From: an uncultured Bacteroidales bacterium
GTDB lineage: Bacteria > Bacteroidota > Bacteroidia > Bacteroidales > Bacteroidaceae
NCBI GenBank assembly: GCA_902763885.1
Contig: CACWTU010000008.1
Coordinates: forward strand, 1-64,000
Direction: 5' to 3'
Length of the DNA: 64,000 nucleotides
Below are positions 1 through 64,000 of the stretch, in pieces. A program made the position numbers and the translations under genes. Under the pieces are notes generated by a model. It did no database searches. It was given only the letters and a program-made list of their open reading frames with translations, and was not told the DNA's origin. The stretch's first letter is position 1, and every line of letters starts with the position of its first letter.

Positions 1-1
1 A

Positions 2-643
2 GCACATCCGTCGGACCTTATTTTCAAGTATCGTTTTGAATTGGGAGAGAAGATGAAATACCGCCTGGTGAACCGTTTTACCGGTAAACCGCTTAATGTG
101 GTGGAGCATATAGGTTGTCACTATGCCAAGCTCTTCCCGGATAAGGGTGTGGGTAAGGCTGAGTTCCCGTATGTTCTGGCCGGTATGATTGAGGCATGGG
201 GAGGTCATGTGGTGGATTATCCGGAGCGCCGCCATTGCTGCGGATTCGGTTTCCGCCAGTATCTTGTTCAGGAAAACCGCGGATACTCTGTTTCAAACAC
301 CAAAAAGAAACTGGAGTCCATGGAGCCGTATGAGCCGGACTTTATAGTATCCAACTGCCCCGGATGCTCCATGTTCCTGGACCGTTGGCAGTATACCATT
401 GCCGAGATGGAGCACAAGACATATGACCGTGAAGGCTACGGCATTCCGGTACTTACTTACGAGGAGATGGCCGGCCTGCTGCTTGGCTATGATCCCTGGG
501 AACTGGGACTACAGATACATCAGGTTCAGTCAGAACGTTTGCTTGACAAGATTGGCATCCCTTATGATCCCAAACAGAAATACAACTCCGCATCGGGCAA
601 GATACTGCGCGCCCCGGAGAAACCCGAAAACCTATTAGTGTGA
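2..643 (+). CDS. HdrB-like cysteine-rich (CCG domain) subunit, 5' truncated
   Basis: The open frame runs unbroken back to the window edge, so this is the C-terminal part of a longer protein. It carries a complete CCG cysteine-rich module: a Cys in HIGCHYAK, then about 40 residues on CCGFGF, then about 40 residues on NCPGCSMF. This is the ligand pattern for the non-cubane [4Fe-4S] cluster of heterodisulfide reductase subunit B and relatives such as GlpC and LutA. An HdrA-like flavoprotein starts one base after its stop, which supports a two-subunit or larger Hdr-type electron-transfer complex. Bacteroidales are not methanogens, so CoM/CoB is unlikely as substrate; the physiological disulfide or electron acceptor cannot be read from the sequence. 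Confidence 0.8.
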   Translation, partial: AHPSDLIFKYRFELGEKMKYRLVNRFTGKPLNVVEHIGCHYAKLFPDKGVGKAEFPYVLAGMIEAWGGHVVDYPERRHCCGFGFRQYLVQENRGYSVSNTKKKLESMEPYEPDFIVSNCPGCSMFLDRWQYTIAEMEHKTYDREGYGIPVLTYEEMAGLLLGYDPWELGLQIHQVQSERLLDKIGIPYDPKQKYNSASGKILRAPEKPENLLV

Positions 644-644
644 T

Positions 645-1661
645 ATGAAGAAAGTTGCAATCATAGGAGCCGGCCCCGCCGGTATAGAGGCCGCATCAAT
701 ACTGGCCAAGAACGGTGTTGAGGTTACTCTTTTTGAGAAATCAGAGATCCCGCTCAAGAACCTTCAGGACAAGGCATTCCTGTTCCCCAACTTCCAGGCT
801 GCGCAGGAGATTGTTGATGACCTGAGCGGCAAACTGCTTACTGACGGTGTAACATCGGCATTTGGCATTGATATCGTTGATGTCAAGTGGCAGGGTGCAG
901 AATGGAAACTTGTTGATTCCAAGGAACAGACTTATGTGGCCGATGCAGTACTCATTGCCACCGGTTATCAGGTGTTTGATGCACACCGTAAGGAAGAGTT
1001 GGGTTACGGTATATATAAGGGCGTAATCACCTCTCTTGATATGGAGCAGATGATAAAGCACGGCAAGATACTCAACGCCAATGGTGATGAGCCTAAGCGC
1101 GTTACGTTCCTGCAGTGCGTGGGCTCACGTGACGAGAAGAGCGGTAACCACTACTGCTCCAAGATTTGCTGCGTGACAGCCGTTAAGCAGGCTATTGAGG
1201 TGCGCAAGCAATTGCCCAAGTGTGAGGCATCGGTCTTCTATATGGACCTGCGAATGTGGGGCCAGGGATTTGAGGAGATGTACCGTACCGCCCAGGAGAA
1301 GTACGGTATAAGTTTTGTACGCGGCCGTATATCGGAGGCTGCCGGAACATTTGACAGTCGTGTTCAGCTTAAGAGTGAGGATACCCTGATGGGTCTGCCG
1401 CTCAAGATGACTACTGACCTTCTTGTTCTTATGGTGGGTATGGAGGCATCATGCGGCACCAAGGCATTGGGCAAGGCTTGTGACATAAGCGGAGACTACG
1501 GATTCATCAAGTCCGTCAATCCTCACCTTTACGACAACGAGACCGGCAAGCCCGGTCTGTTTGCCGCCGGCACCTGCAAGCGCCCCATGAGCGTATCGGA
1601 CTCCATCAACGATGCCCGCAGCGCCGCTCTTGCTATCAAGGACTACCTTGAAACCATTTGA
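645..1661 (+). CDS. HdrA/QmoA-like FAD-dependent oxidoreductase
   Basis: A 338-residue flavoprotein that opens with a dinucleotide-binding motif (AIIGAGPAGIEAA, about residues 5-17) followed by VTLFEKSE, the usual FAD ribose-binding region. The middle contains FLQCVGSRDE and a cysteine group (HYCSKICC, near 166-173) typical of the HdrA/QmoA family, where they help bind an iron-sulfur cluster. The C-terminal GLFAAGTCKRP matches the second FAD motif. It is shorter than methanogen HdrA and lacks the extra ferredoxin domains. It lies one base after the HdrB-like gene and is probably co-translated with it. Likely role: flavin subunit of a soluble Hdr-like complex; partners and substrates unknown. 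Confidence 0.8.
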   Translation: MKKVAIIGAGPAGIEAASILAKNGVEVTLFEKSEIPLKNLQDKAFLFPNFQAAQEIVDDLSGKLLTDGVTSAFGIDIVDVKWQGAEWKLVDSKEQTYVADAVLIATGYQVFDAHRKEELGYGIYKGVITSLDMEQMIKHGKILNANGDEPKRVTFLQCVGSRDEKSGNHYCSKICCVTAVKQAIEVRKQLPKCEASVFYMDLRMWGQGFEEMYRTAQEKYGISFVRGRISEAAGTFDSRVQLKSEDTLMGLPLKMTTDLLVLMVGMEASCGTKALGKACDISGDYGFIKSVNPHLYDNETGKPGLFAAGTCKRPMSVSDSINDARSAALAIKDYLETI

Positions 1662-1685
1662 ATTGAGAATTGAAAATTCTCAATT
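1661..1685. terminator. Convergent hairpin between hdrA-like and herA-like stops
   Basis: A perfect 11-bp inverted repeat (AATTGAGAATT / AATTCTCAATT) with a GAA loop fills the 24-base gap between two convergent genes. Its first base belongs to one stop codon and its last base abuts the other. It could act as a bidirectional terminator, though neither side has a long T tract. Confidence 0.5.
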
Positions 1686-3287
1686 TCATTTCAGCAGGTT
1701 CCCCAGGATTGAGCGCGTAAGCGTGCGTGTGGCAGTGGAGGTTGCGTTACCTATGGCCTTGTTGGCAATGCTCTTGCCGTCAGTCTTGGTCTTGGTCTTC
1801 TTGCCTGTTATCTTATTGGCTACCGATGTGCCTACACTGCGGCTTACCGATGCTATCGCAGCGCCAACAGCGGCGGCGAATATTTTGGAGCCCAAACCTT
1901 TTGATTTTTTCTCTTTGGCCGGTTTCTCGGCTTTGGTTTCCTTGGTCTTGCGCCGTTCACGTTCCTCCTCTTGGGCAGCAGCCTGTATTTCCGCCTGCTC
2001 TTTTTCTGATTGAGCCAGAAGAACCTCGAATGCACTTTCACGGTCTATCACACGGTCATACTTGCCGTAAAGCCTTGAAGCGTTGATGCACTGTTTGCGT
2101 TGTGATTCACTTATGGCACCTATCTGGCTTAACGGGAACAGTATTCTGGCGCGCTGAACCATCCCGGGCACACCCTTTTCATCAAGGAACGATACAAGAG
2201 CCTCACCAGTCCCCATCTCCATAATGGCATTCTCTGTCTTGAATGCAGGATTGGCACGGAATGTCTGCGCTGCCGTACGGACCGCCTTCTGGTCCTTAGG
2301 TGTATAGGCACGCAATGCATGCTGTACACGGTTACCCAACTGGCCAAGTATATTCTCGGGGATATCGGTAGGACTCTGTGTCACAAAATAGACTCCAACA
2401 CCCTTACTGCGGATAAGGCGTACCACTTGCTCTATCTTGTCAACCAGAGCCTTAGATGTATCTTCAAACAGTGTATGAGCCTCATCAAAGAAGAACACCA
2501 GACGGGGCAGTTCCAAATCGCCCACCTCAGGAAGCTGTGCATACAGGTCAGATAACAACCAGAGCAGGAATGTGGAATAGAGCTTGGGTGTAAGCATCAG
2601 GCGGTCCGCGGCAAGCACGTTCATCACTCCACGGCCACCTTCAGTCTGCATAAGGTCAAATATGTCAAATGACGGCTCGGCAAAGAATATCTCGCCCCCC
2701 TGGTTTTCCAGTGTAAGCAATGCACGCTGAATGGCACCTATGCTGGCCGAACTCACATTTCCATATGTAGATGTCAGTTCCGATGCATGCTGAGCCACGT
2801 AGTTAAGCATGGAGCGAAGATCTTTCATGTCAATAAGCAGCAGGCCACGCTCGTCGGCTACACGGAACACAATGTTCAGCACTCCCTCCTGGACATCGCT
2901 CAATCCAAGCAGACGGGAAAGCAGTTGCGGTCCCATATTGGATATTGTGGTACGCATGGGGTGCCCCTGCTCCCCGAATACGTCAAAGAAACGTACCGGA
3001 CATTTGTCAAACTGAGGGTTCTCAATACCAAATTCTGTACAGCGTTTCTCAATGAATCCATTCATAGCACCCGGCTGGCTTATGCCGCTCAGATCACCCT
3101 TCATATCGGCCATGAAACAGGGTACACCTGCCTGGCTGAATGTCTCGGCCAGCACCTGTAGGGTTACGGTTTTACCTGTACCTGTGGCACCTGCTATCAG
3201 ACCATGACGGTTGGCCATCTTACCGCATATTGAAATGGGACCTTCCGGCCCATGGGCTACATATAGTCCTTTATCGTTACTGTACAT
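1686..3287 (-). CDS. HerA-like ATPase, DUF853 family
   Basis: A 533-residue P-loop ATPase. Walker A is GATGTGKT (residues 33-40) and Walker B is LVFFFDEAH. Further family-typical segments include [10 protein letters not shown] and the sensor-like [11 protein letters not shown]. Together they match the DUF853/YjgR branch of HerA-FtsK-type ATPases, usually 500-550 residues. The C-terminal 110 residues are a Lys/Glu-rich stretch followed by an Ala/Gly/Thr-rich tail that resembles a membrane-associating or oligomerising region. No NurA nuclease gene adjoins it, so a DNA-end-processing role as in archaea is not supported by context. It is a stand-alone gene on the minus strand with a TATCTTTG -7-like element at 3316-3323. 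Confidence 0.8.
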
Positions 3288-3322
3288 ATTATTGCATTAA
3301 TTGGTTTTGTGATTACAAAGAT

Positions 3323-3363
3323 AAAAAGAATTCGGTCGGATTTTTTCCGACCGAATTCTTTTT
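3323..3363 (-). terminator. Strong intrinsic terminator after the capnine-carboxyltransferase operon
   Basis: An 18-bp perfect stem (AAAAAGAATTCGGTCGGA and its complement) with a five-base loop. On the minus strand it lies 12 bases past the stop of the carboxyltransferase and ends in a T run, as expected for a Rho-independent terminator. It also overlaps by one base the putative -7 element of the herA-like gene. Confidence 0.8.
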
Positions 3364-3375
3364 GCTGATATGCTG

Positions 3376-5160
3376 TTACTTTTCAATCCAGCCGATGACT
3401 TCACCCTTGCTGACAAGTGAGCCGTGCTCCTTCTCAACTGCAACCAGGTGGCAGTCATAAGGTGCGGTGGCATTGTCGATGAAGGTGTTGCCGTTAGCTT
3501 GAACGCCAACCATCCAGTCACCCTTCTTGTACTGTTTGCCGAAGGGAGGATTGGTTGACTGGTCAACGTAGTCCAGATCCCAGATTACGCGGCCGCTGAC
3601 AGCTGCCTCAATAGGCTCTGCATCGGGATGCAGGATGGCACGCTTATCAGCTGCGGTGAAGTGCTTGACGGGTGCGCCTGCTGCGCCGCCGTTCTGCTTC
3701 TTCTCCATGCGCTCCAGCAGATCCTTGTTGAACTGATCCTTGGCCTGACCGCTCTTGTACTCGCGGTACTGTTTCTCATGCATGGCGAACTCAAAGAGCT
3801 CCTCATCATCCTGACCGCGGTCCCAACCGTTCTCCTTCATCTCCTTCTCAAAGCGCGGGAGCTCGTTGGGGTAGAGAACCTGAGGATCATCGGTATAGAA
3901 TTCAAAGCCTTTCTCCTTGGCAATCTCAACAATCTCAGGAGCCAACTGGCCGGGCAGCTTACCTGACTTGCCAAGAACCATACCCCACATGGCGGGATCC
4001 ATACGGGTGAAAGGTTTCTCATCCATTGACTTGGAGTAGAGGTTCATAAGGGCGGCGTTCTTTACGTACTGGCTGAACGGGGTAACCAAGCAGGGAGTAC
4101 CAAGCATAGGCCATATGCGCTGAACCTCGTCAAAGAGCTCAACCAGCAGCTCATCCTCTGAGAGTTCCTTTTCACCCTTCTTCTTGAGGTTGGCATTGAT
4201 GGCGGCGTGCATACCCTTAAGGTCAGCCATAAGTGATCCCATCATACCGCCGGGCAGACCGCAACCTACCAGCAGTGAACTCATGAGTGAGTTCTTGGGG
4301 TCAATCCAGTAACCCAGGAAGTCATCCATGAAGCTCTGAGTCAGTGAGCGTGCCTCCATGTAAGCCTTCATGTTGATGTCCTTTACCAGGAATCCGGCAT
4401 CCTTGAGCATGGCCTGGATGGTGATTACGTCCGGATGAACCTTACCCCATGACAGCGGCTCCATGGCTACGTCCAGAACGTCACCGCCAGCCTTGGCAAC
4501 CTCAAGCATTGAGGCTACTGCAAAACCGGGGCCGTTGTGGCCGTGGTACTGTATGATGATATCGGGATGTTTTTCCTTGATGGCGCGAACGATGGTGCCA
4601 AGCATTGCGGGACGACCTATACCGGCCATGTCCTTGAGGCAGATCTCCTGTGCGCCGCCCTCGATGAGCTGCTCAGCCAGGTTGATGTAGTACTCGGCAT
4701 TGTGTACCTTGGAGTAGGTGATACACATGGTTGCCTGAGCGGTCATGCCTGCTGCCTTGGCCCACTTGATTGAGGGGATAATGTTACGCGGGTCATTCAA
4801 ACCGCAGAATATACGTGTTATGTCAACGCCCTGAGCGTGCTTAACCTTATACATGAGCTGACGTACATCGGCAGGAACAGGGTTCATGCGCAATGCGTTC
4901 AGACCACGGTCAAGCATGTGGGTCTTGATTCCAACTTCATTGAAAGGCTTTGTGAATGTACGTACTGCCTGGTTGGGGTTCTCTCCGTAGAGGAGGTTAA
5001 CCTGCTCCATAGCACCGCCGTTAGTCTCAACGCGGTCAAAGCAGCCCATATCGATAATTACCGGTGCAATCTTGGCAAGTTGGTCCTTGCGGGGTACATA
5101 CTTACCTGATGACTGCCACATGTCACGGTACACAAGACTGAATTGTATCTCTTTCTTCAT
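3376..5160 (-). CDS. Oxaloacetate decarboxylase/pyruvate carboxylase-B-like carboxyltransferase with degenerate biotinyl domain
   Basis: A 594-residue protein. The N-terminal TIM barrel keeps carboxyltransferase signatures: VYRDMWQSSG (equivalent of LRDxxQS), FCGLNDPRN, LKDMAGIG with the active-site lysine region, and the metal-binding HGH in QYHGHNGPG. A PycB/OadA conserved region follows. The last 75 residues have the shape of a biotinyl domain, but where EAMKM should be there is QANGN, so the lysine normally biotinylated is absent. It may work with a separate biotin carrier, or the domain may be structural. The gene starts 27 bases after capC-like and is probably the last gene of that operon. 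The substrate (oxaloacetate, pyruvate or methylmalonyl-CoA type) cannot be decided here. Confidence 0.75.
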   Translation of the reverse strand: MKKEIQFSLVYRDMWQSSGKYVPRKDQLAKIAPVIIDMGCFDRVETNGGAMEQVNLLYGENPNQAVRTFTKPFNEVGIKTHMLDRGLNALRMNPVPADVRQLMYKVKHAQGVDITRIFCGLNDPRNIIPSIKWAKAAGMTAQATMCITYSKVHNAEYYINLAEQLIEGGAQEICLKDMAGIGRPAMLGTIVRAIKEKHPDIIIQYHGHNGPGFAVASMLEVAKAGGDVLDVAMEPLSWGKVHPDVITIQAMLKDAGFLVKDINMKAYMEARSLTQSFMDDFLGYWIDPKNSLMSSLLVGCGLPGGMMGSLMADLKGMHAAINANLKKKGEKELSEDELLVELFDEVQRIWPMLGTPCLVTPFSQYVKNAALMNLYSKSMDEKPFTRMDPAMWGMVLGKSGKLPGQLAPEIVEIAKEKGFEFYTDDPQVLYPNELPRFEKEMKENGWDRGQDDEELFEFAMHEKQYREYKSGQAKDQFNKDLLERMEKKQNGGAAGAPVKHFTAADKRAILHPDAEPIEAAVSGRVIWDLDYVDQSTNPPFGKQYKKGDWMVGVQANGNTFIDNATAPYDCHLVAVEKEHGSLVSKGEVIGWIEK

Positions 5161-5187
5161 AGTGGTTATGTGTTTTTTATTACTTGT

Positions 5188-5988
5188 TTACATTGGGTCT
5201 ATTGAGCGTGCAATCCTGGCGCACAATCCTGGGAAGAAACGCTTGATATATACCATAAGCAACTCCTTCCGGCCCACCAGAACCTCACGTTTTTTCTTAT
5301 ATACAGCACGGACAATCTTGCGTGCAGCCTGCTCGGGAGTGCAACCTCCTGCCTGGCCGGCATCCATCTTGGCGTGTTGTTTTCCGTCTTTTTCAAGGGC
5401 ATAGAATGATATGCGGGTCTGAACGCGGCCCGGGCATACTATCGTTACGCGGATGTTATCCTTGTAGTACTCAGCCTGGACGGTCTCAAAGAATCCGTAC
5501 AGGGCGTGCTTGGATGAGCTGTATGCGCATCGAAGCGGGAATCCGAACCTGCCGTTGATGCTGGTTGTTACCATAAGCTGGCCTCCACCGTTCTCAATCA
5601 TCTTGGGCAGTATCACCTTGGTCATGATAACCGGAGCAAACCAGTTTATGTCCATGACCTTGTTTATTACCCTCATCTCTGTCTCACAGGTGGTACCGCG
5701 CTGGCTTATGCCGGCGTTGTTGTAGAACACGTCTATGTGGCCGAATACCTGCCATGCCTGTTCGGCAAGTCCTGCAACCTCATCTTTCTTGGAAAGGTCA
5801 AAGGGTAGGGGCTTGGCATCGGGAGCACCCAACTCAATGCAACGGGCGGCAACCTTTTCCAAAAGGTCAGCCTCAAGCGCAGTGAGAATGAGTTTTGCGC
5901 CTTCACGTGCAAACTCATACGCGGTTGCTTCACCTATGCCCGATGACGAACCGGTTATCCAAACTACCTTATCTTTAAACTTGTTCAT
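5188..5988 (-). CDS. capC: SDR-family reductase, probable 3-ketocapnine reductase (CapC-like)
   Basis: A 266-residue classical short-chain dehydrogenase. The nucleotide-binding TGSSSGIG is at residues 12-19, NNAG at 90-93, and the catalytic pair is Tyr156/Lys160 in YSSSK, with a Ser in TTSING before it. The C-terminal part is hydrophobic and basic (YIKRFFPGLCARI), resembling membrane-associated lipid reductases such as 3-ketosphinganine reductases. It overlaps the preceding cysteate-synthase-like gene by ATGA. Capnine biosynthesis as characterised in Capnocytophaga and Ornithobacterium uses a CapB condensing enzyme, a CapA cysteate synthase and an NAD(P)-dependent CapC; gene order and families here fit that set. 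The specific assignment is inference from context; the SDR fold is certain. Confidence 0.7.
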   Translation of the reverse strand: MNKFKDKVVWITGSSSGIGEATAYEFAREGAKLILTALEADLLEKVAARCIELGAPDAKPLPFDLSKKDEVAGLAEQAWQVFGHIDVFYNNAGISQRGTTCETEMRVINKVMDINWFAPVIMTKVILPKMIENGGGQLMVTTSINGRFGFPLRCAYSSSKHALYGFFETVQAEYYKDNIRVTIVCPGRVQTRISFYALEKDGKQHAKMDAGQAGGCTPEQAARKIVRAVYKKKREVLVGRKELLMVYIKRFFPGLCARIARSIDPM

Positions 5989-7208
5989 TTACAACTGTCT
6001 ATTGCCTGCTTGAACCAAAGGGCACGCTCGCAGCTCTCGCCGGTGTTGAGCAGAATCAGGTCACCGTTCTTGAGCTTTTTCTCCTCAAGAGCCTTAAAGA
6101 ATCCTGCTATACATACTACCGATGCCGGACCCATATAAACGCCTGTTGCATCCTTGACTATACGGCCATAGCGCTCCAGACCCTCCTCCTTTACACGCAG
6201 GAATGAACCACCGCTGTTCTTGACGATGGGGCCTACCAGCGGATACATTCCAGGGGTGCCGGCGGTAAGTATTGATATCTTTGTCTGCGGAACCACGGTG
6301 GGGAAGTGCTTGTTCCAGCCCTGAGGGAAACCGTTCTCAATTGCCCATTCCCAAGCCTGGACCATTGGGTCACAGGTGTCCTGCTGAACCAGCAGCATGC
6401 GGGGCATCTTGTACTCGGGATAGGCATCGGCTATCTCACGCATTCCTTTCTCGAAAGCTATTGGGCTTGTGCCGCCTGCAACTGCCTGCATATAGACATC
6501 GGGGATACGGCCCAGCTGGCGCATGCACTCAAAGACAAGTGTCTTTTTGGCCTCTACGCGGATGGGGTCTATGTTTCCGGCCGATATCATTACGTTCCGG
6601 TTCTTGTGGAAATCAGCAGCCTCGGCCTTGGCCTGACCGTAACCGCCCTCAGATACCTGTAGGTTCTGACCGGTGGCGCGGATGGCCTCCTGGGTCTCTG
6701 GGTACATGTCATGTGGAGCGAATACGTCAAACTTGACTCCGGCTTTGGCCAGATATGTGGCGTATGCTGTGGCTGCATTACCGGTCGATGCCAGGCAATA
6801 CTCCTTTACTCCGTGTTTCTTGAACAGTGTGGCTGCCAGGGATGCGGCAATATCCTTAAATGTACCTGAGCCTTCGTTGAGGTCGTTACGGGCTACCACA
6901 ACCTTGCAGTCTATGCTGTATTTGTCCTTGGCATAGCGGCTCAGGAACTCCCATTCCTCAATCGGAACTGCGCCCTCACCGCATGATACTTGCTCATCGG
7001 CCTCAGTGAGAGGCAGGAACGGCAGGTAGTGGTAGAGGTTATCTACCTTTTGGCCTGGTTTGCAGAGTTCATCAAGCAGGCGGTAATCGGCATCATATAC
7101 CACCTCTGCGTGATTGCTTCCGCACTCGCACAACTGGTCCTGACTGAACCAAGTGGCAAAATCACCTATTACCTTGCCACACTTCTTGCAGACAAGCTTG
7201 TAGCCCAT
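5985..7208 (-). CDS. capA: PLP-dependent threonine-synthase-family enzyme, probable cysteate synthase (CapA-like)
   Basis: A 407-residue fold-type II PLP enzyme. It begins with a zinc-ribbon-like set of cysteines (7, 10, 27, 29), has the PLP lysine in SGTFKD (Lys118), and the phosphate-binding STGNA at 141-145. Automatic pipelines would call it threonine synthase. However, it lies between a serine-palmitoyltransferase-like gene (sharing one base, TAATG) and an SDR gene (ATGA overlap), with no other threonine genes nearby. Cysteate synthase, which makes L-cysteate from O-phosphoserine and sulfite, belongs to this same family. The three-gene context is that of capnine biosynthesis. Main alternative: a true threonine synthase. 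Confidence 0.7.
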   Translation of the reverse strand: MGYKLVCKKCGKVIGDFATWFSQDQLCECGSNHAEVVYDADYRLLDELCKPGQKVDNLYHYLPFLPLTEADEQVSCGEGAVPIEEWEFLSRYAKDKYSIDCKVVVARNDLNEGSGTFKDIAASLAATLFKKHGVKEYCLASTGNAATAYATYLAKAGVKFDVFAPHDMYPETQEAIRATGQNLQVSEGGYGQAKAEAADFHKNRNVMISAGNIDPIRVEAKKTLVFECMRQLGRIPDVYMQAVAGGTSPIAFEKGMREIADAYPEYKMPRMLLVQQDTCDPMVQAWEWAIENGFPQGWNKHFPTVVPQTKISILTAGTPGMYPLVGPIVKNSGGSFLRVKEEGLERYGRIVKDATGVYMGPASVVCIAGFFKALEEKKLKNGDLILLNTGESCERALWFKQAIDSCK

Positions 7209-8482
7209 TATCTCTTTATCTGAGCACGCTTGAATACGTTCATATCCTGGATGGGGCCCTCATAGTAACCGGCCTTGAGTTTCTTCTGTACATCCTTGAA
7301 TACCTCAATGGTACGCTTAACATGATCCAGAGTGTGTGAAGCGGTGGGGATGATACGCAGCATGAGCTGACCCTTAGGTATAACGGGATATGTTACGATT
7401 GAGCAGAAGATTCCGTAGTTCTCACGCAGGTCAACGACAACGTTGGTGCCCTCGTTCACGCCACCCTCAAAGAATACGGGTGTTACAGGTGACTCGGTTA
7501 CGCCTATGTTGAATCCCTCAGCCTTGAGGCCGCCCTGCAGAGCGTTTACAACCTCCCACAGATGCTCGCGGTACTCGGGGTGAGCCTTGATCAGGTCCAG
7601 ACGCTTCTGGTTACCGATAACCAGCGGCAGCGGCAGTGACTTGGCGTATATCTGTGAGCGCATGTTGCACTTGAGGTGATCGATGATCTCAGGCTCTGAG
7701 CTTACTACACCACCTATTGATGCCATACTCTTGGCGAATGCATCGAATATAACATCGATCTGGTCGATAACGCCGTAATGCTCAGCGGTACCGCGACCGT
7801 GTGCACCCATTGTACCAAAGCCATGTGCATCGTCAATAAGTATGCGGAACGGATATTTCTTCTTGAATTCTACAATGTCAGCAAGATGACCCAGGTCACC
7901 GGCCATGCCGAATACACCCTCGGTGATAACCAGAACGCCGCCGCCCTGCTCATCGGCCAGCTTGCAGGCGTGGTTGAGCTGCTTCTCAAGGCTCTCCATG
8001 TTGTTGTGCTGGAAAGCAAAACGCTTGGCAAGACTCAGACGCATACCGTCCAGGATGCAAGCGTGACTCTCTGAATCGTAAACGATAACGTCCTTACGGC
8101 TGGTCAAAACGTCGATGATTGAGATCATGCCCTGATAGCCGAAGTTGAGGCAGAGACCGGCCTTCTTGCCAACGAACTCTGAGAAATCATTCTCAAACTT
8201 GATGTGATAATCAGTATTACCTGACATCATGCGGGCACCCATAGGAGCACCAAGACCGAACTTTGCGGCTGCCTCGGCATCGGCCTTTCTTACCTCAGGG
8301 TGATTGGCCAGACCCAGGTAGTTGTTCAAGCTCCAGTTCAGGACGGGCTTGCCGTTGAACTCCATTTCGGGGCCGATTTCACCTACCAGGCGGGGGAACA
8401 TAAAGTAACCGTCGCCGATTCCCTGATACTGTCCGAGCGGGCCCGGAGTCTCTTTGATTCTCTCAAAAATGTCTTTAATCAT
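7208..8482 (-). CDS. capB: Alpha-oxoamine synthase, probable cysteate-C-fatty acyltransferase (CapB-like)
   Basis: A 424-residue PLP enzyme of the serine palmitoyltransferase/KBL/BioF family. Landmarks are NYLGLANHP near 54-62, the ring-stacking His140 in DSESHA, DDAHGFG (Asp218, His220) and the Schiff-base Lys251 in FDAFAKS followed by IGG. Family members condense an amino acid with an acyl thioester and release CO2. With the cysteate-synthase-like and SDR genes overlapping downstream, the likely reaction is cysteate plus fatty acyl-CoA or acyl-ACP giving 3-ketocapnine. It heads the operon; the minus-strand upstream region has no perfect promoter match. A true serine palmitoyltransferase or glycine acyltransferase is the alternative. 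Confidence 0.7.
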   Translation of the reverse strand: MIKDIFERIKETPGPLGQYQGIGDGYFMFPRLVGEIGPEMEFNGKPVLNWSLNNYLGLANHPEVRKADAEAAAKFGLGAPMGARMMSGNTDYHIKFENDFSEFVGKKAGLCLNFGYQGMISIIDVLTSRKDVIVYDSESHACILDGMRLSLAKRFAFQHNNMESLEKQLNHACKLADEQGGGVLVITEGVFGMAGDLGHLADIVEFKKKYPFRILIDDAHGFGTMGAHGRGTAEHYGVIDQIDVIFDAFAKSMASIGGVVSSEPEIIDHLKCNMRSQIYAKSLPLPLVIGNQKRLDLIKAHPEYREHLWEVVNALQGGLKAEGFNIGVTESPVTPVFFEGGVNEGTNVVVDLRENYGIFCSIVTYPVIPKGQLMLRIIPTASHTLDHVKRTIEVFKDVQKKLKAGYYEGPIQDMNVFKRAQIKR

Positions 8483-9184
8483 ACTGAAAATCTTTATTTA
8501 TGTCTATTATATACAATTTATTAGGCGCTTTCAGAAACTGGTACGCTTAAACTGCGCGAAATTACGAAAAAACTCAGCAACGCTATTATAAAATAAGTTA
8601 TAATTCTGCTATTTTACAGTTTGCTGCATTGCTTCCACGGGCGTTGCCCCCTCATCTTAGGGAGTCAGAACGCACATAGGACCATTTTCATCCCTAAGGT
8701 GCGCAGAAAAATCGCTTTTACCTGCGTTACTCCCTCACCTTAGGGAGTCATAACGCACGTAGGACTATTTTCATCCCTAAGGTGAGTTGCCTCCACGGGA
8801 CTAATGTGGTTCTTTGCTCAAATCGTACAGATGCAATCTCTAATTTTGCATGATTGCAGATGGATAATTCATAATAATGTGTATATTTGTCTTTGGCACC
8901 GGGCGATTATGTTATGGTGCTGACATATTAGAAAGCGTATAGCTTTATTCCGACTAAAGGAATCTGGAAAATTCATTGAGTAACAAGGAATAATAATAGA
9001 CGCTCACGATGGTTGTATTTTGGGCAATGCTCATTCTATAGCCTATAGTGTGAGCATTACATTAATTACTATTCCGTTACTCAGGCATTCCAGAGCCCCT
9101 TTAGGGAAGAAAGTTATGTGGGCTCACACTTTCTTTGTATTTTTTTCGTCCAGTGCCCAGCGGTTTTTTTACATTTTCTGGCTT
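8483..9184. other. 702-base intergenic region between divergent units
   Basis: This gap separates the capB-like operon (minus) from the BspA-like gene (plus). It holds two 61-base direct repeats (8641-8701 and 8724-8784), a possible -7 element TATATTTG at 8882-8889, and a hairpin at 9026-9058 with arms AATGCTCA/TGAGCATT. An open frame continues upstream of the BspA start to 9020, but the signal peptide at 9185 marks the true start. Confidence 0.6.
8641..8784. repeat. Two 61-bp direct repeats, each an imperfect inverted repeat
   Basis: Copies lie at 8641-8701 and 8724-8784 with a 22-base spacer and differ at only a few positions. Each begins GCGTT, contains CACCTTAGGGA (or CATCTTAGGGA) and ends with TCCCTAAGGTG, so each copy can fold into a hairpin of about 11 bp around a loop containing the AACGCAC motif. 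No coding potential is seen. They could be a regulator binding array, or a duplicated REP-like element. Confidence 0.7.
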
Positions 9185-12100
9185 ATGAAAAGGATTGTTC
9201 TTTTGTTCTCGGTATTTCTGTTGGTGCTCAACTCTTTTGCGCAAGGTGATTTTGAGTATAATGGAATATGGTATAATTATTTAGAGGAAGGTGGGCAAGT
9301 GGAAGTTGCGGGAAGTTGGAATTACAACTATAATTACCGCGGAGACATCGTGATTCCTGAAATCGTTTCATATGGTTATAGGGTAACAGGTGTTGGAGAA
9401 AATGCTTTCAGAGAGTGTCGGGATTTGACCTCAGTGACTTTGCCGGAAGGCATCACATATATTGGAGATGGAGCATTCTTTTTTTGTGACAATCTGTTAT
9501 CAGTAAATATACCGGAAGGTGTAATGGACATTGGAGAGGGAGCTTTTTACCAATGTATTAATCTTGGGGCAATAACCATTCCGGCAAGTGTCAATAGTAT
9601 AGGACTCAGAGCATTTGTTAGTTGTAGGTTGACTTCAATTACTGTTGATGAGAATAATGCAGTATATGACAGCCGTGACAATTGCAATGCAATCATAGAG
9701 ACTGAAACCGGAAAATTGATTTTGGGATGTCAGAACACCGTTATTCCATCCGGTATAAAAAGCATTGGAGATGATGCTTTTGGTGGAAGTGGTATAATGG
9801 GACCAATCAATATTCCGGAGGGCGTAACAACTATCGGTGAATACGCATTCCGAGTGTGTCGTGGCATTACCTCCATTGATATTCCGGAAAGCGTCAAAAC
9901 CATCGGGGAAGGTGCTTTTTCTAATTGCACAGGTATAGAATCGATTATCATTCCTGCAGGTATTGACAGTATAAGAAATTTTACTTTTGGTATGTGTTTT
10001 GGACTTAAATCCATCAATCTTCCATATAGCCTTACTTGTGTTGATGAATCCGCATTCTATAGCTGTGAGAGCCTTACCACAATCAACTTACCTGAAAACA
10101 TCAAAACAATTGGAAAATCGGCTTTCATAGGGTGTAGAAATCTTTCATCAATAACAATACCTAATAGCGTAACAACTATTGGCCAAGGTGCTTTTGATGG
10201 CTGTTCAAGTTTGACTTCTATCACTATTCCGGGAAGCATAAAGAGCGTTGACATGTCTGCTTTCGGTAATAGCGGTCTGGAATCCATAACCTTCTCTGAA
10301 GGTGTGCAAAGCATTGTTGGAAGTCTTAACAACTATGAACCAAGCAAGATAACATTCATTTCTGTTCCATCAAGTGTCACACATGTTGATGATGAAGCAT
10401 TCCAGTGGTGTTATTCTGTTGAGGCATTTAGCTGGAACTCAAACGTTTCTCCTGAATACATAACACGTTATTGTAATGATAACTTGAAGCAGGTAATCAT
10501 TGGCGACAGTGTTACTGTTATTCCTGAAAACGCTTTTATAAACTGTACTGGACTTTCCTCAATCATTATTCCCAAGAATGTGTCGGTTATTGAAAAGAGC
10601 GCATTCTCTGGTTGTAATAATCTGGAGTCAATAACTGTAGCTCCAAGCAATACGGTGTTTGACAGTAGGGATAATTGCAATGCAATCATAGAGACAAGCA
10701 CAGACAAACTGATACTTTGCTGTAAAAATTCAGTTATCCCGTCAACAGTCAGGAGTATCGGAGATGGCGTGTTTTCAGGCTTTAAAGACCTAACTTCAAT
10801 CATAATACCTGATGGCGTTACTTCAATTGGCGATAAGGCTTTTGAAGGCTGTACCAGTTTGTCATCAATTAGCATTCCGTCATCTGTTGCAACAATAGGA
10901 ACTTATGCGTTTAAGGGTTGTACCAGCCTGTCATCAATAAATCTTCCTGCAGGTATTACCGAAATCAGAGACTGGACATTCTCTGAATGTGAGAAGCTGA
11001 CTGATGTAAACATCCCGTCATCCGTTGTTACAATTGGTGTTGGGGCATTTTATGGTTGTAAGGGAATTACGTCACTTACCATTCCGGATAATGTAACTAC
11101 AATAGGGAGTAATGCTTTCTACAATTGTGGTAGTCTGACATCCATTTATATTCCTAAGGGTGTTACAAGCATTGGTGATATGATTGTATCCCCCGGTAGT
11201 ATCACGTCTATAACAGTTGATCCGGATAATACAGTATATGATAGCCGTGACAACTGCAATGCACTTATAGAGACTGCAACCGGGAGACTCATGGTAGGGT
11301 GTAGGAACACGGTTATACCTTCTGGTGTAAAGACAATCGGAGATAACGCTTTTGCATTTTGTGGCGGTCTTACATCCATCAATATCCCGGAAGGGGTAAC
11401 AACAATAGGAAACGATGCATTTCTTTTTACAGGTATTACATCTATAACCTTACCGTCAAGTGTTAAGAGTATAGGAGACCATGCATTTGGTCATTCTTCT
11501 ATTGAGTCAATAATAATACCGTCGAGTGTTGTGAGCATTGGATATGGCGCTTTCTCTGGTTGCAGTAAACTGATTTCATTAACACTCCCTGGCAATATTA
11601 CATGTATAGAAGAAAGATTGTGTTCCGGTTGTACGAGCCTTGCTTCAATAACAATCCCAAAGAGTGTAGTAAAAATTGGAAGCTATGCATTCATGGATTG
11701 TCAGCGGTTATCATCCATAATCATTCCGGAGGGTGTTGAAAGAATCAGTGATTTCGCTTTTAGTGGTTGCTCAGGACTCAATTCAGTCATAATGGCTGAC
11801 GGTATTGTTACCATAGGAGAAGGAGCATTCTCAGGTTGCAGGTGCCTGAATGCTATTACTATTCCGGAGAGTTTAGATAGTATTGGAGAAATGTCATTCA
11901 TGGGCTGTAGTGGCCTGAAGATAATAACAATTCCGAAAAAAGTCAAAAGTATAGGATCTTATGCATTTACAGGGTGTGAAGAATTAAAATCAGTCCAATT
12001 ACCAAATGGTATAAAAACAATATCCACCTGTTCTTTCAGTTGGTGCAGGAACTTGACATCGGTGGTTATCCCTGAAGGTGTTGAGATAATATATGATGAT

Positions 12101-12514
12101 GCTTTCTATGGATGTAATTTAAAAGAAATTTTTATACCTGTAAGTGTGACAGCTATTTATGATGGAGCTTTCGGATGTGACAGCATAAATGCTATATATG
12201 TATTCTCTGCTGTTCCGCCTTTTATTGATGATTATAATATTCCTTTTTCAGGTAATACATATTCTAATGCCACTCTCTATGTCCCGGAAGGATGCGTTGA
12301 AGAATACAGTAATGCTGAAGGATGGAGGCTGTTCCGGAATATAAAGACATTTGACACCACACAGATGCCGGATATTCCGGATAATGCAGAATACAATGTC
12401 GTTCCGGTCTCATACTACAACTTGAATGGAGAGAGATTTGACTATCCGCAGAGCGGATTGAACATATTCAGGTACAGCAACGGCCAGACAAAAAAGGTGC
12501 TGATAACCGAATAA
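9185..12514 (+). CDS. BspA-like secreted leucine-rich-repeat protein
   Basis: About 1109 residues. It starts at the ATG giving a clear signal peptide (MKRIVLLFSVFLLVLNSFAQ); the frame upstream to 9020 is not protein-like. Nearly the whole chain is made of roughly 23-residue LRR_5 repeats of the type 'I.IP..V..IG..AF.GC..L.S', at least 30 of them. Three stretches share a special insert containing DSRDNCNA. The C-terminus ends with a small YYNLNGERF-type domain seen on many secreted Bacteroidales LRR proteins, probably for outer-membrane export or attachment. Relatives such as Tannerella BspA bind host matrix proteins or other bacteria. No close neighbours on the same strand. Confidence 0.9.
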   Translation: MKRIVLLFSVFLLVLNSFAQGDFEYNGIWYNYLEEGGQVEVAGSWNYNYNYRGDIVIPEIVSYGYRVTGVGENAFRECRDLTSVTLPEGITYIGDGAFFFCDNLLSVNIPEGVMDIGEGAFYQCINLGAITIPASVNSIGLRAFVSCRLTSITVDENNAVYDSRDNCNAIIETETGKLILGCQNTVIPSGIKSIGDDAFGGSGIMGPINIPEGVTTIGEYAFRVCRGITSIDIPESVKTIGEGAFSNCTGIESIIIPAGIDSIRNFTFGMCFGLKSINLPYSLTCVDESAFYSCESLTTINLPENIKTIGKSAFIGCRNLSSITIPNSVTTIGQGAFDGCSSLTSITIPGSIKSVDMSAFGNSGLESITFSEGVQSIVGSLNNYEPSKITFISVPSSVTHVDDEAFQWCYSVEAFSWNSNVSPEYITRYCNDNLKQVIIGDSVTVIPENAFINCTGLSSIIIPKNVSVIEKSAFSGCNNLESITVAPSNTVFDSRDNCNAIIETSTDKLILCCKNSVIPSTVRSIGDGVFSGFKDLTSIIIPDGVTSIGDKAFEGCTSLSSISIPSSVATIGTYAFKGCTSLSSINLPAGITEIRDWTFSECEKLTDVNIPSSVVTIGVGAFYGCKGITSLTIPDNVTTIGSNAFYNCGSLTSIYIPKGVTSIGDMIVSPGSITSITVDPDNTVYDSRDNCNALIETATGRLMVGCRNTVIPSGVKTIGDNAFAFCGGLTSINIPEGVTTIGNDAFLFTGITSITLPSSVKSIGDHAFGHSSIESIIIPSSVVSIGYGAFSGCSKLISLTLPGNITCIEERLCSGCTSLASITIPKSVVKIGSYAFMDCQRLSSIIIPEGVERISDFAFSGCSGLNSVIMADGIVTIGEGAFSGCRCLNAITIPESLDSIGEMSFMGCSGLKIITIPKKVKSIGSYAFTGCEELKSVQLPNGIKTISTCSFSWCRNLTSVVIPEGVEIIYDDAFYGCNLKEIFIPVSVTAIYDGAFGCDSINAIYVFSAVPPFIDDYNIPFSGNTYSNATLYVPEGCVEEYSNAEGWRLFRNIKTFDTTQMPDIPDNAEYNVVPVSYYNLNGERFDYPQSGLNIFRYSNGQTKKVLITE

Positions 12515-12603
12515 GGCAAGGATTATGTGCTTTGTTTGATTAACAATCGCCGCCGGTACATCATTCAAATGTATCGGCGGTAGTGTTGTAATTATGGCGT
12601 TAT

Positions 12604-12948
12604 TCAGAGTGCGGCGGCGATTCTGGGGATTTTATTCAGGCGTTCAAAAAATGTTTTGTTGCGCTTGGCTGAGATAATGTTGTATTTAGTTTGGAGTGCA
12701 AGAAGAGGTTCTGCATCAATGCCAAGAGCCTGCTCTATAAGAAGTGCCATTTCGGCATTTAGTGGGCGTTTGGCATTCAATACCTCATTCAGTTGGCTTA
12801 CGGGTACGCCAATCTCTGAAGCCAGTCGCCGCTGACTGATTCCACGAAACTCCAGTTCATCCTTAATAATCTCACCGGGATGAGTAAGATAATGCGGTTC
12901 CATATTGTTTGCAACCATCTTGTTGTCTGTCCTTTCTGTTTGTGCCAT
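12604..12948 (-). CDS. higA: HigA-type antitoxin, XRE-family HTH
   Basis: A 114-residue protein with a helix-turn-helix of the HigA/VapI type (SQRRLASEIGVPVSQLNEVL), preceded by the family-typical LTHPGEIIKDELEFRGIS. It starts four bases after the toxin stop, so toxin precedes antitoxin, as usual in higBA. HigA normally neutralises HigB and represses its own operon; the 20-bp palindrome upstream is the likely operator. An internal ATG (MVANNMEPH) is an alternative start that would remove 11 residues. Confidence 0.9.
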   Translation of the reverse strand: MAQTERTDNKMVANNMEPHYLTHPGEIIKDELEFRGISQRRLASEIGVPVSQLNEVLNAKRPLNAEMALLIEQALGIDAEPLLALQTKYNIISAKRNKTFFERLNKIPRIAAAL

Positions 12949-12952
12949 AACG

Positions 12953-13273
12953 CTATTTCTTATAATGGTTTGACAATTCTGTTAATTTAACCACTTCTGC
13001 AATGGTTTTATCACCTTTAAGAATCTCCTTGAACTCTAATCGATACTGATCGTTTACTCTGACAGATGAGTATCCTTCTTTGTCACCATGTAAATGTTCA
13101 TAGTGAAGTCCTCCATACTTGGTCAAGCCATTCACATCTTTCTGCTCTATCATCAAGTCTACAATACGTGTGTATTTTTTGACTATTTGAGGCTGAAAGC
13201 GGTGTTTTTTATCGTTGGCCTGTCCATCCTTATAGAGTTCTTTAAGGTAATCTTCTTGGAAAGTGACTATCAT
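12953..13273 (-). CDS. higB: HigB-like RelE/ParE-family toxin
   Basis: A 106-residue small basic protein with the RelE-superfamily pattern: LKELYKDG, a central helix, then GGLHYEHLHGDKEGYSSVRVND-type strands ending in QYRLEF. Family members cleave ribosome-bound mRNA. It is the first gene of a two-gene unit with the HigA antitoxin directly downstream. The ATG lies about 20 bases from a good Bacteroidales -7 element, giving a very short leader. Confidence 0.85.
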   Translation of the reverse strand: MIVTFQEDYLKELYKDGQANDKKHRFQPQIVKKYTRIVDLMIEQKDVNGLTKYGGLHYEHLHGDKEGYSSVRVNDQYRLEFKEILKGDKTIAEVVKLTELSNHYKK

Positions 13274-13293
13274 ATGTTTTTCAGTTTATGGAG

Positions 13294-13335
13294 CAAAGAT
13301 AAAAACAAATATTTGTGTTCACAAATTTGTGAACA
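13294..13335 (-). promoter_or_regulatory. higBA promoter with 20-bp palindromic operator
   Basis: On the minus strand, TTTG (13325-13322), a 20-base spacer and TATCTTTG (13301-13294) match the Bacteroidota sigma consensus. A perfect 20-bp palindrome (TGTTCACAAATTTGTGAACA, 13316-13335) covers the -33 box, the expected position for HigA/HigBA autorepression. Confidence 0.75.
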
Positions 13336-13372
13336 TATTTTTGAAAATAGAGCCGATGATGCTCGGTGAGCG

Positions 13373-13604
13373 GCAGGTTCAGGCTGCAGATTTAGGGTGT
13401 GGGCCGTAGGGAGCGTCAGTGGAGAGGCGTAAGGGAGGGGCCCACGGAGGATCCCGTTAAGAACGGCGCTTCGTCTAACGACTGTTAGGCCCCAAAGGGG
13501 ACTAAAAAGGAGGCGTTCGACGTTTAGGGTCCGTAGGGGTCCCGAGTAGACTCGTAACGTCGTCTCCCGTAGGTCCACACCCTAAATCTGCAGTATGAAC
13601 CTGC
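13373..13604. repeat. MITE-like or structured element with ~30-bp imperfect terminal inverted repeats
   Basis: Left end GCAGGTTCA then CTGCAGATTTAGGGTGTGG; right end is the reverse complement with a small indel. The interior (about 170 bases) is G-rich with repeated (C)CTACGG on the minus strand and GGGAGGGGCCC, and has no credible gene. The right end lies six bases after the stop of the DMT transporter gene on the minus strand. No transposase is present. It covers most of the 337-base gap between higB and the transporter. Confidence 0.65.
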
Positions 13605-13610
13605 TGTTTC

Positions 13611-14510
13611 CTACTGCAGAGAACCTATAAGCAGGAAGAAGAGGCCCAGGAGGACCAGAAGGAGATCGATGATCTTGCTCTTGAGGTTCTTCTCGTGGAA
13701 GAGGAGGGCACCGCAGAGGAAACTGACTATTACGCTTGAGCGGCGGATCATGGAGACTATGGAGACCATTGAGGCGCTTTGGGCCAGGGAGACAAAGTAG
13801 GCGTAATCGGCCAGGGTAAGGAATACGGCTATAAAGATGATGGGCCACTTCCATTGGAAGGGGGTGGTCTTGTGGCGGGTGGGCCACCATAGGGTGAAGA
13901 GGATTACCGTCATGAGGGCCAGCTGGTAGAAGTTGCTCCAGGCCTGCACGAACATGTTGTTGAATCGGCCCAGCAGGTATTTGTCAAACAGGGCGCTCAC
14001 GGCTCCCAGGATGGTGGCCATAATTACGCAGAACACCCATTTGTTCCTGTAGAATGTTATGCCCTCTTTCTTGCCGCTTACGCTTAAGAGATAAAATGAT
14101 ATTACTGCAATGATTACACCTATCCACTGGTACAGGTTGAGCCTCTCACCAAACAGCAGCAGGCCACCCAGAAGTACTATGATGGGGCGTGTTGCGTTGA
14201 TAGGCCCGAACAGTGTTATGGGCAGGTGTTTCATGCCGAAGTAGCCGAATATCCAGGAGCCAAGCACTATGAATGCCTTTATCATTAGTAGGCGGTGCAG
14301 CTCCCAGCCGGCTGTAGGAACATAAAAGATACTGCCGTCCAGCACACTTGTCTTTGCTGACAGGAGCGTGAACGGCAGCATTAAGAGTGAGCAGAAGAGT
14401 GTGTTGAACCAGAGGACGGGAATTACCGCGTTATCCTTGAGGGATTGCTTCTTGGATACGTCATACAGCCCTAAAAAGAGGGCCGAAACCAGCGCGAATC
14501 CCAACCACAT
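13611..14510 (-). CDS. EamA/DMT-superfamily transporter
   Basis: A 299-residue membrane protein with about ten hydrophobic segments arranged as two similar halves, typical of the EamA (DMT) family. The first half ends with the characteristic GPINATRPIIVLLGGLLLFGERL and the second with SMIRRSSVIVSFLCGALLFHEK. Family members export amino acids, sugars or other small metabolites; the substrate cannot be told. It is 18 bases downstream of the DUF3078 gene and may be co-transcribed with it. Confidence 0.85.
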   Translation of the reverse strand: MWLGFALVSALFLGLYDVSKKQSLKDNAVIPVLWFNTLFCSLLMLPFTLLSAKTSVLDGSIFYVPTAGWELHRLLMIKAFIVLGSWIFGYFGMKHLPITLFGPINATRPIIVLLGGLLLFGERLNLYQWIGVIIAVISFYLLSVSGKKEGITFYRNKWVFCVIMATILGAVSALFDKYLLGRFNNMFVQAWSNFYQLALMTVILFTLWWPTRHKTTPFQWKWPIIFIAVFLTLADYAYFVSLAQSASMVSIVSMIRRSSVIVSFLCGALLFHEKNLKSKIIDLLLVLLGLFFLLIGSLQ

Positions 14511-14528
14511 GACTGCCTGAATGCTTTA

Positions 14529-15389
14529 TTAGAACTTGTAGCTTATGCCAAGGCCAACCATCTCCTTGAACTGTACCTTGGCGCCACGGATGTTACCCTC
14601 GCTATCCACAGTCTTGATGTCATCATCATACTTGAGGGTTGACTGGAAGGTAAGGGTGAGAAGCTTGGTGAGGTTATAACCTATAAGCACGTCCCAGTTT
14701 ACATCAACCTTGCCGAATGTGTCATCATAAGCGGTGAACAGGTCAAGAACGGACTTGAGTGTAACCTTGTCCTCACAGAAAGTGTAATCAACGTTGACTT
14801 TGAAGATGGAACCCAACTGCGGCTTGACATACTTGCCGGCATCAATACCGTAAGCCTCTGAGAGTAGTGTATCGGTAACCATGGTGAGCTTGCCTGCAAC
14901 CGGTGAATAGTAAACTGCTATATGGCTGTTGGGCTTGTAGTCAATACCGACAGAGAGGTTCAGGTAAGAAGGTGTCAGGAATTTTGATACAAGTGTCTTG
15001 TCGTCATCAGTGTACTTGTAACCATCTGCCATCTGTGACTTGAAATCCAGCAGGGCGGCATAATAGACAGTCTCTGTTATCTGATGTCCAAGCTTGGAGG
15101 CAAAGTTCAGATTATCAATGCTCTTGCGCCAGCCGGTGTTATCAGTGAAGTTCTGTCCGTAATTGGCACTCAGGTCATTGGTCCATGAGAGTTTATCCTT
15201 TTTGTAGTTGAGAGAACCGTTGAAGTAGATGTTGTCTGCTACGGTGTTCTCACCACCTGCGCTCCAGTTGGTGAATGCGGTCTGTGACAAATTGAAACCA
15301 GCTAATCCGTTGTGGCTCCAACCTTCCTCCTCTTGTGCAACAAGGGTAAGGGGCAGCATTGCTGCAAGTAAGAAAAATGCTTTTTTCAT
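14529..15389 (-). CDS. DUF3078 outer-membrane beta-barrel-like protein
   Basis: A 286-residue protein with a signal peptide (MKKAFFLLAAMLPLTLVAQ) followed by alternating aromatic/polar beta strands and the motif GLAGFNLSQTAFTNWSAGGEN, a hallmark of DUF3078. It ends in Tyr-Lys-Phe, a typical outer-membrane barrel terminus. The function of this Bacteroidota family is not known. Its upstream neighbour is pnuT, 45 bases away, so it might be read through from the thiamine operon, but nothing in it suggests a link to thiamine. Confidence 0.85.
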   Translation of the reverse strand: MKKAFFLLAAMLPLTLVAQEEEGWSHNGLAGFNLSQTAFTNWSAGGENTVADNIYFNGSLNYKKDKLSWTNDLSANYGQNFTDNTGWRKSIDNLNFASKLGHQITETVYYAALLDFKSQMADGYKYTDDDKTLVSKFLTPSYLNLSVGIDYKPNSHIAVYYSPVAGKLTMVTDTLLSEAYGIDAGKYVKPQLGSIFKVNVDYTFCEDKVTLKSVLDLFTAYDDTFGKVDVNWDVLIGYNLTKLLTLTFQSTLKYDDDIKTVDSEGNIRGAKVQFKEMVGLGISYKF

Positions 15390-15434
15390 ATCGTTTGGTT
15401 TAGGATTTGTGCTGCAAAAGTAAGAAAAAACATA

Positions 15435-16088
15435 TTACGCTATGCATGTGCCGCGTCTTTTCCATTTTATGTAGCCGTAAACCGATGCTCCCAGCCAGAA
15501 ACTGTATAGCAGGATTGTGGTAAGATGCAGCCCCCTGCGGCAGTAGATGTATATGGATATGGCATTGACCAGAAACCAGATGCCCCAAACCTCAATGATT
15601 TTCTGTGCCAATACCCATGTGCCCACTATGTTGAGCATGGTGGTAAGTGCGTCCAGTGCAGGTACTGGCGAGTCTGTAAAGAAGCGTAGGATGCAGAATA
15701 TGGCACCCCAAATGAGGGCCGATACCCCTATAACCGCAAAGAACTCTCCGGCACGGAAATGGCGGTAGATGATACCGCCTTTCCCTTTGGAGCCGTCAGA
15801 GTTACCGGATGCGTGTTTACGGTCACTATGGAGCCATTTTATGAAACCGTAAACGCACATGCAGATATTGAAGCAACTGAATCCCATATCGGCATATATC
15901 TTGCCGTGATAATATACGCTGGCATAGATCATGGAGCACATGGCGCTGATTATCCACATTAGAGGTTTCTGATGGAACTCAAGCCACAGGTATAGAAAGC
16001 TCAGAATGAGCCCGACTGTCTGGATTATTGCCCAGAAATCCATGCCGGTAAACTGTCCGGCTATATATGACCAGATATCGGATAACAT
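15435..16088 (-). CDS. pnuT: PnuC-family transporter, probable thiamine transporter PnuT
   Basis: A 217-residue membrane protein with about seven hydrophobic helices and PnuC-family features: WIISAMCSMIYASVYYHGKIYADMG, a central IWFLVNAISIYIYCRRGL and the terminal SVYGYIKWK. PnuC proteins are facilitators for nicotinamide riboside, thiamine or riboflavin. Here it follows a TonB-dependent receptor by six bases, and that receptor has a TPP riboswitch, so thiamine is the likely substrate (PnuT, as in the Bacteroides thiamine uptake operon). A thiamine pyrophosphokinase, often third in such operons, is not next to it. Confidence 0.85.
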   Translation of the reverse strand: MLSDIWSYIAGQFTGMDFWAIIQTVGLILSFLYLWLEFHQKPLMWIISAMCSMIYASVYYHGKIYADMGFSCFNICMCVYGFIKWLHSDRKHASGNSDGSKGKGGIIYRHFRAGEFFAVIGVSALIWGAIFCILRFFTDSPVPALDALTTMLNIVGTWVLAQKIIEVWGIWFLVNAISIYIYCRRGLHLTTILLYSFWLGASVYGYIKWKRRGTCIA

Positions 16089-16094
16089 TGCTGT

Positions 16095-18566
16095 TTAGAA
16101 TTGAAGTGTTACATGAGCCAGCGCTGAGAAGGGTGCAGCCGGAATGAAACCTATCTGATAGTAGCGGTTGCTTTCCGGATGTACATCGCCCAGTATGGCT
16201 GAATATACCCAACCGCTTGTGGCGCAGCGTGCATTCAATACGTTGTTGAAATCTGCACCTACTGTCATGCGGCTGAAAAGTCTGTTGTTTGGTATGGAAT
16301 ATGAGAACGAGAGATCGGAGAGAGTGTATGCAGGCAGAGAACGGTCTTTATTCTCCGTATTGTCCAGGTACTGACGGCTAACATAACCGGTGTGCCATGT
16401 GGCTCTTAAGTTTCCCAGTTTGATGTTTACGAATCCGTTCAGTATGGCGCTGGGAGAGAAAGCCAGTGTTGAATTGTCATAGTGGACGGTGGTGGTAGTC
16501 TCATTTTCCCACCATGCGTCATATGTGGCAACTACCTCATCAAAGTCCTTGACCTTGTTGCTGCTAAGTGCTGCGTTACCCTCAAGTTCCAACCATGAGA
16601 GAGGTGCTACGGCGGCTGTCAGTTCAACGCCTGCACGGTATGAACTCTTGATGTTGGTGGTAAGATTTTCACCTATATCGCTCTTAAGACCTGTCTGCAC
16701 GAATTGGTTTTTGTAATCCATGAAGTAGAAATTTGCTCCTGCACTCCAGACATCGCCCTGGAAGCTGTAACCGGCCTCATAGTCTATCATGTATTCCGGT
16801 TTGGGGGCAGGGTAGGTGCCGTTATCCGTAAAGTTGTTGCGCTCGGGCTCACGTCCTGCCGTAGCTGCCATAGCATGCAGCTTGTGGCCTCCCTTTATCC
16901 AGGTAAGTCCAACCTTGGCGTTAAAGAAATCATACTTGTTATCAATGTCGAGCATGTGCTTGGAGCTTGTGCCGTCAGCATTTGTATAGTACTTGTCATT
17001 GTAGCCGTCTGTAAAATAGCCTACGTGACGGTACTGTGTATCGGCAAAAGCATGCAGGCTCTCTGTAATGCCGTAACCGGCTTTGAGGTATGCACTCAGG
17101 TCATTTTTGCTGGCATCAGAATTGTAATAGGTGTACTTTCCGTCTGAAAGCAGATAATCGCTCATGGCGGCATCATTTATGTATGTAATGTGACCAAAGT
17201 GGTTACCCTTGAACTGCTGGAATGACAAACCACTGCGAAGATCCAGACGGTCCAGCGTGTAGTTTGTGTTCCAAATGACACCGTATGTATGCTGCTCCAA
17301 GCCTTTCTTGCGTACAAAATCAGTCTTCTTTACGGTTTTTGTAGGATCGGCAGGTGATGTCCAGATGGGGTCTCCTTTACTGTTAATGGAATTTGAGAGT
17401 CCAAACTTCTTGACCTTGTTGTTGTAGCGGAACTCCTCATAATAACCATATCCATAGGTGTAGTGGGCGGTGAGTGATGTTGAGAACGCATCACTTATGC
17501 TCCAGGCTAATGTAAGGATGTTGTGGTCCTGCCAAAAATTATCGGTTGTACGGTCCCAGTATGAACCATCTTTCATGACATAGCGCTCGGTCTTGTATTT
17601 TCCGCTTATGGAGTCCTTTGCAAACATTCCGTTGTCATCAGTAACCAGACGTTCGTAAAGTGAGTTGAATTGCCCAAGTCCGTATTTGTCCATGTCAGTA
17701 TAATCCTTTATTCCGGTGGCTACATGTTTGAAATCCCAATTCTCATCATAGTAACCGTAAACGCCGTCCATAAGGCTTGCGTCATCATTACCTGCGGTGA
17801 CACCGCTCCATGCCTGGCCGGTATTCTCAAAGTTGCCTATGTTGCGGTAACGTATCATGACATTCTCACCTGGGTTCCAAAGCAGACCGCCGTAGTAACT
17901 GCCTGCCTTGCCTTTGGTGCCGTCTATGAAACCGTCAGTCATGGTGGTGTTGAAGGCGCCGTCTATGATTATGCTGTTAAGGAGAATGCCTGTTGAGAAG
18001 GAACCACCTAAGCGGCGTGTATTGAATGAGCCGAATGAAGCGGTCAGTTCTGCGCTCTTTTCAGGGTTGGGCATTTTACTGGTCAGGGCTATCGAGCCGC
18101 CGAATGCTCCGTCACCTACGGTTGATGTGCCTAAGCCGCGCTGGATCTGAGCGCTGCCCAGCAGGGATGCGTAACTGTTCATGTTGACCCAGAATACGCA
18201 CTGGTCCTCGGGAGAGTTGAGTGCCACGCCGTCCAGGGTTACGTTGATACGTGAATCGGCTGCACCGCGTATGCGCATGTATGTGGTGCCTATACCTGTA
18301 CCGTTCTCACTCCATGCCATAACACCGGGAGTGCGTGAGAACAGGAAGGGAAGCTCGCGCCCGCTTTTGGAATAGTTGTCAAGTTCCTGACGGCCTATCT
18401 CGGTGGTGGCAAACGGCTCGTTTTCATGGGCGCGGACGCCGTCAATTACCACTTCATTGAGATGTTGCAGACTAATCGGGTCTGCATTGGAATCAAGATT
18501 TTCATTACCTGCCTTTACTGAAAGGCCTGTCATTAGGGTTAAGGACAAAAAAAATACCTTCTTCAT
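16095..18566 (-). CDS. TonB-dependent outer-membrane receptor, probable thiamine receptor
   Basis: About 823 residues, starting at the ATG that gives a signal peptide (MKKVFFLSLTLMTGLSVKA). The frame reads a further 44 codons upstream from a GTG at 18698, but those bases are the riboswitch. The plug domain is visible (NEVVIDGVRA, ELPFLFSRTPGVMAWSENG, YMRIRGAADSRINVTLDGV), then a long beta barrel ending in a terminal Phe (HVTLQF). With the TPP riboswitch upstream and PnuT six bases downstream, it most likely imports thiamine or its phosphates across the outer membrane, energised by TonB. Confidence 0.88.
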   Translation of the reverse strand: MKKVFFLSLTLMTGLSVKAGNENLDSNADPISLQHLNEVVIDGVRAHENEPFATTEIGRQELDNYSKSGRELPFLFSRTPGVMAWSENGTGIGTTYMRIRGAADSRINVTLDGVALNSPEDQCVFWVNMNSYASLLGSAQIQRGLGTSTVGDGAFGGSIALTSKMPNPEKSAELTASFGSFNTRRLGGSFSTGILLNSIIIDGAFNTTMTDGFIDGTKGKAGSYYGGLLWNPGENVMIRYRNIGNFENTGQAWSGVTAGNDDASLMDGVYGYYDENWDFKHVATGIKDYTDMDKYGLGQFNSLYERLVTDDNGMFAKDSISGKYKTERYVMKDGSYWDRTTDNFWQDHNILTLAWSISDAFSTSLTAHYTYGYGYYEEFRYNNKVKKFGLSNSINSKGDPIWTSPADPTKTVKKTDFVRKKGLEQHTYGVIWNTNYTLDRLDLRSGLSFQQFKGNHFGHITYINDAAMSDYLLSDGKYTYYNSDASKNDLSAYLKAGYGITESLHAFADTQYRHVGYFTDGYNDKYYTNADGTSSKHMLDIDNKYDFFNAKVGLTWIKGGHKLHAMAATAGREPERNNFTDNGTYPAPKPEYMIDYEAGYSFQGDVWSAGANFYFMDYKNQFVQTGLKSDIGENLTTNIKSSYRAGVELTAAVAPLSWLELEGNAALSSNKVKDFDEVVATYDAWWENETTTTVHYDNSTLAFSPSAILNGFVNIKLGNLRATWHTGYVSRQYLDNTENKDRSLPAYTLSDLSFSYSIPNNRLFSRMTVGADFNNVLNARCATSGWVYSAILGDVHPESNRYYQIGFIPAAPFSALAHVTLQF

Positions 18567-18621
18567 ATAGATTTGTTTAGTTAATCCAAATGAAAAAGGG
18601 TACACCGTTTTTTGAAATCCA

Positions 18622-18690
18622 ATCCCTCCGCCGGCACTGTCCGGATCAGGTTCATAGGGTATAATCTCAGCCCTTGTGGGGCACCCCCTT
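18622..18690 (-). ncRNA. TPP riboswitch (THI element)
   Basis: On the minus strand the conserved THI-box segments are present in order: GGGGTGCC, GGGCTGAGA, ACCCTATGAACCTGATC and CCGGACAGTGCCGGCGGAGGGA. It lies 56 bases upstream of the TonB receptor ATG. Binding of thiamine pyrophosphate should lower expression of the receptor-pnuT operon. A candidate hairpin (GGTGTACC-type) and T run lie between it and the gene. Confidence 0.95.
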
Positions 18691-18702
18691 TCATTCACGG
18701 CG

Positions 18703-18732
18703 CGAAGGTACTGGTTTTTGAATTAAAACCAA
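18703..18732 (-). promoter_or_regulatory. Putative promoter of the riboswitch-tonB-pnuT operon
   Basis: Minus strand: TTG (18732-18730), 19-base spacer, TACCTTCG (18710-18703), one mismatch from TAnnTTTG. Predicted transcription would begin just ahead of the TPP aptamer. Confidence 0.5.
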
Positions 18733-18807
18733 TACCTTTTAACCTTTTTTATTTCGCCTCGCGAAAGGCGCTCCCCGACCGATTCGGGCTTTGCCCTCAT
18801 AAAATGA

Positions 18808-18842
18808 GAACGGTTCTTTCCATTAAGCAGAAAGAACCGTTC
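18808..18842 (-). terminator. Hairpin terminator after the CodB-like gene
   Basis: A 13-bp perfect stem (GAACGGTTCTTTC / GAAAGAACCGTTC) with a 9-base loop, 14 bases past the codB-like stop on the minus strand and followed by TCATTTTA. The stem shares ACGGTTCTTT with the palindromic repeats at 37340 and 55915. Confidence 0.65.
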
Positions 18843-18856
18843 CTATTGTGTGGCGT

Positions 18857-20113
18857 TTAGCGGCGTTTGGAACCGATTATATAGCATGCGGCGGCAATCA
18901 CCATGCCGTTGATTGAAGGTATGCCCCACTTTACAAGGTTGGCTACAACAGCTCCCAGGACAACGCCGATGATTGATGCCCAGTTGACATTACTGATATG
19001 AACGTCATCGGACATGTATTCATTGCGGTTCGAGATGTAGCTTACAATCAGGATGGCACCGATAGGAGGCAGGGTGCAGTTAAGGATGTTGAGCCAGTCG
19101 CAGAAGTTCCAGTAGAGCCAGACTGCCGACACGGTACCTATGACACCTGCTATGAGAACCATCGTTCTCTTGGACCATCCGAAAATGTTGGACAGGCCCA
19201 GGCCTGATGAGTAAAGGGCGTTGTCATTGGTAGTCCAGATGTTGAGGCCCAGCACAAGAACTGACAGGTAGAACAGTGTCTGGTTGAGGTTGAGCATAAC
19301 CTCAAAGATGTCATTTCCGCCTACGTAGATGCTTGATGCGGCTCCGAAGAAAAACATGAGTGAGTTACCCAGGAAGAAAGCTACCACCGTAACGATGCAT
19401 CCAATCCTGGCGGTCTTGCTGAAACGTGCAAAGTTAGGTGTGGCTGTACCTCCTGATACGAAACTGCCTATAACCAGGCCGGCACCTGCGATAATGGTAA
19501 GTGAGCCGTCATTAACCCTTGAGAACTGCTCTACGAGAGTGGCGTCACCGCGATTGATGGCCATAATCATTGCTACAGTACCAAGTATTCCTACCATAGG
19601 AACGGCAATCCAGCTGATGAGCGTAAGGCTCTTGATGCCAAAATATGCGCTGGCGGTCATGAGCATACCGGCAACGGCAACCAGGATATAGCCTTGGAAA
19701 GGCATGTGGTCAGGTGTTACCTCGAGACCTAAGAACTCCTGTGCCACAGGTATGGCGAACATAGCCAGACCTACGCCGAACCAGCCCATCTGTGTGAAAC
19801 TGATCATGGCACTGGGTAGCCAGCTTCCTTTGAGCCCGAAACTGCGGTGAGCCAGCATATCGAGTGTCATTCCGGTCTTGGCGCCGATGTAGCCAAGAGC
19901 ACCCGTGTATGCGCCAAGAATGATACCTCCAAGTATCAATGCGCCGATAAAACCTCCGAAGCTAAGGCCTGCAGCCAATTTCTGGCCAGCCCACATACTT
20001 GCTGAGAAGAACGTGAATCCCAGCATTACCATAAACATGCTGATGTTGCTCTTGCGACCCTCAGGAGTCACTCTGCTGGATGTAAAATCTACATCTGGTT
20101 TCTTGTAAGCCAT
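18857..20113 (-). CDS. CodB-like NCS1 cytosine/nucleobase permease
   Basis: A 418-residue protein with about twelve transmembrane helices and NCS1-family features: FTFFSASMWAGQKLAAGLSFG near residues 33-53, the FTQMGWFGVG segment, and NFARFSKTARIG. Closest in style to CodB cytosine permease, importing cytosine or a related base with a cation. No cytosine deaminase (codA) is adjacent. Instead it lies 18 bases after a phosphoribosyltransferase-like gene, suggesting a two-gene pyrimidine-salvage unit. Confidence 0.8.
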   Translation of the reverse strand: MAYKKPDVDFTSSRVTPEGRKSNISMFMVMLGFTFFSASMWAGQKLAAGLSFGGFIGALILGGIILGAYTGALGYIGAKTGMTLDMLAHRSFGLKGSWLPSAMISFTQMGWFGVGLAMFAIPVAQEFLGLEVTPDHMPFQGYILVAVAGMLMTASAYFGIKSLTLISWIAVPMVGILGTVAMIMAINRGDATLVEQFSRVNDGSLTIIAGAGLVIGSFVSGGTATPNFARFSKTARIGCIVTVVAFFLGNSLMFFFGAASSIYVGGNDIFEVMLNLNQTLFYLSVLVLGLNIWTTNDNALYSSGLGLSNIFGWSKRTMVLIAGVIGTVSAVWLYWNFCDWLNILNCTLPPIGAILIVSYISNRNEYMSDDVHISNVNWASIIGVVLGAVVANLVKWGIPSINGMVIAAACYIIGSKRR

Positions 20114-20131
20114 ATCTTATTTATTTGATGT

Positions 20132-21235
20132 TTAGTTGATATTGGGGCAATATTTTTTTAGAGCCGCCTTGAATTCACGGAGACGGCGGTCTGCTATCTT
20201 TATGATGGAAAGGTCTTCTGACCTGCTGGCAAACTCCCTCTCAAAAGTATAGAGCTCTGTCATCTCCTTCTGATCCAGTTTCTGGTAGTGGTTGAGCTCC
20301 AGCCATCTGTCATAACTGATGGGAGTGGAGTAGCCCAGTTTCTCGTCAAGGAAATCCTTGAAAGTGAAGTTGTCTGCTGCTTCCCGTATGTTCTCCCAAT
20401 ACTCTGTCACCTCATGATAATGGTCCGGAATCTCATATCGGCGGGCACCTCCGTCATAAATTATGCATTTCTCAAACAGGGCATCGTCATCAGAGAGGAC
20501 ATAACGGCGGAACTCAGGTGATATCACGCCATCCTTCCAGAAGAAATCAATCTGTGGCCAGCTGATGCCTGTAACACCTTTATCTTTATATGCTGAGAAG
20601 ATTCCCTCATAGAAGATGCAGGTTATGCCTTCAAATTCAGGCCAATGGAATCGGAACTCATTGGTGAGCTCCTCAAACAACTCAATGCCGCGTGTACCGC
20701 CTATGGTGAAGAAAACCATACGGCGTATGCTACCGCCCAGGCGCTTGAATTCTGCAATGATGTAACGTATGCATCGGGCCAGAGTCTCGCCTGAAGCTAT
20801 GATGTCGCCAATCATAAGCGTGATGTCTTTGGGAGCAGTCAGTTTGGTGTAACGGATGTCCAGACCTGTAATCTGGTTGTTGCGGATAACGCGCTCGCAT
20901 GATATGAAATCCATGTTGTTCACGTTAATCCCGTTACGGTAACAGCACTCTTCAAGCGGGTAGTTCAGACCACCTCGCAGTATTGTCATTATATCGGCAT
21001 TTGAACCTACTGTACCGTTCTGCTTGAGCCAGCCCAGCATATCACCGGTGGCGCCGCACATGGCCAGATAGGATTCATACCCTATCACCTCCGGCGAGGC
21101 CAGTAGATGACGTGTCCCTTCATTGCTGATAATGAAATACCTGTTGGCGAACTTGCCTCCGGCCAACTCGTAGATTTGAGTGGCTTTATGTAATCCTGCG
21201 GGCTGTAGGAAGGTTTTTTCCAGATAAGGTTGCAT
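20132..21235 (-). CDS. Phosphoribosyltransferase-like protein of uncertain specificity
   Basis: A 367-residue protein. Residues 140-152 (LMIGDIIASGETL) resemble the PRPP-binding loop of type I phosphoribosyltransferases (usually VDDVxxTGxT), and MTILRGGL near 83-90 resembles the segment before it in uracil or xanthine transferases. The length, about 150 residues beyond a minimal PRTase, and the C-terminal helical part are unusual. The acidic pair normally before the loop is reduced to a single Asp (GDI). It is translationally close to the CodB-like permease, so it probably acts on the imported base. Not a family I can name. Confidence 0.55.
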   Translation of the reverse strand: MQPYLEKTFLQPAGLHKATQIYELAGGKFANRYFIISNEGTRHLLASPEVIGYESYLAMCGATGDMLGWLKQNGTVGSNADIMTILRGGLNYPLEECCYRNGINVNNMDFISCERVIRNNQITGLDIRYTKLTAPKDITLMIGDIIASGETLARCIRYIIAEFKRLGGSIRRMVFFTIGGTRGIELFEELTNEFRFHWPEFEGITCIFYEGIFSAYKDKGVTGISWPQIDFFWKDGVISPEFRRYVLSDDDALFEKCIIYDGGARRYEIPDHYHEVTEYWENIREAADNFTFKDFLDEKLGYSTPISYDRWLELNHYQKLDQKEMTELYTFEREFASRSEDLSIIKIADRRLREFKAALKKYCPNIN

Positions 21236-21455
21236 ATAGGATTGCGAACATTATTTCTGGAAACCAAAGATACCTATATTATTATGGTAGGATATAGAAT
21301 GAATGGCAGAAGTTTTCAACAATTTTTCTGATAAAAACCGGAGCCGAATGAAAAAAATAGCGTGTCAGGTATATTTTTTATCGGTTGGGATGGTTATAAA
21401 TGAGATTTTATTCTATATATTTGTGTATAGAAATACCTTTTAATGCTTTATATAT

Positions 21456-22106
21456 ATGAAACTGTCAAACAAGTATGTCATTACTATCAATCGTGAGTTG
21501 GGTTCGGGCGGAAAGACTGTTGCAAAATTGCTGGCTGAAAAGCTGGGGGTGCCTTTTTATGACAAGGCTCATTTACAGTCACTTGAGGACAAAGAAGGCT
21601 TGAACGAGGAAAAAATAGAGACTCTTAAAACTAAAAAACGTAAATGGTGGCCGGACCTGAAGCGAATGGTTGAACTAGGCGGCGGTTTTGCAGTTTCCAT
21701 TTATGACCACCTTCCCAATTTTGCTGTTCCGGAGAAGGATGATACTGATAAGAAATTCGCAACTGAGCAGGAAATACTTAAAGGTATTGCTGATGCCGAG
21801 TCATGCGTGGTAGTGGGACGTTGCAGTTTTGTTACATTTAAGGACCATCCCAATCACCTTAATATATGGATCCAGTCTCCTTTGGAGAGCCGTGTGGAGA
21901 GAGTTATGAAGAAGAAGGGAATCTCTTCTAAGGTTGAAGCCGAGAAATTCGTTAAGGATGTGGACCAGATGTGTGATGACTATTCAAAGCGTCATACCGG
22001 TGTAAGCCGTTATGATCCCCGCAACTATGACCTTGTCATCTCTATGAATGACAGGACTGAGGAGGAGGCCGTGGATCTGATTCTAAAGTTTATAGGAGCA
22101 AAATAG
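21456..22106 (+). CDS. Cytidylate-kinase-like family protein
   Basis: A 216-residue P-loop protein: ITINRELGSGGKTVAKLLAEKLG (P-loop at about 16-21), then FYDK and VVVGRCS, then RVERVMKKKG and DDYSKRHTG. This is the 'cytidylate kinase-like' (AAA_26) family common in Bacteroidales and Clostridia, distinct from Cmk. Substrate unknown, although a nucleotide kinase role would fit the divergent pyrimidine-salvage genes next door. A TATATTTG -7-like element lies at 21416-21423. Confidence 0.8.
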   Translation: MKLSNKYVITINRELGSGGKTVAKLLAEKLGVPFYDKAHLQSLEDKEGLNEEKIETLKTKKRKWWPDLKRMVELGGGFAVSIYDHLPNFAVPEKDDTDKKFATEQEILKGIADAESCVVVGRCSFVTFKDHPNHLNIWIQSPLESRVERVMKKKGISSKVEAEKFVKDVDQMCDDYSKRHTGVSRYDPRNYDLVISMNDRTEEEAVDLILKFIGAK

Positions 22107-22112
22107 GTTCCC

Positions 22113-23252
22113 CTATTGTACAATTTCGCGGATAAGTGATGCCAGAGCTGATGGGTTATCAGCCTCTGGTATCATTATTTTTCCATTATAGATAAGGCGG
22201 GGAATGGCCGATGTGGTGCCCTTTGAGGTGCGGCCAAACAGTTCATTTACAGTCCAGATGTAGTTTTCCATCCATCGGCTCTGCATTGATTTTTCAAGCC
22301 GGTCTTTTCCAATAAGCTGCTCTGCCATTGCCGTGGCTTGCTCAACAGTAGGCGGATTCCAGCTCTGGACAAGGTCTGTTCCAAAGAACTGATTCTCATA
22401 CTCCCAATACGCATCCGGATTGGTGCGCCATATTGCAAGGCCTATGCGCATAAACGTGCACGAGCCGGCAAATCGGTCTATGCCCGGCGATATGTGGGGA
22501 TTGCACTCGCGGCTCATGGATACGGGGCTGCAAACTATTGCAATGCTGTCGCCTAGCTGGTTAACGGCATCGGGCAGCATAATGTGCGTGCGGCGGCAGT
22601 GGGCGCATTGCCAGTCAAAAAGCATGGTTACCTTGTGCTTGGCATCGGGACTGCCTATTATGGGCATCTCCTTGGGGTCGGGGTAGCGTAGGGGCTCGTT
22701 AACAAAACCGCGCTCGGCAAGGGAGCGTGGGGTGGTGGTGAACTGGACTACGCCAAGCGCGGCTGCAATTAATACACCTATTAGTATGTTCAGTACAATA
22801 CGCCTTGTTTTTTGCCCGATGCACCAGATGACTGACAGCACGGAGATTACTATGCCCAGAATGTGGGCTGTCATGCAGTAGGGGCAGAATGCTCGGATCA
22901 TATGGCTCTGCAGCCAGATGAACCATATGGCACACCCTATAATGGCACCGCTTACTACAAGAATGGCATGGAACAGGAATTGTTGTTCCTGAGCTCCTGT
23001 CCACTTGCTGTCAATGAGTAGAATGCATGCCAGAAGTGTAAGATATGCACCTGCTGCCAGAGCGCTAACAGGTATTATTCCAAACAGGAATGACCAGCGG
23101 CTGCCAAGTACAATGTTGCAGTTTGTGCCTTGGGTGCAGCCAATCAGGCCGTGCCCGGAAATGGAATGGATACATAGAATAGTGGACAAAAGAAGGACAA
23201 TGGCGGTAAGTGCCACCATTGTCTTTCTTAATGTTCCGTTATCCTTTGCCAT
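22113..23252 (-). CDS. VKOR domain fused to thioredoxin-like (DsbA-type) domain
   Basis: A 379-residue membrane oxidoreductase. The N-terminal part is a vitamin K epoxide reductase homologue with four helices, the loop cysteines C39 and C45 (CTQGTNC) and the quinone-side CPYC at 123-126. The C-terminal part (about 190-379) is a thioredoxin fold with CAHC at 216-219. Such fusions form disulfides in exported proteins, passing electrons to quinone. It starts five bases after the stop of a secreted GH54 enzyme with eight cysteines in its catalytic domain, so that enzyme is a probable client. Last gene of the operon. Confidence 0.9.
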   Translation of the reverse strand: MAKDNGTLRKTMVALTAIVLLLSTILCIHSISGHGLIGCTQGTNCNIVLGSRWSFLFGIIPVSALAAGAYLTLLACILLIDSKWTGAQEQQFLFHAILVVSGAIIGCAIWFIWLQSHMIRAFCPYCMTAHILGIVISVLSVIWCIGQKTRRIVLNILIGVLIAAALGVVQFTTTPRSLAERGFVNEPLRYPDPKEMPIIGSPDAKHKVTMLFDWQCAHCRRTHIMLPDAVNQLGDSIAIVCSPVSMSRECNPHISPGIDRFAGSCTFMRIGLAIWRTNPDAYWEYENQFFGTDLVQSWNPPTVEQATAMAEQLIGKDRLEKSMQSRWMENYIWTVNELFGRTSKGTTSAIPRLIYNGKIMIPEADNPSALASLIREIVQ

Positions 23253-23257
23253 TACAA

Positions 23258-26200
23258 TTATCTGATGTTAGGCTTACCCGGAGTGGCTACCGATGCGGTG
23301 AATGCATCGCCTGCGCCGTGATCCTTGGTAAGGGGTGCGCCCAAGGTTATACCTGTACCTGTCAGGTATTCTCCACTGGCTACTGCGGCGTTAAGGCCTG
23401 TGGTCAGGGTTATCTTGTCCGGTTCAACGGGCTGCTGCTGGCCTCCACGGCCACCAAATCCGCCAAATCCTCCAAATCCGAATCCGCGGCGCGGAACTGC
23501 CTGGATTGATTCAATGGTGTAGGATTCGTTTCCTATGTTGATTATCTGACCAACCTGGAAGCCCTGTGATGCGGCAACTGCCACGGTCTTGTCACCCTTC
23601 TTGGCATCGGCCGATATTGTTGTTGCACCGGCTGTGCCTATGGTGGCAATCTTAACCTTTTCAAGGCTGCTGCCTGAACCAACGTACATGGTCTGGCCTA
23701 TTGAGAAGCCCTGGATGGATGCTACCTTGATGTTGGTCTGGCCGGCTTTGGCAGGTGCTGCAATTGTCTGTGCCTGTCCTGTGTGGAAGTCCAGCTTGTT
23801 GTCATCGGTGTCAAATCCGTCAGGGTAACGGCCTGTGCTGAGGTCGGGGCCTGCGGCTGTAGTTGCTGCAGGAGCGGCTCCGAAAGCGCCGAACCCGCCA
23901 CGGCCGCGTCCCGACTGCGGAACGGGAGCATATGCACCCTCGGCACCTGCACCTGAATCGGCGTGATAACCCTCGGCAAGCCACGGGTCAACCAGACCGC
24001 CGTAGTTCATGGCATCCACTATGAGACCCTTGCCGTTACGCAGAGTCATGTTGCCGCGTGATGCATCAAGGGTAGGACCGCCAAACAGAAGGTCTGGTGT
24101 TACATTGCCATAGAAGCCTGCATTGGTTACCATGACATCCTGAACTACGCTGTTTATGGCGTGCTTCTTGGAGAGCGGCTGGTCAAGCTCAATTGCATAA
24201 ATCAGAGGCAGTACGGGCTCGTTGCTGGAGTGGTCAAACTTGGTTGCCGGCTCAAATGTGATACCGGTTCCGTTAACTGCGAACGGCATGTTTGCGGAGT
24301 GGTTAAACTTAAGTGGAGCCTCAAGTTCAAGACCGGTGCCAGGGTTGTCATTCGGACCAAGCGGACCGTTGTTGCTGCCGCGTGATGACTGCGTGCCTAC
24401 GGATTTTACTGTAACCCATTCAATTCCGTGACCCTCAGAGTCAATGTCAAGACGGATCTTATCGCCGGCGGTAATGTTCTGGGTGCTGGTAACCTTGATG
24501 TTGGTATCGCCCTTCTTGGCATCGACTGCCAACCAGGCCTGCGTGCCGGGTTTGCCTACCTCAGTTACGGTTACAACCTCATATTTCTCAAGCGAATTTG
24601 AAACTGCGGGGTAGGTTGATCCGTAGCCGATGGCCATCTTCTGGCCAACCTGGAATCCGGCTGTGCTGGTTACGGGGATGTTGTTGCTGCCTGCGGGGAT
24701 GGTGATGACCGGACCCTCGGGCAGAGGCTGCCAAAGAGTGGTGGGAGCACCTGCAGGACCTGCGCCGCGGAATCCTCCAAATCCCTGAGGCTGTTGCTGT
24801 TGCTGCTGTGCCTGGGGCTGGATTACGTTCTTTACGGTGCGTTTTTCGGCCTCATTTCCGGTACCGATGGTTATGCTGTGCCCGGCCTCGATGCCTGTCA
24901 CGTTGCGTACATAAATAATGTTGTCGCCCTTGGCTGCATCGACCGAAAGACCTGAATTGCTTATTCCCATCAGATAGAATGACTTGGGAGCAAGCTTGGT
25001 GCCCTTGGGGATGTTGATTGATGAGAAATAGGGCAGGTTCACGGCGTGGTGGGTGAGCGTCCAACCAGACAGGTTCACTGCTTTCTCACCGGCATTGTAA
25101 AGCTCAATGAATGAGTTGGTCTGGTTGCCGCTGCCGTCAGCAATGCGGAACTCGTTGATCTTTACGGGCTCCACGTTACGTACCTTCTGGGCTGCGGTCC
25201 ACTGGCTACTACCGTTGTTCCAACTTGCCTTTGCTCCAAGATCACCGTTGAACAGTTTCTTTGATGATGTTACAGAGAACTCAACAGCTACGGTCTGGCC
25301 GGGCTGAACTTGATAGCCTATTTTGCTGACCTTGGCTTTTGATCCGGCTACAACGGCTTTCCAGCCTTTGGGGGTACTCAGACTCAGTTCAAGATCATCA
25401 ATTGTCTGCTTTGAGGTGTTCTTGAACACTACGGTTACGTTCTGAGTGGTCTTGGGTGCGAATGTCTGCAACAGATTGGGTTTATCAACCTTGCCGGATG
25501 CGCTTATCTGCAGCATCTGGACATCATATCCGGCAGCAACAACGTTTGCCTGTACGGCCTGGTTGGTCTCAATTGTTGGGAATGTGCCGGGAGCGGTCAT
25601 TGCGCCCTCGTAGAATGTGCCCGATGAGCCGTTGGAGTTGTCGCCGCCGTTACCCAGCAGGATGGCACCCTGCTTGCGCATTGGGTCATAGCTGCTGCGC
25701 GGGTTCTGGATTCGGCCTCCGTCATACATTATCTGCAGGTCACCGCCCTGGGCATCGCCACCCATTGAACGCCAGTGGTGAGGCTCGCCATCGGCCGTAG
25801 CGGTTACAAAGCGCCAGCTTATGCTGGGCAGGTCAGCGCAGTATTTGTCATTGGGATCGGGGTTGACGCAACCTACCAGGTTGTTCTCCTGGTCGGTCAT
25901 GATCCACGGGCCGGGAGCCTGTCCGTGATACCATGAGGGCTGGTTGCCGTAGTAGGTGGTCTCCATAGTGCCGTCACCGTCATCGCGGCTGTCGGTCTCG
26001 GCGTTACCGTAGTCAAAGCAGCAGCCGGTGTTGTAGTGCTGGCCGTTTATCACCCAGTACTGACCTTCGGCCTGGTCATCGACTGCGGTGCCGTGGGCAT
26101 CGTTCCAGCGCAGACCCATACCGGCGGTGATGAATACGCCATAGACCTTGTGTCCCATAAGTGTTACGGGAGCCCAATCGGCCATCGGCACGTTATTGAA

Positions 26201-26620
26201 TCCGCCCATTGCCTGGCCGCTGAATCCTCCGCGTGGTGCCTGTACCAGGTGGTTCTCCTTGCCGGACTGGTCATAGAGGATTGTTATCCAGCAGTAGGTA
26301 TCCTTGCAGAAGCGGTCCTGTGCAGTGGCATCGGCATAACCTCCGGGATCGCCGGCCGATGGCTGAACCACGCCTATGTCAAGTGTCTTGCCGTCGCTCT
26401 GGCGCATTACCTGATAGAGCGGGCCGTTGTAGGATTTGTAGAGAGCGCGGGTGGTTGAATGCGCTGCAACGCAGGGCGCACCACCTTTGGCGTAAACGTC
26501 GCAAGGCCCGTCGGGGCGCTGCGGGATGCGGCTGTCACCTGCCGCTACGGCTACGGTGGCAATGAGTGCCGGGGCTAAGGCTACTCCGGCCAACAAAAGG
26601 ACAATAGATGATTTTTTCAT
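23258..26620 (-). CDS. Secreted multidomain GH54 alpha-L-arabinofuranosidase with lamin-tail and repeat domains
   Basis: 1120 residues. A signal peptide of about 27 residues leads into a GH54 (AbfB) catalytic domain, about 36-365. Cysteines 40/50, 105/110 and the vicinal 200/201 match the three disulfides of Aspergillus AbfB. Glu245 (DQENNL) and Asp327 (GGDNSNG) match its nucleophile and acid/base. An additional pair, C251/C261, may form a fourth bridge. Then come a NEW3-like beta domain (about 385-480), a lamin-tail domain (INEFRIADGSG onwards, about 490-570), and at least four copies of a 'KGDTNIKV...GF.VGQ...IG' module separated by Gln/Gly/Phe-rich linkers. Likely releases arabinose from arabinoxylan or arabinan. 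Flanked by GH43 (12 bases) and VKOR (5 bases). Confidence 0.88.
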   Translation of the reverse strand: MKKSSIVLLLAGVALAPALIATVAVAAGDSRIPQRPDGPCDVYAKGGAPCVAAHSTTRALYKSYNGPLYQVMRQSDGKTLDIGVVQPSAGDPGGYADATAQDRFCKDTYCWITILYDQSGKENHLVQAPRGGFSGQAMGGFNNVPMADWAPVTLMGHKVYGVFITAGMGLRWNDAHGTAVDDQAEGQYWVINGQHYNTGCCFDYGNAETDSRDDGDGTMETTYYGNQPSWYHGQAPGPWIMTDQENNLVGCVNPDPNDKYCADLPSISWRFVTATADGEPHHWRSMGGDAQGGDLQIMYDGGRIQNPRSSYDPMRKQGAILLGNGGDNSNGSSGTFYEGAMTAPGTFPTIETNQAVQANVVAAGYDVQMLQISASGKVDKPNLLQTFAPKTTQNVTVVFKNTSKQTIDDLELSLSTPKGWKAVVAGSKAKVSKIGYQVQPGQTVAVEFSVTSSKKLFNGDLGAKASWNNGSSQWTAAQKVRNVEPVKINEFRIADGSGNQTNSFIELYNAGEKAVNLSGWTLTHHAVNLPYFSSINIPKGTKLAPKSFYLMGISNSGLSVDAAKGDNIIYVRNVTGIEAGHSITIGTGNEAEKRTVKNVIQPQAQQQQQQPQGFGGFRGAGPAGAPTTLWQPLPEGPVITIPAGSNNIPVTSTAGFQVGQKMAIGYGSTYPAVSNSLEKYEVVTVTEVGKPGTQAWLAVDAKKGDTNIKVTSTQNITAGDKIRLDIDSEGHGIEWVTVKSVGTQSSRGSNNGPLGPNDNPGTGLELEAPLKFNHSANMPFAVNGTGITFEPATKFDHSSNEPVLPLIYAIELDQPLSKKHAINSVVQDVMVTNAGFYGNVTPDLLFGGPTLDASRGNMTLRNGKGLIVDAMNYGGLVDPWLAEGYHADSGAGAEGAYAPVPQSGRGRGGFGAFGAAPAATTAAGPDLSTGRYPDGFDTDDNKLDFHTGQAQTIAAPAKAGQTNIKVASIQGFSIGQTMYVGSGSSLEKVKIATIGTAGATTISADAKKGDKTVAVAASQGFQVGQIINIGNESYTIESIQAVPRRGFGFGGFGGFGGRGGQQQPVEPDKITLTTGLNAAVASGEYLTGTGITLGAPLTKDHGAGDAFTASVATPGKPNIR

Positions 26621-26632
26621 AAGATTATTGGG

Positions 26633-28132
26633 TTAGTAAGTTATTACGGGCGGGATTGCAACGCGGGCGGGCTCGGTGCGGCCGGGAAGGCCGAATGCGG
26701 TGAACTCTATCACTCCAAGCTGGGTGCCGGGCCATTCTGTAACGGTCAGTCGGACAAAACGGGCCTCTACCGGCTTGAACTCCTCAAAGATGGTGTTGCG
26801 CTGCTCCATGTTGGAGGTCTTGTCAAGGACAGTGGTGTAGGTATCACCGTCAAGCGATACATCTACCTTATATTTATAGACTGTTCCGGAACTGCCGCCA
26901 CCGCCGAATCCTCGGCGGCCGCCGGCGTTGAACATTATGCGTACTGCATCCACGTCAAAGAGCTGGACCTCGTCAAAGCGGGTGGCGGGTGAGAGTTCTA
27001 TCGTTATTGAGGGCTCGGGGTCCTGCGGATCGGGCTCCCAGACGGTGCCGCTGGAGTTATCCACAGCGTATGATGCGTATCGGCCCGGCTGCTGTGACGA
27101 GAACTTGGAGAGCGCGTTCATTGCGTTCATCTTGTTGATGGTTACGGGCAGCGATGCTCGGGCGCTCTTTACTCCGGGTGCGGGCTGGGGGGTATCGGTA
27201 ATCTGGACCGACCATCGGCCCTTTTTGTCCACATCGATGCGGTCCATGCCTATGCGGCGGCCTCCGGGCGGGTTGGAGAGTACAATGGTGTAGAACTGCC
27301 ACAGACCGCCATCGGGACCTTCCACAACGCTTCCGTGGGCGGTGCCGGTTACAAGTCCTTCGGTCTTGCGCAGGAGCGGGTTGTTATCGGCATAAGTGTA
27401 GGGACCCAGCGGGTGCTTGGCGGTGTAGTAGCCCTCGGCGTAGGTTTTCCACTGGGTGCCCGATGCCGAGTACTGCATGTAATAGGTGCCTTTGTATTTG
27501 AAGAGCCAGGGGCCTTCTATCCATGCCACACCGGTATATTCGTTCATCTCGCCGTAACGCTCCCACTCGTGTTTGGGGTTGAAACTGAACAGGTGGGTGG
27601 GCTTATCGGCAAAACGGTTCAGGTGGTCAGGGTCAAGAGGCACTCCGAATATGCCGCTTATACCGCGGCCTGAGTAGAAGAGGTAGGGCTTGTCATCGTC
27701 TATGAAAATGTGCATATCGAACGGTTCGTTCCAGCCGCCCTCCACATCGGGCGTGTTCTCCCATTCGCCCAGGACGGAGTAGGGGCCCAGCGGGTTGTCG
27801 GCCACATAGAGCGGGCAGTCGTTGCCGGACATGTAGTATTTGCCGCGGTACTTGACCACATCAGGGGCCACGGGCACTCGCTGCACGGGTGTGAATTCCC
27901 AGTCCAGCATGTTGTCGCTGTGCCACGCTCCGCCTCCGGTGCAGAACATGTAGTATCGGCCGTCATCGTCACGGAACACCGATACGTCGCCCGATGCGTT
28001 GCCGCCCGGACCTATCACCATAGGCAGCGGATTGCAGTACCTGCGGCCATCGGCCACGTCATTATTCACGCTTTGCTGTGCTCCTGTGCAGGATACCAGC
28101 ATGATGGTCAGTAATATTAGGCTATTTCTCAT
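26633..28132 (-). CDS. GH43 glycosidase with C-terminal F5/8-type domain, lipoprotein
   Basis: About 499 residues, starting at the ATG that gives a lipoprotein signal (MRNSLILLTIMLVSC, lipobox LVSC); the frame upstream lies in a palindrome. The five-bladed GH43 propeller shows the catalytic base Asp in GDVSVFRD, a central Asp in EPFDMHIF, and the acid Glu in AWIEGPW. The last 150 residues resemble an F5/8 type C (discoidin) sugar-binding domain, interrupted by an insert rich in Gly/Arg/Phe (RRGFGGGG). Expected activity: beta-xylosidase or arabinofuranosidase, exposed at the cell surface. First hemicellulase gene of the operon. Confidence 0.88.
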   Translation of the reverse strand: MRNSLILLTIMLVSCTGAQQSVNNDVADGRRYCNPLPMVIGPGGNASGDVSVFRDDDGRYYMFCTGGGAWHSDNMLDWEFTPVQRVPVAPDVVKYRGKYYMSGNDCPLYVADNPLGPYSVLGEWENTPDVEGGWNEPFDMHIFIDDDKPYLFYSGRGISGIFGVPLDPDHLNRFADKPTHLFSFNPKHEWERYGEMNEYTGVAWIEGPWLFKYKGTYYMQYSASGTQWKTYAEGYYTAKHPLGPYTYADNNPLLRKTEGLVTGTAHGSVVEGPDGGLWQFYTIVLSNPPGGRRIGMDRIDVDKKGRWSVQITDTPQPAPGVKSARASLPVTINKMNAMNALSKFSSQQPGRYASYAVDNSSGTVWEPDPQDPEPSITIELSPATRFDEVQLFDVDAVRIMFNAGGRRGFGGGGSSGTVYKYKVDVSLDGDTYTTVLDKTSNMEQRNTIFEEFKPVEARFVRLTVTEWPGTQLGVIEFTAFGLPGRTEPARVAIPPVITY

Positions 28133-28157
28133 GCTGCGAATATATGAAAAATGATGC

Positions 28158-28240
28158 AAAGTGACGCAAAGGGGTATTTCTTTCAGTCGCTTCGCTTGGT
28201 GAAAGCGTCCCTTCGGGCCGAGCGCGTTTTGCGTCACTTT
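28158..28240. repeat. Palindromic element overlapping the ABC-F stop codon
   Basis: Perfect 13-bp arms AAAGTGACGCAAA (28158-28170) and the complement (28228-28240) around a 57-base interior. On the minus strand the TGA in the right arm is the stop of the ABC-F gene. The arm continues into CAAAGGGG, the core shared with elements at 32029, 37340, 54467 and 55915. Confidence 0.7.
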
Positions 28241-30021
28241 TCGCTCAGCTCGAGCCAGCGCATGGTGATGGTGTCGGTGCGGTCCAGGATTTGGCCGATG
28301 CGGGCGGATTTCTGCTGGAGCTGGTCGTAGGGCAGGGTGCCGCTGTTCAGTTCCTGCTCCAGGCTGGCTTTTTCTTCTTCCAATTGCTGGAGTTCCTGCT
28401 CAATCTGCTCCATCTCGCGTTTCTCCTTGAAGGTGAGTTTTACGGGCCGATTGGCGGTTGCTGCGGGTTGCTGCGCCGTAGTGGCTGGCTTGCTCTTGGC
28501 GGCTGCGGCGGCTTTCTCCTCATCCTCCTTGAGCACCTTGTACTCCATGTAGTCGCTGTACGATGAGGGGAAGTTGGTAACCTCGCCGTCACCCTCAAAC
28601 ACCAGCAGATGATGGGCAATCTTGTCCATGAAGTAGCGGTCATGCGATACCACTATCACGCAGCCCTTGAACTGTGCAATGTACTCCTCAAGCACCTGCA
28701 GGGTCATTATGTCCAGATCATTGGTGGGCTCGTCCAGAATCAGGAAATTGGGGCTCTGCATCAGGATGGTGCAGAGATACAGGCGTCGGCGCTCGCCTCC
28801 GCTCAGCTTGCTCACATAGCTGTACTGCGTCTTGGGCGTAAAGAGGAATTTCTGCAGGAACTGCCCGGCCGACATGCGGCGCCCGTCATCCAAAACTATG
28901 TGATCGGCAATGGCGGTCACCACGTCAATCACTTTGGCATCCTCGGGGAATTTGAGCCCCTCCTGCGAATAGTATCCTATCTTGAGTGTGGTACCGCGTT
29001 CAATTACACCACTGTCAGGTTGCTCAATGCCCAAAAGAAGCTTGAGGAACGTGGATTTGCCCACACCGTTCTCACCTATTATACCCAGTTTTTCGTAGCG
29101 GGTAAAGATGTAGCTGAAATCCTTGAGTATTATCTTGTCATCGAACGCCTTGCTAAGGTGCTCAATATCAAATATCTTTTTACCTATGTACGATGCCTTG
29201 ACGTCTAAGGCCACGCTCTGCTCGTCGCGCCGATGCTGCAGGCGCTCCTCCAGCTGATGGAACGACTCCTTGCGGTAACGTGCCTTGCCTCCGCGGGCGC
29301 AGGGCATGCGGCGCATCCAATCCAGTTCACGACGGTAGAGATTCAGGTCACTCTCGCGCTGCGATGACTCGGCATCCAGTCGCTCCTGGCGCTTTTCCAG
29401 ATAGTAGCTGTAATTGCCCTGATAGGAGTAGGCGCGGAAATCATCAATCTCTATGATTCGGTTGCACACGCGGTCCAGCAGGTATCGGTCATGGGTGACC
29501 ATGAACAGGGTCAGGCGACTGGCTGTCAGGTAGTCCTCGAGCCACTCGGTCACCTCTACGTCCAGGTGGTTGGTGGGCTCGTCCAGTATCAGGAAATCGG
29601 GCTCCTGCATGAGCGCCTGTGCCAATGCCACACGCTTGGCCTGGCCTCCGGAGAGCTGGTCAAAGGGTTTGTCAAAATCTGGTACGCCCAGTTTGGTGAG
29701 CAGCTGGCGGGCACGCAGCAGTTTCTCGTCATCGGACTCCGGGCAGCAGGCGGTCAACACGTTTGCGCCCTTGGGGAATACGGGGGTCTGCACCAGATAG
29801 GCGGTGCGGATGTCACGGCGGAATGTGATGGTGCCGCTGCGGTAATCGGCCTTACCGGCAATCACGTCCAGCAGGGTGCTCTTGCCCTGGCCGTTGCGTG
29901 CTATCAGGCCCACCTTCTCGCCCTGGTTGATGTTTAGTGAGAGGCCGTCAAATATAACGCGGTCGCCGAATGACTTGCTTAGTCCGTCTATCTGCAGAAA
30001 ACTCTCCATTTCGGTCAGCAA
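28234..30021 (-). CDS. ABC-F family ATPase (Uup/YdiF type)
   Basis: A 595-residue duplicated ATPase with no membrane helices. Walker A motifs are GLIARNGQGKST and GIIGENGVGKST, signatures LSGGQAKR and LSGGERRR, each followed by LILDEPTNHLD or LILDEPTNDLD, with the ABC-F linker between. The C-terminal coiled coil (EKREMEQIEQELQQLEEEKASLEQEL) is of Uup type. ABC-F proteins act on ribosomes or on branched DNA in the case of Uup. The ATG of MESFLQ at 30009 is an alternative start. Its last codon and stop lie in a palindromic repeat. Confidence 0.88.
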   Translation of the reverse strand: MLTEMESFLQIDGLSKSFGDRVIFDGLSLNINQGEKVGLIARNGQGKSTLLDVIAGKADYRSGTITFRRDIRTAYLVQTPVFPKGANVLTACCPESDDEKLLRARQLLTKLGVPDFDKPFDQLSGGQAKRVALAQALMQEPDFLILDEPTNHLDVEVTEWLEDYLTASRLTLFMVTHDRYLLDRVCNRIIEIDDFRAYSYQGNYSYYLEKRQERLDAESSQRESDLNLYRRELDWMRRMPCARGGKARYRKESFHQLEERLQHRRDEQSVALDVKASYIGKKIFDIEHLSKAFDDKIILKDFSYIFTRYEKLGIIGENGVGKSTFLKLLLGIEQPDSGVIERGTTLKIGYYSQEGLKFPEDAKVIDVVTAIADHIVLDDGRRMSAGQFLQKFLFTPKTQYSYVSKLSGGERRRLYLCTILMQSPNFLILDEPTNDLDIMTLQVLEEYIAQFKGCVIVVSHDRYFMDKIAHHLLVFEGDGEVTNFPSSYSDYMEYKVLKEDEEKAAAAAKSKPATTAQQPAATANRPVKLTFKEKREMEQIEQELQQLEEEKASLEQELNSGTLPYDQLQQKSARIGQILDRTDTITMRWLELSEK

Positions 30022-30074
30022 AGATAACTAAAAAGAGTATATTTGCGTACTGAACTTACTAACCAGCATTCATT

Positions 30075-31190
30075 ATGAGAATATCCGGTATCACCTTTAT
30101 TCTTGCCATTTTGGTCTCTGTGCCTGTATCCGCTGTTCAGAGTACTCCGGCATCGGACAGTCGCATCACATACGTGGGCCGTACCCTGGCGGCTGACGGC
30201 GACGTGAGTTTTGACTGGAGTTCCACTTATGCAAAGATTTCGTTCCAGGGCGATTATCTGGCCGTACGTGCATCGGACACGGGTAAGGACTATTTCAATG
30301 TGTGGATAGACCGTGATATGAGCGCCGAGGCCGATAAGGTGCTTTGTATCAACAGTTCCGATACTCTGCTTACTATTGTCAGCAGCGCCGATTTCAAGAA
30401 AGGAAAGAAACCGGCCGGCCATACGGTGATAATCCAGAAACGTACCGAGGCCGATCAGGGCCGCACCACTTTCCATGAATTCCAGACCGATAAGGGATTG
30501 CTGCAGGCGGCGCCGGTCAAGGAGCGTCTGATTGAGTTTGTGGGCGACTCCTATACCTGCGGATACGGCATTGAGAACAGTATATCGCGCAACCGGTATA
30601 CTCCGGAGACTCAGAACACTTCCAAGACTTACTGTGCTCTGCTTGCCCGGTATTTCGATGCCGATTTCATCACTGTCTCGCATTCGGGAATGGGAATTTG
30701 CCGCAACTATGATGACAGGGACAAGAATGCCCGCTGGTATATGCCGGACCGATACGGATGCACTTTTGACAATGCCCGCCAGCCCAAGTGGGAGCCGGGT
30801 GATCAGAAACCTGACATCACCATGATTTATCTTGGGCAGAACGATTTCTCTACCGAGCGCCAGCCCATGCGTGATCCGTTTAAGCGCAACTACAAGCGTC
30901 TGATCAAGGCCATCAAGGATTATTACGGAGAGGATCATCCCATCCTGTGCGTATCGACCAAGGTTGACAAACTGCTGTTTGACTTTGTGCGCGAGTGCGT
31001 TGAGGAGTGCGGTTACCGTAACGTCTATTACGACGGGATGTTCCAGACCGTGCATCTGGACAATGACCAGGAACTGGGCGCCGACTGGCATCCCAACTGG
31101 AAGGCTCACATCAAGCTGGCATACGCCCTGATTCCCTATTTCTCTACTATAACCGGCTGGGAGATACAGCCTTCAAAACCAATAGAATAA
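30075..31190 (+). CDS. CE2-type SGNH carbohydrate esterase (acetyl-xylan esterase-like)
   Basis: A 371-residue exported protein (signal peptide about 1-20). An N-terminal jelly-roll (about 30-145) precedes an SGNH hydrolase domain: Ser159 in GDSYTCGYG, Gly in SHSGMG, Asn in GQNDF, and the Asp-His pair in GADWHPN near the end. This two-domain layout is that of carbohydrate esterase family 2, which removes acetyl groups from xylan or mannan. It faces the GH43/GH54 operon divergently across the ABC-F gene, in keeping with debranching of acetylated arabinoxylan. The next gene starts one base later. Confidence 0.85.
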   Translation: MRISGITFILAILVSVPVSAVQSTPASDSRITYVGRTLAADGDVSFDWSSTYAKISFQGDYLAVRASDTGKDYFNVWIDRDMSAEADKVLCINSSDTLLTIVSSADFKKGKKPAGHTVIIQKRTEADQGRTTFHEFQTDKGLLQAAPVKERLIEFVGDSYTCGYGIENSISRNRYTPETQNTSKTYCALLARYFDADFITVSHSGMGICRNYDDRDKNARWYMPDRYGCTFDNARQPKWEPGDQKPDITMIYLGQNDFSTERQPMRDPFKRNYKRLIKAIKDYYGEDHPILCVSTKVDKLLFDFVRECVEECGYRNVYYDGMFQTVHLDNDQELGADWHPNWKAHIKLAYALIPYFSTITGWEIQPSKPIE

Positions 31191-31191
31191 T

Positions 31192-32031
31192 ATGAAAAAG
31201 ATTATTCTTGCAGCAATCCTGTTCTGTTTTGTTCCCGGGCTGATGATGGCTCAGGGTAGTGATGTCAACAGCCGTGACCTTCGCGGCAAGGTGGTTTATG
31301 AGGACGATGAGGTGGTGTTCCGCCAGCTGGACGAGCATACCTGGATAGGAAACGGACACCGTACTTATAACGAGTCTCTTTATCTTGTTGAGGGTAATGA
31401 CCGTGCGGTGCTGATTGATGCCGGCACCCGTGTTCCGGGGCTGGACAAGATTGTGGCCGGTATCACATCTAAGCCGGTTACGATGATACTGACCCACGGA
31501 CACGGTGACCACGTAGGCGGAGTAGGACCGTTCCCTGAGGTATGGATAGGTCCGGCCGATGAGCAGATGCTGCGTAACAGCCAGCGCCGGTACCAGGGCC
31601 AGATCAAGCACCTGACCGATGGCGAGACCATCGATCTGGGCGGACGCAAACTGGAGGTAATGTTCACTCCCGGTCACACATCGGGCAGCGTGACATTCTT
31701 TGACAAGGCAAACCATTACGGATTCAGCGGCGATGCTTTCGGATCTACCAACCTGCTGGTGTTCACGTATTTATCGAACGTGAAGGCATCGGCCGCAAAG
31801 GTTGAGAAATACATGAAGGACAACGATATCCGTTTCCTCTATCCCGGACACTACAGCGGCGACAATCTGGAGAGCCCCAAGCGTGTTACCGATATCAAGA
31901 ACCTGTGCGATGACCTGCTCACGGGCAAGCGCCAGGGCGTAAAGAGCGACGGTAACAATGGCGGCAACGATATGATGGCCGAGGGCGATGGGTTCCGCCT
32001 CACCTACAGCAGCCAGAACGGACTGAAGTGA
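31192..32031 (+). CDS. Secreted metallo-beta-lactamase-fold hydrolase
   Basis: A 279-residue protein with a signal peptide (to about residue 21) and the zinc motif THGHGDHVGG at 101-110, a second His in FTPGHTSGSV, Asp in GFSGDAFGS and the final His in LYPGHYSGDN. This is a generic MBL-fold periplasmic hydrolase; substrate unknown, not clearly an antibiotic lactamase. It forms an operon with the CE2 esterase. The final residues NGLK are followed by a TGA that is also the outermost triplet of a perfect 31-bp palindrome. Confidence 0.85.
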   Translation: MKKIILAAILFCFVPGLMMAQGSDVNSRDLRGKVVYEDDEVVFRQLDEHTWIGNGHRTYNESLYLVEGNDRAVLIDAGTRVPGLDKIVAGITSKPVTMILTHGHGDHVGGVGPFPEVWIGPADEQMLRNSQRRYQGQIKHLTDGETIDLGGRKLEVMFTPGHTSGSVTFFDKANHYGFSGDAFGSTNLLVFTYLSNVKASAAKVEKYMKDNDIRFLYPGHYSGDNLESPKRVTDIKNLCDDLLTGKRQGVKSDGNNGGNDMMAEGDGFRLTYSSQNGLK

Positions 32032-32101
32032 CGCAAAGGGGTCGTTTAAGAATGCGTCGCTTTTCAAAAACGACGCATTCTTAAACGACCCCTTTGCGTC
32101 A
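32029..32101. repeat. Perfect 31-bp-arm palindrome beginning with a stop codon
   Basis: Arms at 32029-32059 and 32071-32101 are perfectly complementary around an 11-base loop (CTTTTCAAAAA). The outermost triplet is TGA on both strands; on the plus strand it is the stop of the MBL-fold gene. The sequence starts TGACGCAAAGGGGTCG. The stem would terminate transcription in either direction. Confidence 0.9.
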
Positions 32102-32122
32102 ATTGTTAAAATTCGCTAAACG

Positions 32123-32154
32123 CTTGGCGGGTTAAAAATCAGTGCTTACATTTG
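32123..32154 (+). promoter_or_regulatory. Promoter of the SPFH operon
   Basis: CTTG ending at 32126, a 20-base spacer and TACATTTG at 32147-32154 match the Bacteroidota -33/-7 consensus. It lies 22 bases past the palindrome and 46 bases ahead of the ATG. Confidence 0.75.
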
Positions 32155-32199
32155 CGATATCAAAATGATATCAAAATAACATTAAAACAATAATTGATT

Positions 32200-33129
32200 A
32201 TGGAAACAAAAGAGTTTGAATTCAGAGGTTTTAGGATGAGCGGATTCCTTGGTCTGCTTTTGGTGCTTGCTATTATCGGTATTATGGTGCTGGCAGGAAG
32301 TAATTATGTTCCGTATTTGAGCATTTTTATGCCCGTATTTGCTATAATGCTGGCCTTGTCAGTTATAGGATTCGTACAGCTTGAGCCCAACGAGGCCCGT
32401 GCCATGGTGTTCTTTGGAAAATATAAAGGTACGTTCCGTCAGAACGGTTTCTGGTGGGTGAATCCCTTCCTTACCAAGAAAAAAATCTCATTGCGTGCCC
32501 GTAACCTCAATGCCGAGGCAATAAAGGTAAATGACAAGAGCGGTAACCCCATTATGATAGGTCTTGTGATGGTTTGGAAGATCAAGGATGTCTATAAGGC
32601 CCTGTTTGAGATAGACTCTCAGACTATGGGACAGTCGCTTGGCGGTAAGGTATCTCTCAACGCTACCATGAGGGCTTTTGAGAATTTTGTTGCAGTACAG
32701 TCTGATGCAGCCCTGCGTCAGGTGGCAGGCCGATACAATTATGATGAGAACGGTGGCGCAGACAGTGCGGTGACTCTACGTTCCGGAGCCGATGAGATTA
32801 ATGAGATGCTCAAGCAGACCCTGAACGAGCGCCTGGCAATAGCCGGAATCGAGGCTGTCGAGGCCCGCATCAACTATCTGGCTTATGCCCCCGAGATTGC
32901 AGCCGTAATGTTGCGCCGCCAGCAGGCCGATGCCATCATCGCCGCCCGCGAGAAGATAGTGGAGGGTGCAGTATCGATGGTAAAGATGGCTCTTGACAAC
33001 CTTAAGAAAGACGGTGTTGTAGAACTTGACGAGGAGCGCAAGGCCGCTATGGTAAGCAACCTGCTGGTGGTTCTGTGCGGAGATGAGCCAGCTGCACCCG
33101 TAGTGAACACAGGTACACTTTACAATTAA
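32200..33129 (+). CDS. SPFH/band-7 domain protein
   Basis: About 309 residues. Two hydrophobic segments near the N-terminus (about 12-50) are followed by an SPFH domain (EPNEARAMVFFGKYKGTFRQNGFWWVNPF onward in pieces) and an alpha-helical region with ALRQVAG and NERLAIAGIEAVEARINYLAYAPEIAAVMLRRQQ, the classic stomatin/prohibitin part. SPFH proteins scaffold membrane microdomains and protease complexes. The Arc-like gene and a membrane protein follow at short spacing, a grouping I have seen described in Bacteroidota and Actinobacteria but whose role is unclear. Confidence 0.88.
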   Translation: METKEFEFRGFRMSGFLGLLLVLAIIGIMVLAGSNYVPYLSIFMPVFAIMLALSVIGFVQLEPNEARAMVFFGKYKGTFRQNGFWWVNPFLTKKKISLRARNLNAEAIKVNDKSGNPIMIGLVMVWKIKDVYKALFEIDSQTMGQSLGGKVSLNATMRAFENFVAVQSDAALRQVAGRYNYDENGGADSAVTLRSGADEINEMLKQTLNERLAIAGIEAVEARINYLAYAPEIAAVMLRRQQADAIIAAREKIVEGAVSMVKMALDNLKKDGVVELDEERKAAMVSNLLVVLCGDEPAAPVVNTGTLYN

Positions 33130-33141
33130 TAGGACTTACAG

Positions 33142-33306
33142 ATGGCTAAAGACGCTGATTCAAAAAGCTTTCTGCTGAGAGTGGACTCTGCTACGATGGA
33201 GGCCCTGGAACAATGGGCCGCCAGCGAGTTCCGCAGCGTGAACGGCCAGCTGCAATGGATCATAGCCGATGCGTTGCGTCGCGCCGGCCGCAAACCAAAA
33301 CAGTGA
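33142..33306 (+). CDS. Small Arc-like ribbon-helix-helix protein
   Basis: A 54-residue gene, easily missed. The sequence SFLLRVDSATMEALEQWA is a beta strand plus helix like Arc/MetJ ribbon-helix-helix proteins, followed by EFRSVNGQLQWIIADALRRAG. The 'RSVNGQ' turn is typical of Arc-type proteins found next to SPFH genes. It starts 12 bases after the SPFH stop and ends two bases before the next ATG. Likely a DNA-binding regulator, perhaps of its own operon, or a protein-protein adaptor. Confidence 0.8.
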   Translation: MAKDADSKSFLLRVDSATMEALEQWAASEFRSVNGQLQWIIADALRRAGRKPKQ

Positions 33307-33308
33307 AT

Positions 33309-33860
33309 ATGGGACAGATTAGAGTTTTACACGAACACTATGACCGCAGGCCGTGGGTCGGCATCGTGGCGGGAGTACTGGTAATAATACCAATAATAAG
33401 TCAATTGATAGACGACGGCTTTTCAGTGACATCGGTAATCATATGTGCCCTGACTGCTGTTCCTTTGCTGCTTATTCTGATTCTGGACGTGATCCGTAGA
33501 AAGAGACCGTCGCTCGTGGTTTATAATGACCGCATTGAGGTGATGATACCCTCAGTCTCCCCAAAAACGGATGAGATAATGTATTCCGATATAAGGAACC
33601 TTGCCATGGAATCAGGCCAGCTGCTGATATGGCGGGATGACCAGTCTTCTCCTATGTATTGCAACCTCGGCGCAAATGTCCGGAATGCCCAGGAGACCTA
33701 TGATATACTAAGGTCTGCTTATGACAAGTACAATCATGAGCACAATATCAAGCCCGTTCCTGTTGAGAATCTCCCCAAAAGGAATAAGGGCGTGATGATT
33801 GCGATAATGATTCTGGTCATGACCGCGACTATGATGGCATTGTTCCTGTTGCGCCGGTAA
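33309..33860 (+). CDS. Membrane protein with PH-like middle domain
   Basis: About 183 residues, starting at the ATG two bases after the Arc-like stop (the frame extends further upstream inside that gene). Two hydrophobic helices (about 17-60) precede a soluble beta-rich stretch (SLVVYNDRIEVMIPS, IMYSDIRNLAMESGQLLIW) resembling bacterial PH domains. The protein ends in one more helix (GVMIAIMILVMTATMMALFLL). It completes a three-gene unit with SPFH and Arc-like proteins. Function unknown. Confidence 0.7.
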   Translation: MGQIRVLHEHYDRRPWVGIVAGVLVIIPIISQLIDDGFSVTSVIICALTAVPLLLILILDVIRRKRPSLVVYNDRIEVMIPSVSPKTDEIMYSDIRNLAMESGQLLIWRDDQSSPMYCNLGANVRNAQETYDILRSAYDKYNHEHNIKPVPVENLPKRNKGVMIAIMILVMTATMMALFLLRR

Positions 33861-34001
33861 CCGACAGGATTAGAGGTAGCGGACTGTCTCGGCCAGCGGT
33901 TTGCATAATTCAAGAAAGTCTGTCAAAACAATATCGGATTGATAATACTCTTACGGGCAAAAACTCAATAGGATTTGAAAAAGCATTAACTTCGCGCTGC
34001 T

Positions 34002-34403
34002 ATGAAAGATTATCTTTTTACAACCTCTATTGAGACCCGTGACTACGAATGTGACCTGCAGGGCGTAGTCAACAATGCCAATTACCAGCACTATCTGGAA
34101 TATACCCGCCACAAATGGCTGCAGAGCCGCGGTCAGTCATTCCAGCAGTGGCATGAGAAGGGCATCGACGCCATGGTATCGGAAATCAACATCAAGTATA
34201 AGAGCCCGCTGCATGGTCAGGAGGAGTTCCTGTCATGCCTCAACCTGCACCGTGAGGGCGCCCGTTTCATTTTTGAGCAGGACATATACCGTAAGGCCGA
34301 TATGAAACTCTGCATCCAGGCCACGGTTACCGTTGTCAGCGTGGTGAACGGCCGTCTGAGCAAGGGTGACGAGATTGCGTTCCTTCTTGAGGATGTTCAG
34401 TAA
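34002..34403 (+). CDS. YbgC/4HBT-type acyl-CoA thioesterase
   Basis: A 133-residue hotdog protein. RDYECDLQGVVNNANYQHYLEYTRHKWL holds the catalytic Asp/Asn region of the 4HBT family (here DLQGVVNNANY), and the central strands (VSEINIKYKSPLHGQEEFL) match too. It hydrolyses acyl-CoA or acyl-ACP. It overlaps the following HAD gene by 11 bases. The 141 bases upstream contain no gene. Confidence 0.85.
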   Translation: MKDYLFTTSIETRDYECDLQGVVNNANYQHYLEYTRHKWLQSRGQSFQQWHEKGIDAMVSEINIKYKSPLHGQEEFLSCLNLHREGARFIFEQDIYRKADMKLCIQATVTVVSVVNGRLSKGDEIAFLLEDVQ

Positions 34404-35085
34404 GGCAGATATAACCACCGTCCTGATGGATGTTGATGACACGCTCCTGGATTTCAAGGAGTGTGCCCGGCAGAACGTGCGTAACTGTTTCAAAAAGAAC
34501 GGTCTGGAATACTCGGATGACATATTCGAGTTCTTTCTGAACCGTAACATCATTCTCTGGAAACGCATTGAGGACGGCCTGCTTACAGTAGATGAACTGC
34601 ACCGCACCCGCTGGGCCGGCATATTTCATGACTTGGGTATTGAGGCCGATGGCCCCGCGTTCGAACTTGATTTCATTGCAGGACTTCGCGACACATCGGT
34701 CCCGGTGGCCGGTTCACGCGAGGCAATGAAATATCTGCACTCCAAATACAAGGTTTATGTGGTAAGCAACGCCTCAAACCTTCAGCAATCGACACGCCTG
34801 GGCAAGGCCGGGCTGATGCAGTACGTTGACGGGATATTCGGCTCACTGGACATAGGCTATAACAAACCCTCACGCGAGTATTTTGACTATTGTTTCGGTC
34901 AGTTGGGCGGCACCCGTCCGGATCAGACCGTAATAGTGGGTGACTCTCTCAACGCAGATATCAGCGGCGGCCAGGCGTACGGTCTGCACACCATCTGGTT
35001 CAACATCCGCGGCGTGGAGGCATCGGCCCAAATCACACCCGACCACACTATCCACTCTTTATCGGAAATACCATCAGTCCTCTGA
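34393..35085 (+). CDS. HAD-superfamily phosphatase, YjjG-like
   Basis: About 230 residues, starting at the internal ATG (MFSKADI) rather than at 34366, which lies inside the thioesterase gene. HAD motif I is LMDVDDTLLD, motif II VVSNAS, motif III Lys in NKPSREYF, motif IV VIVGDSLNADISGG. A helical cap follows motif I. Closest in style to YjjG, a house-cleaning pyrimidine nucleotidase. Co-translated with the thioesterase. Confidence 0.85.
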   Translation: MFSKADITTVLMDVDDTLLDFKECARQNVRNCFKKNGLEYSDDIFEFFLNRNIILWKRIEDGLLTVDELHRTRWAGIFHDLGIEADGPAFELDFIAGLRDTSVPVAGSREAMKYLHSKYKVYVVSNASNLQQSTRLGKAGLMQYVDGIFGSLDIGYNKPSREYFDYCFGQLGGTRPDQTVIVGDSLNADISGGQAYGLHTIWFNIRGVEASAQITPDHTIHSLSEIPSVL

Positions 35086-35107
35086 CCCTCCCTTTTGTTC
35101 CCCTCTA

Positions 35108-36361
35108 TTACTCGGCGCAGATGGCGCTGTAGTAAGCGTAGAAATCGCTCCACTTGTAGTAGGGGTAGCAGTCAGTGTCGAGCGGGAGCTGCACCTCGTA
35201 ACCGTTCTGCAGGCATTTGACCAGAATCTCGGGGTTCTTCTTGCTCTTGTAGAAGATGAACTGCAGGTTGGCAGCCTTGCCTATCTGGAAGTCCTGGAAA
35301 TAGTACTTGAGCTGGTTGGCATCGGTCACGCCGCCCTTGGGTATGTTGATGCCCATAATGATGTTGAGCGGGCCCAGATTGGTGTCATGGCCAAAGCGCA
35401 GGGATGCAATGTCATTGCACTCTCCGTCAATGACCAGTTTGGCCTGCTCAAGAATATCCTGCACGATGGGTTTCATTACGTTGATGTCCCTGTACCAGTT
35501 GCGGTATGAGTTCAGGTTGTTGCGCTCCCAGTTAGCGGTAAGTTCCTCGGGCTTGAAGAGTCCTACCAATAGCTCCTCATGGCCGATACTTGGCAGTGAG
35601 GTGTAGAGGTTCTTGAGGTTGCTGTAGATGCGGCGTGAACTGCGTGAAAGGCCCTCAGTACTTGTAAAAAGGCGTGCAACAATCTCATCGTTCGATGCCA
35701 CCTCCGGAGTCTCGGGGTTGAAATTGGTCATGTCCAGTTCAGCTCTGGCGCGGGGAGCACTGACACGGTAAGGGTTATCATCAGCATCGGGCTTGACAGC
35801 GGGAAGGGTAGCCCTAGATGCCTGCTCATAGATGTCAATCTTGGGGTTGCACTGTACCATAGCCTGGCAGAATGCGCTCATGCTGATGATGCATCGGCCG
35901 GTAGTGGAAGATATGGCACGTATGGTACCGCCTTTCTTGAATACTTCCGGAAAGCTCTCATACATCTTGCGGGCAATGCCCTGATGCTGGTCCCATCCCA
36001 CACGGGTAAGCTCGCCCATGCCGGCCATGAACTCAGGGTAGAGCGCCTTGTACTGCTCATAGAACTTTTCACCGTCGGGGGTGAGCAGATGCTTCTCATG
36101 AGCCTCAGTCATGATGGTGTCCAGCTCCAGATAGAGTGAATTGTTCCAATAATAACGTGAGCCGTGACGTGCGTAATGGCTTATATAAAAAGGTTTGTAA
36201 CCCTTGGGTGACTTGGTCAGGGCGGGGGCATCGAAAGTATAGGGATAGTCTGTGCCATAGGATTTCTGGGGATTAGCCTTTATCTCTTCTAGCACGTTCA
36301 TACGCTGGGCGTATGTTAAAGCGCACGTAAACAGTGCGATAACAAGTATGATTCTTTTCAT
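35108..36361 (-). CDS. Secreted histidine-acid phosphatase (MINPP/phytase-like)
   Basis: A 417-residue protein with a signal peptide (about 1-18) and the histidine phosphatase motif SHYARHGSR (His66), plus the HD signature in RFGHDTNLG near 325. This is the branch of multiple inositol-polyphosphate phosphatase homologues common in gut Bacteroidales, some of which degrade phytate. It converges with the HAD gene and diverges from the mutarotase gene. Confidence 0.85.
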   Translation of the reverse strand: MKRIILVIALFTCALTYAQRMNVLEEIKANPQKSYGTDYPYTFDAPALTKSPKGYKPFYISHYARHGSRYYWNNSLYLELDTIMTEAHEKHLLTPDGEKFYEQYKALYPEFMAGMGELTRVGWDQHQGIARKMYESFPEVFKKGGTIRAISSTTGRCIISMSAFCQAMVQCNPKIDIYEQASRATLPAVKPDADDNPYRVSAPRARAELDMTNFNPETPEVASNDEIVARLFTSTEGLSRSSRRIYSNLKNLYTSLPSIGHEELLVGLFKPEELTANWERNNLNSYRNWYRDINVMKPIVQDILEQAKLVIDGECNDIASLRFGHDTNLGPLNIIMGINIPKGGVTDANQLKYYFQDFQIGKAANLQFIFYKSKKNPEILVKCLQNGYEVQLPLDTDCYPYYKWSDFYAYYSAICAE

Positions 36362-36447
36362 TGTGATTGTTTTTGGTCAGCAGGTTTCAGGCAAAAGTAT
36401 AAAAAACCGCCCAAAAACGCTATATTCGCATTGTAATTACTTGACCT

Positions 36448-37335
36448 ATGATTATAGAGAATGAACACCTGAGCGCCGTGATTGATTTGCACGGAGCTGA
36501 ACTGACCAGCCTTAAGAAACAGGGCAGCGATGAAGAACTTATATGGACTGCCGATAAAGAGTATTGGGGCCGTCATGCGCCAATGCTCTTCCCGATTGTG
36601 GGCAAAGTGTGGAACGGTGAGTACAGAGTGGGGGATAAGACCTACCACCTGCCGCAGCACGGATTTGCGCGAGACCGTGAATTCAAGGTTCTGTGTCAAG
36701 ACAAGGAGAGCGTAGTGCTGTGCCTTGAGTCCGATGAACAGTCACTCCAGGTCTATCCGTATAAGTTCCGCTTAGAGGCCACATACCGTCTTGAATGCAA
36801 TACCCTGGTAGTGGAGTGGCGCATCAAGAATCCAGGCAGTGAGCCTATGTACTATCAGATAGGCGCACACCCCGGATTCAACTACCGTGATTTCAGTAAG
36901 GACGATCCCATTCACGGCTTTTTCCGTCTTACACAGGGCGATGAACCGGTGAGCAGGCTCATAATAGGCCAACTAACCACGGATGGATTTCGCAGTGACA
37001 GCGCCGGAATGCTGGAACTGGACAGCGATGCCATGCTACCCTTAACCCAGGGACTGTTTGCAAACGATGCCCTGGTGCTTGAGGAGCATCAGATAGATCA
37101 GGTAATCCTATACGATAAGGATTGTAACCCATACATTGCAGTACAGACCGATGACGCCTCAGTGTGGGGCTTGTGGTCACCGCCCGCCAAGAACGCCCCC
37201 TTTGTCTGCATAGAACCCTGGATGGGCCGGTGTGACTATCATGGCTACAATGGTGACATCTCCGGCCGCGATTACATCAACCGCCTTGATGCCGGAAAGA
37301 GTTGTGAATTTGTTTACAGAATTACAGCGATTTGA
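36448..37335 (+). CDS. Aldose 1-epimerase family protein (LacX-like)
   Basis: A 295-residue beta-sandwich enzyme of the galactose-mutarotase superfamily. It has HAPMLFPIVGKVWNGEY and HGFARDREF, the His of IGAHPGFNY and the catalytic Glu region near FVCIEPWMGR. It interconverts alpha and beta anomers of hexoses or their phosphates. Its TGA lies four bases from the outer palindrome at 37340. Confidence 0.85.
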   Translation: MIIENEHLSAVIDLHGAELTSLKKQGSDEELIWTADKEYWGRHAPMLFPIVGKVWNGEYRVGDKTYHLPQHGFARDREFKVLCQDKESVVLCLESDEQSLQVYPYKFRLEATYRLECNTLVVEWRIKNPGSEPMYYQIGAHPGFNYRDFSKDDPIHGFFRLTQGDEPVSRLIIGQLTTDGFRSDSAGMLELDSDAMLPLTQGLFANDALVLEEHQIDQVILYDKDCNPYIAVQTDDASVWGLWSPPAKNAPFVCIEPWMGRCDYHGYNGDISGRDYINRLDAGKSCEFVYRITAI

Positions 37336-37339
37336 TCGG

Positions 37340-37625
37340 AGGGGCACAAAGGGGACGGTTCTTTTTGTGCCCTTGTGAAATTATTTCAAGGTGCGCAGAA
37401 CTTTTGAGGTATCGGTATCGTAAACCATGGCCGCCCGTGGGCTTGTGAACGGGAGGGGCCCGTGCCTAAGAAAATGCTCTGGAAGGTAGGAGTTCTACTC
37501 ATGCCTTTCAGAGCGTTTTATCAGGGATGGGAGGGATAGCGCGAAGCGCGTAGTTTCAGATACTGATACCTCAAAAGTTCTCTTGGAAAAAGGGGCACAA
37601 AAAGAACCGTCCCCTTTGTGCCCCT
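37340..37625. repeat. Nested palindromic element: 33-bp arms enclosing a second 23-bp inverted repeat
   Basis: Outer arms 37340-37372 and 37593-37625 are perfect 33-bp complements containing CAAAGGGGACGGTTC. Inside, arms 37397-37419 and 37559-37581 (AGAACTTTTGAGGTATC..., one mismatch) bound a third stem (GCTCTGGAAGG / GCCTTTCAGAGC) and a GGGAGGGGCCC motif also present in the 13373 element. No gene is visible. The right arm contributes two bases of the GNAT gene's TAG stop. It fills the gap between two convergent genes. Confidence 0.8.
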
Positions 37626-38742
37626 AAATCTGGTAGGTCCAGCAGCGGCGGCGGCGATGGGTGTAGTGCTCAAAGTGCTTCCAGATGTTCTGGACGTTGG
37701 CGTTGTCCTCAAGCATGGGGCCGGTCTGGCAGTCTATGCCGCCGTGACTCTGTATGGCCTTGATGCCCTCGCGCAGGATGATGCACTCCACACCCTTCTT
37801 CTGGTCCTCGGGGCGCACGCCTATCATGTAAAAGTCTATGTGGCGGTGGTCATTCAGGTCACCCAGAACCTTCAGGGCCGAGAACAAGCCCAACTTACCC
37901 TTGCTGGCACGTATGCCACGGCTGATAGAAGGTGCTATGAATCCGAATCCTACAAGCTCGCCCTGCTGGTTCTGAACCATGAGTGAATATTCAGGACGGC
38001 CTACCAGTGCAATCAGATGTTCCATGTTGTCAATCTGCTTATCGGACAGAGGCACTACACCGTGCAACTTGGCAAATGCTATGTTGATAATCTGCATGGC
38101 CTTGCGTATGTACGGGCGTACCTCTTTCATATTGCGGAACTTCTTGATGGAGTAACCGTAACGTTTCTCAGAGATGGCTGCAATCTGGTCCATCTTTTCC
38201 GGTACGCGGTCCGGCACAATGACCTTGGTCTCAGTCCAGTCCCACTTCTTGGTGAGCCCCAGACGCTCCATGTGATCTATGTAGTAGGGGTAGTTATAGA
38301 GCGTGATGTACATGTCAAGCTGGTCAAATCCATCTACCAGCATACCTTGCTTGTCCAAGTTGGAGAACCCTAACGGACCCACCAGCTCTGTCATGCCAAG
38401 CTCACGCGCCCAGGCTACGACGGTATCAAACAGCGCTTTTGAAACCTCAAAGTCATCTATAAAGTCAAAACGTGTAAACCTGAGTTGCTTTACATTATCT
38501 TTCTCATTTGCTGCACGGTTCAGAATTGCACCTATGCGCCCCACAATCTTGCCGTCACGCCATGCCAGCCATAAGCGGCTGTCAGCATAACTGTAGGCAC
38601 CGTTTTTCTTGGGGTTGAATGTGTCCATTTCATCACCGATGAGCACGGGCACGTACATATCACAATCTCTGTACAAGTCTATGGGAAACTTGAACAGTTT
38701 CTTCTTGTCCTTGTCTGTAAGGACCTCTTTTATTTCAAGCAT
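37624..38742 (-). CDS. GNAT-like N-acetyltransferase family protein
   Basis: A 372-residue protein of a Bacteroidota family annotated as GNAT acetyltransferase. Tandem GNAT-like halves are suggested by LWLAWRDGKIVGRIGAIL (about 58-75) and by YSLMVQNQQGELVGFGFIAPS (about 258-278), with the usual beta4-alpha3 region after the second (RPEDQKKGVECIILREGIKAI). Substrate unknown. The stop codon overlaps the palindrome at 37340-37625. It lies 4 bases after the barrel protein gene upstream. Confidence 0.7.
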   Translation of the reverse strand: MLEIKEVLTDKDKKKLFKFPIDLYRDCDMYVPVLIGDEMDTFNPKKNGAYSYADSRLWLAWRDGKIVGRIGAILNRAANEKDNVKQLRFTRFDFIDDFEVSKALFDTVVAWARELGMTELVGPLGFSNLDKQGMLVDGFDQLDMYITLYNYPYYIDHMERLGLTKKWDWTETKVIVPDRVPEKMDQIAAISEKRYGYSIKKFRNMKEVRPYIRKAMQIINIAFAKLHGVVPLSDKQIDNMEHLIALVGRPEYSLMVQNQQGELVGFGFIAPSISRGIRASKGKLGLFSALKVLGDLNDHRHIDFYMIGVRPEDQKKGVECIILREGIKAIQSHGGIDCQTGPMLEDNANVQNIWKHFEHYTHRRRRCWTYQI

Positions 38743-38746
38743 TTTT

Positions 38747-40141
38747 TTACCAGCAGAAGCCTATACCAAACAGGTTTTTGGCGTTTCCTAAATTATCGGA
38801 TGTAGGAGTTTGTTTGTTAATCACATAACGGTATTGGAAGCGATAACTGAGTATGACACGCCACATACGTACTGCAATGCCAACCTCCGGTGCCAATACG
38901 TGCATAAGATGATAATCTTCATCAAAGGTCTTATTGTTGTTTTCATCAGTAACTTCTATCTTAGAGTAGAAACCACCGATTGAATATCCGAACGGAGATA
39001 GCAGCATCCATACCTTAGGTATATATATCTTATCGCTTTGGGTATATAACCTCATGGTCCAACCGGCGCTGATCATTGCCTGATACATGGGCTCTGATGG
39101 TTTGAAATCAGTGGTTATAGGATCAAGATTCCCTGAAAGCAGGTCAATGCAACCTTTTTCAAAACCGAATGAGAAATATCCGCCGCTCTTGTCTGGTTTT
39201 AGTCCGGCGAACATAATGCCGATGTTGCAATCCTTGTTGTAAATATATGATACGGAACGTGTGTGGTTATCCTGTTTGTAGCGTTTAAGCTGGATAAGCG
39301 CCAGATTAGTGCCTGCAAGTGCAGATTGAGGGTTGTTCTGGGCAATGGCGTGCTCATAGAGCTCACGTGCCTCCTCATAACGCTTGGAATCAAAGTAGGC
39401 TTGAGCTACATCAATGTCGTGCTTGCTGACACGATTGTAGTTCTCGTTTGCATCAGAATATAAGTTACGGATAAGATTGCATGAAGGATTCTCAGTCATC
39501 ATCTTCATGTAAATAAGACGTGCATTGAAATAGTCTTCATTGGCAGAATATGCAGCAGCCTTTGCGGTCCATATCTTGAGTGAATCACACTTCTCAATAT
39601 ATTCATCCAAGTGGTTGGGCGTTTCCGGAAACTCAGGACACTGCTTTGCTATATTGAACTGGTCAATGGCTGCGTCATACATACCTTCACTCATAAGGCT
39701 TACACCAGCTTCTGTTGCAGTGTAGAAAAGTGAACGTAACTTTGAGTATGGGTCTGTCACCATAAATTCCAGTTTTTCCTTGTCGCTAAGATTAAGGGGA
39801 ATATAGTGCTTCTTGAATCCTTCTGCCACAACGGTAAGCTGGCGGCCCTTGAATGAAGTACCCTCCTCCTTGGTCTTGAATACTATACTATACACCTTCT
39901 CCGGTCCTTCAGTAGTGATGGTCAGATCCAGTTTCGTGTCTGTATTTGATGACAGCACCAGATCAAAAGGCTCTTGGCAACGTATGATAACCTGCGCCTC
40001 ATGACGATCACCGCACGGATAGACACTGAGCTCAGGAGTAATATTCGTTATTATCAGGTTCTTGAACTGCTCTTGCGCATTCACTACGCTGAATGATATC
40101 ATTGCGGTAAGAGCTACAATGGCTTTAGCGTATGTTTTCAT
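38747..40141 (-). CDS. Secreted TPR and beta-barrel-like protein, last gene of the LPP20 operon
   Basis: 464 residues with a signal peptide (about 1-22). The first third is beta-rich, the middle (about 130-290) has helical TPR-like repeats (GMYDAAIDQFNIAKQCPE, KRYEEARELYEHAIAQ), and the last 160 residues alternate aromatic strands (SGGYFSFGFEKGC, YRFQYRYVI) ending in FGIGFCW, as in an outer-membrane barrel. Not a family I can name. It follows the NTF2-like gene by 30 bases and is the fifth of five consecutive exported proteins. Confidence 0.7.
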   Translation of the reverse strand: MKTYAKAIVALTAMISFSVVNAQEQFKNLIITNITPELSVYPCGDRHEAQVIIRCQEPFDLVLSSNTDTKLDLTITTEGPEKVYSIVFKTKEEGTSFKGRQLTVVAEGFKKHYIPLNLSDKEKLEFMVTDPYSKLRSLFYTATEAGVSLMSEGMYDAAIDQFNIAKQCPEFPETPNHLDEYIEKCDSLKIWTAKAAAYSANEDYFNARLIYMKMMTENPSCNLIRNLYSDANENYNRVSKHDIDVAQAYFDSKRYEEARELYEHAIAQNNPQSALAGTNLALIQLKRYKQDNHTRSVSYIYNKDCNIGIMFAGLKPDKSGGYFSFGFEKGCIDLLSGNLDPITTDFKPSEPMYQAMISAGWTMRLYTQSDKIYIPKVWMLLSPFGYSIGGFYSKIEVTDENNNKTFDEDYHLMHVLAPEVGIAVRMWRVILSYRFQYRYVINKQTPTSDNLGNAKNLFGIGFCW

Positions 40142-40171
40142 AATGAATATCTTGTTGATGGTTTATAAATA

Positions 40172-41167
40172 TCAGATACTGAACATGTCGAGTGAGAATA
40201 CCTCGTCACGTGGCAGAGGCTTGCCATTATACTTTTCCGGCTGCCATGTGCGTACCTGTATGCTGGGGTTCAGTTCATCTTCAAAGTTTATCATGAGGAA
40301 CAGATAACCTACATCTGAATAGTTGGATGAATTCCAGTGCTGCTTCAGGGTGACGCCAAAAATATCATCGCGTTTGGGATGACGCATTACTTCAATATCA
40401 TCAAAGATGAGGTTTATGTAGCTGTTGTTCTTGAAGCATTTCTTCAGGTTGGTTATGTACTCCTCCTTGGTTGATTTCTGATACTGGATCTGCTCATTGT
40501 TAAGTGACTGGGCTGTAAGGTCCTGTTTCTTCTTGTCAATCTTGACTACCTTACCTGTAATGATAAGGGCATTGTCACTGAATACGTTGTTGATGTAATC
40601 AATATCCTTGCGGTTATAGGCGGTGCGGAAATTCTCAACGAAATCTATTATGGCCTGACGACGGTGAAAATCCTTGACGCTTATCTGTGCGTTGATGACA
40701 TCCAGATAGCGGTGCTCTTCAAGTGCTACCATGATGTTGTCAATCTGTCCCTGCTGGTTAAAGCAGATTACAAGTTCCTGCTCACAGGTTTCAGGGTCTG
40801 CAGCAAGCATGGTGATAGGAATGTTGCGTACCTGGACAGAGCCGTCCTGCATGGAGATGCATTTCTCTGTTATTTGTGATACAGGGCACATCATTGCACT
40901 TGATGCCCACATCTCATCCAGGCATTTACGTCCATCCTTGGTAAACACTGATTCTTCTTCTTTCTCGAGTTTGACCTTTGCCCTGCCTGCTATCACTGTA
41001 GAGTTAAGGACAGAAAGAAGCGTTGAGGTGCTCTTTTCAATTCCGGATTTCAGGGTGGCATCTGAAACACCATCCTGTACACTGAAACGAACAACGTCCA
41101 GTTGTGCATTGGCTGTCACTGTGAATATTGCCAGTGCTGCCGTAATTAGGAAATTCTGTATTTTCAT
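40172..41167 (-). CDS. Secreted protein with NTF2-like domain
   Basis: 331 residues, signal peptide to about residue 21. The C-terminal half (RRQAIIDFVENFRTAYNRKDIDYINNVFSDNALI, in pieces, then YITNLKKCFKNNSYINLIFDDIEV) is an NTF2/SnoaL-like cone fold with its typical 'helix then FSDNALI' turn. The N-terminal half is unrecognised and contains a few cysteines. NTF2-like folds often bind small ligands or serve as scaffolds. It sits ten bases downstream of the next operon member. Confidence 0.7.
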   Translation of the reverse strand: MKIQNFLITAALAIFTVTANAQLDVVRFSVQDGVSDATLKSGIEKSTSTLLSVLNSTVIAGRAKVKLEKEEESVFTKDGRKCLDEMWASSAMMCPVSQITEKCISMQDGSVQVRNIPITMLAADPETCEQELVICFNQQGQIDNIMVALEEHRYLDVINAQISVKDFHRRQAIIDFVENFRTAYNRKDIDYINNVFSDNALIITGKVVKIDKKKQDLTAQSLNNEQIQYQKSTKEEYITNLKKCFKNNSYINLIFDDIEVMRHPKRDDIFGVTLKQHWNSSNYSDVGYLFLMINFEDELNPSIQVRTWQPEKYNGKPLPRDEVFSLDMFSI

Positions 41168-41176
41168 AATAGTCCG

Positions 41177-42298
41177 TTATTTTTCTTGAAACAGGTTTTT
41201 AATATTATGTTGTGGAATAAATGTCGAAAGGTCAGCCTTTATTACAGTTTCTCCGGCAGATTCCAATTGGGCTGGGGTGAAACTTACAGACAATAGATGC
41301 AGGTAATTGTAAACAGGATGATACATGGCCAGCAGACACTGACACTTATCTCCGTTACGTCCCATGTTTCCTGTGTAGAGACGGAATCCCTGTTGTTGTA
41401 TATAACCCAGGAAAAGGTTCAACTGAATCTTGAACTTCTTTATCTCCTTGTTATAGGTGTGAGGTGTTACATCCAGGAACATACCTGCCAGACGTCCGGT
41501 TTCCGCCGCCCCCATCAGAATGTTTCGCATAGACTCTTCAGGGAAGGATTTGGCATCCCATAGAATTTTGTTGTTCTTGGTCCAGAATACATCATTCCTT
41601 AGAGAATCAATCATATAGCATTCACCTCCGGTGGCAATCAGACCGTTCGAGGTAAGGGTGGGGTCAATCAATTCCGGTACGTTCTGTTTGTAATAAACAG
41701 TTGATTCGGTTATATCCCTGATAAATCTTTCCTCATGCTCTTTCTTGTCATATTGGAACAGCAGGTCGCGGCTGGCGGGAATGTAGATATGAAGTGTTGT
41801 CCCGGCCTGGTCTTTCATGAATACATCTATCTCATTACCTCCGGTGGTGATGGAGAATGATGCCAGAGAGTTTATGACATCAAGAGCCTGGCTTAGCTGC
41901 TTGAAACTGCCGGAACCTAACGGATAACCTCCCAGAACTATGCGGACACTGTATTCCTTAAGCAGACTTGATTGCGAAGCTGTGGTCTTGCGCAATAGCA
42001 GCTCAACCCAGAGACGCTCTATGAAACTGATAATGACAGGATCATATTCCTTACGCAAAGCAGTGGAAAAAAGACGGGCTCCTAACTGAATAGTCACGCC
42101 GGCTTCAGCCTCAGTGTAGAACATAAGTGTACTGCTCAGTTCTGAGCACTGGAACTGACCAGCCTGTGGTATGTTACCGACAGGCATGCTCTCCAGCATA
42201 CGTGCAATCCGTTCTGGTGTCTTGATCTCAATTCCGTTTTGTGCAGATAGGGCAGCCGTGAACGTCAGAAGTATAAATATATATTTCAGTTTTCTCAT
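41177..42298 (-). CDS. Exported protein of unknown function in the LPP20 operon
   Basis: About 373 residues from the ATG at 42298 (signal peptide MRKLKYIFILLTFTAALSAQ); the longer frame upstream overlaps the previous gene and is unlikely. It has mixed alpha/beta content and no recognised motif. Weakly repeated segments (ITTGGNEIDVFMKDQAGTTLHIYI) suggest a beta-sandwich portion. It lies seven bases after the TPR/Sel1 gene. Function unknown. Confidence 0.7.
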   Translation of the reverse strand: MRKLKYIFILLTFTAALSAQNGIEIKTPERIARMLESMPVGNIPQAGQFQCSELSSTLMFYTEAEAGVTIQLGARLFSTALRKEYDPVIISFIERLWVELLLRKTTASQSSLLKEYSVRIVLGGYPLGSGSFKQLSQALDVINSLASFSITTGGNEIDVFMKDQAGTTLHIYIPASRDLLFQYDKKEHEERFIRDITESTVYYKQNVPELIDPTLTSNGLIATGGECYMIDSLRNDVFWTKNNKILWDAKSFPEESMRNILMGAAETGRLAGMFLDVTPHTYNKEIKKFKIQLNLFLGYIQQQGFRLYTGNMGRNGDKCQCLLAMYHPVYNYLHLLSVSFTPAQLESAGETVIKADLSTFIPQHNIKNLFQEK

Positions 42299-42305
42299 TA
42301 TGTCA

Positions 42306-44600
42306 TCAAATATTGGGGAATCCGTAAAGTGCAAGGACATCACGCCATACGTTGTTTTTAAGATAGAAATAACTACGTCTGGTCTGCTGTGCCATATCCA
42401 CGTCGCGCTTAACGCCTATACCCCAGAAAAATGCAACGCTCAACTCATCAACAGCCTCGATTGAACCGGCATCAATAGCCTGGAATAGCAAATGTATGTA
42501 TTGGTTATAATCAGATGAGACTCCCAAACCGCTCTTGTAGGCAAGTGCCAGCTGCCAGTAGGCATCAGCGTAACCTTTATCGGCCGATTTGCGTAAATAT
42601 TCCAATGACTTTTCCAGATCACGTGATTTTATGACACCTTCCTTGTAAGCCATACCCAGACGATAGAGTGAGTATGCATCATCCTCCTCAGCACCTTTCT
42701 CATACTCTGCGGCAATCTCCTCGGGATCTGAATTGCCACTTGCCAGAATATCTCCGTTGAGACCATACACATATGGATTATATGCCATAAGCATGGTACT
42801 CATCTGCTTATCTGAAAGGTCACGGAATTTCTTGCGTTGTATGCGCATGGGGTAGTGCTTCTCATCTATTGACAGATTGTAATAGACCGGTATAAGCCAG
42901 GCGCTTGCTCTAAGGCAACCATGGTCAGCAAGTTTCTGCATCTGGACAATGGCCTTTGAAAGACGGTCAAGTTCATCAGCTTTCTTGCCCATACCCACAC
43001 CGTAATAACTCATATATGCCAGAGGGAACAGTTTGTCAGGGTCTGTAATCGTCTCTTTCTCCAGTTTGGTGTACATGGCACGGTACAGGGCGTTCTCCTG
43101 AACATTTGAACTGTATGAATACGGTTTGTATGAATCAGGAACACGGTATAAATGGAAACTGCGTTCCTCAATAACCATGTCACGTGAACCGTCTGCTGAA
43201 GTGTGCTTCTCGCTTACAATGTAATTGCATGCCAAAACATTTTCCGTAACACTCTTGAGGGAGAAATTGATTGTAGTCTGGAATTTCTCGTTTGATATCT
43301 TGCGTCCGGCAAAGTTAAGCAGTGTGCTGCCTATGCGGCTGGCCAGTCCTCCGAATGGAATGAACAGAGAGAGACCGTCCATAATATCACGTCCTATGGT
43401 AGCCACATTAGGTTTGTCCTTTTTCTTAAGTGAGAACGTGAAATCAAAACTCTCGTCAGAATAGTCGCCTCGTGAAGCGCAGCCTATAAGTTCCGATGCA
43501 TCAAAATCAGCACCGTCACTGGACCAGATACTCTTTACTGCATTCCATGAAGTCTTGAACATGCTGTTTCTCTTGTCAAGGAACAGACCTGACTCCTCAT
43601 TGATCATCACCGATAAGCTGTTGCCCATCTGGTCAATGTCCAGGATTACGAATTCACGTCCGCTCTCAGCACTGAAAACAGATGACACCCATTTTCCCAT
43701 AAGCTCTGATTTGGAGTCAAAAGTGCGTTTGGGCGTAACCTTGGCGTTGTACTGTGCGTTACGATTGAGCTGAAGCCCTTCAATTACATCAGGATGCCGG
43801 CTGAACAGATAAGGGGAGTTGCAGTCTGGCTTCTCTTCTTTTTCAGAGACTTTTTCAAATATGTTATCAGCCTCCAACTGGATATCTTGCGTGATTTCAG
43901 GTTCAGGTTCAGGTTCCGGTTCAGGCTCCGGTTGCACAGTCGGCTCTTCTTCTTTTACGGAATTGCTGAAATCAACAGCAGATATGTCAAACAGTGAAAT
44001 CTCCTGGCCACCTTCCGGCTCCGGTGATGCATCCTGGCTGTTTTCCGGCTGAGACGGCTCTTCATCTTCCGGTTCCGGCTCAGGCTCCTTGGTGTTGGCC
44101 GATGTTATCAGAGTAGAAAGGTCAAACAATGATGTGGCACTGCTGGTAATTGCTGGCTGGGATGTTTCAACAATCAGCTCCGGCACCTTCTCCTGCTCCT
44201 TGACGGCAGTCTCGGCTATCAGCTTATCGAAAGCCTCCTGTTCCTGCTGCTCAAAACTCTTGGCACCCAGTTTCTCCTCCAGTTCTTTCATACGTGGAGC
44301 TGTTTCGGCAAGTTTGCGGTCATTCATCTCCAAGCTGGCGTAGGTACGGTACATCACAAGCGCCATCTCGCTTTCACCGCCTTCATCATATATCTGAGCC
44401 ATGCGCAGATATGTATCGGGCAGTTTGGGGTATTGTGCGGTAATCTCTTCACACAGGGCGATTGCCTCTGCATCCTTGCCACTATTGTGCAACTGTGTTA
44501 TCTGGTAATATTTACGCAGCAACTGGCCGCGCGTCATCTGGGCGGCGGCACCATTGGCTAGCAGCATAAACAATATCAGAACAATAGTCAGCCTTTTCAT
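42306..44600 (-). CDS. Secreted TPR/Sel1-repeat protein with Glu-Pro linker
   Basis: 764 residues with a signal peptide. Residues about 25-120 are TPR-like (LLRKYYQITQLHNSGKDAEAIALCEEI); 150-250 is an acidic Pro/Glu-rich spacer with six consecutive EP dipeptides; a beta-rich central domain follows (about 290-510). The C-terminal part has Sel1-like repeats (AYSLYRLGMAYKEGV, YADAYWQLALAYKSGLGVS, AVDELSVAFFWGIGV). The EP repeat is encoded by slippage-prone GGTTCC/GGTTCA units. Such proteins are usually periplasmic or surface scaffolds. Second gene of the operon, nine bases after the LPP20-like gene. Confidence 0.8.
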   Translation of the reverse strand: MKRLTIVLILFMLLANGAAAQMTRGQLLRKYYQITQLHNSGKDAEAIALCEEITAQYPKLPDTYLRMAQIYDEGGESEMALVMYRTYASLEMNDRKLAETAPRMKELEEKLGAKSFEQQEQEAFDKLIAETAVKEQEKVPELIVETSQPAITSSATSLFDLSTLITSANTKEPEPEPEDEEPSQPENSQDASPEPEGGQEISLFDISAVDFSNSVKEEEPTVQPEPEPEPEPEPEITQDIQLEADNIFEKVSEKEEKPDCNSPYLFSRHPDVIEGLQLNRNAQYNAKVTPKRTFDSKSELMGKWVSSVFSAESGREFVILDIDQMGNSLSVMINEESGLFLDKRNSMFKTSWNAVKSIWSSDGADFDASELIGCASRGDYSDESFDFTFSLKKKDKPNVATIGRDIMDGLSLFIPFGGLASRIGSTLLNFAGRKISNEKFQTTINFSLKSVTENVLACNYIVSEKHTSADGSRDMVIEERSFHLYRVPDSYKPYSYSSNVQENALYRAMYTKLEKETITDPDKLFPLAYMSYYGVGMGKKADELDRLSKAIVQMQKLADHGCLRASAWLIPVYYNLSIDEKHYPMRIQRKKFRDLSDKQMSTMLMAYNPYVYGLNGDILASGNSDPEEIAAEYEKGAEEDDAYSLYRLGMAYKEGVIKSRDLEKSLEYLRKSADKGYADAYWQLALAYKSGLGVSSDYNQYIHLLFQAIDAGSIEAVDELSVAFFWGIGVKRDVDMAQQTRRSYFYLKNNVWRDVLALYGFPNI

Positions 44601-44609
44601 AGCAAATGG

Positions 44610-46085
44610 TTATTTGAGCGTTGACCAGACAAGAGCACGCTTGTCATAGCTGAATGACTTGAAATTATCAGGGAACTCACGCAGAAGTTGGCGTGACATC
44701 TCCTTGGCAGATGAATGCAAAACCTTTTCTCTTGACAGACTGGTCGGAGCCAGGTACTGGAAATCTTTTATTTCAAAGTTAAAGAGTTCTTTACCTGATG
44801 ATTTCTCATCGACAGTAATGAGAAGCGATGTTGAGAATTGGTTGATAGGCCATTTTGCCTTGGGGTCAGACTGCTGCTGGAGCAGAGAGGCAAGCCTTGC
44901 ATCAAGGATGAGATCGGCATTCTTTCTATCCTTGACAATGGTCAGGTCTTTGCGTGCACTGATCAACTCGTTGACGGCTTTCTCAGTAGCTGAATCAGAT
45001 GGGTTGAAATTCAGGTAGATGTAATTGGTGGGGTCAAATAACTTGACGTTGATCTCTGCTGTACCGAAATTATCGGACCTCTCGGTAAGCTGAGAGAATA
45101 CATATGATTCTGGCAGGTCATACAGCCCCTCTTTGTCAATTGAGAATGAAATGAGCTGCTGCGGTTCATCGGTGGCCTTGACGATTGAGAATGTTATTTC
45201 ACCGTTCTCATTTGTGATGAGACTGCCGTCAGTAGTTCCTTCATAATCAAGGATAACGCCTACTTTCTGAACGGGAACCCCTTTCTGGTCAACTTTTACG
45301 GTGAATGTAGAAGGAACGGCTTCACCCGCTACGGCTGGAATCTCATTGGTGGAGCATGAAATCTTTATGTCATCATAAACATGAATGTAACTGTTATAAA
45401 GACTCATGAACAGGTCAACATTTTCAAAGTCATGTTTTACCATGTGCTGGGTGTAGATAAGCGGATGTACCAGATCAAGTGCCTGAGAATATGTTTTGGC
45501 CGCGGAATATAACAATCCTTCTTGCTGATATGACATGCCAAGTTTCCACATGGTCTCAGCCTGGTTGCATATGCTGTCCTCAAAAGCTGCCATGCGTGCC
45601 TGATAGTCCTTTTCAGTTATGGTGTAGTAGCACCAGTATTCCTCATCATCCTCCCATTCACCTTGAAGCTTGAACAGTGGGGTGTTTAATACATTTTCCA
45701 CGAAAACGTCATCAAAAGATGTCAGATAGGCTCCCTTCATAATGAGCTTACCCAAGAGTGAATTGGCATCAACAGCCAGGTGGAGTGAGCCCAGGATCTT
45801 TTTCTGAGCCTCTTTCTTACCGCTTTCTTTGTACTTGTCATTAAAGAAAAGCTGGGAAACGATTATGGATGATGCCATCTGCACGGATGAATTGTCAGAA
45901 CTTTCACCGTCCGGATTCATGGAGCGTTTGGATACGCTTGCAATGCCTACATAAGTATCCTTGACAGTAGGTGCCTTGGTTATCCAATTGGGCTTTTTGG
46001 CGTTTTGTGCCGAGGCGGTCAGTGAAACCGATGTAAACGCTGCAAAAGAAAAGGCAGCTATAATCATTAAACTCAATCTTCTCAT
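44610..46085 (-). CDS. LPP20-like exported protein, first gene of the envelope operon
   Basis: About 491 residues from the ATG at 46085 (signal peptide MRRLSLMIIAAFSFAAF... to about residue 27). The N-terminal half (KKPNWITKAPTVKDTYVGIASVSK... then repeated Ala-rich helices) resembles LPP20-family proteins. A middle Ig-like beta domain (about 245-330) and a C-terminal CsgG/LpoB-like alpha-beta portion (RKDLTIVKDRKNADLILDARLASL) follow. It heads five consecutive exported proteins, suggesting an envelope assembly or stress system. Promoter not clear; the 148 bases upstream hold the aroQ terminator. Confidence 0.75.
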   Translation of the reverse strand: MRRLSLMIIAAFSFAAFTSVSLTASAQNAKKPNWITKAPTVKDTYVGIASVSKRSMNPDGESSDNSSVQMASSIIVSQLFFNDKYKESGKKEAQKKILGSLHLAVDANSLLGKLIMKGAYLTSFDDVFVENVLNTPLFKLQGEWEDDEEYWCYYTITEKDYQARMAAFEDSICNQAETMWKLGMSYQQEGLLYSAAKTYSQALDLVHPLIYTQHMVKHDFENVDLFMSLYNSYIHVYDDIKISCSTNEIPAVAGEAVPSTFTVKVDQKGVPVQKVGVILDYEGTTDGSLITNENGEITFSIVKATDEPQQLISFSIDKEGLYDLPESYVFSQLTERSDNFGTAEINVKLFDPTNYIYLNFNPSDSATEKAVNELISARKDLTIVKDRKNADLILDARLASLLQQQSDPKAKWPINQFSTSLLITVDEKSSGKELFNFEIKDFQYLAPTSLSREKVLHSSAKEMSRQLLREFPDNFKSFSYDKRALVWSTLK

Positions 46086-46168
46086 ATCGCAATAATTTGT
46101 TCTTTCTAATGTGTTAATGTGTGCAAAAATAATAAATATATTATTTATATATGGTTTGCCACATAAAA

Positions 46169-46201
46169 AATGCATCCCGTTCCTTAGAGATGGGATGCAT
46201 T
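46169..46201 (-). terminator. Terminator of the aromatic amino-acid operon
   Basis: A 10-bp perfect stem (AATGCATCCC / GGGATGCATT) with a 13-base loop, about 33 bases past the aroQ stop and followed on the minus strand by TTTTTTA. Confidence 0.8.
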
Positions 46202-46233
46202 CCTAAAAAAAGTAATAAGGGCTTACCAAATGC

Positions 46234-46656
46234 TCATACAAAATACTCCAATGCTTCGCGATATCCTTCAAATCCTTTTCCCATTATGGTTTTGGAAGCA
46301 TAAAGCGATACGTAAGAGTGGTGGCGGAACTCCTCGCGCTCCGACACATCGCTCAGATGCACCTCAACGGTAGGGATAGAGACCGCTTTCAGGGCATCGA
46401 GTATGGCAACACTGGTATGCGTATATGCGGCAGGGTTGATTACGATGCCGTCAAACACACCGTATGCCTGCTGTATGCAATCCACTATGGCTCCCTCATG
46501 ATTTGACTGAAAGCACTCAACCTGCAGGCCCAGATTGGCGGCAGCATCGTTTATGTAGGTCAGCAAAGCCTTGAAATCACGGTTGCCGTAGATGGACGGC
46601 TCACGCAGTCCCAGCATATTGAGATTGGGCCCGTTGATGACTAGAATCTTTTTCAT
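46234..46656 (-). CDS. aroQ: Type II 3-dehydroquinate dehydratase
   Basis: 140 residues, the usual length. Conserved features: INGPNLNMLGLREPSIYG with the catalytic Tyr, NPAAYTHTS with Asn/His, and EVHLSDVSEREEFRHHS with Glu/His/Arg. Converts 3-dehydroquinate to 3-dehydroshikimate, the third shikimate-pathway step. Last gene of the aro operon, nine bases after pheA. Confidence 0.95.
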   Translation of the reverse strand: MKKILVINGPNLNMLGLREPSIYGNRDFKALLTYINDAAANLGLQVECFQSNHEGAIVDCIQQAYGVFDGIVINPAAYTHTSVAILDALKAVSIPTVEVHLSDVSEREEFRHHSYVSLYASKTIMGKGFEGYREALEYFV

Positions 46657-46665
46657 GCCGTAAAA

Positions 46666-47808
46666 TTATACTATTTCCTGGTATGTGCCAAAGTACTTGA
46701 ACTGCTCGCCGCAGTGGTCAAGCTCGCTTATGAGCGGAGCAAATTTCTTGTCATAGATGGAGAGTTCTATGTCAAAGTAGAACATGAATTCAAAATCGCG
46801 GCCCGGGATGGGGCGGCTCTCCAGCTTGACCAGGTTGGCGCCTGTGGCATTGAATTTACTAAGCACAGAGAACAGCGTTCCAGGCTTGTGTGACATAACC
46901 ATCATGATACTGGTGCGGTTGGCGCCGGGGTATATGCGTGCATTCTTGGCTATGCAGATAAAGCGGGTATGGTTGCTGTCAAAGTTCTGTATATCTTCTG
47001 CCAGTACCTCCATGTTATAGAGGCTGATACAGCTCTTTGATGATATTGAGGCCGATGTCCGGTTGGGGTCTTTGGCCACTTTCTGGGCAGCCATAGCTGT
47101 GTTGTCAAACGGAATTATCTCAACATCCTTGAGCGCAGCCAGGAAATGTGAACACTGGCCTATGGCCTGCGGGTGGGAGTAGATGGTCTTGATATCCTGG
47201 AAGCGGGTTCCCTTGGCTGCCAGCAGCTGGTGGTCAACACGCACGCGGGTGCTGCGTACTATATGCACGTTATATCTTACCAGCAGGTCATAGATTTCAT
47301 TCACGGAACCGGCGGTGGAGTTCTCAATAGGCAGAATGCCATACTCGCACAGACCGTCAGTGACCATTCGGATTACACCCTCAAAGGTGTTGTTGAACAT
47401 TATCTCCGGAACCTCAAACAGCTTCTCGGCAGCTATCTGTGAGTATGCGCCCTCACGCCCTTGGCAGGCTACTACCGCACGCTTGGGGAACGGAGCTGGA
47501 TCGGCGTTGATAAGGTTTGATATGGCTTTGTAGAGTGGGGAGTCCTTCTCCTTGTACATGGCCTCGTAAGCCTTGCTTATGTCAAATATCGAGCGGTATA
47601 GTACGCGCCCGAAATCCTCAAGGTCTTCAGGCAGTTGTTTTGATATGCGTGCCAATACCTCACGTTCACGTGAACTGCTGCTTACCGGGACATCGTGAGT
47701 GCGTTTGTATTCACCTATCTCATTCACCACATTCATACGCTCGGCGAAGAGACGGCATATCTCATCGTCAATGTTGTCAATCTGTTTTCTGTAGTCTGTA
47801 AGGTCCAT
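46666..47808 (-). CDS. pheA: Bifunctional chorismate mutase/prephenate dehydratase (P-protein)
   Basis: About 380 residues from the ATG at 47808. An AroQ-type chorismate mutase domain (about 1-85; DYRKQIDNIDDEICRLFAER) is followed by prephenate dehydratase (about 100-285; GREGAYSQIAAEKLF, LPIENSTAGSVNEIYD, the catalytic Thr in SISSK-type region) and an ACT regulatory domain (about 300-380; SHKPGTLFSVLSKF, LESRPIPGRDFEFMFYFDIE). Makes phenylpyruvate from chorismate; the ACT domain usually gives phenylalanine feedback inhibition. Lies 122 bases after aroA. Confidence 0.93.
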   Translation of the reverse strand: MDLTDYRKQIDNIDDEICRLFAERMNVVNEIGEYKRTHDVPVSSSSREREVLARISKQLPEDLEDFGRVLYRSIFDISKAYEAMYKEKDSPLYKAISNLINADPAPFPKRAVVACQGREGAYSQIAAEKLFEVPEIMFNNTFEGVIRMVTDGLCEYGILPIENSTAGSVNEIYDLLVRYNVHIVRSTRVRVDHQLLAAKGTRFQDIKTIYSHPQAIGQCSHFLAALKDVEIIPFDNTAMAAQKVAKDPNRTSASISSKSCISLYNMEVLAEDIQNFDSNHTRFICIAKNARIYPGANRTSIMMVMSHKPGTLFSVLSKFNATGANLVKLESRPIPGRDFEFMFYFDIELSIYDKKFAPLISELDHCGEQFKYFGTYQEIV

Positions 47809-47930
47809 ATTCTTAACTTTGGCTTTGTTATTTCTCAATTATGTCACTTCGTTCCATGATTTTTGTCGCGACTCGGGATAGCCTAAGCGAGCTTAGTCTC
47901 TCCTCTCGCTGCTCCAAAAATTTTCAATTT

Positions 47931-49196
47931 TCAATTGTCAATTTTTATATTTCCTCCCAATGCATTGAAGTCATCAAAGAAAGCCGGATAAGACTTAGCC
48001 GTACACTCAGCGTCCTTGATGGTAACCCTTATGTTCTTGACCGATGCAAGCACGGTTGCTGCCATAGCCATACGGTGGTCACCTGACGGATCATATGTAA
48101 AACTTCTGGCAGGACCTCCTGTTACTGTAAGGGTGTTGTCAGTGGCGTATGCGCATATGCCTGCTCCTGACAGCAGTTGCAGGATGGATCTTACACGGTC
48201 ACTCTCCTTGATGCGCAGTCTCCTTATGTTGTCAAATACGGTAGTGCCTTGCGCTGTGGAGGCAGCCACCGCCATTATCGGTACAAGGTCAGGAATATCG
48301 GCACAATCAATCTGTGAGGCGGTCAGCCTTGAAGGGCGGGCAGTGACGCTGTTTGCGGTGGCGGATATGTCAGCCCCCATCTGGCGCAGTACATCTACAA
48401 TGTGGCGGTCACCTTGAGCTGAATGCTCGTAGTCCAGTCCTGTGCAGCTTACCTGCTTGGCACCTGATGCGCCTGCTGTAAGCCAGAATGCGGCAGCAGA
48501 CCAATCGCCCTCAACTGTAACCGGTCCGTCAGGTGTGGCGTACCTCTGTCCGCCGGGTATGCGGTAACCATGCCCGGTAGCCTGTACTTCAATACCAAAC
48601 TGTTTAAGTGCGTTCAGAGTAAGACCAATGTATGATGCGCTCTCAAGTTTTCCCGTAATGTTTATGGTGCAGTCTCCGCCGGTAAGCGGGAGAGCCATGA
48701 GCAGTCCTGATATGAACTGTGAGGATACGCCGCCGTCAATAGTGTATGTGCCTGCGGGTAGAGTTCCGTGGCAGGAAAGCGGCATGTGACCGTTCTCTGA
48801 CATGCTTACTCCGTGTGCTGTCATTTCCTCATAGAGGGGTGAGAGCGGGCGTTGCGGCAGACGGCCCTGTCCGGTAAATACGGCATCAGCACCGAGTGCT
48901 GCTGCTACGGGCAGCATGAATCTGAGCGTGGAGCCGCTCTCTCCGCAGTCCAGCAGGCCACCTTTTTTAACCTCGCTTATCGGATCAACATTGAATTTGC
49001 CGTCAGCATAAACAATGTTTGCGCCAAGAGTGTTCAGGCAGGCTGCGGTGGCTTCCATATCGCGGTTTATACCGCGGCAGATTATAGTGCAGGGCTTGCT
49101 GGCCAGGGCGGCACATATAAGCATGCGGTGCGCCACTGATTTTGATGGCGGTACCTGCACGTTCCCTGACGGTGTTCCTGATGCAGAGAGTGTCAT
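47931..49196 (-). CDS. aroA: 3-phosphoshikimate 1-carboxyvinyltransferase (EPSP synthase)
   Basis: 421 residues. N-terminal PPSKSVAHRMLICAALA, GESGSTLRFMLP and the C-terminal LRIKESDRV and GDHRMAMAA are the signature segments of EPSP synthase. Condenses shikimate-3-phosphate with PEP. Overlaps aroB by ATGA, so the two are translationally coupled. Confidence 0.95.
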   Translation of the reverse strand: MTLSASGTPSGNVQVPPSKSVAHRMLICAALASKPCTIICRGINRDMEATAACLNTLGANIVYADGKFNVDPISEVKKGGLLDCGESGSTLRFMLPVAAALGADAVFTGQGRLPQRPLSPLYEEMTAHGVSMSENGHMPLSCHGTLPAGTYTIDGGVSSQFISGLLMALPLTGGDCTINITGKLESASYIGLTLNALKQFGIEVQATGHGYRIPGGQRYATPDGPVTVEGDWSAAAFWLTAGASGAKQVSCTGLDYEHSAQGDRHIVDVLRQMGADISATANSVTARPSRLTASQIDCADIPDLVPIMAVAASTAQGTTVFDNIRRLRIKESDRVRSILQLLSGAGICAYATDNTLTVTGGPARSFTYDPSGDHRMAMAATVLASVKNIRVTIKDAECTAKSYPAFFDDFNALGGNIKIDN

Positions 49197-50248
49197 AATC
49201 CGGCTTTTTTCATCAGTTCAAGAACCTGTGTGGCAGGCATCTTCTCAAGCGTACATCTGCCTATCTCCCGGGGCAGTATGAGGGTGATGTCACCCGCGCT
49301 GCGTTTCTTGTCAGACAGTATTACGCCGTAAAGCTCATCGGCAGAGTAGGGACAGTCAGTATCGAATCCGTAATTCCTTACCACATCGGTTATGGCTTCA
49401 GTAAAATCGGTGAATCCGTAAACTTTAGCCACCTTGGCGGCAATGATCATGCCGCGGGCTACAGCACTGCCGTGGGTAATGGTGAATCCGCTCAGCTTCT
49501 CAATGGCATGTCCGAATGTATGTCCAAAGTTGAGCAGGCCGCGCATACCGCGGTCAAACTCATCGGCCTCAACCACATCGCGTTTTATCTCTATGCAGCG
49601 GGCTATCACCTCCTTAAGGTCAAATGAGCCGGGTGCTGCAACCGTATCAAACAACTTGCGGTCCAGTATGATGCCGTACTTGATAACCTCTGCAAATCCG
49701 TCACGCATTACTGCGGGGTCAAGCGTATTTAAAGTCTCAGTATCCAGGTAAACAAGGGCGGGCTGATGGAAAGCTCCAACCAGATTCTTGCCGGCGCTGA
49801 TATCAACCGCTGTCTTTCCGCCTACTGATGAATCTACGGCAGCCAGCAGTGTGGTGGGTACCTGGATGTATGGGATGCCGCGCAGATATATGGCGGCTGC
49901 GAATCCGGCCATATCACCTACCACGCCGCCGCCCAGTGCCAGCACCATATCCGTACGTGTTATCTGAGCCTTGACCATGCAGTCTATGAATGCGGTCACG
50001 TTATCCAGCGTCTTGCTCTGCTCACCGTTGGCTATCACGTGGCTTACTGTCCTGAAACCTGCTGCCTCAAGTGAATCCGTTACGGTCTTTCCATAGAGCG
50101 GGAACACCTTGTCATCACTCAGGATAGCTATGGTGCAGGGCTTGAAACGCTCTTTAAGAGCCTGGCCTATTTTGCTCAGGCTGCCTTTGGTGAGCAGTAT
50201 GTCATACGTGCCGGAGGCATGGACTGTGATTAGGGTGGGGGTAGCCAT
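49193..50248 (-). CDS. aroB: 3-dehydroquinate synthase
   Basis: 351 residues with the NAD-binding GGGVVGDMAGFAAAIYLRG, the substrate/metal segment LPTTLLAAVDSSVGGKTAVD (QVPTTLLA here) and zinc ligands in RGLLNFGHTFGHAIE. Converts DAHP to 3-dehydroquinate, the second shikimate step. Two bases after tyrA and overlapping aroA. Confidence 0.95.
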   Translation of the reverse strand: MATPTLITVHASGTYDILLTKGSLSKIGQALKERFKPCTIAILSDDKVFPLYGKTVTDSLEAAGFRTVSHVIANGEQSKTLDNVTAFIDCMVKAQITRTDMVLALGGGVVGDMAGFAAAIYLRGIPYIQVPTTLLAAVDSSVGGKTAVDISAGKNLVGAFHQPALVYLDTETLNTLDPAVMRDGFAEVIKYGIILDRKLFDTVAAPGSFDLKEVIARCIEIKRDVVEADEFDRGMRGLLNFGHTFGHAIEKLSGFTITHGSAVARGMIIAAKVAKVYGFTDFTEAITDVVRNYGFDTDCPYSADELYGVILSDKKRSAGDITLILPREIGRCTLEKMPATQVLELMKKAGL

Positions 50249-50250
50249 AT

Positions 50251-51081
50251 CTATTTTTCTGAAAGTTCCTTGGCAATGCGTCCGTCACGCAGCAGCGCGC
50301 ACAATGTCCGGGCATCATCGGCCTCCATGGCATTGGCGTACTGCGTGAGGTTGTCAATCAGGGTATGTATCTCTCGCAGAAGGTTGTCCTTGTTTTCAAG
50401 GAACAGCTCTGTCCACATATTCTCATTAAGCCAGGCTACGCGCGTGAGGTCGCGAAAACTGCCTGCGCTGTAGCCCTTATGCTGCTGGGCCGATGGGCTC
50501 TTGACGTAGGCGTTTGATACCACATGCGCCAGCTGTGACGTGAATGCTATCATGCTGTCATGCTGCTCAGGAGTAGTGAAAACCACGCGCTTGAGTTGCA
50601 TTGGCTCCAATAAACTCTTGATGTGATCCAGCAGCTGGATATCATCGTGAGTGGGCGGGATGATTATCATTGATGCGTTCTGGAACATCGTGGCGCGTGA
50701 GTTCTTGTAGCCTGACAGATGTGTCCCGGCCATAGGATGTCCGCCGGCGTATGTGAATCCGTACTTGGCGGCGGCCTTCATTCCGCACTCCACTATCTTG
50801 CGCTTGGTTCCGCAGTCATCAATCACTACCGTACTATTGGATATCTCAGGAGCGTGCTCTTCAATCCATTTGCAGGCGGCATCAGGGGTGACTGCTATGT
50901 GTATCAAGTCACATTTCTTTATGTTCTTGGCGTCAAGTACGGCATCAAGAGTGCCCTCAAGCTCGGCAAAACGGCTTATTGACTCGTTCAGGTCAAAACC
51001 ATAGACCGTCCAGCCGGCCTCCTTGTATGTCTTGGCAAGTGAGCCGCCTATCAATCCTAATCCTACTACTCCTACAATCAT
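50251..51081 (-). CDS. tyrA: Prephenate dehydrogenase
   Basis: 276 residues. Begins with the Rossmann motif VGVVGLGLIGGSLAK, then VIDDCGTKR, GGHPMAGTHLSG and the helical dimerisation half with TPEQHDSMIAFTSQLAHVVSNAY. Oxidises prephenate to 4-hydroxyphenylpyruvate for tyrosine. There is no fused chorismate mutase; that activity is in pheA downstream. It lies 70 bases after aroF; the gap contains AT-rich TTTTCAATT repeats and a TTTTTGTCGCGA sequence that recurs between aroA and pheA. Confidence 0.93.
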   Translation of the reverse strand: MIVGVVGLGLIGGSLAKTYKEAGWTVYGFDLNESISRFAELEGTLDAVLDAKNIKKCDLIHIAVTPDAACKWIEEHAPEISNSTVVIDDCGTKRKIVECGMKAAAKYGFTYAGGHPMAGTHLSGYKNSRATMFQNASMIIIPPTHDDIQLLDHIKSLLEPMQLKRVVFTTPEQHDSMIAFTSQLAHVVSNAYVKSPSAQQHKGYSAGSFRDLTRVAWLNENMWTELFLENKDNLLREIHTLIDNLTQYANAMEADDARTLCALLRDGRIAKELSEK

Positions 51082-51151
51082 TTTTCAATTAAAAAGTTCG
51101 TTTTTGATTTTTGTCGCGATTCCCAATTTTCAATTTTCAATTTTCAATTAA

Positions 51152-52162
51152 TCATACGATCTCTTTAAGGGCCTTAACCTTCTTTGCCACTTCATCAAAC
51201 TGTGTCGGAGTGAGTGACTGAGCACCGTCACACAGGGCGTGCTCCGGGTCATTGTGTACCTCTATGATAAGACCGTCTGCACCGGCTGCAACAGCTGCCA
51301 GACTCATGGACGGCACCAGACGTGACTTACCTGTAGCGTGGCTGGGGTCAACAATTATGGGCAGGTGTGAAAGCTCTTTTACAACAGGTATGGCAGAGAG
51401 GTCAAGCACGTTACGGGTGTATGTATCGTAGCTGCGGATACCGCGCTCACACAGAATGATGTTCTCATTGCCGCCAGCCATAATGTATTCGGCGCTCATG
51501 AGCCACTCCTTGATAGTGCTGGAGAGACCGCGCTTGAGCAGTATGGGCTTGCGGGTACGGCCCAGAGTTTTAAGCAGTTCAAAGTTCTGCATGTTACGCG
51601 CACCCACCTGAATAAGGTCAACATCCTCAAACAGATCCAGATGTTTCTCACTCATTATCTCAGTTACTATAGGCAGGCCTGTAGCCTTGCGTGCCTTGCG
51701 CAGCAGTTCCAGACCATCGGCACCCATTCCCTGGAAATCATACGGAGATGTTCTGGGCTTGAATGCACCGCCGCGCAGCAGTGTCGCGCCCGATGCCTTA
51801 ACGGCCTTGGCAATCTCTGTTATCTGCTGCTCAGATTCAACAGAACACGGACCGGCTATCATTGCAAAGTTGCCGCCACCTATCTTGACCTTGTTTTCAC
51901 CTTCACCAATCTCAACTATAGTATCGGCGGGGTGGAAACGGCGGTTGGCGCATTTGAACGGTTCGCTGATGCGGGTAACGCTCTCGATGATGTCAAGACC
52001 GCTCAGCAGGTCAGGGTCTATGCGGCTGGTATCGCCAATCAGACCTATCACTGTCTGGAACTGACCTTCAGATATGTGAACATCTACTCCCTGGCCTTTG
52101 ATCCAGTTTATAAGGTTTTTCTTTTGAGTCTCTGAGACTCCTGCTTTAAGTACTGCTATCAT
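51152..52162 (-). CDS. aroF: 3-deoxy-7-phosphoheptulonate (DAHP) synthase, type I-beta
   Basis: 336 residues. The N-terminal 70 residues form a ferredoxin-like regulatory domain, as in Thermotoga-type enzymes. The catalytic barrel starts at [15 protein letters not shown], then [41 protein letters not shown] and [10 protein letters not shown]. It commits PEP and erythrose-4-phosphate to the shikimate pathway. First structural gene of the operon, directly behind the leader-peptide attenuator. Confidence 0.95.
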
Positions 52163-52198
52163 ATTGTTTTGTTTTTATTATCGTCAGTTTTACATATC

Positions 52199-52230
52199 AA
52201 AAAAAGAACCCGAATCATTGATCCGGGCTC
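52199..52230 (-). terminator. Attenuator terminator of the aro operon
   Basis: On the minus strand GAGCCCGGATCA pairs with TGATTCGGGTTC (12 bp with two G-U pairs) and is followed by seven T. It stands between the leader peptide and aroF, so in its folded form it would stop transcription before the operon. Its first half (GCCCGG) can pair instead with CCGGGT at the end of the leader-peptide frame, giving a competing anti-terminator. Confidence 0.85.
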
Positions 52231-52263
52231 TCTGTTATTTATCATTTGTAGGCATACAACAAA

Positions 52264-52323
52264 TTACCCGGCATATTGTCTGGTAAACCAAAAGTAATAG
52301 AAGTATGCGTTAGTTGATCTCAT
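52264..52323 (-). CDS. Aromatic-rich leader peptide (attenuation sensor)
   Basis: A 19-residue frame, ATG to TAA, containing YFYYFWF plus one more Tyr: eight aromatic residues in 19. It begins about 9 bases after a TACCTTTG -7 element and ends in CCGGGTAA, which contains the proposed anti-terminator strand. Ribosomes slowed at the Tyr/Phe/Trp codons would leave that strand free to pair with the terminator; normal translation to the stop would cover it. This is the logic of classic trp/phe/his attenuators, here reading all three aromatic amino acids. Confidence 0.88.
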   Translation of the reverse strand: MRSTNAYFYYFWFTRQYAG

Positions 52324-52331
52324 ATCGGCCG

Positions 52332-52364
52332 CAAAGGTATGTAACATTTCAAGTCATTGTTACA
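52332..52364 (-). promoter_or_regulatory. aro operon -7 element with overlapping dyad
   Basis: Minus strand TACCTTTG (52339-52332) fits the -7 consensus; no good -33 box is seen 19-21 bases upstream. Directly next to it, 52340-52364 forms a perfect 7-bp dyad TGTAACA-N11-TGTTACA, placed where a repressor or activator would contact the promoter. Confidence 0.55.
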
Positions 52365-52524
52365 CTATATCCTTTTTTTAACATTTTTCGGCATATGCCG
52401 GGGAATGGACATTAATACACAAAAAACAACAATCCTCCTACCTTTTACTTTACTTGTTGACTTGCAAAAGATAAGATGAAACATAAAATGTCACGGATAT
52501 GATCCGATCTATTCTCCGTTTAAT

Positions 52525-52599
52525 TTAGTTGCTGTCAGAAATATCGCGAAAAAGTACGAATGCAACAACTGCTGTAATAACCAGGACTATTGTAACCAT
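52525..52599 (-). CDS. Possible 24-residue hydrophobic peptide
   Basis: ATG to TAA encodes MVTIVLVITAVVAFVLF followed by a polar tail (RDISDSN), the form of a single-helix small membrane protein. No clear promoter or ribosome-binding site is seen. It may be chance in AT-rich DNA. The surrounding region contains no larger gene. Confidence 0.3.
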   Translation of the reverse strand: MVTIVLVITAVVAFVLFRDISDSN

Positions 52600-52712
52600 T
52601 AGATTAGTGAAATTTGCGCCGCGAAGATAATACAAGCCGAGCGAAAAACAAAATAAGCTGGCTCATTTTTTTCAGTGGCCCAAAGGCCCTTTTGGGTCAC
52701 TTTGGGTCACGA

Positions 52713-52744
52713 TTTGCCTGATTGGAGGATTTATCATACCTTTG
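52713..52744 (+). promoter_or_regulatory. ettA promoter
   Basis: TTTG (52713-52716), 20-base spacer, TACCTTTG (52737-52744), a full match to the Bacteroidota consensus. The ATG follows 30 bases later. Confidence 0.85.
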
Positions 52745-52774
52745 GTTTGTTTTTCAAATTAAGCAAATAGATTA

Positions 52775-54469
52775 ATGGCACAGACAACAGCAGATGACAA
52801 GAAAATCATCTTCTCAATGGTGGGGGTGAGCAAGCAGTTCCAGAACAACAAGCAGGTTCTCAAGGATATATACCTTAGTTTCTTTTACGGCGCCAAGATT
52901 GGTATCATCGGCCTTAACGGTAGCGGTAAGTCAACACTGCTCAAGATTATAGCAGGTATTGAAAAGAGCTATCAGGGGCAGGTGGTGTTCAGTCCCGGTT
53001 ACAGCGTGGGCTATCTGCCGCAGGAGCCTCAGTTGGACCCTGACAAGACCGTCAAGGAGGTTGTGATGGAGGGTGTTCAGCAGATATATGATACCCTTAA
53101 GGAGTATGATGAGGTGAACCATAAGTTTGAGCTCCCCGAGTACTACGAGGACCAGGATAAGATGGATGCCCTTATGGCCCGCCAGGCTGAACTGCAGGAT
53201 ATGATTGATGCTACCGATGCATGGAACATAGACAACCGTTTGGAGCAGGCTATGGATGCTCTACGTTGTCCGCCCGAGGACCAGAAGACAGGTGTGCTGT
53301 CAGGTGGTGAGCGCCGCCGCGTGGCATTGTGCCGCCTGTTGTTGCAGCAGCCCGATATTCTGCTGCTGGATGAGCCTACCAACCATCTGGATGCTGAGAG
53401 CATACAGTGGCTGGAACAGCATCTGAACCAATATGCAGGTACGGTTATTGCCGTTACTCATGACCGATACTTCCTGGATAACGTGGCCGGCTGGATTCTG
53501 GAGCTTGACCGCGGTGAGGGTATTCCATGGAAGGGCAACTACTCAAGCTGGCTGGAGCAGAAATCACAGCGTCTGGCTCTTGAGGAGAAGCAGGCTTCAA
53601 AGCGCCGCAAGACTCTGGAGCGTGAGTTGGAGTGGGTACGCATGGCACCCAAGGCCCGTCAGGCCAAGGGAAAGGCCCGTCTGAACTCTTATGACAAGCT
53701 GATGAATGAGGATGTCAAGGCTAAGGAGGAGAAACTGGAGATATTCATCCCCAATGGTCCGCGTCTGGGTAACAAGGTTATCGAGGCCAAGGGCGTTGCA
53801 AAGGCGTTCGGTGACAAGCTGTTGTTTGATGACCTGAACTTCTCACTGCCGCCAAACGGCATTGTCGGTGTCATCGGCCCCAATGGTGCCGGTAAGACTA
53901 CTCTGTTCCGCCTGATAATGGGTCTTGAAAAAGTTGACAAGGGTACGTTTGAGATAGGTGAGACCGTAAAAATCGCATATGTTGACCAGCAGCACAAGGA
54001 TATCGACCCTGAAAAGAGTGTGTATCAGGTGGTGAGCGGCGGCAACGAGATTATCCGCATGGGCGGCCGTGACATCAACGCCCGCGCATATCTGGGCCGG
54101 TTCAACTTTACCGGCGCTGACCAGGAGAAGAAATGCGGCGTGCTGTCAGGTGGTGAGCGAAACCGCTTGCAGCTGGCTATGGCACTCAAGGAGGAGGGTA
54201 ACGTCCTGCTGCTTGATGAGCCTACCAATGACATTGATGTGAACACCCTGCGTGCCCTTGAGGAAGGTCTGGATGACTTTGCAGGCTGCGCTGTCGTGGT
54301 AAGCCACGACCGTTGGTTCCTGGACCGCATCTGCACCCACATCCTCTCATTTGAGGGAGACAGCAAGGTGGTCTTCTATGAGGGCTCTTACTCGGAGTAT
54401 GAGGACTACAAAATAAAGCAATTAGGATACCAAGAACCCAAGCGTATACATTATCGCAAGCTACAATAA
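52775..54469 (+). CDS. ettA: ABC-F translational throttle EttA
   Basis: 564 residues, the EttA length. Walker A motifs GLNGSGKST and GPNGAGKTT, signatures LSGGERRR and LSGGERNR, LLLDEPTNHLDAES and LLLDEPTNDIDVNT, and the EttA-type linker with RELEWVRMAPKARQAKGKARL. EttA binds the ribosomal E site and couples translation to the ATP/ADP ratio. Its TAA stop is the outermost triplet of a 33-bp-arm palindrome. Confidence 0.93.
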   Translation: MAQTTADDKKIIFSMVGVSKQFQNNKQVLKDIYLSFFYGAKIGIIGLNGSGKSTLLKIIAGIEKSYQGQVVFSPGYSVGYLPQEPQLDPDKTVKEVVMEGVQQIYDTLKEYDEVNHKFELPEYYEDQDKMDALMARQAELQDMIDATDAWNIDNRLEQAMDALRCPPEDQKTGVLSGGERRRVALCRLLLQQPDILLLDEPTNHLDAESIQWLEQHLNQYAGTVIAVTHDRYFLDNVAGWILELDRGEGIPWKGNYSSWLEQKSQRLALEEKQASKRRKTLERELEWVRMAPKARQAKGKARLNSYDKLMNEDVKAKEEKLEIFIPNGPRLGNKVIEAKGVAKAFGDKLLFDDLNFSLPPNGIVGVIGPNGAGKTTLFRLIMGLEKVDKGTFEIGETVKIAYVDQQHKDIDPEKSVYQVVSGGNEIIRMGGRDINARAYLGRFNFTGADQEKKCGVLSGGERNRLQLAMALKEEGNVLLLDEPTNDIDVNTLRALEEGLDDFAGCAVVVSHDRWFLDRICTHILSFEGDSKVVFYEGSYSEYEDYKIKQLGYQEPKRIHYRKLQ

Positions 54470-54548
54470 ATGTACCATTGGGGTCTGTCCCCTTTGGTAT
54501 CATTTTCAAAAAGAGTACCAAAGGGGACAGACCCCAATGGTACATTTA
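54467..54548. repeat. Perfect 33-bp-arm palindrome beginning with the ettA stop codon
   Basis: Arms 54467-54499 and 54516-54548 are perfect complements around a 16-base loop. The first three bases TAA are the ettA stop. The core reads CAAAGGGGACAGACCCC. It will also act as a strong terminator for ettA. Confidence 0.9.
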
Positions 54549-54692
54549 GCCAGGGTTCCGAATCTGTTCAATTTTGTTTCATCGGGAAATATATGCATAC
54601 AAAGTAAAACAGATTCTTAAAAAAGATGCTTATCTTTGACGTGACTATGAAGTGGTCATTAATTTTTACAATCAATAATTCCTTGTTCAATT

Positions 54693-55907
54693 ATGAAAAA
54701 AGTATTCAATTCTTTGCTTGCACTGTCTGCAGTGGCAGTAATGGGGTGTTCAGGTTCAGCATCATTATCACCAGGTGAAATTGATGTTTTGACAGATTCA
54801 AAAATCTATGATGAGGGTGACCTTACCGAAATTGCCTGTGATTTCGTTGTAAAACCTCTTAAATCAGATGAGCCGTTGGATGGTATCGGCGGCATAAAGT
54901 TCTGGGGTGACAAGGCTTTTGCCCGTTCCAATGACAATCAGAAGTTACTCTGTTTTGACAATTACAATCTTTATGCAGTGCTGAACAAACTGGGGCGCGG
55001 TCCTGGTGAGTATACCTATCTGAGTGATTTTTCATACGATGCAAAAGATAACCTTATCTATATAGGTAATGATTCGCTCATCTGTGTATATGATGCCGAG
55101 ACAATGAAGTTTATACGTAAACAGTTTGTCACTTTTGATATCCAGAATCTTCTGAATGTGGGAGACAAGATGCTGTATTACGGATTCTATATTGATGAGT
55201 CCAGAAAACTTGATGCGCTTGAAGGTTACAACGCCACCGAGTCTGTGATTCTGACCGATAGGGGCGAGTGGGATATTGAGAACCACTCAACCATTCTTAA
55301 TCAGCACAGTTATTATCACAGGACAATATTTGGCTTTCCTCAGGTCTTCTATGTCAATCCCAAGAACATGTCATTCTGTCTTCCCGGTTATGTAAACAGG
55401 ATAGTCACTTTTGATAATGATTCAACAACTGATGTATATCGGTTCATGTTGGCCTCAAATGACAGTGAGATCCTGGAAAAATATATGAAAGAAGAATCAT
55501 TTGATGATATTTCTACTCAGGATTTAAATAGTGATTATATAAAATTGCTGATAAATGGTCCTTATCTGGAGAATATTTACAATATCATTGTTGATAAGAA
55601 CACGATAAGTTTCAGAGTGAATTTTTACCCTAAGGGATTGGTTGGTGAAGAAGGGGTTACTCTTTTATATTGGGTTCATAATGAATCAGGAACCAAAGCA
55701 TACAAGTCTTTGCGCATACCTGGCCTGGCTATGGATATAGAGCCCACAGGATGTCATGATAACCGTAATGTGGCTATCATTGAGAATCTGGGTGAGGATG
55801 CCATTGATGAGAACGCCAAGATGTCACCTTTAGCACAGCAAATCATTGATGAGCTCAAGAAGCAGAATGATGATAATCCTGTTTTGTTAGAGTTCCGATT
55901 CAAATAA
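54693..55907 (+). CDS. 6-bladed beta-propeller lipoprotein
   Basis: 404 residues with a lipoprotein signal (lipobox VMGC). The propeller family motif LGRGPGEYTYLSDFSYD is near residue 96, followed by repeated beta-blade patterns and a C-terminal helix ending NPVLLEFRFK. This is the Bacteroidales 6-bladed propeller family, of unknown function, surface or periplasmic. A paralogue is at 61037-62191. A TATCTTTG -7-like element lies at 54631-54638. A palindromic repeat begins seven bases after the stop. Confidence 0.85.
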   Translation: MKKVFNSLLALSAVAVMGCSGSASLSPGEIDVLTDSKIYDEGDLTEIACDFVVKPLKSDEPLDGIGGIKFWGDKAFARSNDNQKLLCFDNYNLYAVLNKLGRGPGEYTYLSDFSYDAKDNLIYIGNDSLICVYDAETMKFIRKQFVTFDIQNLLNVGDKMLYYGFYIDESRKLDALEGYNATESVILTDRGEWDIENHSTILNQHSYYHRTIFGFPQVFYVNPKNMSFCLPGYVNRIVTFDNDSTTDVYRFMLASNDSEILEKYMKEESFDDISTQDLNSDYIKLLINGPYLENIYNIIVDKNTISFRVNFYPKGLVGEEGVTLLYWVHNESGTKAYKSLRIPGLAMDIEPTGCHDNRNVAIIENLGEDAIDENAKMSPLAQQIIDELKKQNDDNPVLLEFRFK

Positions 55908-55913
55908 ACTCTC

Positions 55914-55973
55914 CGCAAAGGGGACGGTTCTGTTCGCGTTAGGGACGGTTCTGTTCGCGAACAGAACCGTCCC
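55914..55973. repeat. Palindromic repeat, one and a half copies, supplying the NUDIX C-terminus
   Basis: A half copy (GGGACGGTTCTGTTCGCG, 55921-55938) is followed by a perfect 32-bp palindrome (55942-55973, centre TTCGCGAA). On the minus strand the NUDIX reading frame runs through the palindrome and stops at TAA (55941-55939) in the junction. Confidence 0.9.
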
Positions 55974-56478
55974 CGGTGAGAAAGAAGCGGCGGAACTCGG
56001 ATTCAAAGTTTGGTGTAAGGATGTCCTTTCCAAGGGCATCCTTTATTTCTTGCATGGTCCAGAAACGGCCGCCGTCAAGTTCATCGGCACTGGGATTTAC
56101 AGGGCCGTCATAGACGGTCTTGAAAACGTTGACCAGCTCTTTTTCAACCTTGCTTTCAAATACGTAGTGTCCCATAGAGACGGGATTCTCAACGCTGATG
56201 CCCAGCTCTTCCATTACCTCACGCCTGAAAGCCTGCTCAACGGTCTCTCCGTATGAGATGTGGCCTCCTACGGCGGTGTCCCACTTGCCGGGCTGGATGG
56301 GCTTCCAGTCAGGGCGGCGCTGCAGATAGAGTTCTCCCTTGGAGTTGAACAGGTGCAGATGTACTACGGGATGCAGAACCTTACGGCCGTCATGGGCCTC
56401 ACCGCGCAGTATCTTGCCCAACACGTTTCCATCCTCATCAACTATGGGAAAGAGTTCGTTGTTGTTATCAGAGTTCAT
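55939..56478 (-). CDS. NUDIX hydrolase with repeat-derived C-terminal tail
   Basis: About 179 residues from the ATG at 56478, which overlaps the nitrilase stop by 11 bases. The Nudix box is GGHISYGETVEQAFRREVMEELG. The lead-in LFPIVDEDGNVLGKILRGEAH is that of IPP-isomerase-like/YfcD NUDIX enzymes, which hydrolyse nucleoside or isoprenoid diphosphates. The last 12 residues (TGDGSVREQNRP) are encoded by the palindromic repeat and are identical to the tail of the SprT-like protein at 60351. Confidence 0.88.
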   Translation of the reverse strand: MNSDNNNELFPIVDEDGNVLGKILRGEAHDGRKVLHPVVHLHLFNSKGELYLQRRPDWKPIQPGKWDTAVGGHISYGETVEQAFRREVMEELGISVENPVSMGHYVFESKVEKELVNVFKTVYDGPVNPSADELDGGRFWTMQEIKDALGKDILTPNFESEFRRFFLTGDGSVREQNRP

Positions 56479-57223
56479 TCTTGTCAGCGTCTTGAAGTAC
56501 GGGGAATTTGGCGCGGAAGCGTGCAAGACGCTCCATGTCAAGGTCTGCAGAGAGCATCTGCGGACGTTCATCGGTCTGGATGAGGGTCTCTCCGTAGGGA
56601 GTGATGATGGCACTGTGACCGGGGTAGAAACCAAAATCGTCACTGCCTGCGCGGTTTACTCCGATGGCATAGCACTGGTTCTCAATGGCGCGGGCGCGGA
56701 GTAGGGTGTCCCAGGCCAGAATGCGCTTATCGGGCCAGTTGGCGGGATAGAAAACGGCATCGTAGTCATCACGGTTGCGGCTGAATGTGGGGAACCGCAG
56801 GTCATAGCAGATGAGCAACAGTATTCTCAGACCTCTGAAACTGACCACAACACGGTCTGAGCCGGCTGTAAAATGCTCAGCCTCACCGGAGTATGTAAAT
56901 AAATGGTGCTTGTCATAACAGGTCATTGTGCCGTCAGGCATGGCAAAGCAGAGACGGTTATAAATGCTGCCGTTTTCTGTTACGGGCAGTGTACCGCAGA
57001 TAGCAGCATTAAGTTTTGATGCCTTGTCCTGCAGCCAGTTAACGATAGGGCCGTCCATAGTCTGGACCACGTCTGCGGGGTCAATATATTGTCCGGTAGC
57101 GAACATCTCCGGTAAAACATATATGTCTGCACCGCATCCGCCACCTATTATCTGATCCAGATCTGTAAGGTTTTGTTTCCAGTTACCTTTCTCCGGGGCA
57201 TTTTGTACTATTGAGATTTTCAT
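56468..57223 (-). CDS. Nitrilase-family amidohydrolase (omega-amidase-like)
   Basis: 251 residues. Catalytic triad regions: Glu in LPEMFATG, Lys in YDKHHLFTY, Cys in LLICYDLRFP. Length and motifs fit the YafV/NIT2 omega-amidase branch, which removes alpha-ketoglutaramate or related amides. Co-translated with the NUDIX gene; the VanX-like gene lies 15 bases upstream. Confidence 0.88.
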   Translation of the reverse strand: MKISIVQNAPEKGNWKQNLTDLDQIIGGGCGADIYVLPEMFATGQYIDPADVVQTMDGPIVNWLQDKASKLNAAICGTLPVTENGSIYNRLCFAMPDGTMTCYDKHHLFTYSGEAEHFTAGSDRVVVSFRGLRILLLICYDLRFPTFSRNRDDYDAVFYPANWPDKRILAWDTLLRARAIENQCYAIGVNRAGSDDFGFYPGHSAIITPYGETLIQTDERPQMLSADLDMERLARFRAKFPVLQDADKNEL

Positions 57224-57238
57224 TAGAGGATAGTGTCG

Positions 57239-57973
57239 TTATTTTGTAAGTTGCTTGACAGGGAATGTGAAATATGTATTGGGGTAGGGTTCATCCTTGA
57301 GCGTAAAATGCCACCATTCACTGTCAAGTGCTTTGAATCCGTGACTTATCATTGCTGTGCGCAGAATCATTCTGTTGCAGAACTGCTCCTCAGTAAGTTC
57401 TCCGCCTGTATATGTCTGGGTTGTGGGGTCTCCGCAGTAATCGGGGTGGCTCTCATGACCGAACCAGTCAAATGTTCCGCCCATATCAACTTCTTTCTCC
57501 AAATTCATGTCAAACAGCGTAAGGTCCACGGTTGATCCGCGCGTGTGGCCTGATTTTTCCATGATATATTCCTGCTCAAACAGAACGGATTTGTCAAGGT
57601 TGGGGTAGAAATATTTTTTCATGCGTGTATCCGTAATATCGGCAGCCCAACGGACAAAGTGATCTACTGCACATTGCGGACGGTATGCATCAAATATCTT
57701 GATCCGATAGCCTTGACGTATAAGGTCATCGCTGACGGCCTTAAGGCTGTCTGCTGCACGGCGAGTCAAAAGGGCTGTAGGTTCCAGATATCCGTCAATC
57801 CTTTGACCTACAAAGTTATAAGTTCCAAAATATCTGATTTCTAGGATTGCATCGGGAATCACGTCTGTGAGCGTTACAAAACCGCTGGAATCAGATGATG
57901 CGTTATTGTGTGAGCATGAGGTTATTGTGAGCCCGATTGCTATGAAAACAGATAGTAAATGTTTTACTTTCAT
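57239..57973 (-). CDS. VanX/DdpX-like D-Ala-D-Ala dipeptidase, lipoprotein
   Basis: About 244 residues from the ATG at 57973 (lipobox ITSC). Peptidase M15D signatures: FDAYRPQCAVDHF, the zinc ligands in SGHTRGSTVDLTL (His and Asp) and EWWHF (Glu, His). Cleaves D-Ala-D-Ala; without vanH/vanA neighbours a cell-wall recycling role is more likely than vancomycin resistance. Confidence 0.88.
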   Translation of the reverse strand: MKVKHLLSVFIAIGLTITSCSHNNASSDSSGFVTLTDVIPDAILEIRYFGTYNFVGQRIDGYLEPTALLTRRAADSLKAVSDDLIRQGYRIKIFDAYRPQCAVDHFVRWAADITDTRMKKYFYPNLDKSVLFEQEYIMEKSGHTRGSTVDLTLFDMNLEKEVDMGGTFDWFGHESHPDYCGDPTTQTYTGGELTEEQFCNRMILRTAMISHGFKALDSEWWHFTLKDEPYPNTYFTFPVKQLTK

Positions 57974-57998
57974 AAGTAACATTTTATGATTTGCAAAA

Positions 57999-58217
57999 TT
58001 ACTTTATTTCCAGATTCATATCCTCTGTATTGCTGTGAATGTTCAGTTGATTCATGCTGGCCACATGTTGCTCTTCAGCATCCGATATAACTGATTCATA
58101 GCCGGTCAGGGCCGCAAACGGCGAGAACTGTGCCGCCCGGTTGTAGAGCGGCATAGGCTTATGTATGGCCGATGTATGGTGCGGCATCTCCAGAATATCC
58201 TCGTATCTCTTATCCAT
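57999..58217 (-). CDS. YolD-like small protein paired with a Y-family polymerase
   Basis: About 72 residues. MPLYNRAAQFSPFAALTGYE is the core of YolD-like proteins, which in Firmicutes sit beside UvrX-type polymerases. It starts 10 bases after the polymerase stop. YolD-like proteins are thought to act like UmuD-type partners, but this is not proven. The ATG at 58217 is preferred over the TTG at 58223. Confidence 0.8.
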   Translation of the reverse strand: MDKRYEDILEMPHHTSAIHKPMPLYNRAAQFSPFAALTGYESVISDAEEQHVASMNQLNIHSNTEDMNLEIK

Positions 58218-58227
58218 CGTCAATTAT

Positions 58228-59697
58228 TTACGCCTTATGTCCTCCCACCTGCTTGTTCCGTTCCCGAGCCGTAGAGCCCTCCTCAAAATTCATCCCCCTC
58301 AATATTGAGTTCTTGCCATATTTGTTACGTATGGCCAGCACCGCCTCCTGACGGCGCCGCTCACGCCCGTCAGTGGGCGCGTTCTCACCAAACATATCCA
58401 GTTGTCGAGGCTGGGCATCGGCCTCATGGATTACATTCTGTGCCGTCACATTGAGCCTGCGTACTGTAAGCTTGGGGTTGACAATGCGGTTATACAGTTT
58501 TGTGACAGCCTTAAGTATGTATTCTGATGATGACGTATGCCCGTTCAGGTCAACTGAGCCGTGGGCCGGCTTGGGTACCTTCCGGCCGTAATAATCGGTT
58601 GCTACGGGGCCCTCATACTCTATGCCGGGCTGCTCCAGATTGCCGGAATCATAACTTATGTAGAGGGTTATTCGGTCGGTGACAAGACGTTTGCTGACAA
58701 GGTCAAACACCAGGGAGTCTGTCATCTCCTTGGCTATGAGGCGTCCTTTCTTGAAATCATACGGCTCAGACAATACCTGGCCGGAGCTGATGCTGTTTAC
58801 CTGTGGCTTGTAGGCCTTTATATCTGCCATAGTGCAGGGCTCCCATCCCCAGGCGTGGTCAATGATGAGCTCTGCATTTACTCCAAACAGACTGTACAGT
58901 TGCTCTTCCCACTGCGGATATGTGGAGTAGAGGGCAACATCGCCCATGGTGCGCATGCCGTAGCTCTCAAGCTTGGCTGCTATTCCACGCCCTATGCGCC
59001 AGAAATCTGTGAGCGGGCGGTGATTCCACAGCTGCCGGCGGTAGCTCATCTCATCAAGTTCAGCTATGCGCACGCCGTCCTTATCGGCTTCAGTATGCTT
59101 GGCCACTATATCCATTGCCACTTTGGCCAAATAGAGGTTGGTGCCGATGCCAGCCGTAGCTGTAATGTTTGTTTCAGAGAGCACATCGCTTATCATTAGT
59201 CTGGTGAGTTCATGGGCGGAACACTTGCGTATCCTGAGATAATCCGTCAGGTCTATGAATACCTCATCTATTGAATATACATGAATATCCTCTGGCGCTA
59301 CATATCTGAGGTAAATGGAGTATATCTTGCTGCTTACCTGCATGTAAAGGGCCATCCGGGGTGGGGCGGTGATGTAACCTAGTGCAACGGTAGGGTCAGA
59401 CAGAACCTTAAGGTTGTCGCTTGAAGGCTCGCCAAGTTTATGGCCAGGGGCATTACGGCGGCGTTCCTCATTAATCTGACGTACGCGCTGCACCACCTCA
59501 AAAAGGCGTGCGCGGCCACCTATGCCGTATGTCTTGAGTGACGGTGATACAGCCAGGCAGATGGTCTTGTCAGTGCGTGAGGCATCGGCCACCACAAGAT
59601 TGGTGGTAAGCGGATCAAGATCCCGCTCAGCGCATTCTACTGATGCATAGAATGATTTGAGGTCAATAGCCGCGTATATCCTGCCCTTGTTCTCCAT
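58228..59697 (-). CDS. Y-family (UvrX/DinB-type) DNA polymerase
   Basis: 489 residues. Catalytic motifs AAIDLKSFYASVEC and YSIDEVFIDLT provide the acidic residues; ATAGIGTNLYLAKVAMDI is the helix-hairpin-helix region. The C-terminal part with LDMF is typical of the UvrX/YqjW branch, and a likely beta-clamp motif is QLDMF. Carries out error-prone translesion synthesis. Pairing with a YolD-like gene is a Firmicutes arrangement. Confidence 0.9.
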   Translation of the reverse strand: MENKGRIYAAIDLKSFYASVECAERDLDPLTTNLVVADASRTDKTICLAVSPSLKTYGIGGRARLFEVVQRVRQINEERRRNAPGHKLGEPSSDNLKVLSDPTVALGYITAPPRMALYMQVSSKIYSIYLRYVAPEDIHVYSIDEVFIDLTDYLRIRKCSAHELTRLMISDVLSETNITATAGIGTNLYLAKVAMDIVAKHTEADKDGVRIAELDEMSYRRQLWNHRPLTDFWRIGRGIAAKLESYGMRTMGDVALYSTYPQWEEQLYSLFGVNAELIIDHAWGWEPCTMADIKAYKPQVNSISSGQVLSEPYDFKKGRLIAKEMTDSLVFDLVSKRLVTDRITLYISYDSGNLEQPGIEYEGPVATDYYGRKVPKPAHGSVDLNGHTSSSEYILKAVTKLYNRIVNPKLTVRRLNVTAQNVIHEADAQPRQLDMFGENAPTDGRERRRQEAVLAIRNKYGKNSILRGMNFEEGSTARERNKQVGGHKA

Positions 59698-59759
59698 ACT
59701 ACAAAAATAGGTTTATTTTCACTCATTTCTTACTATTTCGCTATTTTTGCCATAATCAA
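59698..59759. promoter_or_regulatory. Divergent promoter region
   Basis: Between the polymerase (minus) and GNAT (plus) starts, TATTTTTG -7-like elements occur in both orientations: 59709-59702 on minus and 59742-59749 on plus. No good -33 boxes and no LexA-like box are seen. Confidence 0.4.
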
Positions 59760-60308
59760 ATGAGCGGACAGATTTCATTAAGGAAAGCTACGGCGGATGA
59801 TGCGCGGTTCATAGCTGAGAATGTGCTGCGTGCGCTCCACATTGAGGAGGCAAATGAGCAGCATATTGAGCATCTGGCTGGAATATGCCGCCGTGAAGAT
59901 ACCCTCTACAGCTGGTGTAACGCTACTATTGCACTTTATGATGATGTTCCTGCCGGCCTGATGGTTGCATATGACGGGGCCCGATACAGCAGGATGCGTA
60001 ACATCACATTTCCCATGATCCGGATGTATGTTGGTGATGATTACGCCAATATGGACGATGAAGCCCGCCCTGGTGAATATTATCTGGACTCACTTGCCGT
60101 CCTGCCCCAATATCGCCATAAGGGGATAGCATCTGCATTAATTAAGGAGATGCTCCGTATGCGTGATGAATCCGGCATTCCACTGGCCACAATAGCCGTT
60201 GACCCTGACAATGACACCGCTTACAGTCTCTATACCCATCTGGGTTTCCGTCACGACGGTCAGATAACCGTATTCAGCACCACCTATCATCGGCTGGTCT
60301 GTCTCTAG
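59760..60308 (+). CDS. GNAT-family N-acetyltransferase
   Basis: 182 residues. Typical GNAT layout: start TADDARFIAENVLRAL, acetyl-CoA loop LAVLPQYRHKGIASALIKEML (Q/R-x-x-G-x-A equivalent) and AYSLYTHLGFRHDG near the end. Substrate unknown; single-domain, probably small-molecule or protein N-acetylation. SprT-like gene follows 42 bases later. Confidence 0.85.
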   Translation: MSGQISLRKATADDARFIAENVLRALHIEEANEQHIEHLAGICRREDTLYSWCNATIALYDDVPAGLMVAYDGARYSRMRNITFPMIRMYVGDDYANMDDEARPGEYYLDSLAVLPQYRHKGIASALIKEMLRMRDESGIPLATIAVDPDNDTAYSLYTHLGFRHDGQITVFSTTYHRLVCL

Positions 60309-60350
60309 TGCGATTTATTTGCTACCTTTATACCCTGTTGTTGCAATTTG

Positions 60351-61025
60351 ATGAAGGCAGATATAGCATACGTTCAGGAAAAGTTCCGGGAGTTTAACCG
60401 CCGGATGTTTGACGGTAAGCTGTCTGAACCTCCTATGGCTGTTACCAATGCCAAGACATACCTGGGTGTATGTGCGTTCCGCAAGCACCGTAAGTGGAAC
60501 GGAAAGCTGGAGTATTCAGATTTCAAGATACGTATCAGCAAACGATTTGACTTACCTCAGGAGGAGATTGATGACACAATCATCCACGAGATGATCCACT
60601 ACTGGATAGGTCTTTATAGTCCGGCCGATATGCCCGGCCACAGTCCATTATTCCGCAAGATGATGGCCGATATCAATCAGCGTTTCGGCCGTCATATCCG
60701 TGTGTCACATCGTCTCAGCGCCGAGCAGCAGGACCTGGCATTTGATAATCGGCCCAAGAAACATATAGTGGCCAGCGTAGTGCTGAAAGACGGCCGCACC
60801 GGCATTAAGGTAATACCCTGCTTGGAGCGTCACATCCGCCGTTATCGCCGAGGCATGATGGCCAGCGGCAAGGTCAGTTCCATAGAGTTCTACCAAACCA
60901 CAGACCCTTTCTTCAACCGATTCCCCAGTTCATCGGCCTTCAAAGTCTATTTCCTGAATCCAGCTGTCATAGCAGAACATCTCCGCACCGGGGACGGTTC
61001 TGTTCGCGAACAGAACCGTCCCTAG
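60351..61025 (+). CDS. SprT-like zinc metalloprotein with repeat-derived C-terminal tail
   Basis: About 224 residues from the ATG at 60351. The zinc motif is HEMIHYW (about residues 80-86) with a downstream His in PGHSPLFRKMM, as in SprT/Spartan-type proteases. The C-terminal third is basic. The last residues TGDGSVREQNRP come from a palindromic repeat and match those of the NUDIX protein at 55939. DNA-protein crosslink repair is known for eukaryotic relatives; bacterial function is unclear. Confidence 0.8.
   Translation: MKADIAYVQEKFREFNRRMFDGKLSEPPMAVTNAKTYLGVCAFRKHRKWNGKLEYSDFKIRISKRFDLPQEEIDDTIIHEMIHYWIGLYSPADMPGHSPLFRKMMADINQRFGRHIRVSHRLSAEQQDLAFDNRPKKHIVASVVLKDGRTGIKVIPCLERHIRRYRRGMMASGKVSSIEFYQTTDPFFNRFPSSSAFKVYFLNPAVIAEHLRTGDGSVREQNRP
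60991..61022. repeat. Perfect 32-bp palindrome at the SprT-like stop codon
   Basis: GGGACGGTTCTGTTCG and its complement meet without a loop (centre TTCGCGAA). It is directly followed by the TAG stop of the SprT-like gene. Identical in sequence to the palindrome at 55942-55973. Confidence 0.92.
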
Positions 61026-61036
61026 TGCGGGACATC

Positions 61037-62191
61037 TTACTTTATGTGATACTGCAGGAATACGGGATTGCCGTCACAGCCTTCAATCTCTTTCTTGATC
61101 TGTTTGCCTATGGGAGTGAGTTTCTCCTCATCGTTGATATCCATTCCGAATATGGTATTGTAGGTAGTGACGTAATAATCTTTATACATGAAGGTGGGGA
61201 ATACATAGCCGTCAAATCCTGGCATTGATACCTGATATCGGCTTACATCATTCTTCTTGATTACATTCAGCACAGTCTGAGGGAAGTCTATAAAGCTCCA
61301 GAACATCATTCTGTTACCGGAGTAAATGAAATGATAACCTCCGTTGCAGTAGGATTCCTTGTTTCTGTAATCCATCATGGGCTGCAACTTCTGAATGACA
61401 AAATTGATATCGCTTGTGCTACCGACGGGCATTTCCCTTAAAAGAACATTCTCCGGTATTCTCCATTTTTCATCATATCTGAATGAGAGCATTGCTCTGG
61501 CGCTGTCATTAAGGAACATGTACACGACATTGTCATCCTCTCCGGGCCCGGGGACCACGAACCAGATTGAATCGCCGCTCTGATAATTACTTCCCTCGTC
61601 ATTCTGGAAATAGCTCTGGGCATAATCCATCGGGCAAATCAATTTTCCCAACTCACCCGTCTCAGCGTCAATAAGAAAAAGACCTTGATGTATCAGGCCG
61701 TCTTCTCCATCGTAAGAACCGTTGGCAAGCAGCATTCTGCTGTTTATTGCATGCATTCCGGTGTTGCCTGAGAATTCAGGGGTTTCACCCATGTAGGTAC
61801 CGTTCAATCCCTGGTATCTCAACAGCCTGCCATCTATTGTGTGGACGAATAGAATGCTGTCCTTTGGGTAATATGTAAAGTCATTGATATATGTATATTC
61901 TCCGTGTCCTCTTCCGTACTTTTCCAACACAGAGATTACAGAATCTCCTTTTATCCAATAGATTGTACGATGATCCTCTGAAATACCGAAAACAAGATCA
62001 TCTATGCCGTAAAACATCTCTATCCCCTTCAACAGGCAGGAACTCTTTAAGGAGAACACCTGGATATCAGTAGCAATATCCTCAAAGTTAACCTCCTCAA
62101 TAATGTCATCGGATAATAGAATGGAGGTACTTTTGTTACCGGAACATCCCAACAGGGATAAAAATGCAAGGACTAAAATTGATTTTCTCAT
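61037..62191 (-). CDS. 6-bladed beta-propeller lipoprotein, paralogue
   Basis: 384 residues, lipobox LLGC. Shares with the 54693 protein the motif YGRGHGEYTYINDFTYYP (blade 2) and the C-terminal pattern 'LTPIGKQI...GNPVFLQYHIK'. Same Bacteroidales propeller family; function unknown. A TATCTTTG -7-like element lies at 62229-62222. It faces the SprT-like gene tail to tail across the 32-bp palindrome. Confidence 0.85.
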   Translation of the reverse strand: MRKSILVLAFLSLLGCSGNKSTSILLSDDIIEEVNFEDIATDIQVFSLKSSCLLKGIEMFYGIDDLVFGISEDHRTIYWIKGDSVISVLEKYGRGHGEYTYINDFTYYPKDSILFVHTIDGRLLRYQGLNGTYMGETPEFSGNTGMHAINSRMLLANGSYDGEDGLIHQGLFLIDAETGELGKLICPMDYAQSYFQNDEGSNYQSGDSIWFVVPGPGEDDNVVYMFLNDSARAMLSFRYDEKWRIPENVLLREMPVGSTSDINFVIQKLQPMMDYRNKESYCNGGYHFIYSGNRMMFWSFIDFPQTVLNVIKKNDVSRYQVSMPGFDGYVFPTFMYKDYYVTTYNTIFGMDINDEEKLTPIGKQIKKEIEGCDGNPVFLQYHIK

Positions 62192-62312
62192 AATTGATTA
62201 TTGGATTAGTTACAAACAATGCAAAGATAATCAACTTCTATCAGGAATAAGACAATCCGAGTCAACCTTTTTTAGGGAAACGCATTTTGCAACAGTTTTG
62301 CAACGCTTTTTT

Positions 62313-62344
62313 CTTGCATCAGGATTAATGGAGGGATACTTTTG
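62313..62344 (+). promoter_or_regulatory. Promoter of the Big_2 surface-protein gene
   Basis: CTTG (62313-62316), 20-base spacer, TACTTTTG (62337-62344), a good Bacteroidota match. The ATG follows 18 bases later, so the leader is very short. Confidence 0.75.
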
Positions 62345-62362
62345 TCACAAAAACAAAAGCAT

Positions 62363-64000
62363 ATGAAGACTTCAAGATTCTTTTCCGTTGCGATGTTGCT
62401 CTTGGTTGAGGCAGCCGCAACCATAGTGTTTGCACAGGAGTCACGGCAATCCTCATTGCAGAATGATTATGTTGATCTGGGCCTGAGTGTAAAGTGGAGT
62501 ACGGTCAATCAGGGTACCACTGAATTAAGGCCCTACGGCTGGTATAGCAAATGGACCGATGCTATGGCCATCAGCAACTCTGACGGAAGCCGTATGGCAA
62601 CCAGGGCTGAGTGGAATGAACTGTTCAGTTGCTGCACATGGGAGTGGACTGAACAGAATGATATAACAGGCTATCTTGTTACAAGCAATATAGAAGGATA
62701 TACTGACAGAAGTATATTCCTGCCGGCTGCCGGTTGGCTGAAGGGTGGCAATATCGTCAATCAGATGAAAAATGCATCATATTGGAGTCATGATGCGGGC
62801 GTGCAGCCGCTGTATGAATCGGCTTATTTCCTGAATATGACAAGTGAGTTTGCCGAATGGCACGTTGAGAGGCGTGATGCACAGTATTCCGTGCGTATGG
62901 TGATGCCTGTCTCCGGGCGTGATGTTACAAACATATCGTTAGATAAAAAGGAGATCACAATCAGTGAGGGTTCAAGCACCAGGCTCAATGTCACTATGGA
63001 TAAAGGCAAGCGTAACGTAAACAGCGCATGTACCTGGACATCGGCCAATGAATCAATAGTACATGTTACTGATGACGGCCTTATTATGGCTGTCAAACCG
63101 GGCAAATGTGTAATCACTGCAAATGCTTACGGTAAGAAGGCCAAGTGTACCGTTACGGTCACGCCCCATGAGATGGAGTTTGTGGATCTGGGCCTGAGCG
63201 TGTTGTGGGCCAGCTGTAATATAGGTGCCGACAAGCCTTCTGATGACGGTGGTTATTATGCATGGGCTGAACTGGAGCCTAAAGAGAGTTTCTATTGGGA
63301 CAACTACAGTCACTGCACCTTTGACGGAACCCAGATAATGGACAAATATACTATCTGGTATGAAAATGTACGTAATGGCGATAACTTGAGTCATCTTGAA
63401 CCGATGGATGATGTGGCTCAGGTGCTGTCAGGGGGAGAATGGCATATCCCTACAGCTGCTGATTTCCGGGAGCTGACAGACAACTGCAGTTGCAGTATCA
63501 AAACGGTAAACGGTGTCAAGGGCGTTGAATTCAGGAGCAATGTTACGGGATTTAAGGATAAGAGCATTTTCATTCCCTATTCAGGATGCATAGACGGCAG
63601 TGAGACATCGGGCAGGGAACGTGAGTATTACCTTTGGTCATCAACTGTAGCGCAGGGGCTGAAGGCTGCATATATGACCACCGATATTGAGTCAAGTGAA
63701 TTTCGCTTTGGTAGAGACGGAACAGGGCTGATACCTGAGATCAATAGCATAAAACTAAGGTATGTTGGAATGAACATACGTCCCGTAAAGAGTCATCCAG
63801 CCGATAAGTTCACATCATTGTCACTGCCTGCTGAGCATTGGGATTTGAGTTATGGCGAGATTAGGGAAATGGAGGTAAAGATGATGCCTGCGGGGCGTAC
63901 GGTCAATGATGAGAACATAACATGGAGTTCAACAGATCCCAGCGTGGCAGCGGTGGCAAACGGTAGCCTTACCGCGGTGGGAAATGGTAGCTGCACTATC
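62363..64000 (+). CDS. Secreted Big_2-domain surface protein, truncated at the window end
   Basis: Open from the ATG at 62363 to the last base (546 codons), so the C-terminus is missing. A signal peptide (about 1-25) is followed by two copies of a module starting YVDLGLSVKWS or FVDLGLSVLWA, typical of Bacteroidales secreted proteins. Between them is a group 2 bacterial Ig-like (Big_2) domain (ISLDKKEITISEGSST... WTSANESIVHV), and a second Big_2 is cut by the window edge. Probably surface-exposed; adhesion or carbohydrate binding is possible but not shown. Confidence 0.85.
   Translation, partial: MKTSRFFSVAMLLLVEAAATIVFAQESRQSSLQNDYVDLGLSVKWSTVNQGTTELRPYGWYSKWTDAMAISNSDGSRMATRAEWNELFSCCTWEWTEQNDITGYLVTSNIEGYTDRSIFLPAAGWLKGGNIVNQMKNASYWSHDAGVQPLYESAYFLNMTSEFAEWHVERRDAQYSVRMVMPVSGRDVTNISLDKKEITISEGSSTRLNVTMDKGKRNVNSACTWTSANESIVHVTDDGLIMAVKPGKCVITANAYGKKAKCTVTVTPHEMEFVDLGLSVLWASCNIGADKPSDDGGYYAWAELEPKESFYWDNYSHCTFDGTQIMDKYTIWYENVRNGDNLSHLEPMDDVAQVLSGGEWHIPTAADFRELTDNCSCSIKTVNGVKGVEFRSNVTGFKDKSIFIPYSGCIDGSETSGREREYYLWSSTVAQGLKAAYMTTDIESSEFRFGRDGTGLIPEINSIKLRYVGMNIRPVKSHPADKFTSLSLPAEHWDLSYGEIREMEVKMMPAGRTVNDENITWSSTDPSVAAVANGSLTAVGNGSCTI

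Follow-up and report, generated by a model that had tools for sequence, protein, structure and literature searches.

Leader-peptide attenuation is a textbook proteobacterial mechanism. In E. coli, the pheA and trp leaders contain control codons, the 1:2, 2:3 and 3:4 pairings and a terminator, with pheL being Phe-rich, and the ilv and thr leaders are multivalent, each reading several amino acids of one operon. A 2010 survey presented a hisS case in bacilli, and its authors knew of no earlier demonstration in bacteria other than Proteobacteria and Actinobacteria (PMC2965389). A candidate upstream frame before aroF, uORFC-13-1, has been described in Acholeplasma and unnamed environmental sequences, with 24 examples that contain at least one Phe residue (PMC8632094). 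An earlier note on the DNA studied here, made from the sequence alone, called such systems little described in Bacteroidota. This is roughly right, although a study of Flavobacterium psychrophilum already reports 'strong clues' that leader peptides attenuate amino-acid operons (PMC9723704). In the openly readable literature, we found nothing closer than that sentence and uORFC-13-1; an earlier prediction in subscription papers is possible.

Here we describe a leader before a Bacteroidota aroF operon. With a probability that we put at roughly 0.9, it is a transcription attenuator of the classical, ribosome-mediated kind, sensing tRNA-Phe and tRNA-Tyr in their charged form. The mechanism would thus be a known one, at work in a broad and apparently little-described family.

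Leader, terminator and operon in the window

The window, by which we mean the whole stretch of DNA analysed (64,000 nucleotides), carries the leader on its minus strand, where the short frame, aromatic run and terminal motif given in the earlier note were all confirmed (Table 1). We compared this frame with all 1255 frames that begin with ATG and encode 8-45 aa on either strand of the window, and it alone has at least six aromatics within eight residues, bar its own in-frame extension from an ATG upstream of the promoter box. The terminator had been described as a 12-bp hairpin with seven T; the seven T stand, and the fold gives a longer stem. Behind the leader, the gene order aroF-tyrA-aroB-aroA-pheA-aroQ agrees with the NCBIfam names.

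Table 1. Positions in the window of the leader, its RNA elements and the genes behind it
Feature	Position	Strand	Detail
Leader ORF MRSTNAYFYYFWFTRQYAG*	52323-52264	minus	19 codons, 8 aromatic, YFYYFWF, ending in CCGGGTAA; ATG AGA TCA ACT AAC GCA TAC TTC TAT TAC TTT TGG TTT ACC AGA CAA TAT GCC GGG TAA
Control codons 7-13	52285..52305	minus	TAC TTC TAT TAC TTT TGG TTT
Putative promoter box TACCTTTG	52332..52339	minus	TAnnTTTG -7 type, 8 nt 5' of leader ATG
Strand 1, GCATAC	52303..52308	minus	partner GTATGC (52257-52252)
Strand 2 (CCGGGTAATTTGTTGT), antiterminator partner	52256..52271	minus	from the fold; element also tested class-wide
Strand 3 (ATAACAGAGAGCCCGG), partner of strand 2	52223..52238	minus	3' part forms the 5' arm of the terminator
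Intrinsic terminator, 14-bp hairpin and seven T	52199..52233	minus	hairpin 52233-52203; seven T overlap or come after its end, last at 52199
aroF, DAHP synthase (PRK08673 type)	51152..52162	minus	first gene controlled; start at 52162
tyrA, prephenate dehydrogenase	50251..51081	minus	NCBIfam, score below curated cut-off
aroB	49193..50248	minus	NCBIfam
aroA	47931..49196	minus	NCBIfam
pheA, chorismate mutase fused to prephenate dehydratase	46666..47838	minus	NCBIfam, score below curated cut-off
aroQ, type II 3-dehydroquinate dehydratase	46234..46656	minus	NCBIfam

Transcription usually starts a few bases past the promoter box; if it does so here, the leader would be nearly leaderless. Boxes of this -7 type are described in PMC9723704, where the bacterial group of the window is also said to lack Shine-Dalgarno sequences. 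In Bacteroides thetaiotaomicron, 5' UTRs shorter than 10 nt are reported to make up about 3.7% of the total (PMC7366714). No Shine-Dalgarno sequence was found at the window leader. Given this, and a start codon so close to the box, translation of the leader is assumed in what follows.

Folding of 52163-52340, a check proposed in the earlier note, recovers the terminator and the strand 1 pairing, with z = -2.17 and 4/200 shuffles folding equally well. A z-score of this size is weak alone; the case rests on comparative evidence. Rfam returned no family at gathering score at the leader site, nor in 20 related loci.

Three further observations concern the window and its genome. A TPP riboswitch lies elsewhere in the window (18606-18698, minus strand; Rfam RF00059, 63.8 bits). 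The ORFs at 55939-56643 (minus) and 60348-61025 (plus) are different, yet both end in TGDGSVREQNRP, which might reflect a short repeat, dispersed in the genome, that overlaps their 3' ends. A second DAHP synthase gene lies outside the operon (G000:C18); it is apparently a chorismate mutase fusion and adjoins a helicase-like gene (recQ-like, by eye).

Conservation and distribution of the leader

The earlier note suggested looking for frames rich in Tyr, Phe and Trp, followed by a terminator, before the DAHP synthase genes of relatives. In the genus, this search succeeds: the leader is present at 11/11 aroF loci of the window type, as located by protein search, and a pattern search of 37 genomes gave 22 leader copies in 21 genomes, every one directly before aroF. 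Of the 16 genomes that gave no pattern match, ten were covered by the protein search, and these gave no window-type aroF either.

The aromatic codons on which the original proposal was built are conserved in these leaders. Codons 7-13 are aromatic in 154/154 codons across the 22 copies, a conservation that is partly selected because the search pattern, with up to three mismatches allowed, itself spans codons 6-16. The variants are YFYYFWF, YYFYFWF and YFFYFYF, such that Tyr, Phe and Trp replace only each other (Y/F, F/Y, W/Y), while codons 2-5 are variable. In 6/22 copies the stop codon has shifted upstream of CCGGGTAA and the motif is still present, indicating that it is kept as RNA. The promoter box is of the same type throughout and lies 8-9 nt before the ATG in 21/22 copies; in the other (L122), the distance is 39 nt. 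The pairing of strand 1 with GTATGC is near-invariant. As these key pairs hardly vary within the genus, they show little covariation and are uninformative in that respect.

Two of the genus loci have peculiarities of their own. L122 (genome G278) has an additional 5' UTR hairpin (GGTGCCTGAA..TTCAGGCACC) between the promoter box and the leader ATG. Genome G302, with 5% contamination, has two leader-aroF copies (L115 and L135), reflecting either a duplication or a mixed assembly.

We then considered the family as a whole. DAHP synthases of the window type occur at 36 listed places in 301 family genomes; 30 of these were retrieved, 19 of them from other genera. At 18 of those 19 loci, no leader was found in the 400 nt upstream of aroF. 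The sole exception (L095, genome G218) has MRFSFAYYGYYFYFTCRQTG, with a terminator and no Trp, and is seen in a scan of 400 nt and overlooked in one of 260 nt. In another family, genome G492 has the same aroF behind a leader that reads MRTKNNAYFYFYYYFARLR, again with no Trp.

An RNA model built from the genus leader also matched leaders in other families, where they preceded prephenate dehydratase and, in two cases, aminotransferase genes; pheA upstream regions were therefore surveyed. Over 393 genomes, this model (R1) gave matches in 106 at E ≤ 0.1. Among its 29 loci besides the window, 23 were readable, with an aromatic leader in 13 and none in 10. Because this tally is mixed, we did not use it as a leader count and relied instead on a scan for ORF, terminator and pairing, in which a leader was an ATG frame with at least five aromatics in eight residues. 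We take the order and class to be Bacteroidales and Bacteroidia, the close named Bacteroidota aroF records being Bacteroidaceae. A pheA match was found in 100/218 order genomes (101 places, of which 100 were scanned and one, a 62-residue fragment, was left out), and pheA regions were scanned in 31 of the 44 same-class genomes that have pheA and in 38/127 genomes of other classes. Related genomes are counted separately in all of the order and class counts.

In the order, 84/100 pheA upstream regions have a leader, which is aromatic in 8/8 residues in 40 of the 84 and is followed by a terminator in 79. For the other orders of the class, the corresponding numbers are 25/31 and 25/25. On the opposite strand, the same scan gave 6/100 and 2/31, and dinucleotide shuffles reached the aromatic threshold in 72/1940 (order) and 22/620 (class), with a terminator in 0 and 1, respectively. 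These controls rule out a chance origin of the aromatic leaders. In the other classes of the phylum, 3/38 pheA regions have a leader, compared to 2/38 on the opposite strand. A promoter box lies within 120 nt of the ATG in 77 of the 112 pheA leaders, mostly 15-32 nt before it.

Leaders are absent at 16/100 pheA genes in the order and 6/31 in the rest of the class. In two of the order exceptions (the window genome and G492), pheA lies inside a leader-bearing aroF operon; another three have less than 120 nt of upstream DNA, and in three more a same-strand frame ends at most 100 nt away. Five of the six class exceptions have a same-strand frame that ends within 30 nt, compared to 1/84 leader-bearing order genes (within 100 nt). 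Within the class as sampled, leader attenuation appears to be the customary way of controlling the synthesis of Phe and Tyr.

Amino acids probably read by the leader

To describe composition, we took the best 8-residue stretch of each of the 112 pheA leaders (84 from the order, 25 from the class and 3 from beyond). At least two Phe and at least two Tyr are present in 99; Tyr is absent in 5 and Phe in none. Trp occurs in 17. In the genus, codon 12 is Trp (TGG) in 19/22 copies and Tyr in the other three. The Trp codon is thus not consistently conserved in either sample, and of the earlier claim that Tyr, Phe and Trp are read together, the coupling of Tyr and Phe codons stands and the reading of Trp is unproven.

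The trp operon provides a useful comparison. Eight trp regions of the genus were retrieved, one of which ends before trpB, and all seven that reach upstream of trpB have a leader of the SFWWWQNSGY type. FWWW-type leaders of this kind occur in the window's own genome (L155, G000:C4:5000-12000) and in L156 and L158-L162. In the order, 12/30 trpB upstream regions have a frame with at least two Trp in eight residues (LWWW, FWWW, YWWW or YWW), eight of them with a terminator. With Phe and Tyr at pheA versus Trp at trpB, it follows that the leader codons track the operon product.

A true pan-aromatic sensor, with which a shortage of Trp alone would also open the operon, has in our estimate a little less than an even chance. 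The operon makes chorismate, which is needed for Trp too, and TGG, present in most genus copies, lies inside the zone in which a stalled ribosome would leave strand 2 free. However, it is a single codon that Tyr can replace, Trp is missing from the G492 and G218 leaders and from the best stretch in 95/112 pheA leaders, and the trp operon has a Trp leader of its own. We regard Trp as a one-codon, lineage-specific addition, and a single codon may give a weak Trp response in this lineage. We would therefore replace 'pan-aromatic' by Phe/Tyr, to which certain lineages have added Trp.

The same comparisons bear on nascent-peptide arrest, of which TnaC and ErmCL are examples. Here the peptide itself would stall the ribosome on a small-molecule signal. 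Residues A6, F13, T14 and R15 are identical in 22/22 genus copies, as such arrest would predict, though all four fall inside the search pattern, and the predicted RNA pairing involves some of the invariant nucleotides. Class-wide, the flanks and length of the leaders vary widely and the aromatics trade places, and before trpB the leaders switch to WWW. These data make peptide-specific arrest very improbable.

Antiterminator pairing, proposed mechanism and related systems

The 5' arm of the terminator has a pairing partner in the CCGGGT close to the leader stop. The earlier note had proposed just this pairing (CCGGGT with GCCCGG), and it is borne out both by the fold, in which strand 2 pairs with the 5' arm, and by tests across the class. 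Strand 2 is a copy of the terminator's 3' arm, placed after the last aromatic codon and ahead of the terminator. In 94/107 leaders, its pairing with the 5' arm of its own terminator is significant relative to 200 shuffles (P ≤ 0.05), with 13/107 missing this threshold, and strand 2 starts 5 to 16 nt past the last aromatic codon in 92/107 (median, 10 nt).

We assessed partner specificity by swapping arms between leaders, allowing own and foreign arms each to pick their best site in the 40 nt past the last aromatic codon. For all 107 leaders, own arms averaged -13.0 kcal/mol, compared to -8.8 for permuted arms, and none of 5000 permutations fell below -9.6. Similar results were obtained for the order only (79 leaders; -13.4 versus -9.1, lowest permutation -10.3) and for the other orders of the class (25 leaders; -12.3 versus -8.5, lowest permutation -10.4). 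A variant in which strand 2 was picked by its own arm (101/107 leaders) gave -13.4 versus -8.2, with -9.1 the lowest of 5000; as this choice favours own pairs, the unbiased version was run on all 107. Own pairs beat permuted partners, indicating that both strands changed together.

The geometry in the window fits a stall-controlled switch, when modelled with an assumed ribosome front edge of 12 nt. A ribosome on codon 13, the last aromatic codon, would end at nt 51 and free strand 2, which begins at nt 53; one at the stop codon would reach nt 72 and cover it. Predicted energies are -18.4 kcal/mol for the antiterminator and -19.5 kcal/mol for the terminator, and the terminator prevails in the full-length folds wherever the ribosome is modelled to stall. 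The switch must therefore be kinetic. If the ribosome is left out, the 1:2 hairpin and the terminator both appear in the full-length fold, but most of the antiterminator persists when the RNA is folded up to a point just short of the 3' arm. Termination of untranslated RNA, which is usual for such attenuators, is thus seen in the longer fold and not borne out by the shorter one.

Alternatively, the aromatic frame could be incidental and the element simply a 5' terminator, or an RNA such as a riboswitch or T-box that binds a metabolite or tRNA. This would account for a terminator that is real and conserved, but it is scarcely credible, given the lack of Rfam matches at this site and in 20 related loci, the excess of aromatic frames with terminators far above shuffles, and an antiterminator that keeps its place relative to the last aromatic codon.

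The idea of a leader-peptide attenuator is thus supported by its anatomy, by conservation in relatives and by partner-specific pairing across the class; from these we infer transcription and translation of the leader, stalling and a response to amino acids. RNA polymerase would start a few bases before the leader ATG, with a ribosome following. When Phe or Tyr is short, the ribosome would stall in codons 7-13 with its front edge short of CCGGGU, and this free strand would pair with the terminator's 5' arm, so that the operon is transcribed. When both are plentiful, the ribosome would arrive at the stop codon and cover CCGGGU, the terminator would form, and transcription would end before aroF.

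Where the operon came from is a separate matter. The window aroF is 63-78% identical to 80 listed loci, mostly from Clostridia, with Treponema and others. Relatives of tyrA, aroB and aroA lie in 65, 61 and 55 of the 80 loci, respectively, contig ends included, which suggests that the operon was acquired by horizontal transfer. Three of the 80 loci are from Bacteroidaceae, and none of these has a leader. All but one of the 80, where the upstream sequence was too short, were scanned for leaders. Aromatic leaders were found at 59/79 of these clostridial-type loci (including L006-L083), compared to 3/79 on the opposite strand; 49/59 have a terminator and 53/59 have two Phe and two Tyr. A Shine-Dalgarno-like word, loosely defined, is present in 42/59 and a GCTGC-type motif in 26/59, both counted without a control. 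Pairing was significant in 13/49 for the terminator 5' arm alone, in 23/49 for the whole hairpin and in 17/49 for the 1:2 pairing. Because these tests are weaker, we do not claim the Bacteroidia mechanism in detail for the clostridial-type leaders. In 20 of the clostridial-type loci, Rfam gave no family at gathering score before aroF except one tRNA. In some of the leaders, the aromatic codons are followed by a recurring AGTAAAAGTGATTTGTGCTGC-like stretch that is partly complementary to TACTTTTACTTT codons.

By eye, the window leader is nearer to Bacteroidia pheA leaders (e.g. ASFYYFYFTR, G033) than to clostridial-type ones. One tentative account, which we consider rather unlikely, is that a single old Phe/Tyr module, acting as an OR-gate on two tRNA pools and found before pheA in Bacteroidia and before aroF in Clostridia and other phyla, has been rearranged between operons, such that one Bacteroidales genus, having acquired an aro operon of clostridial type, now runs it from a Bacteroidia-style leader. 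For the likeness of leaders across phyla, convergence is equally possible as shared ancestry.

Leader attenuation in these bacteria would bear on the coupling of translation and transcription, and the leader family would fill a missing entry in RNA annotation. Like the E. coli pheA and trp leaders, the window leader is a short ORF with control codons, the same pairings and a terminator before the operon, a likeness of anatomy. Unlike pheL, it mixes Phe and Tyr, with Trp optional, has no Shine-Dalgarno sequence and a start codon near the promoter box, and would govern the common pathway together with both the Tyr and Phe branches. It resembles the ilv and thr leaders in that one leader reads several amino acids, with branched-chain and Thr/Ile codons there and aromatic codons here. 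With uORFC-13-1, as described in PMC8632094, it shares an upstream ORF and a terminator before aroF, and Phe has been suggested as the signal in that case; the leaders found here differ in having five to eight aromatics in eight residues, a mix of Phe and Tyr, and a defined antiterminator. The F. psychrophilum candidates reported in PMC9723704 belong to the same phylum and likewise lie before amino-acid operons, and they may overlap the leaders described here.
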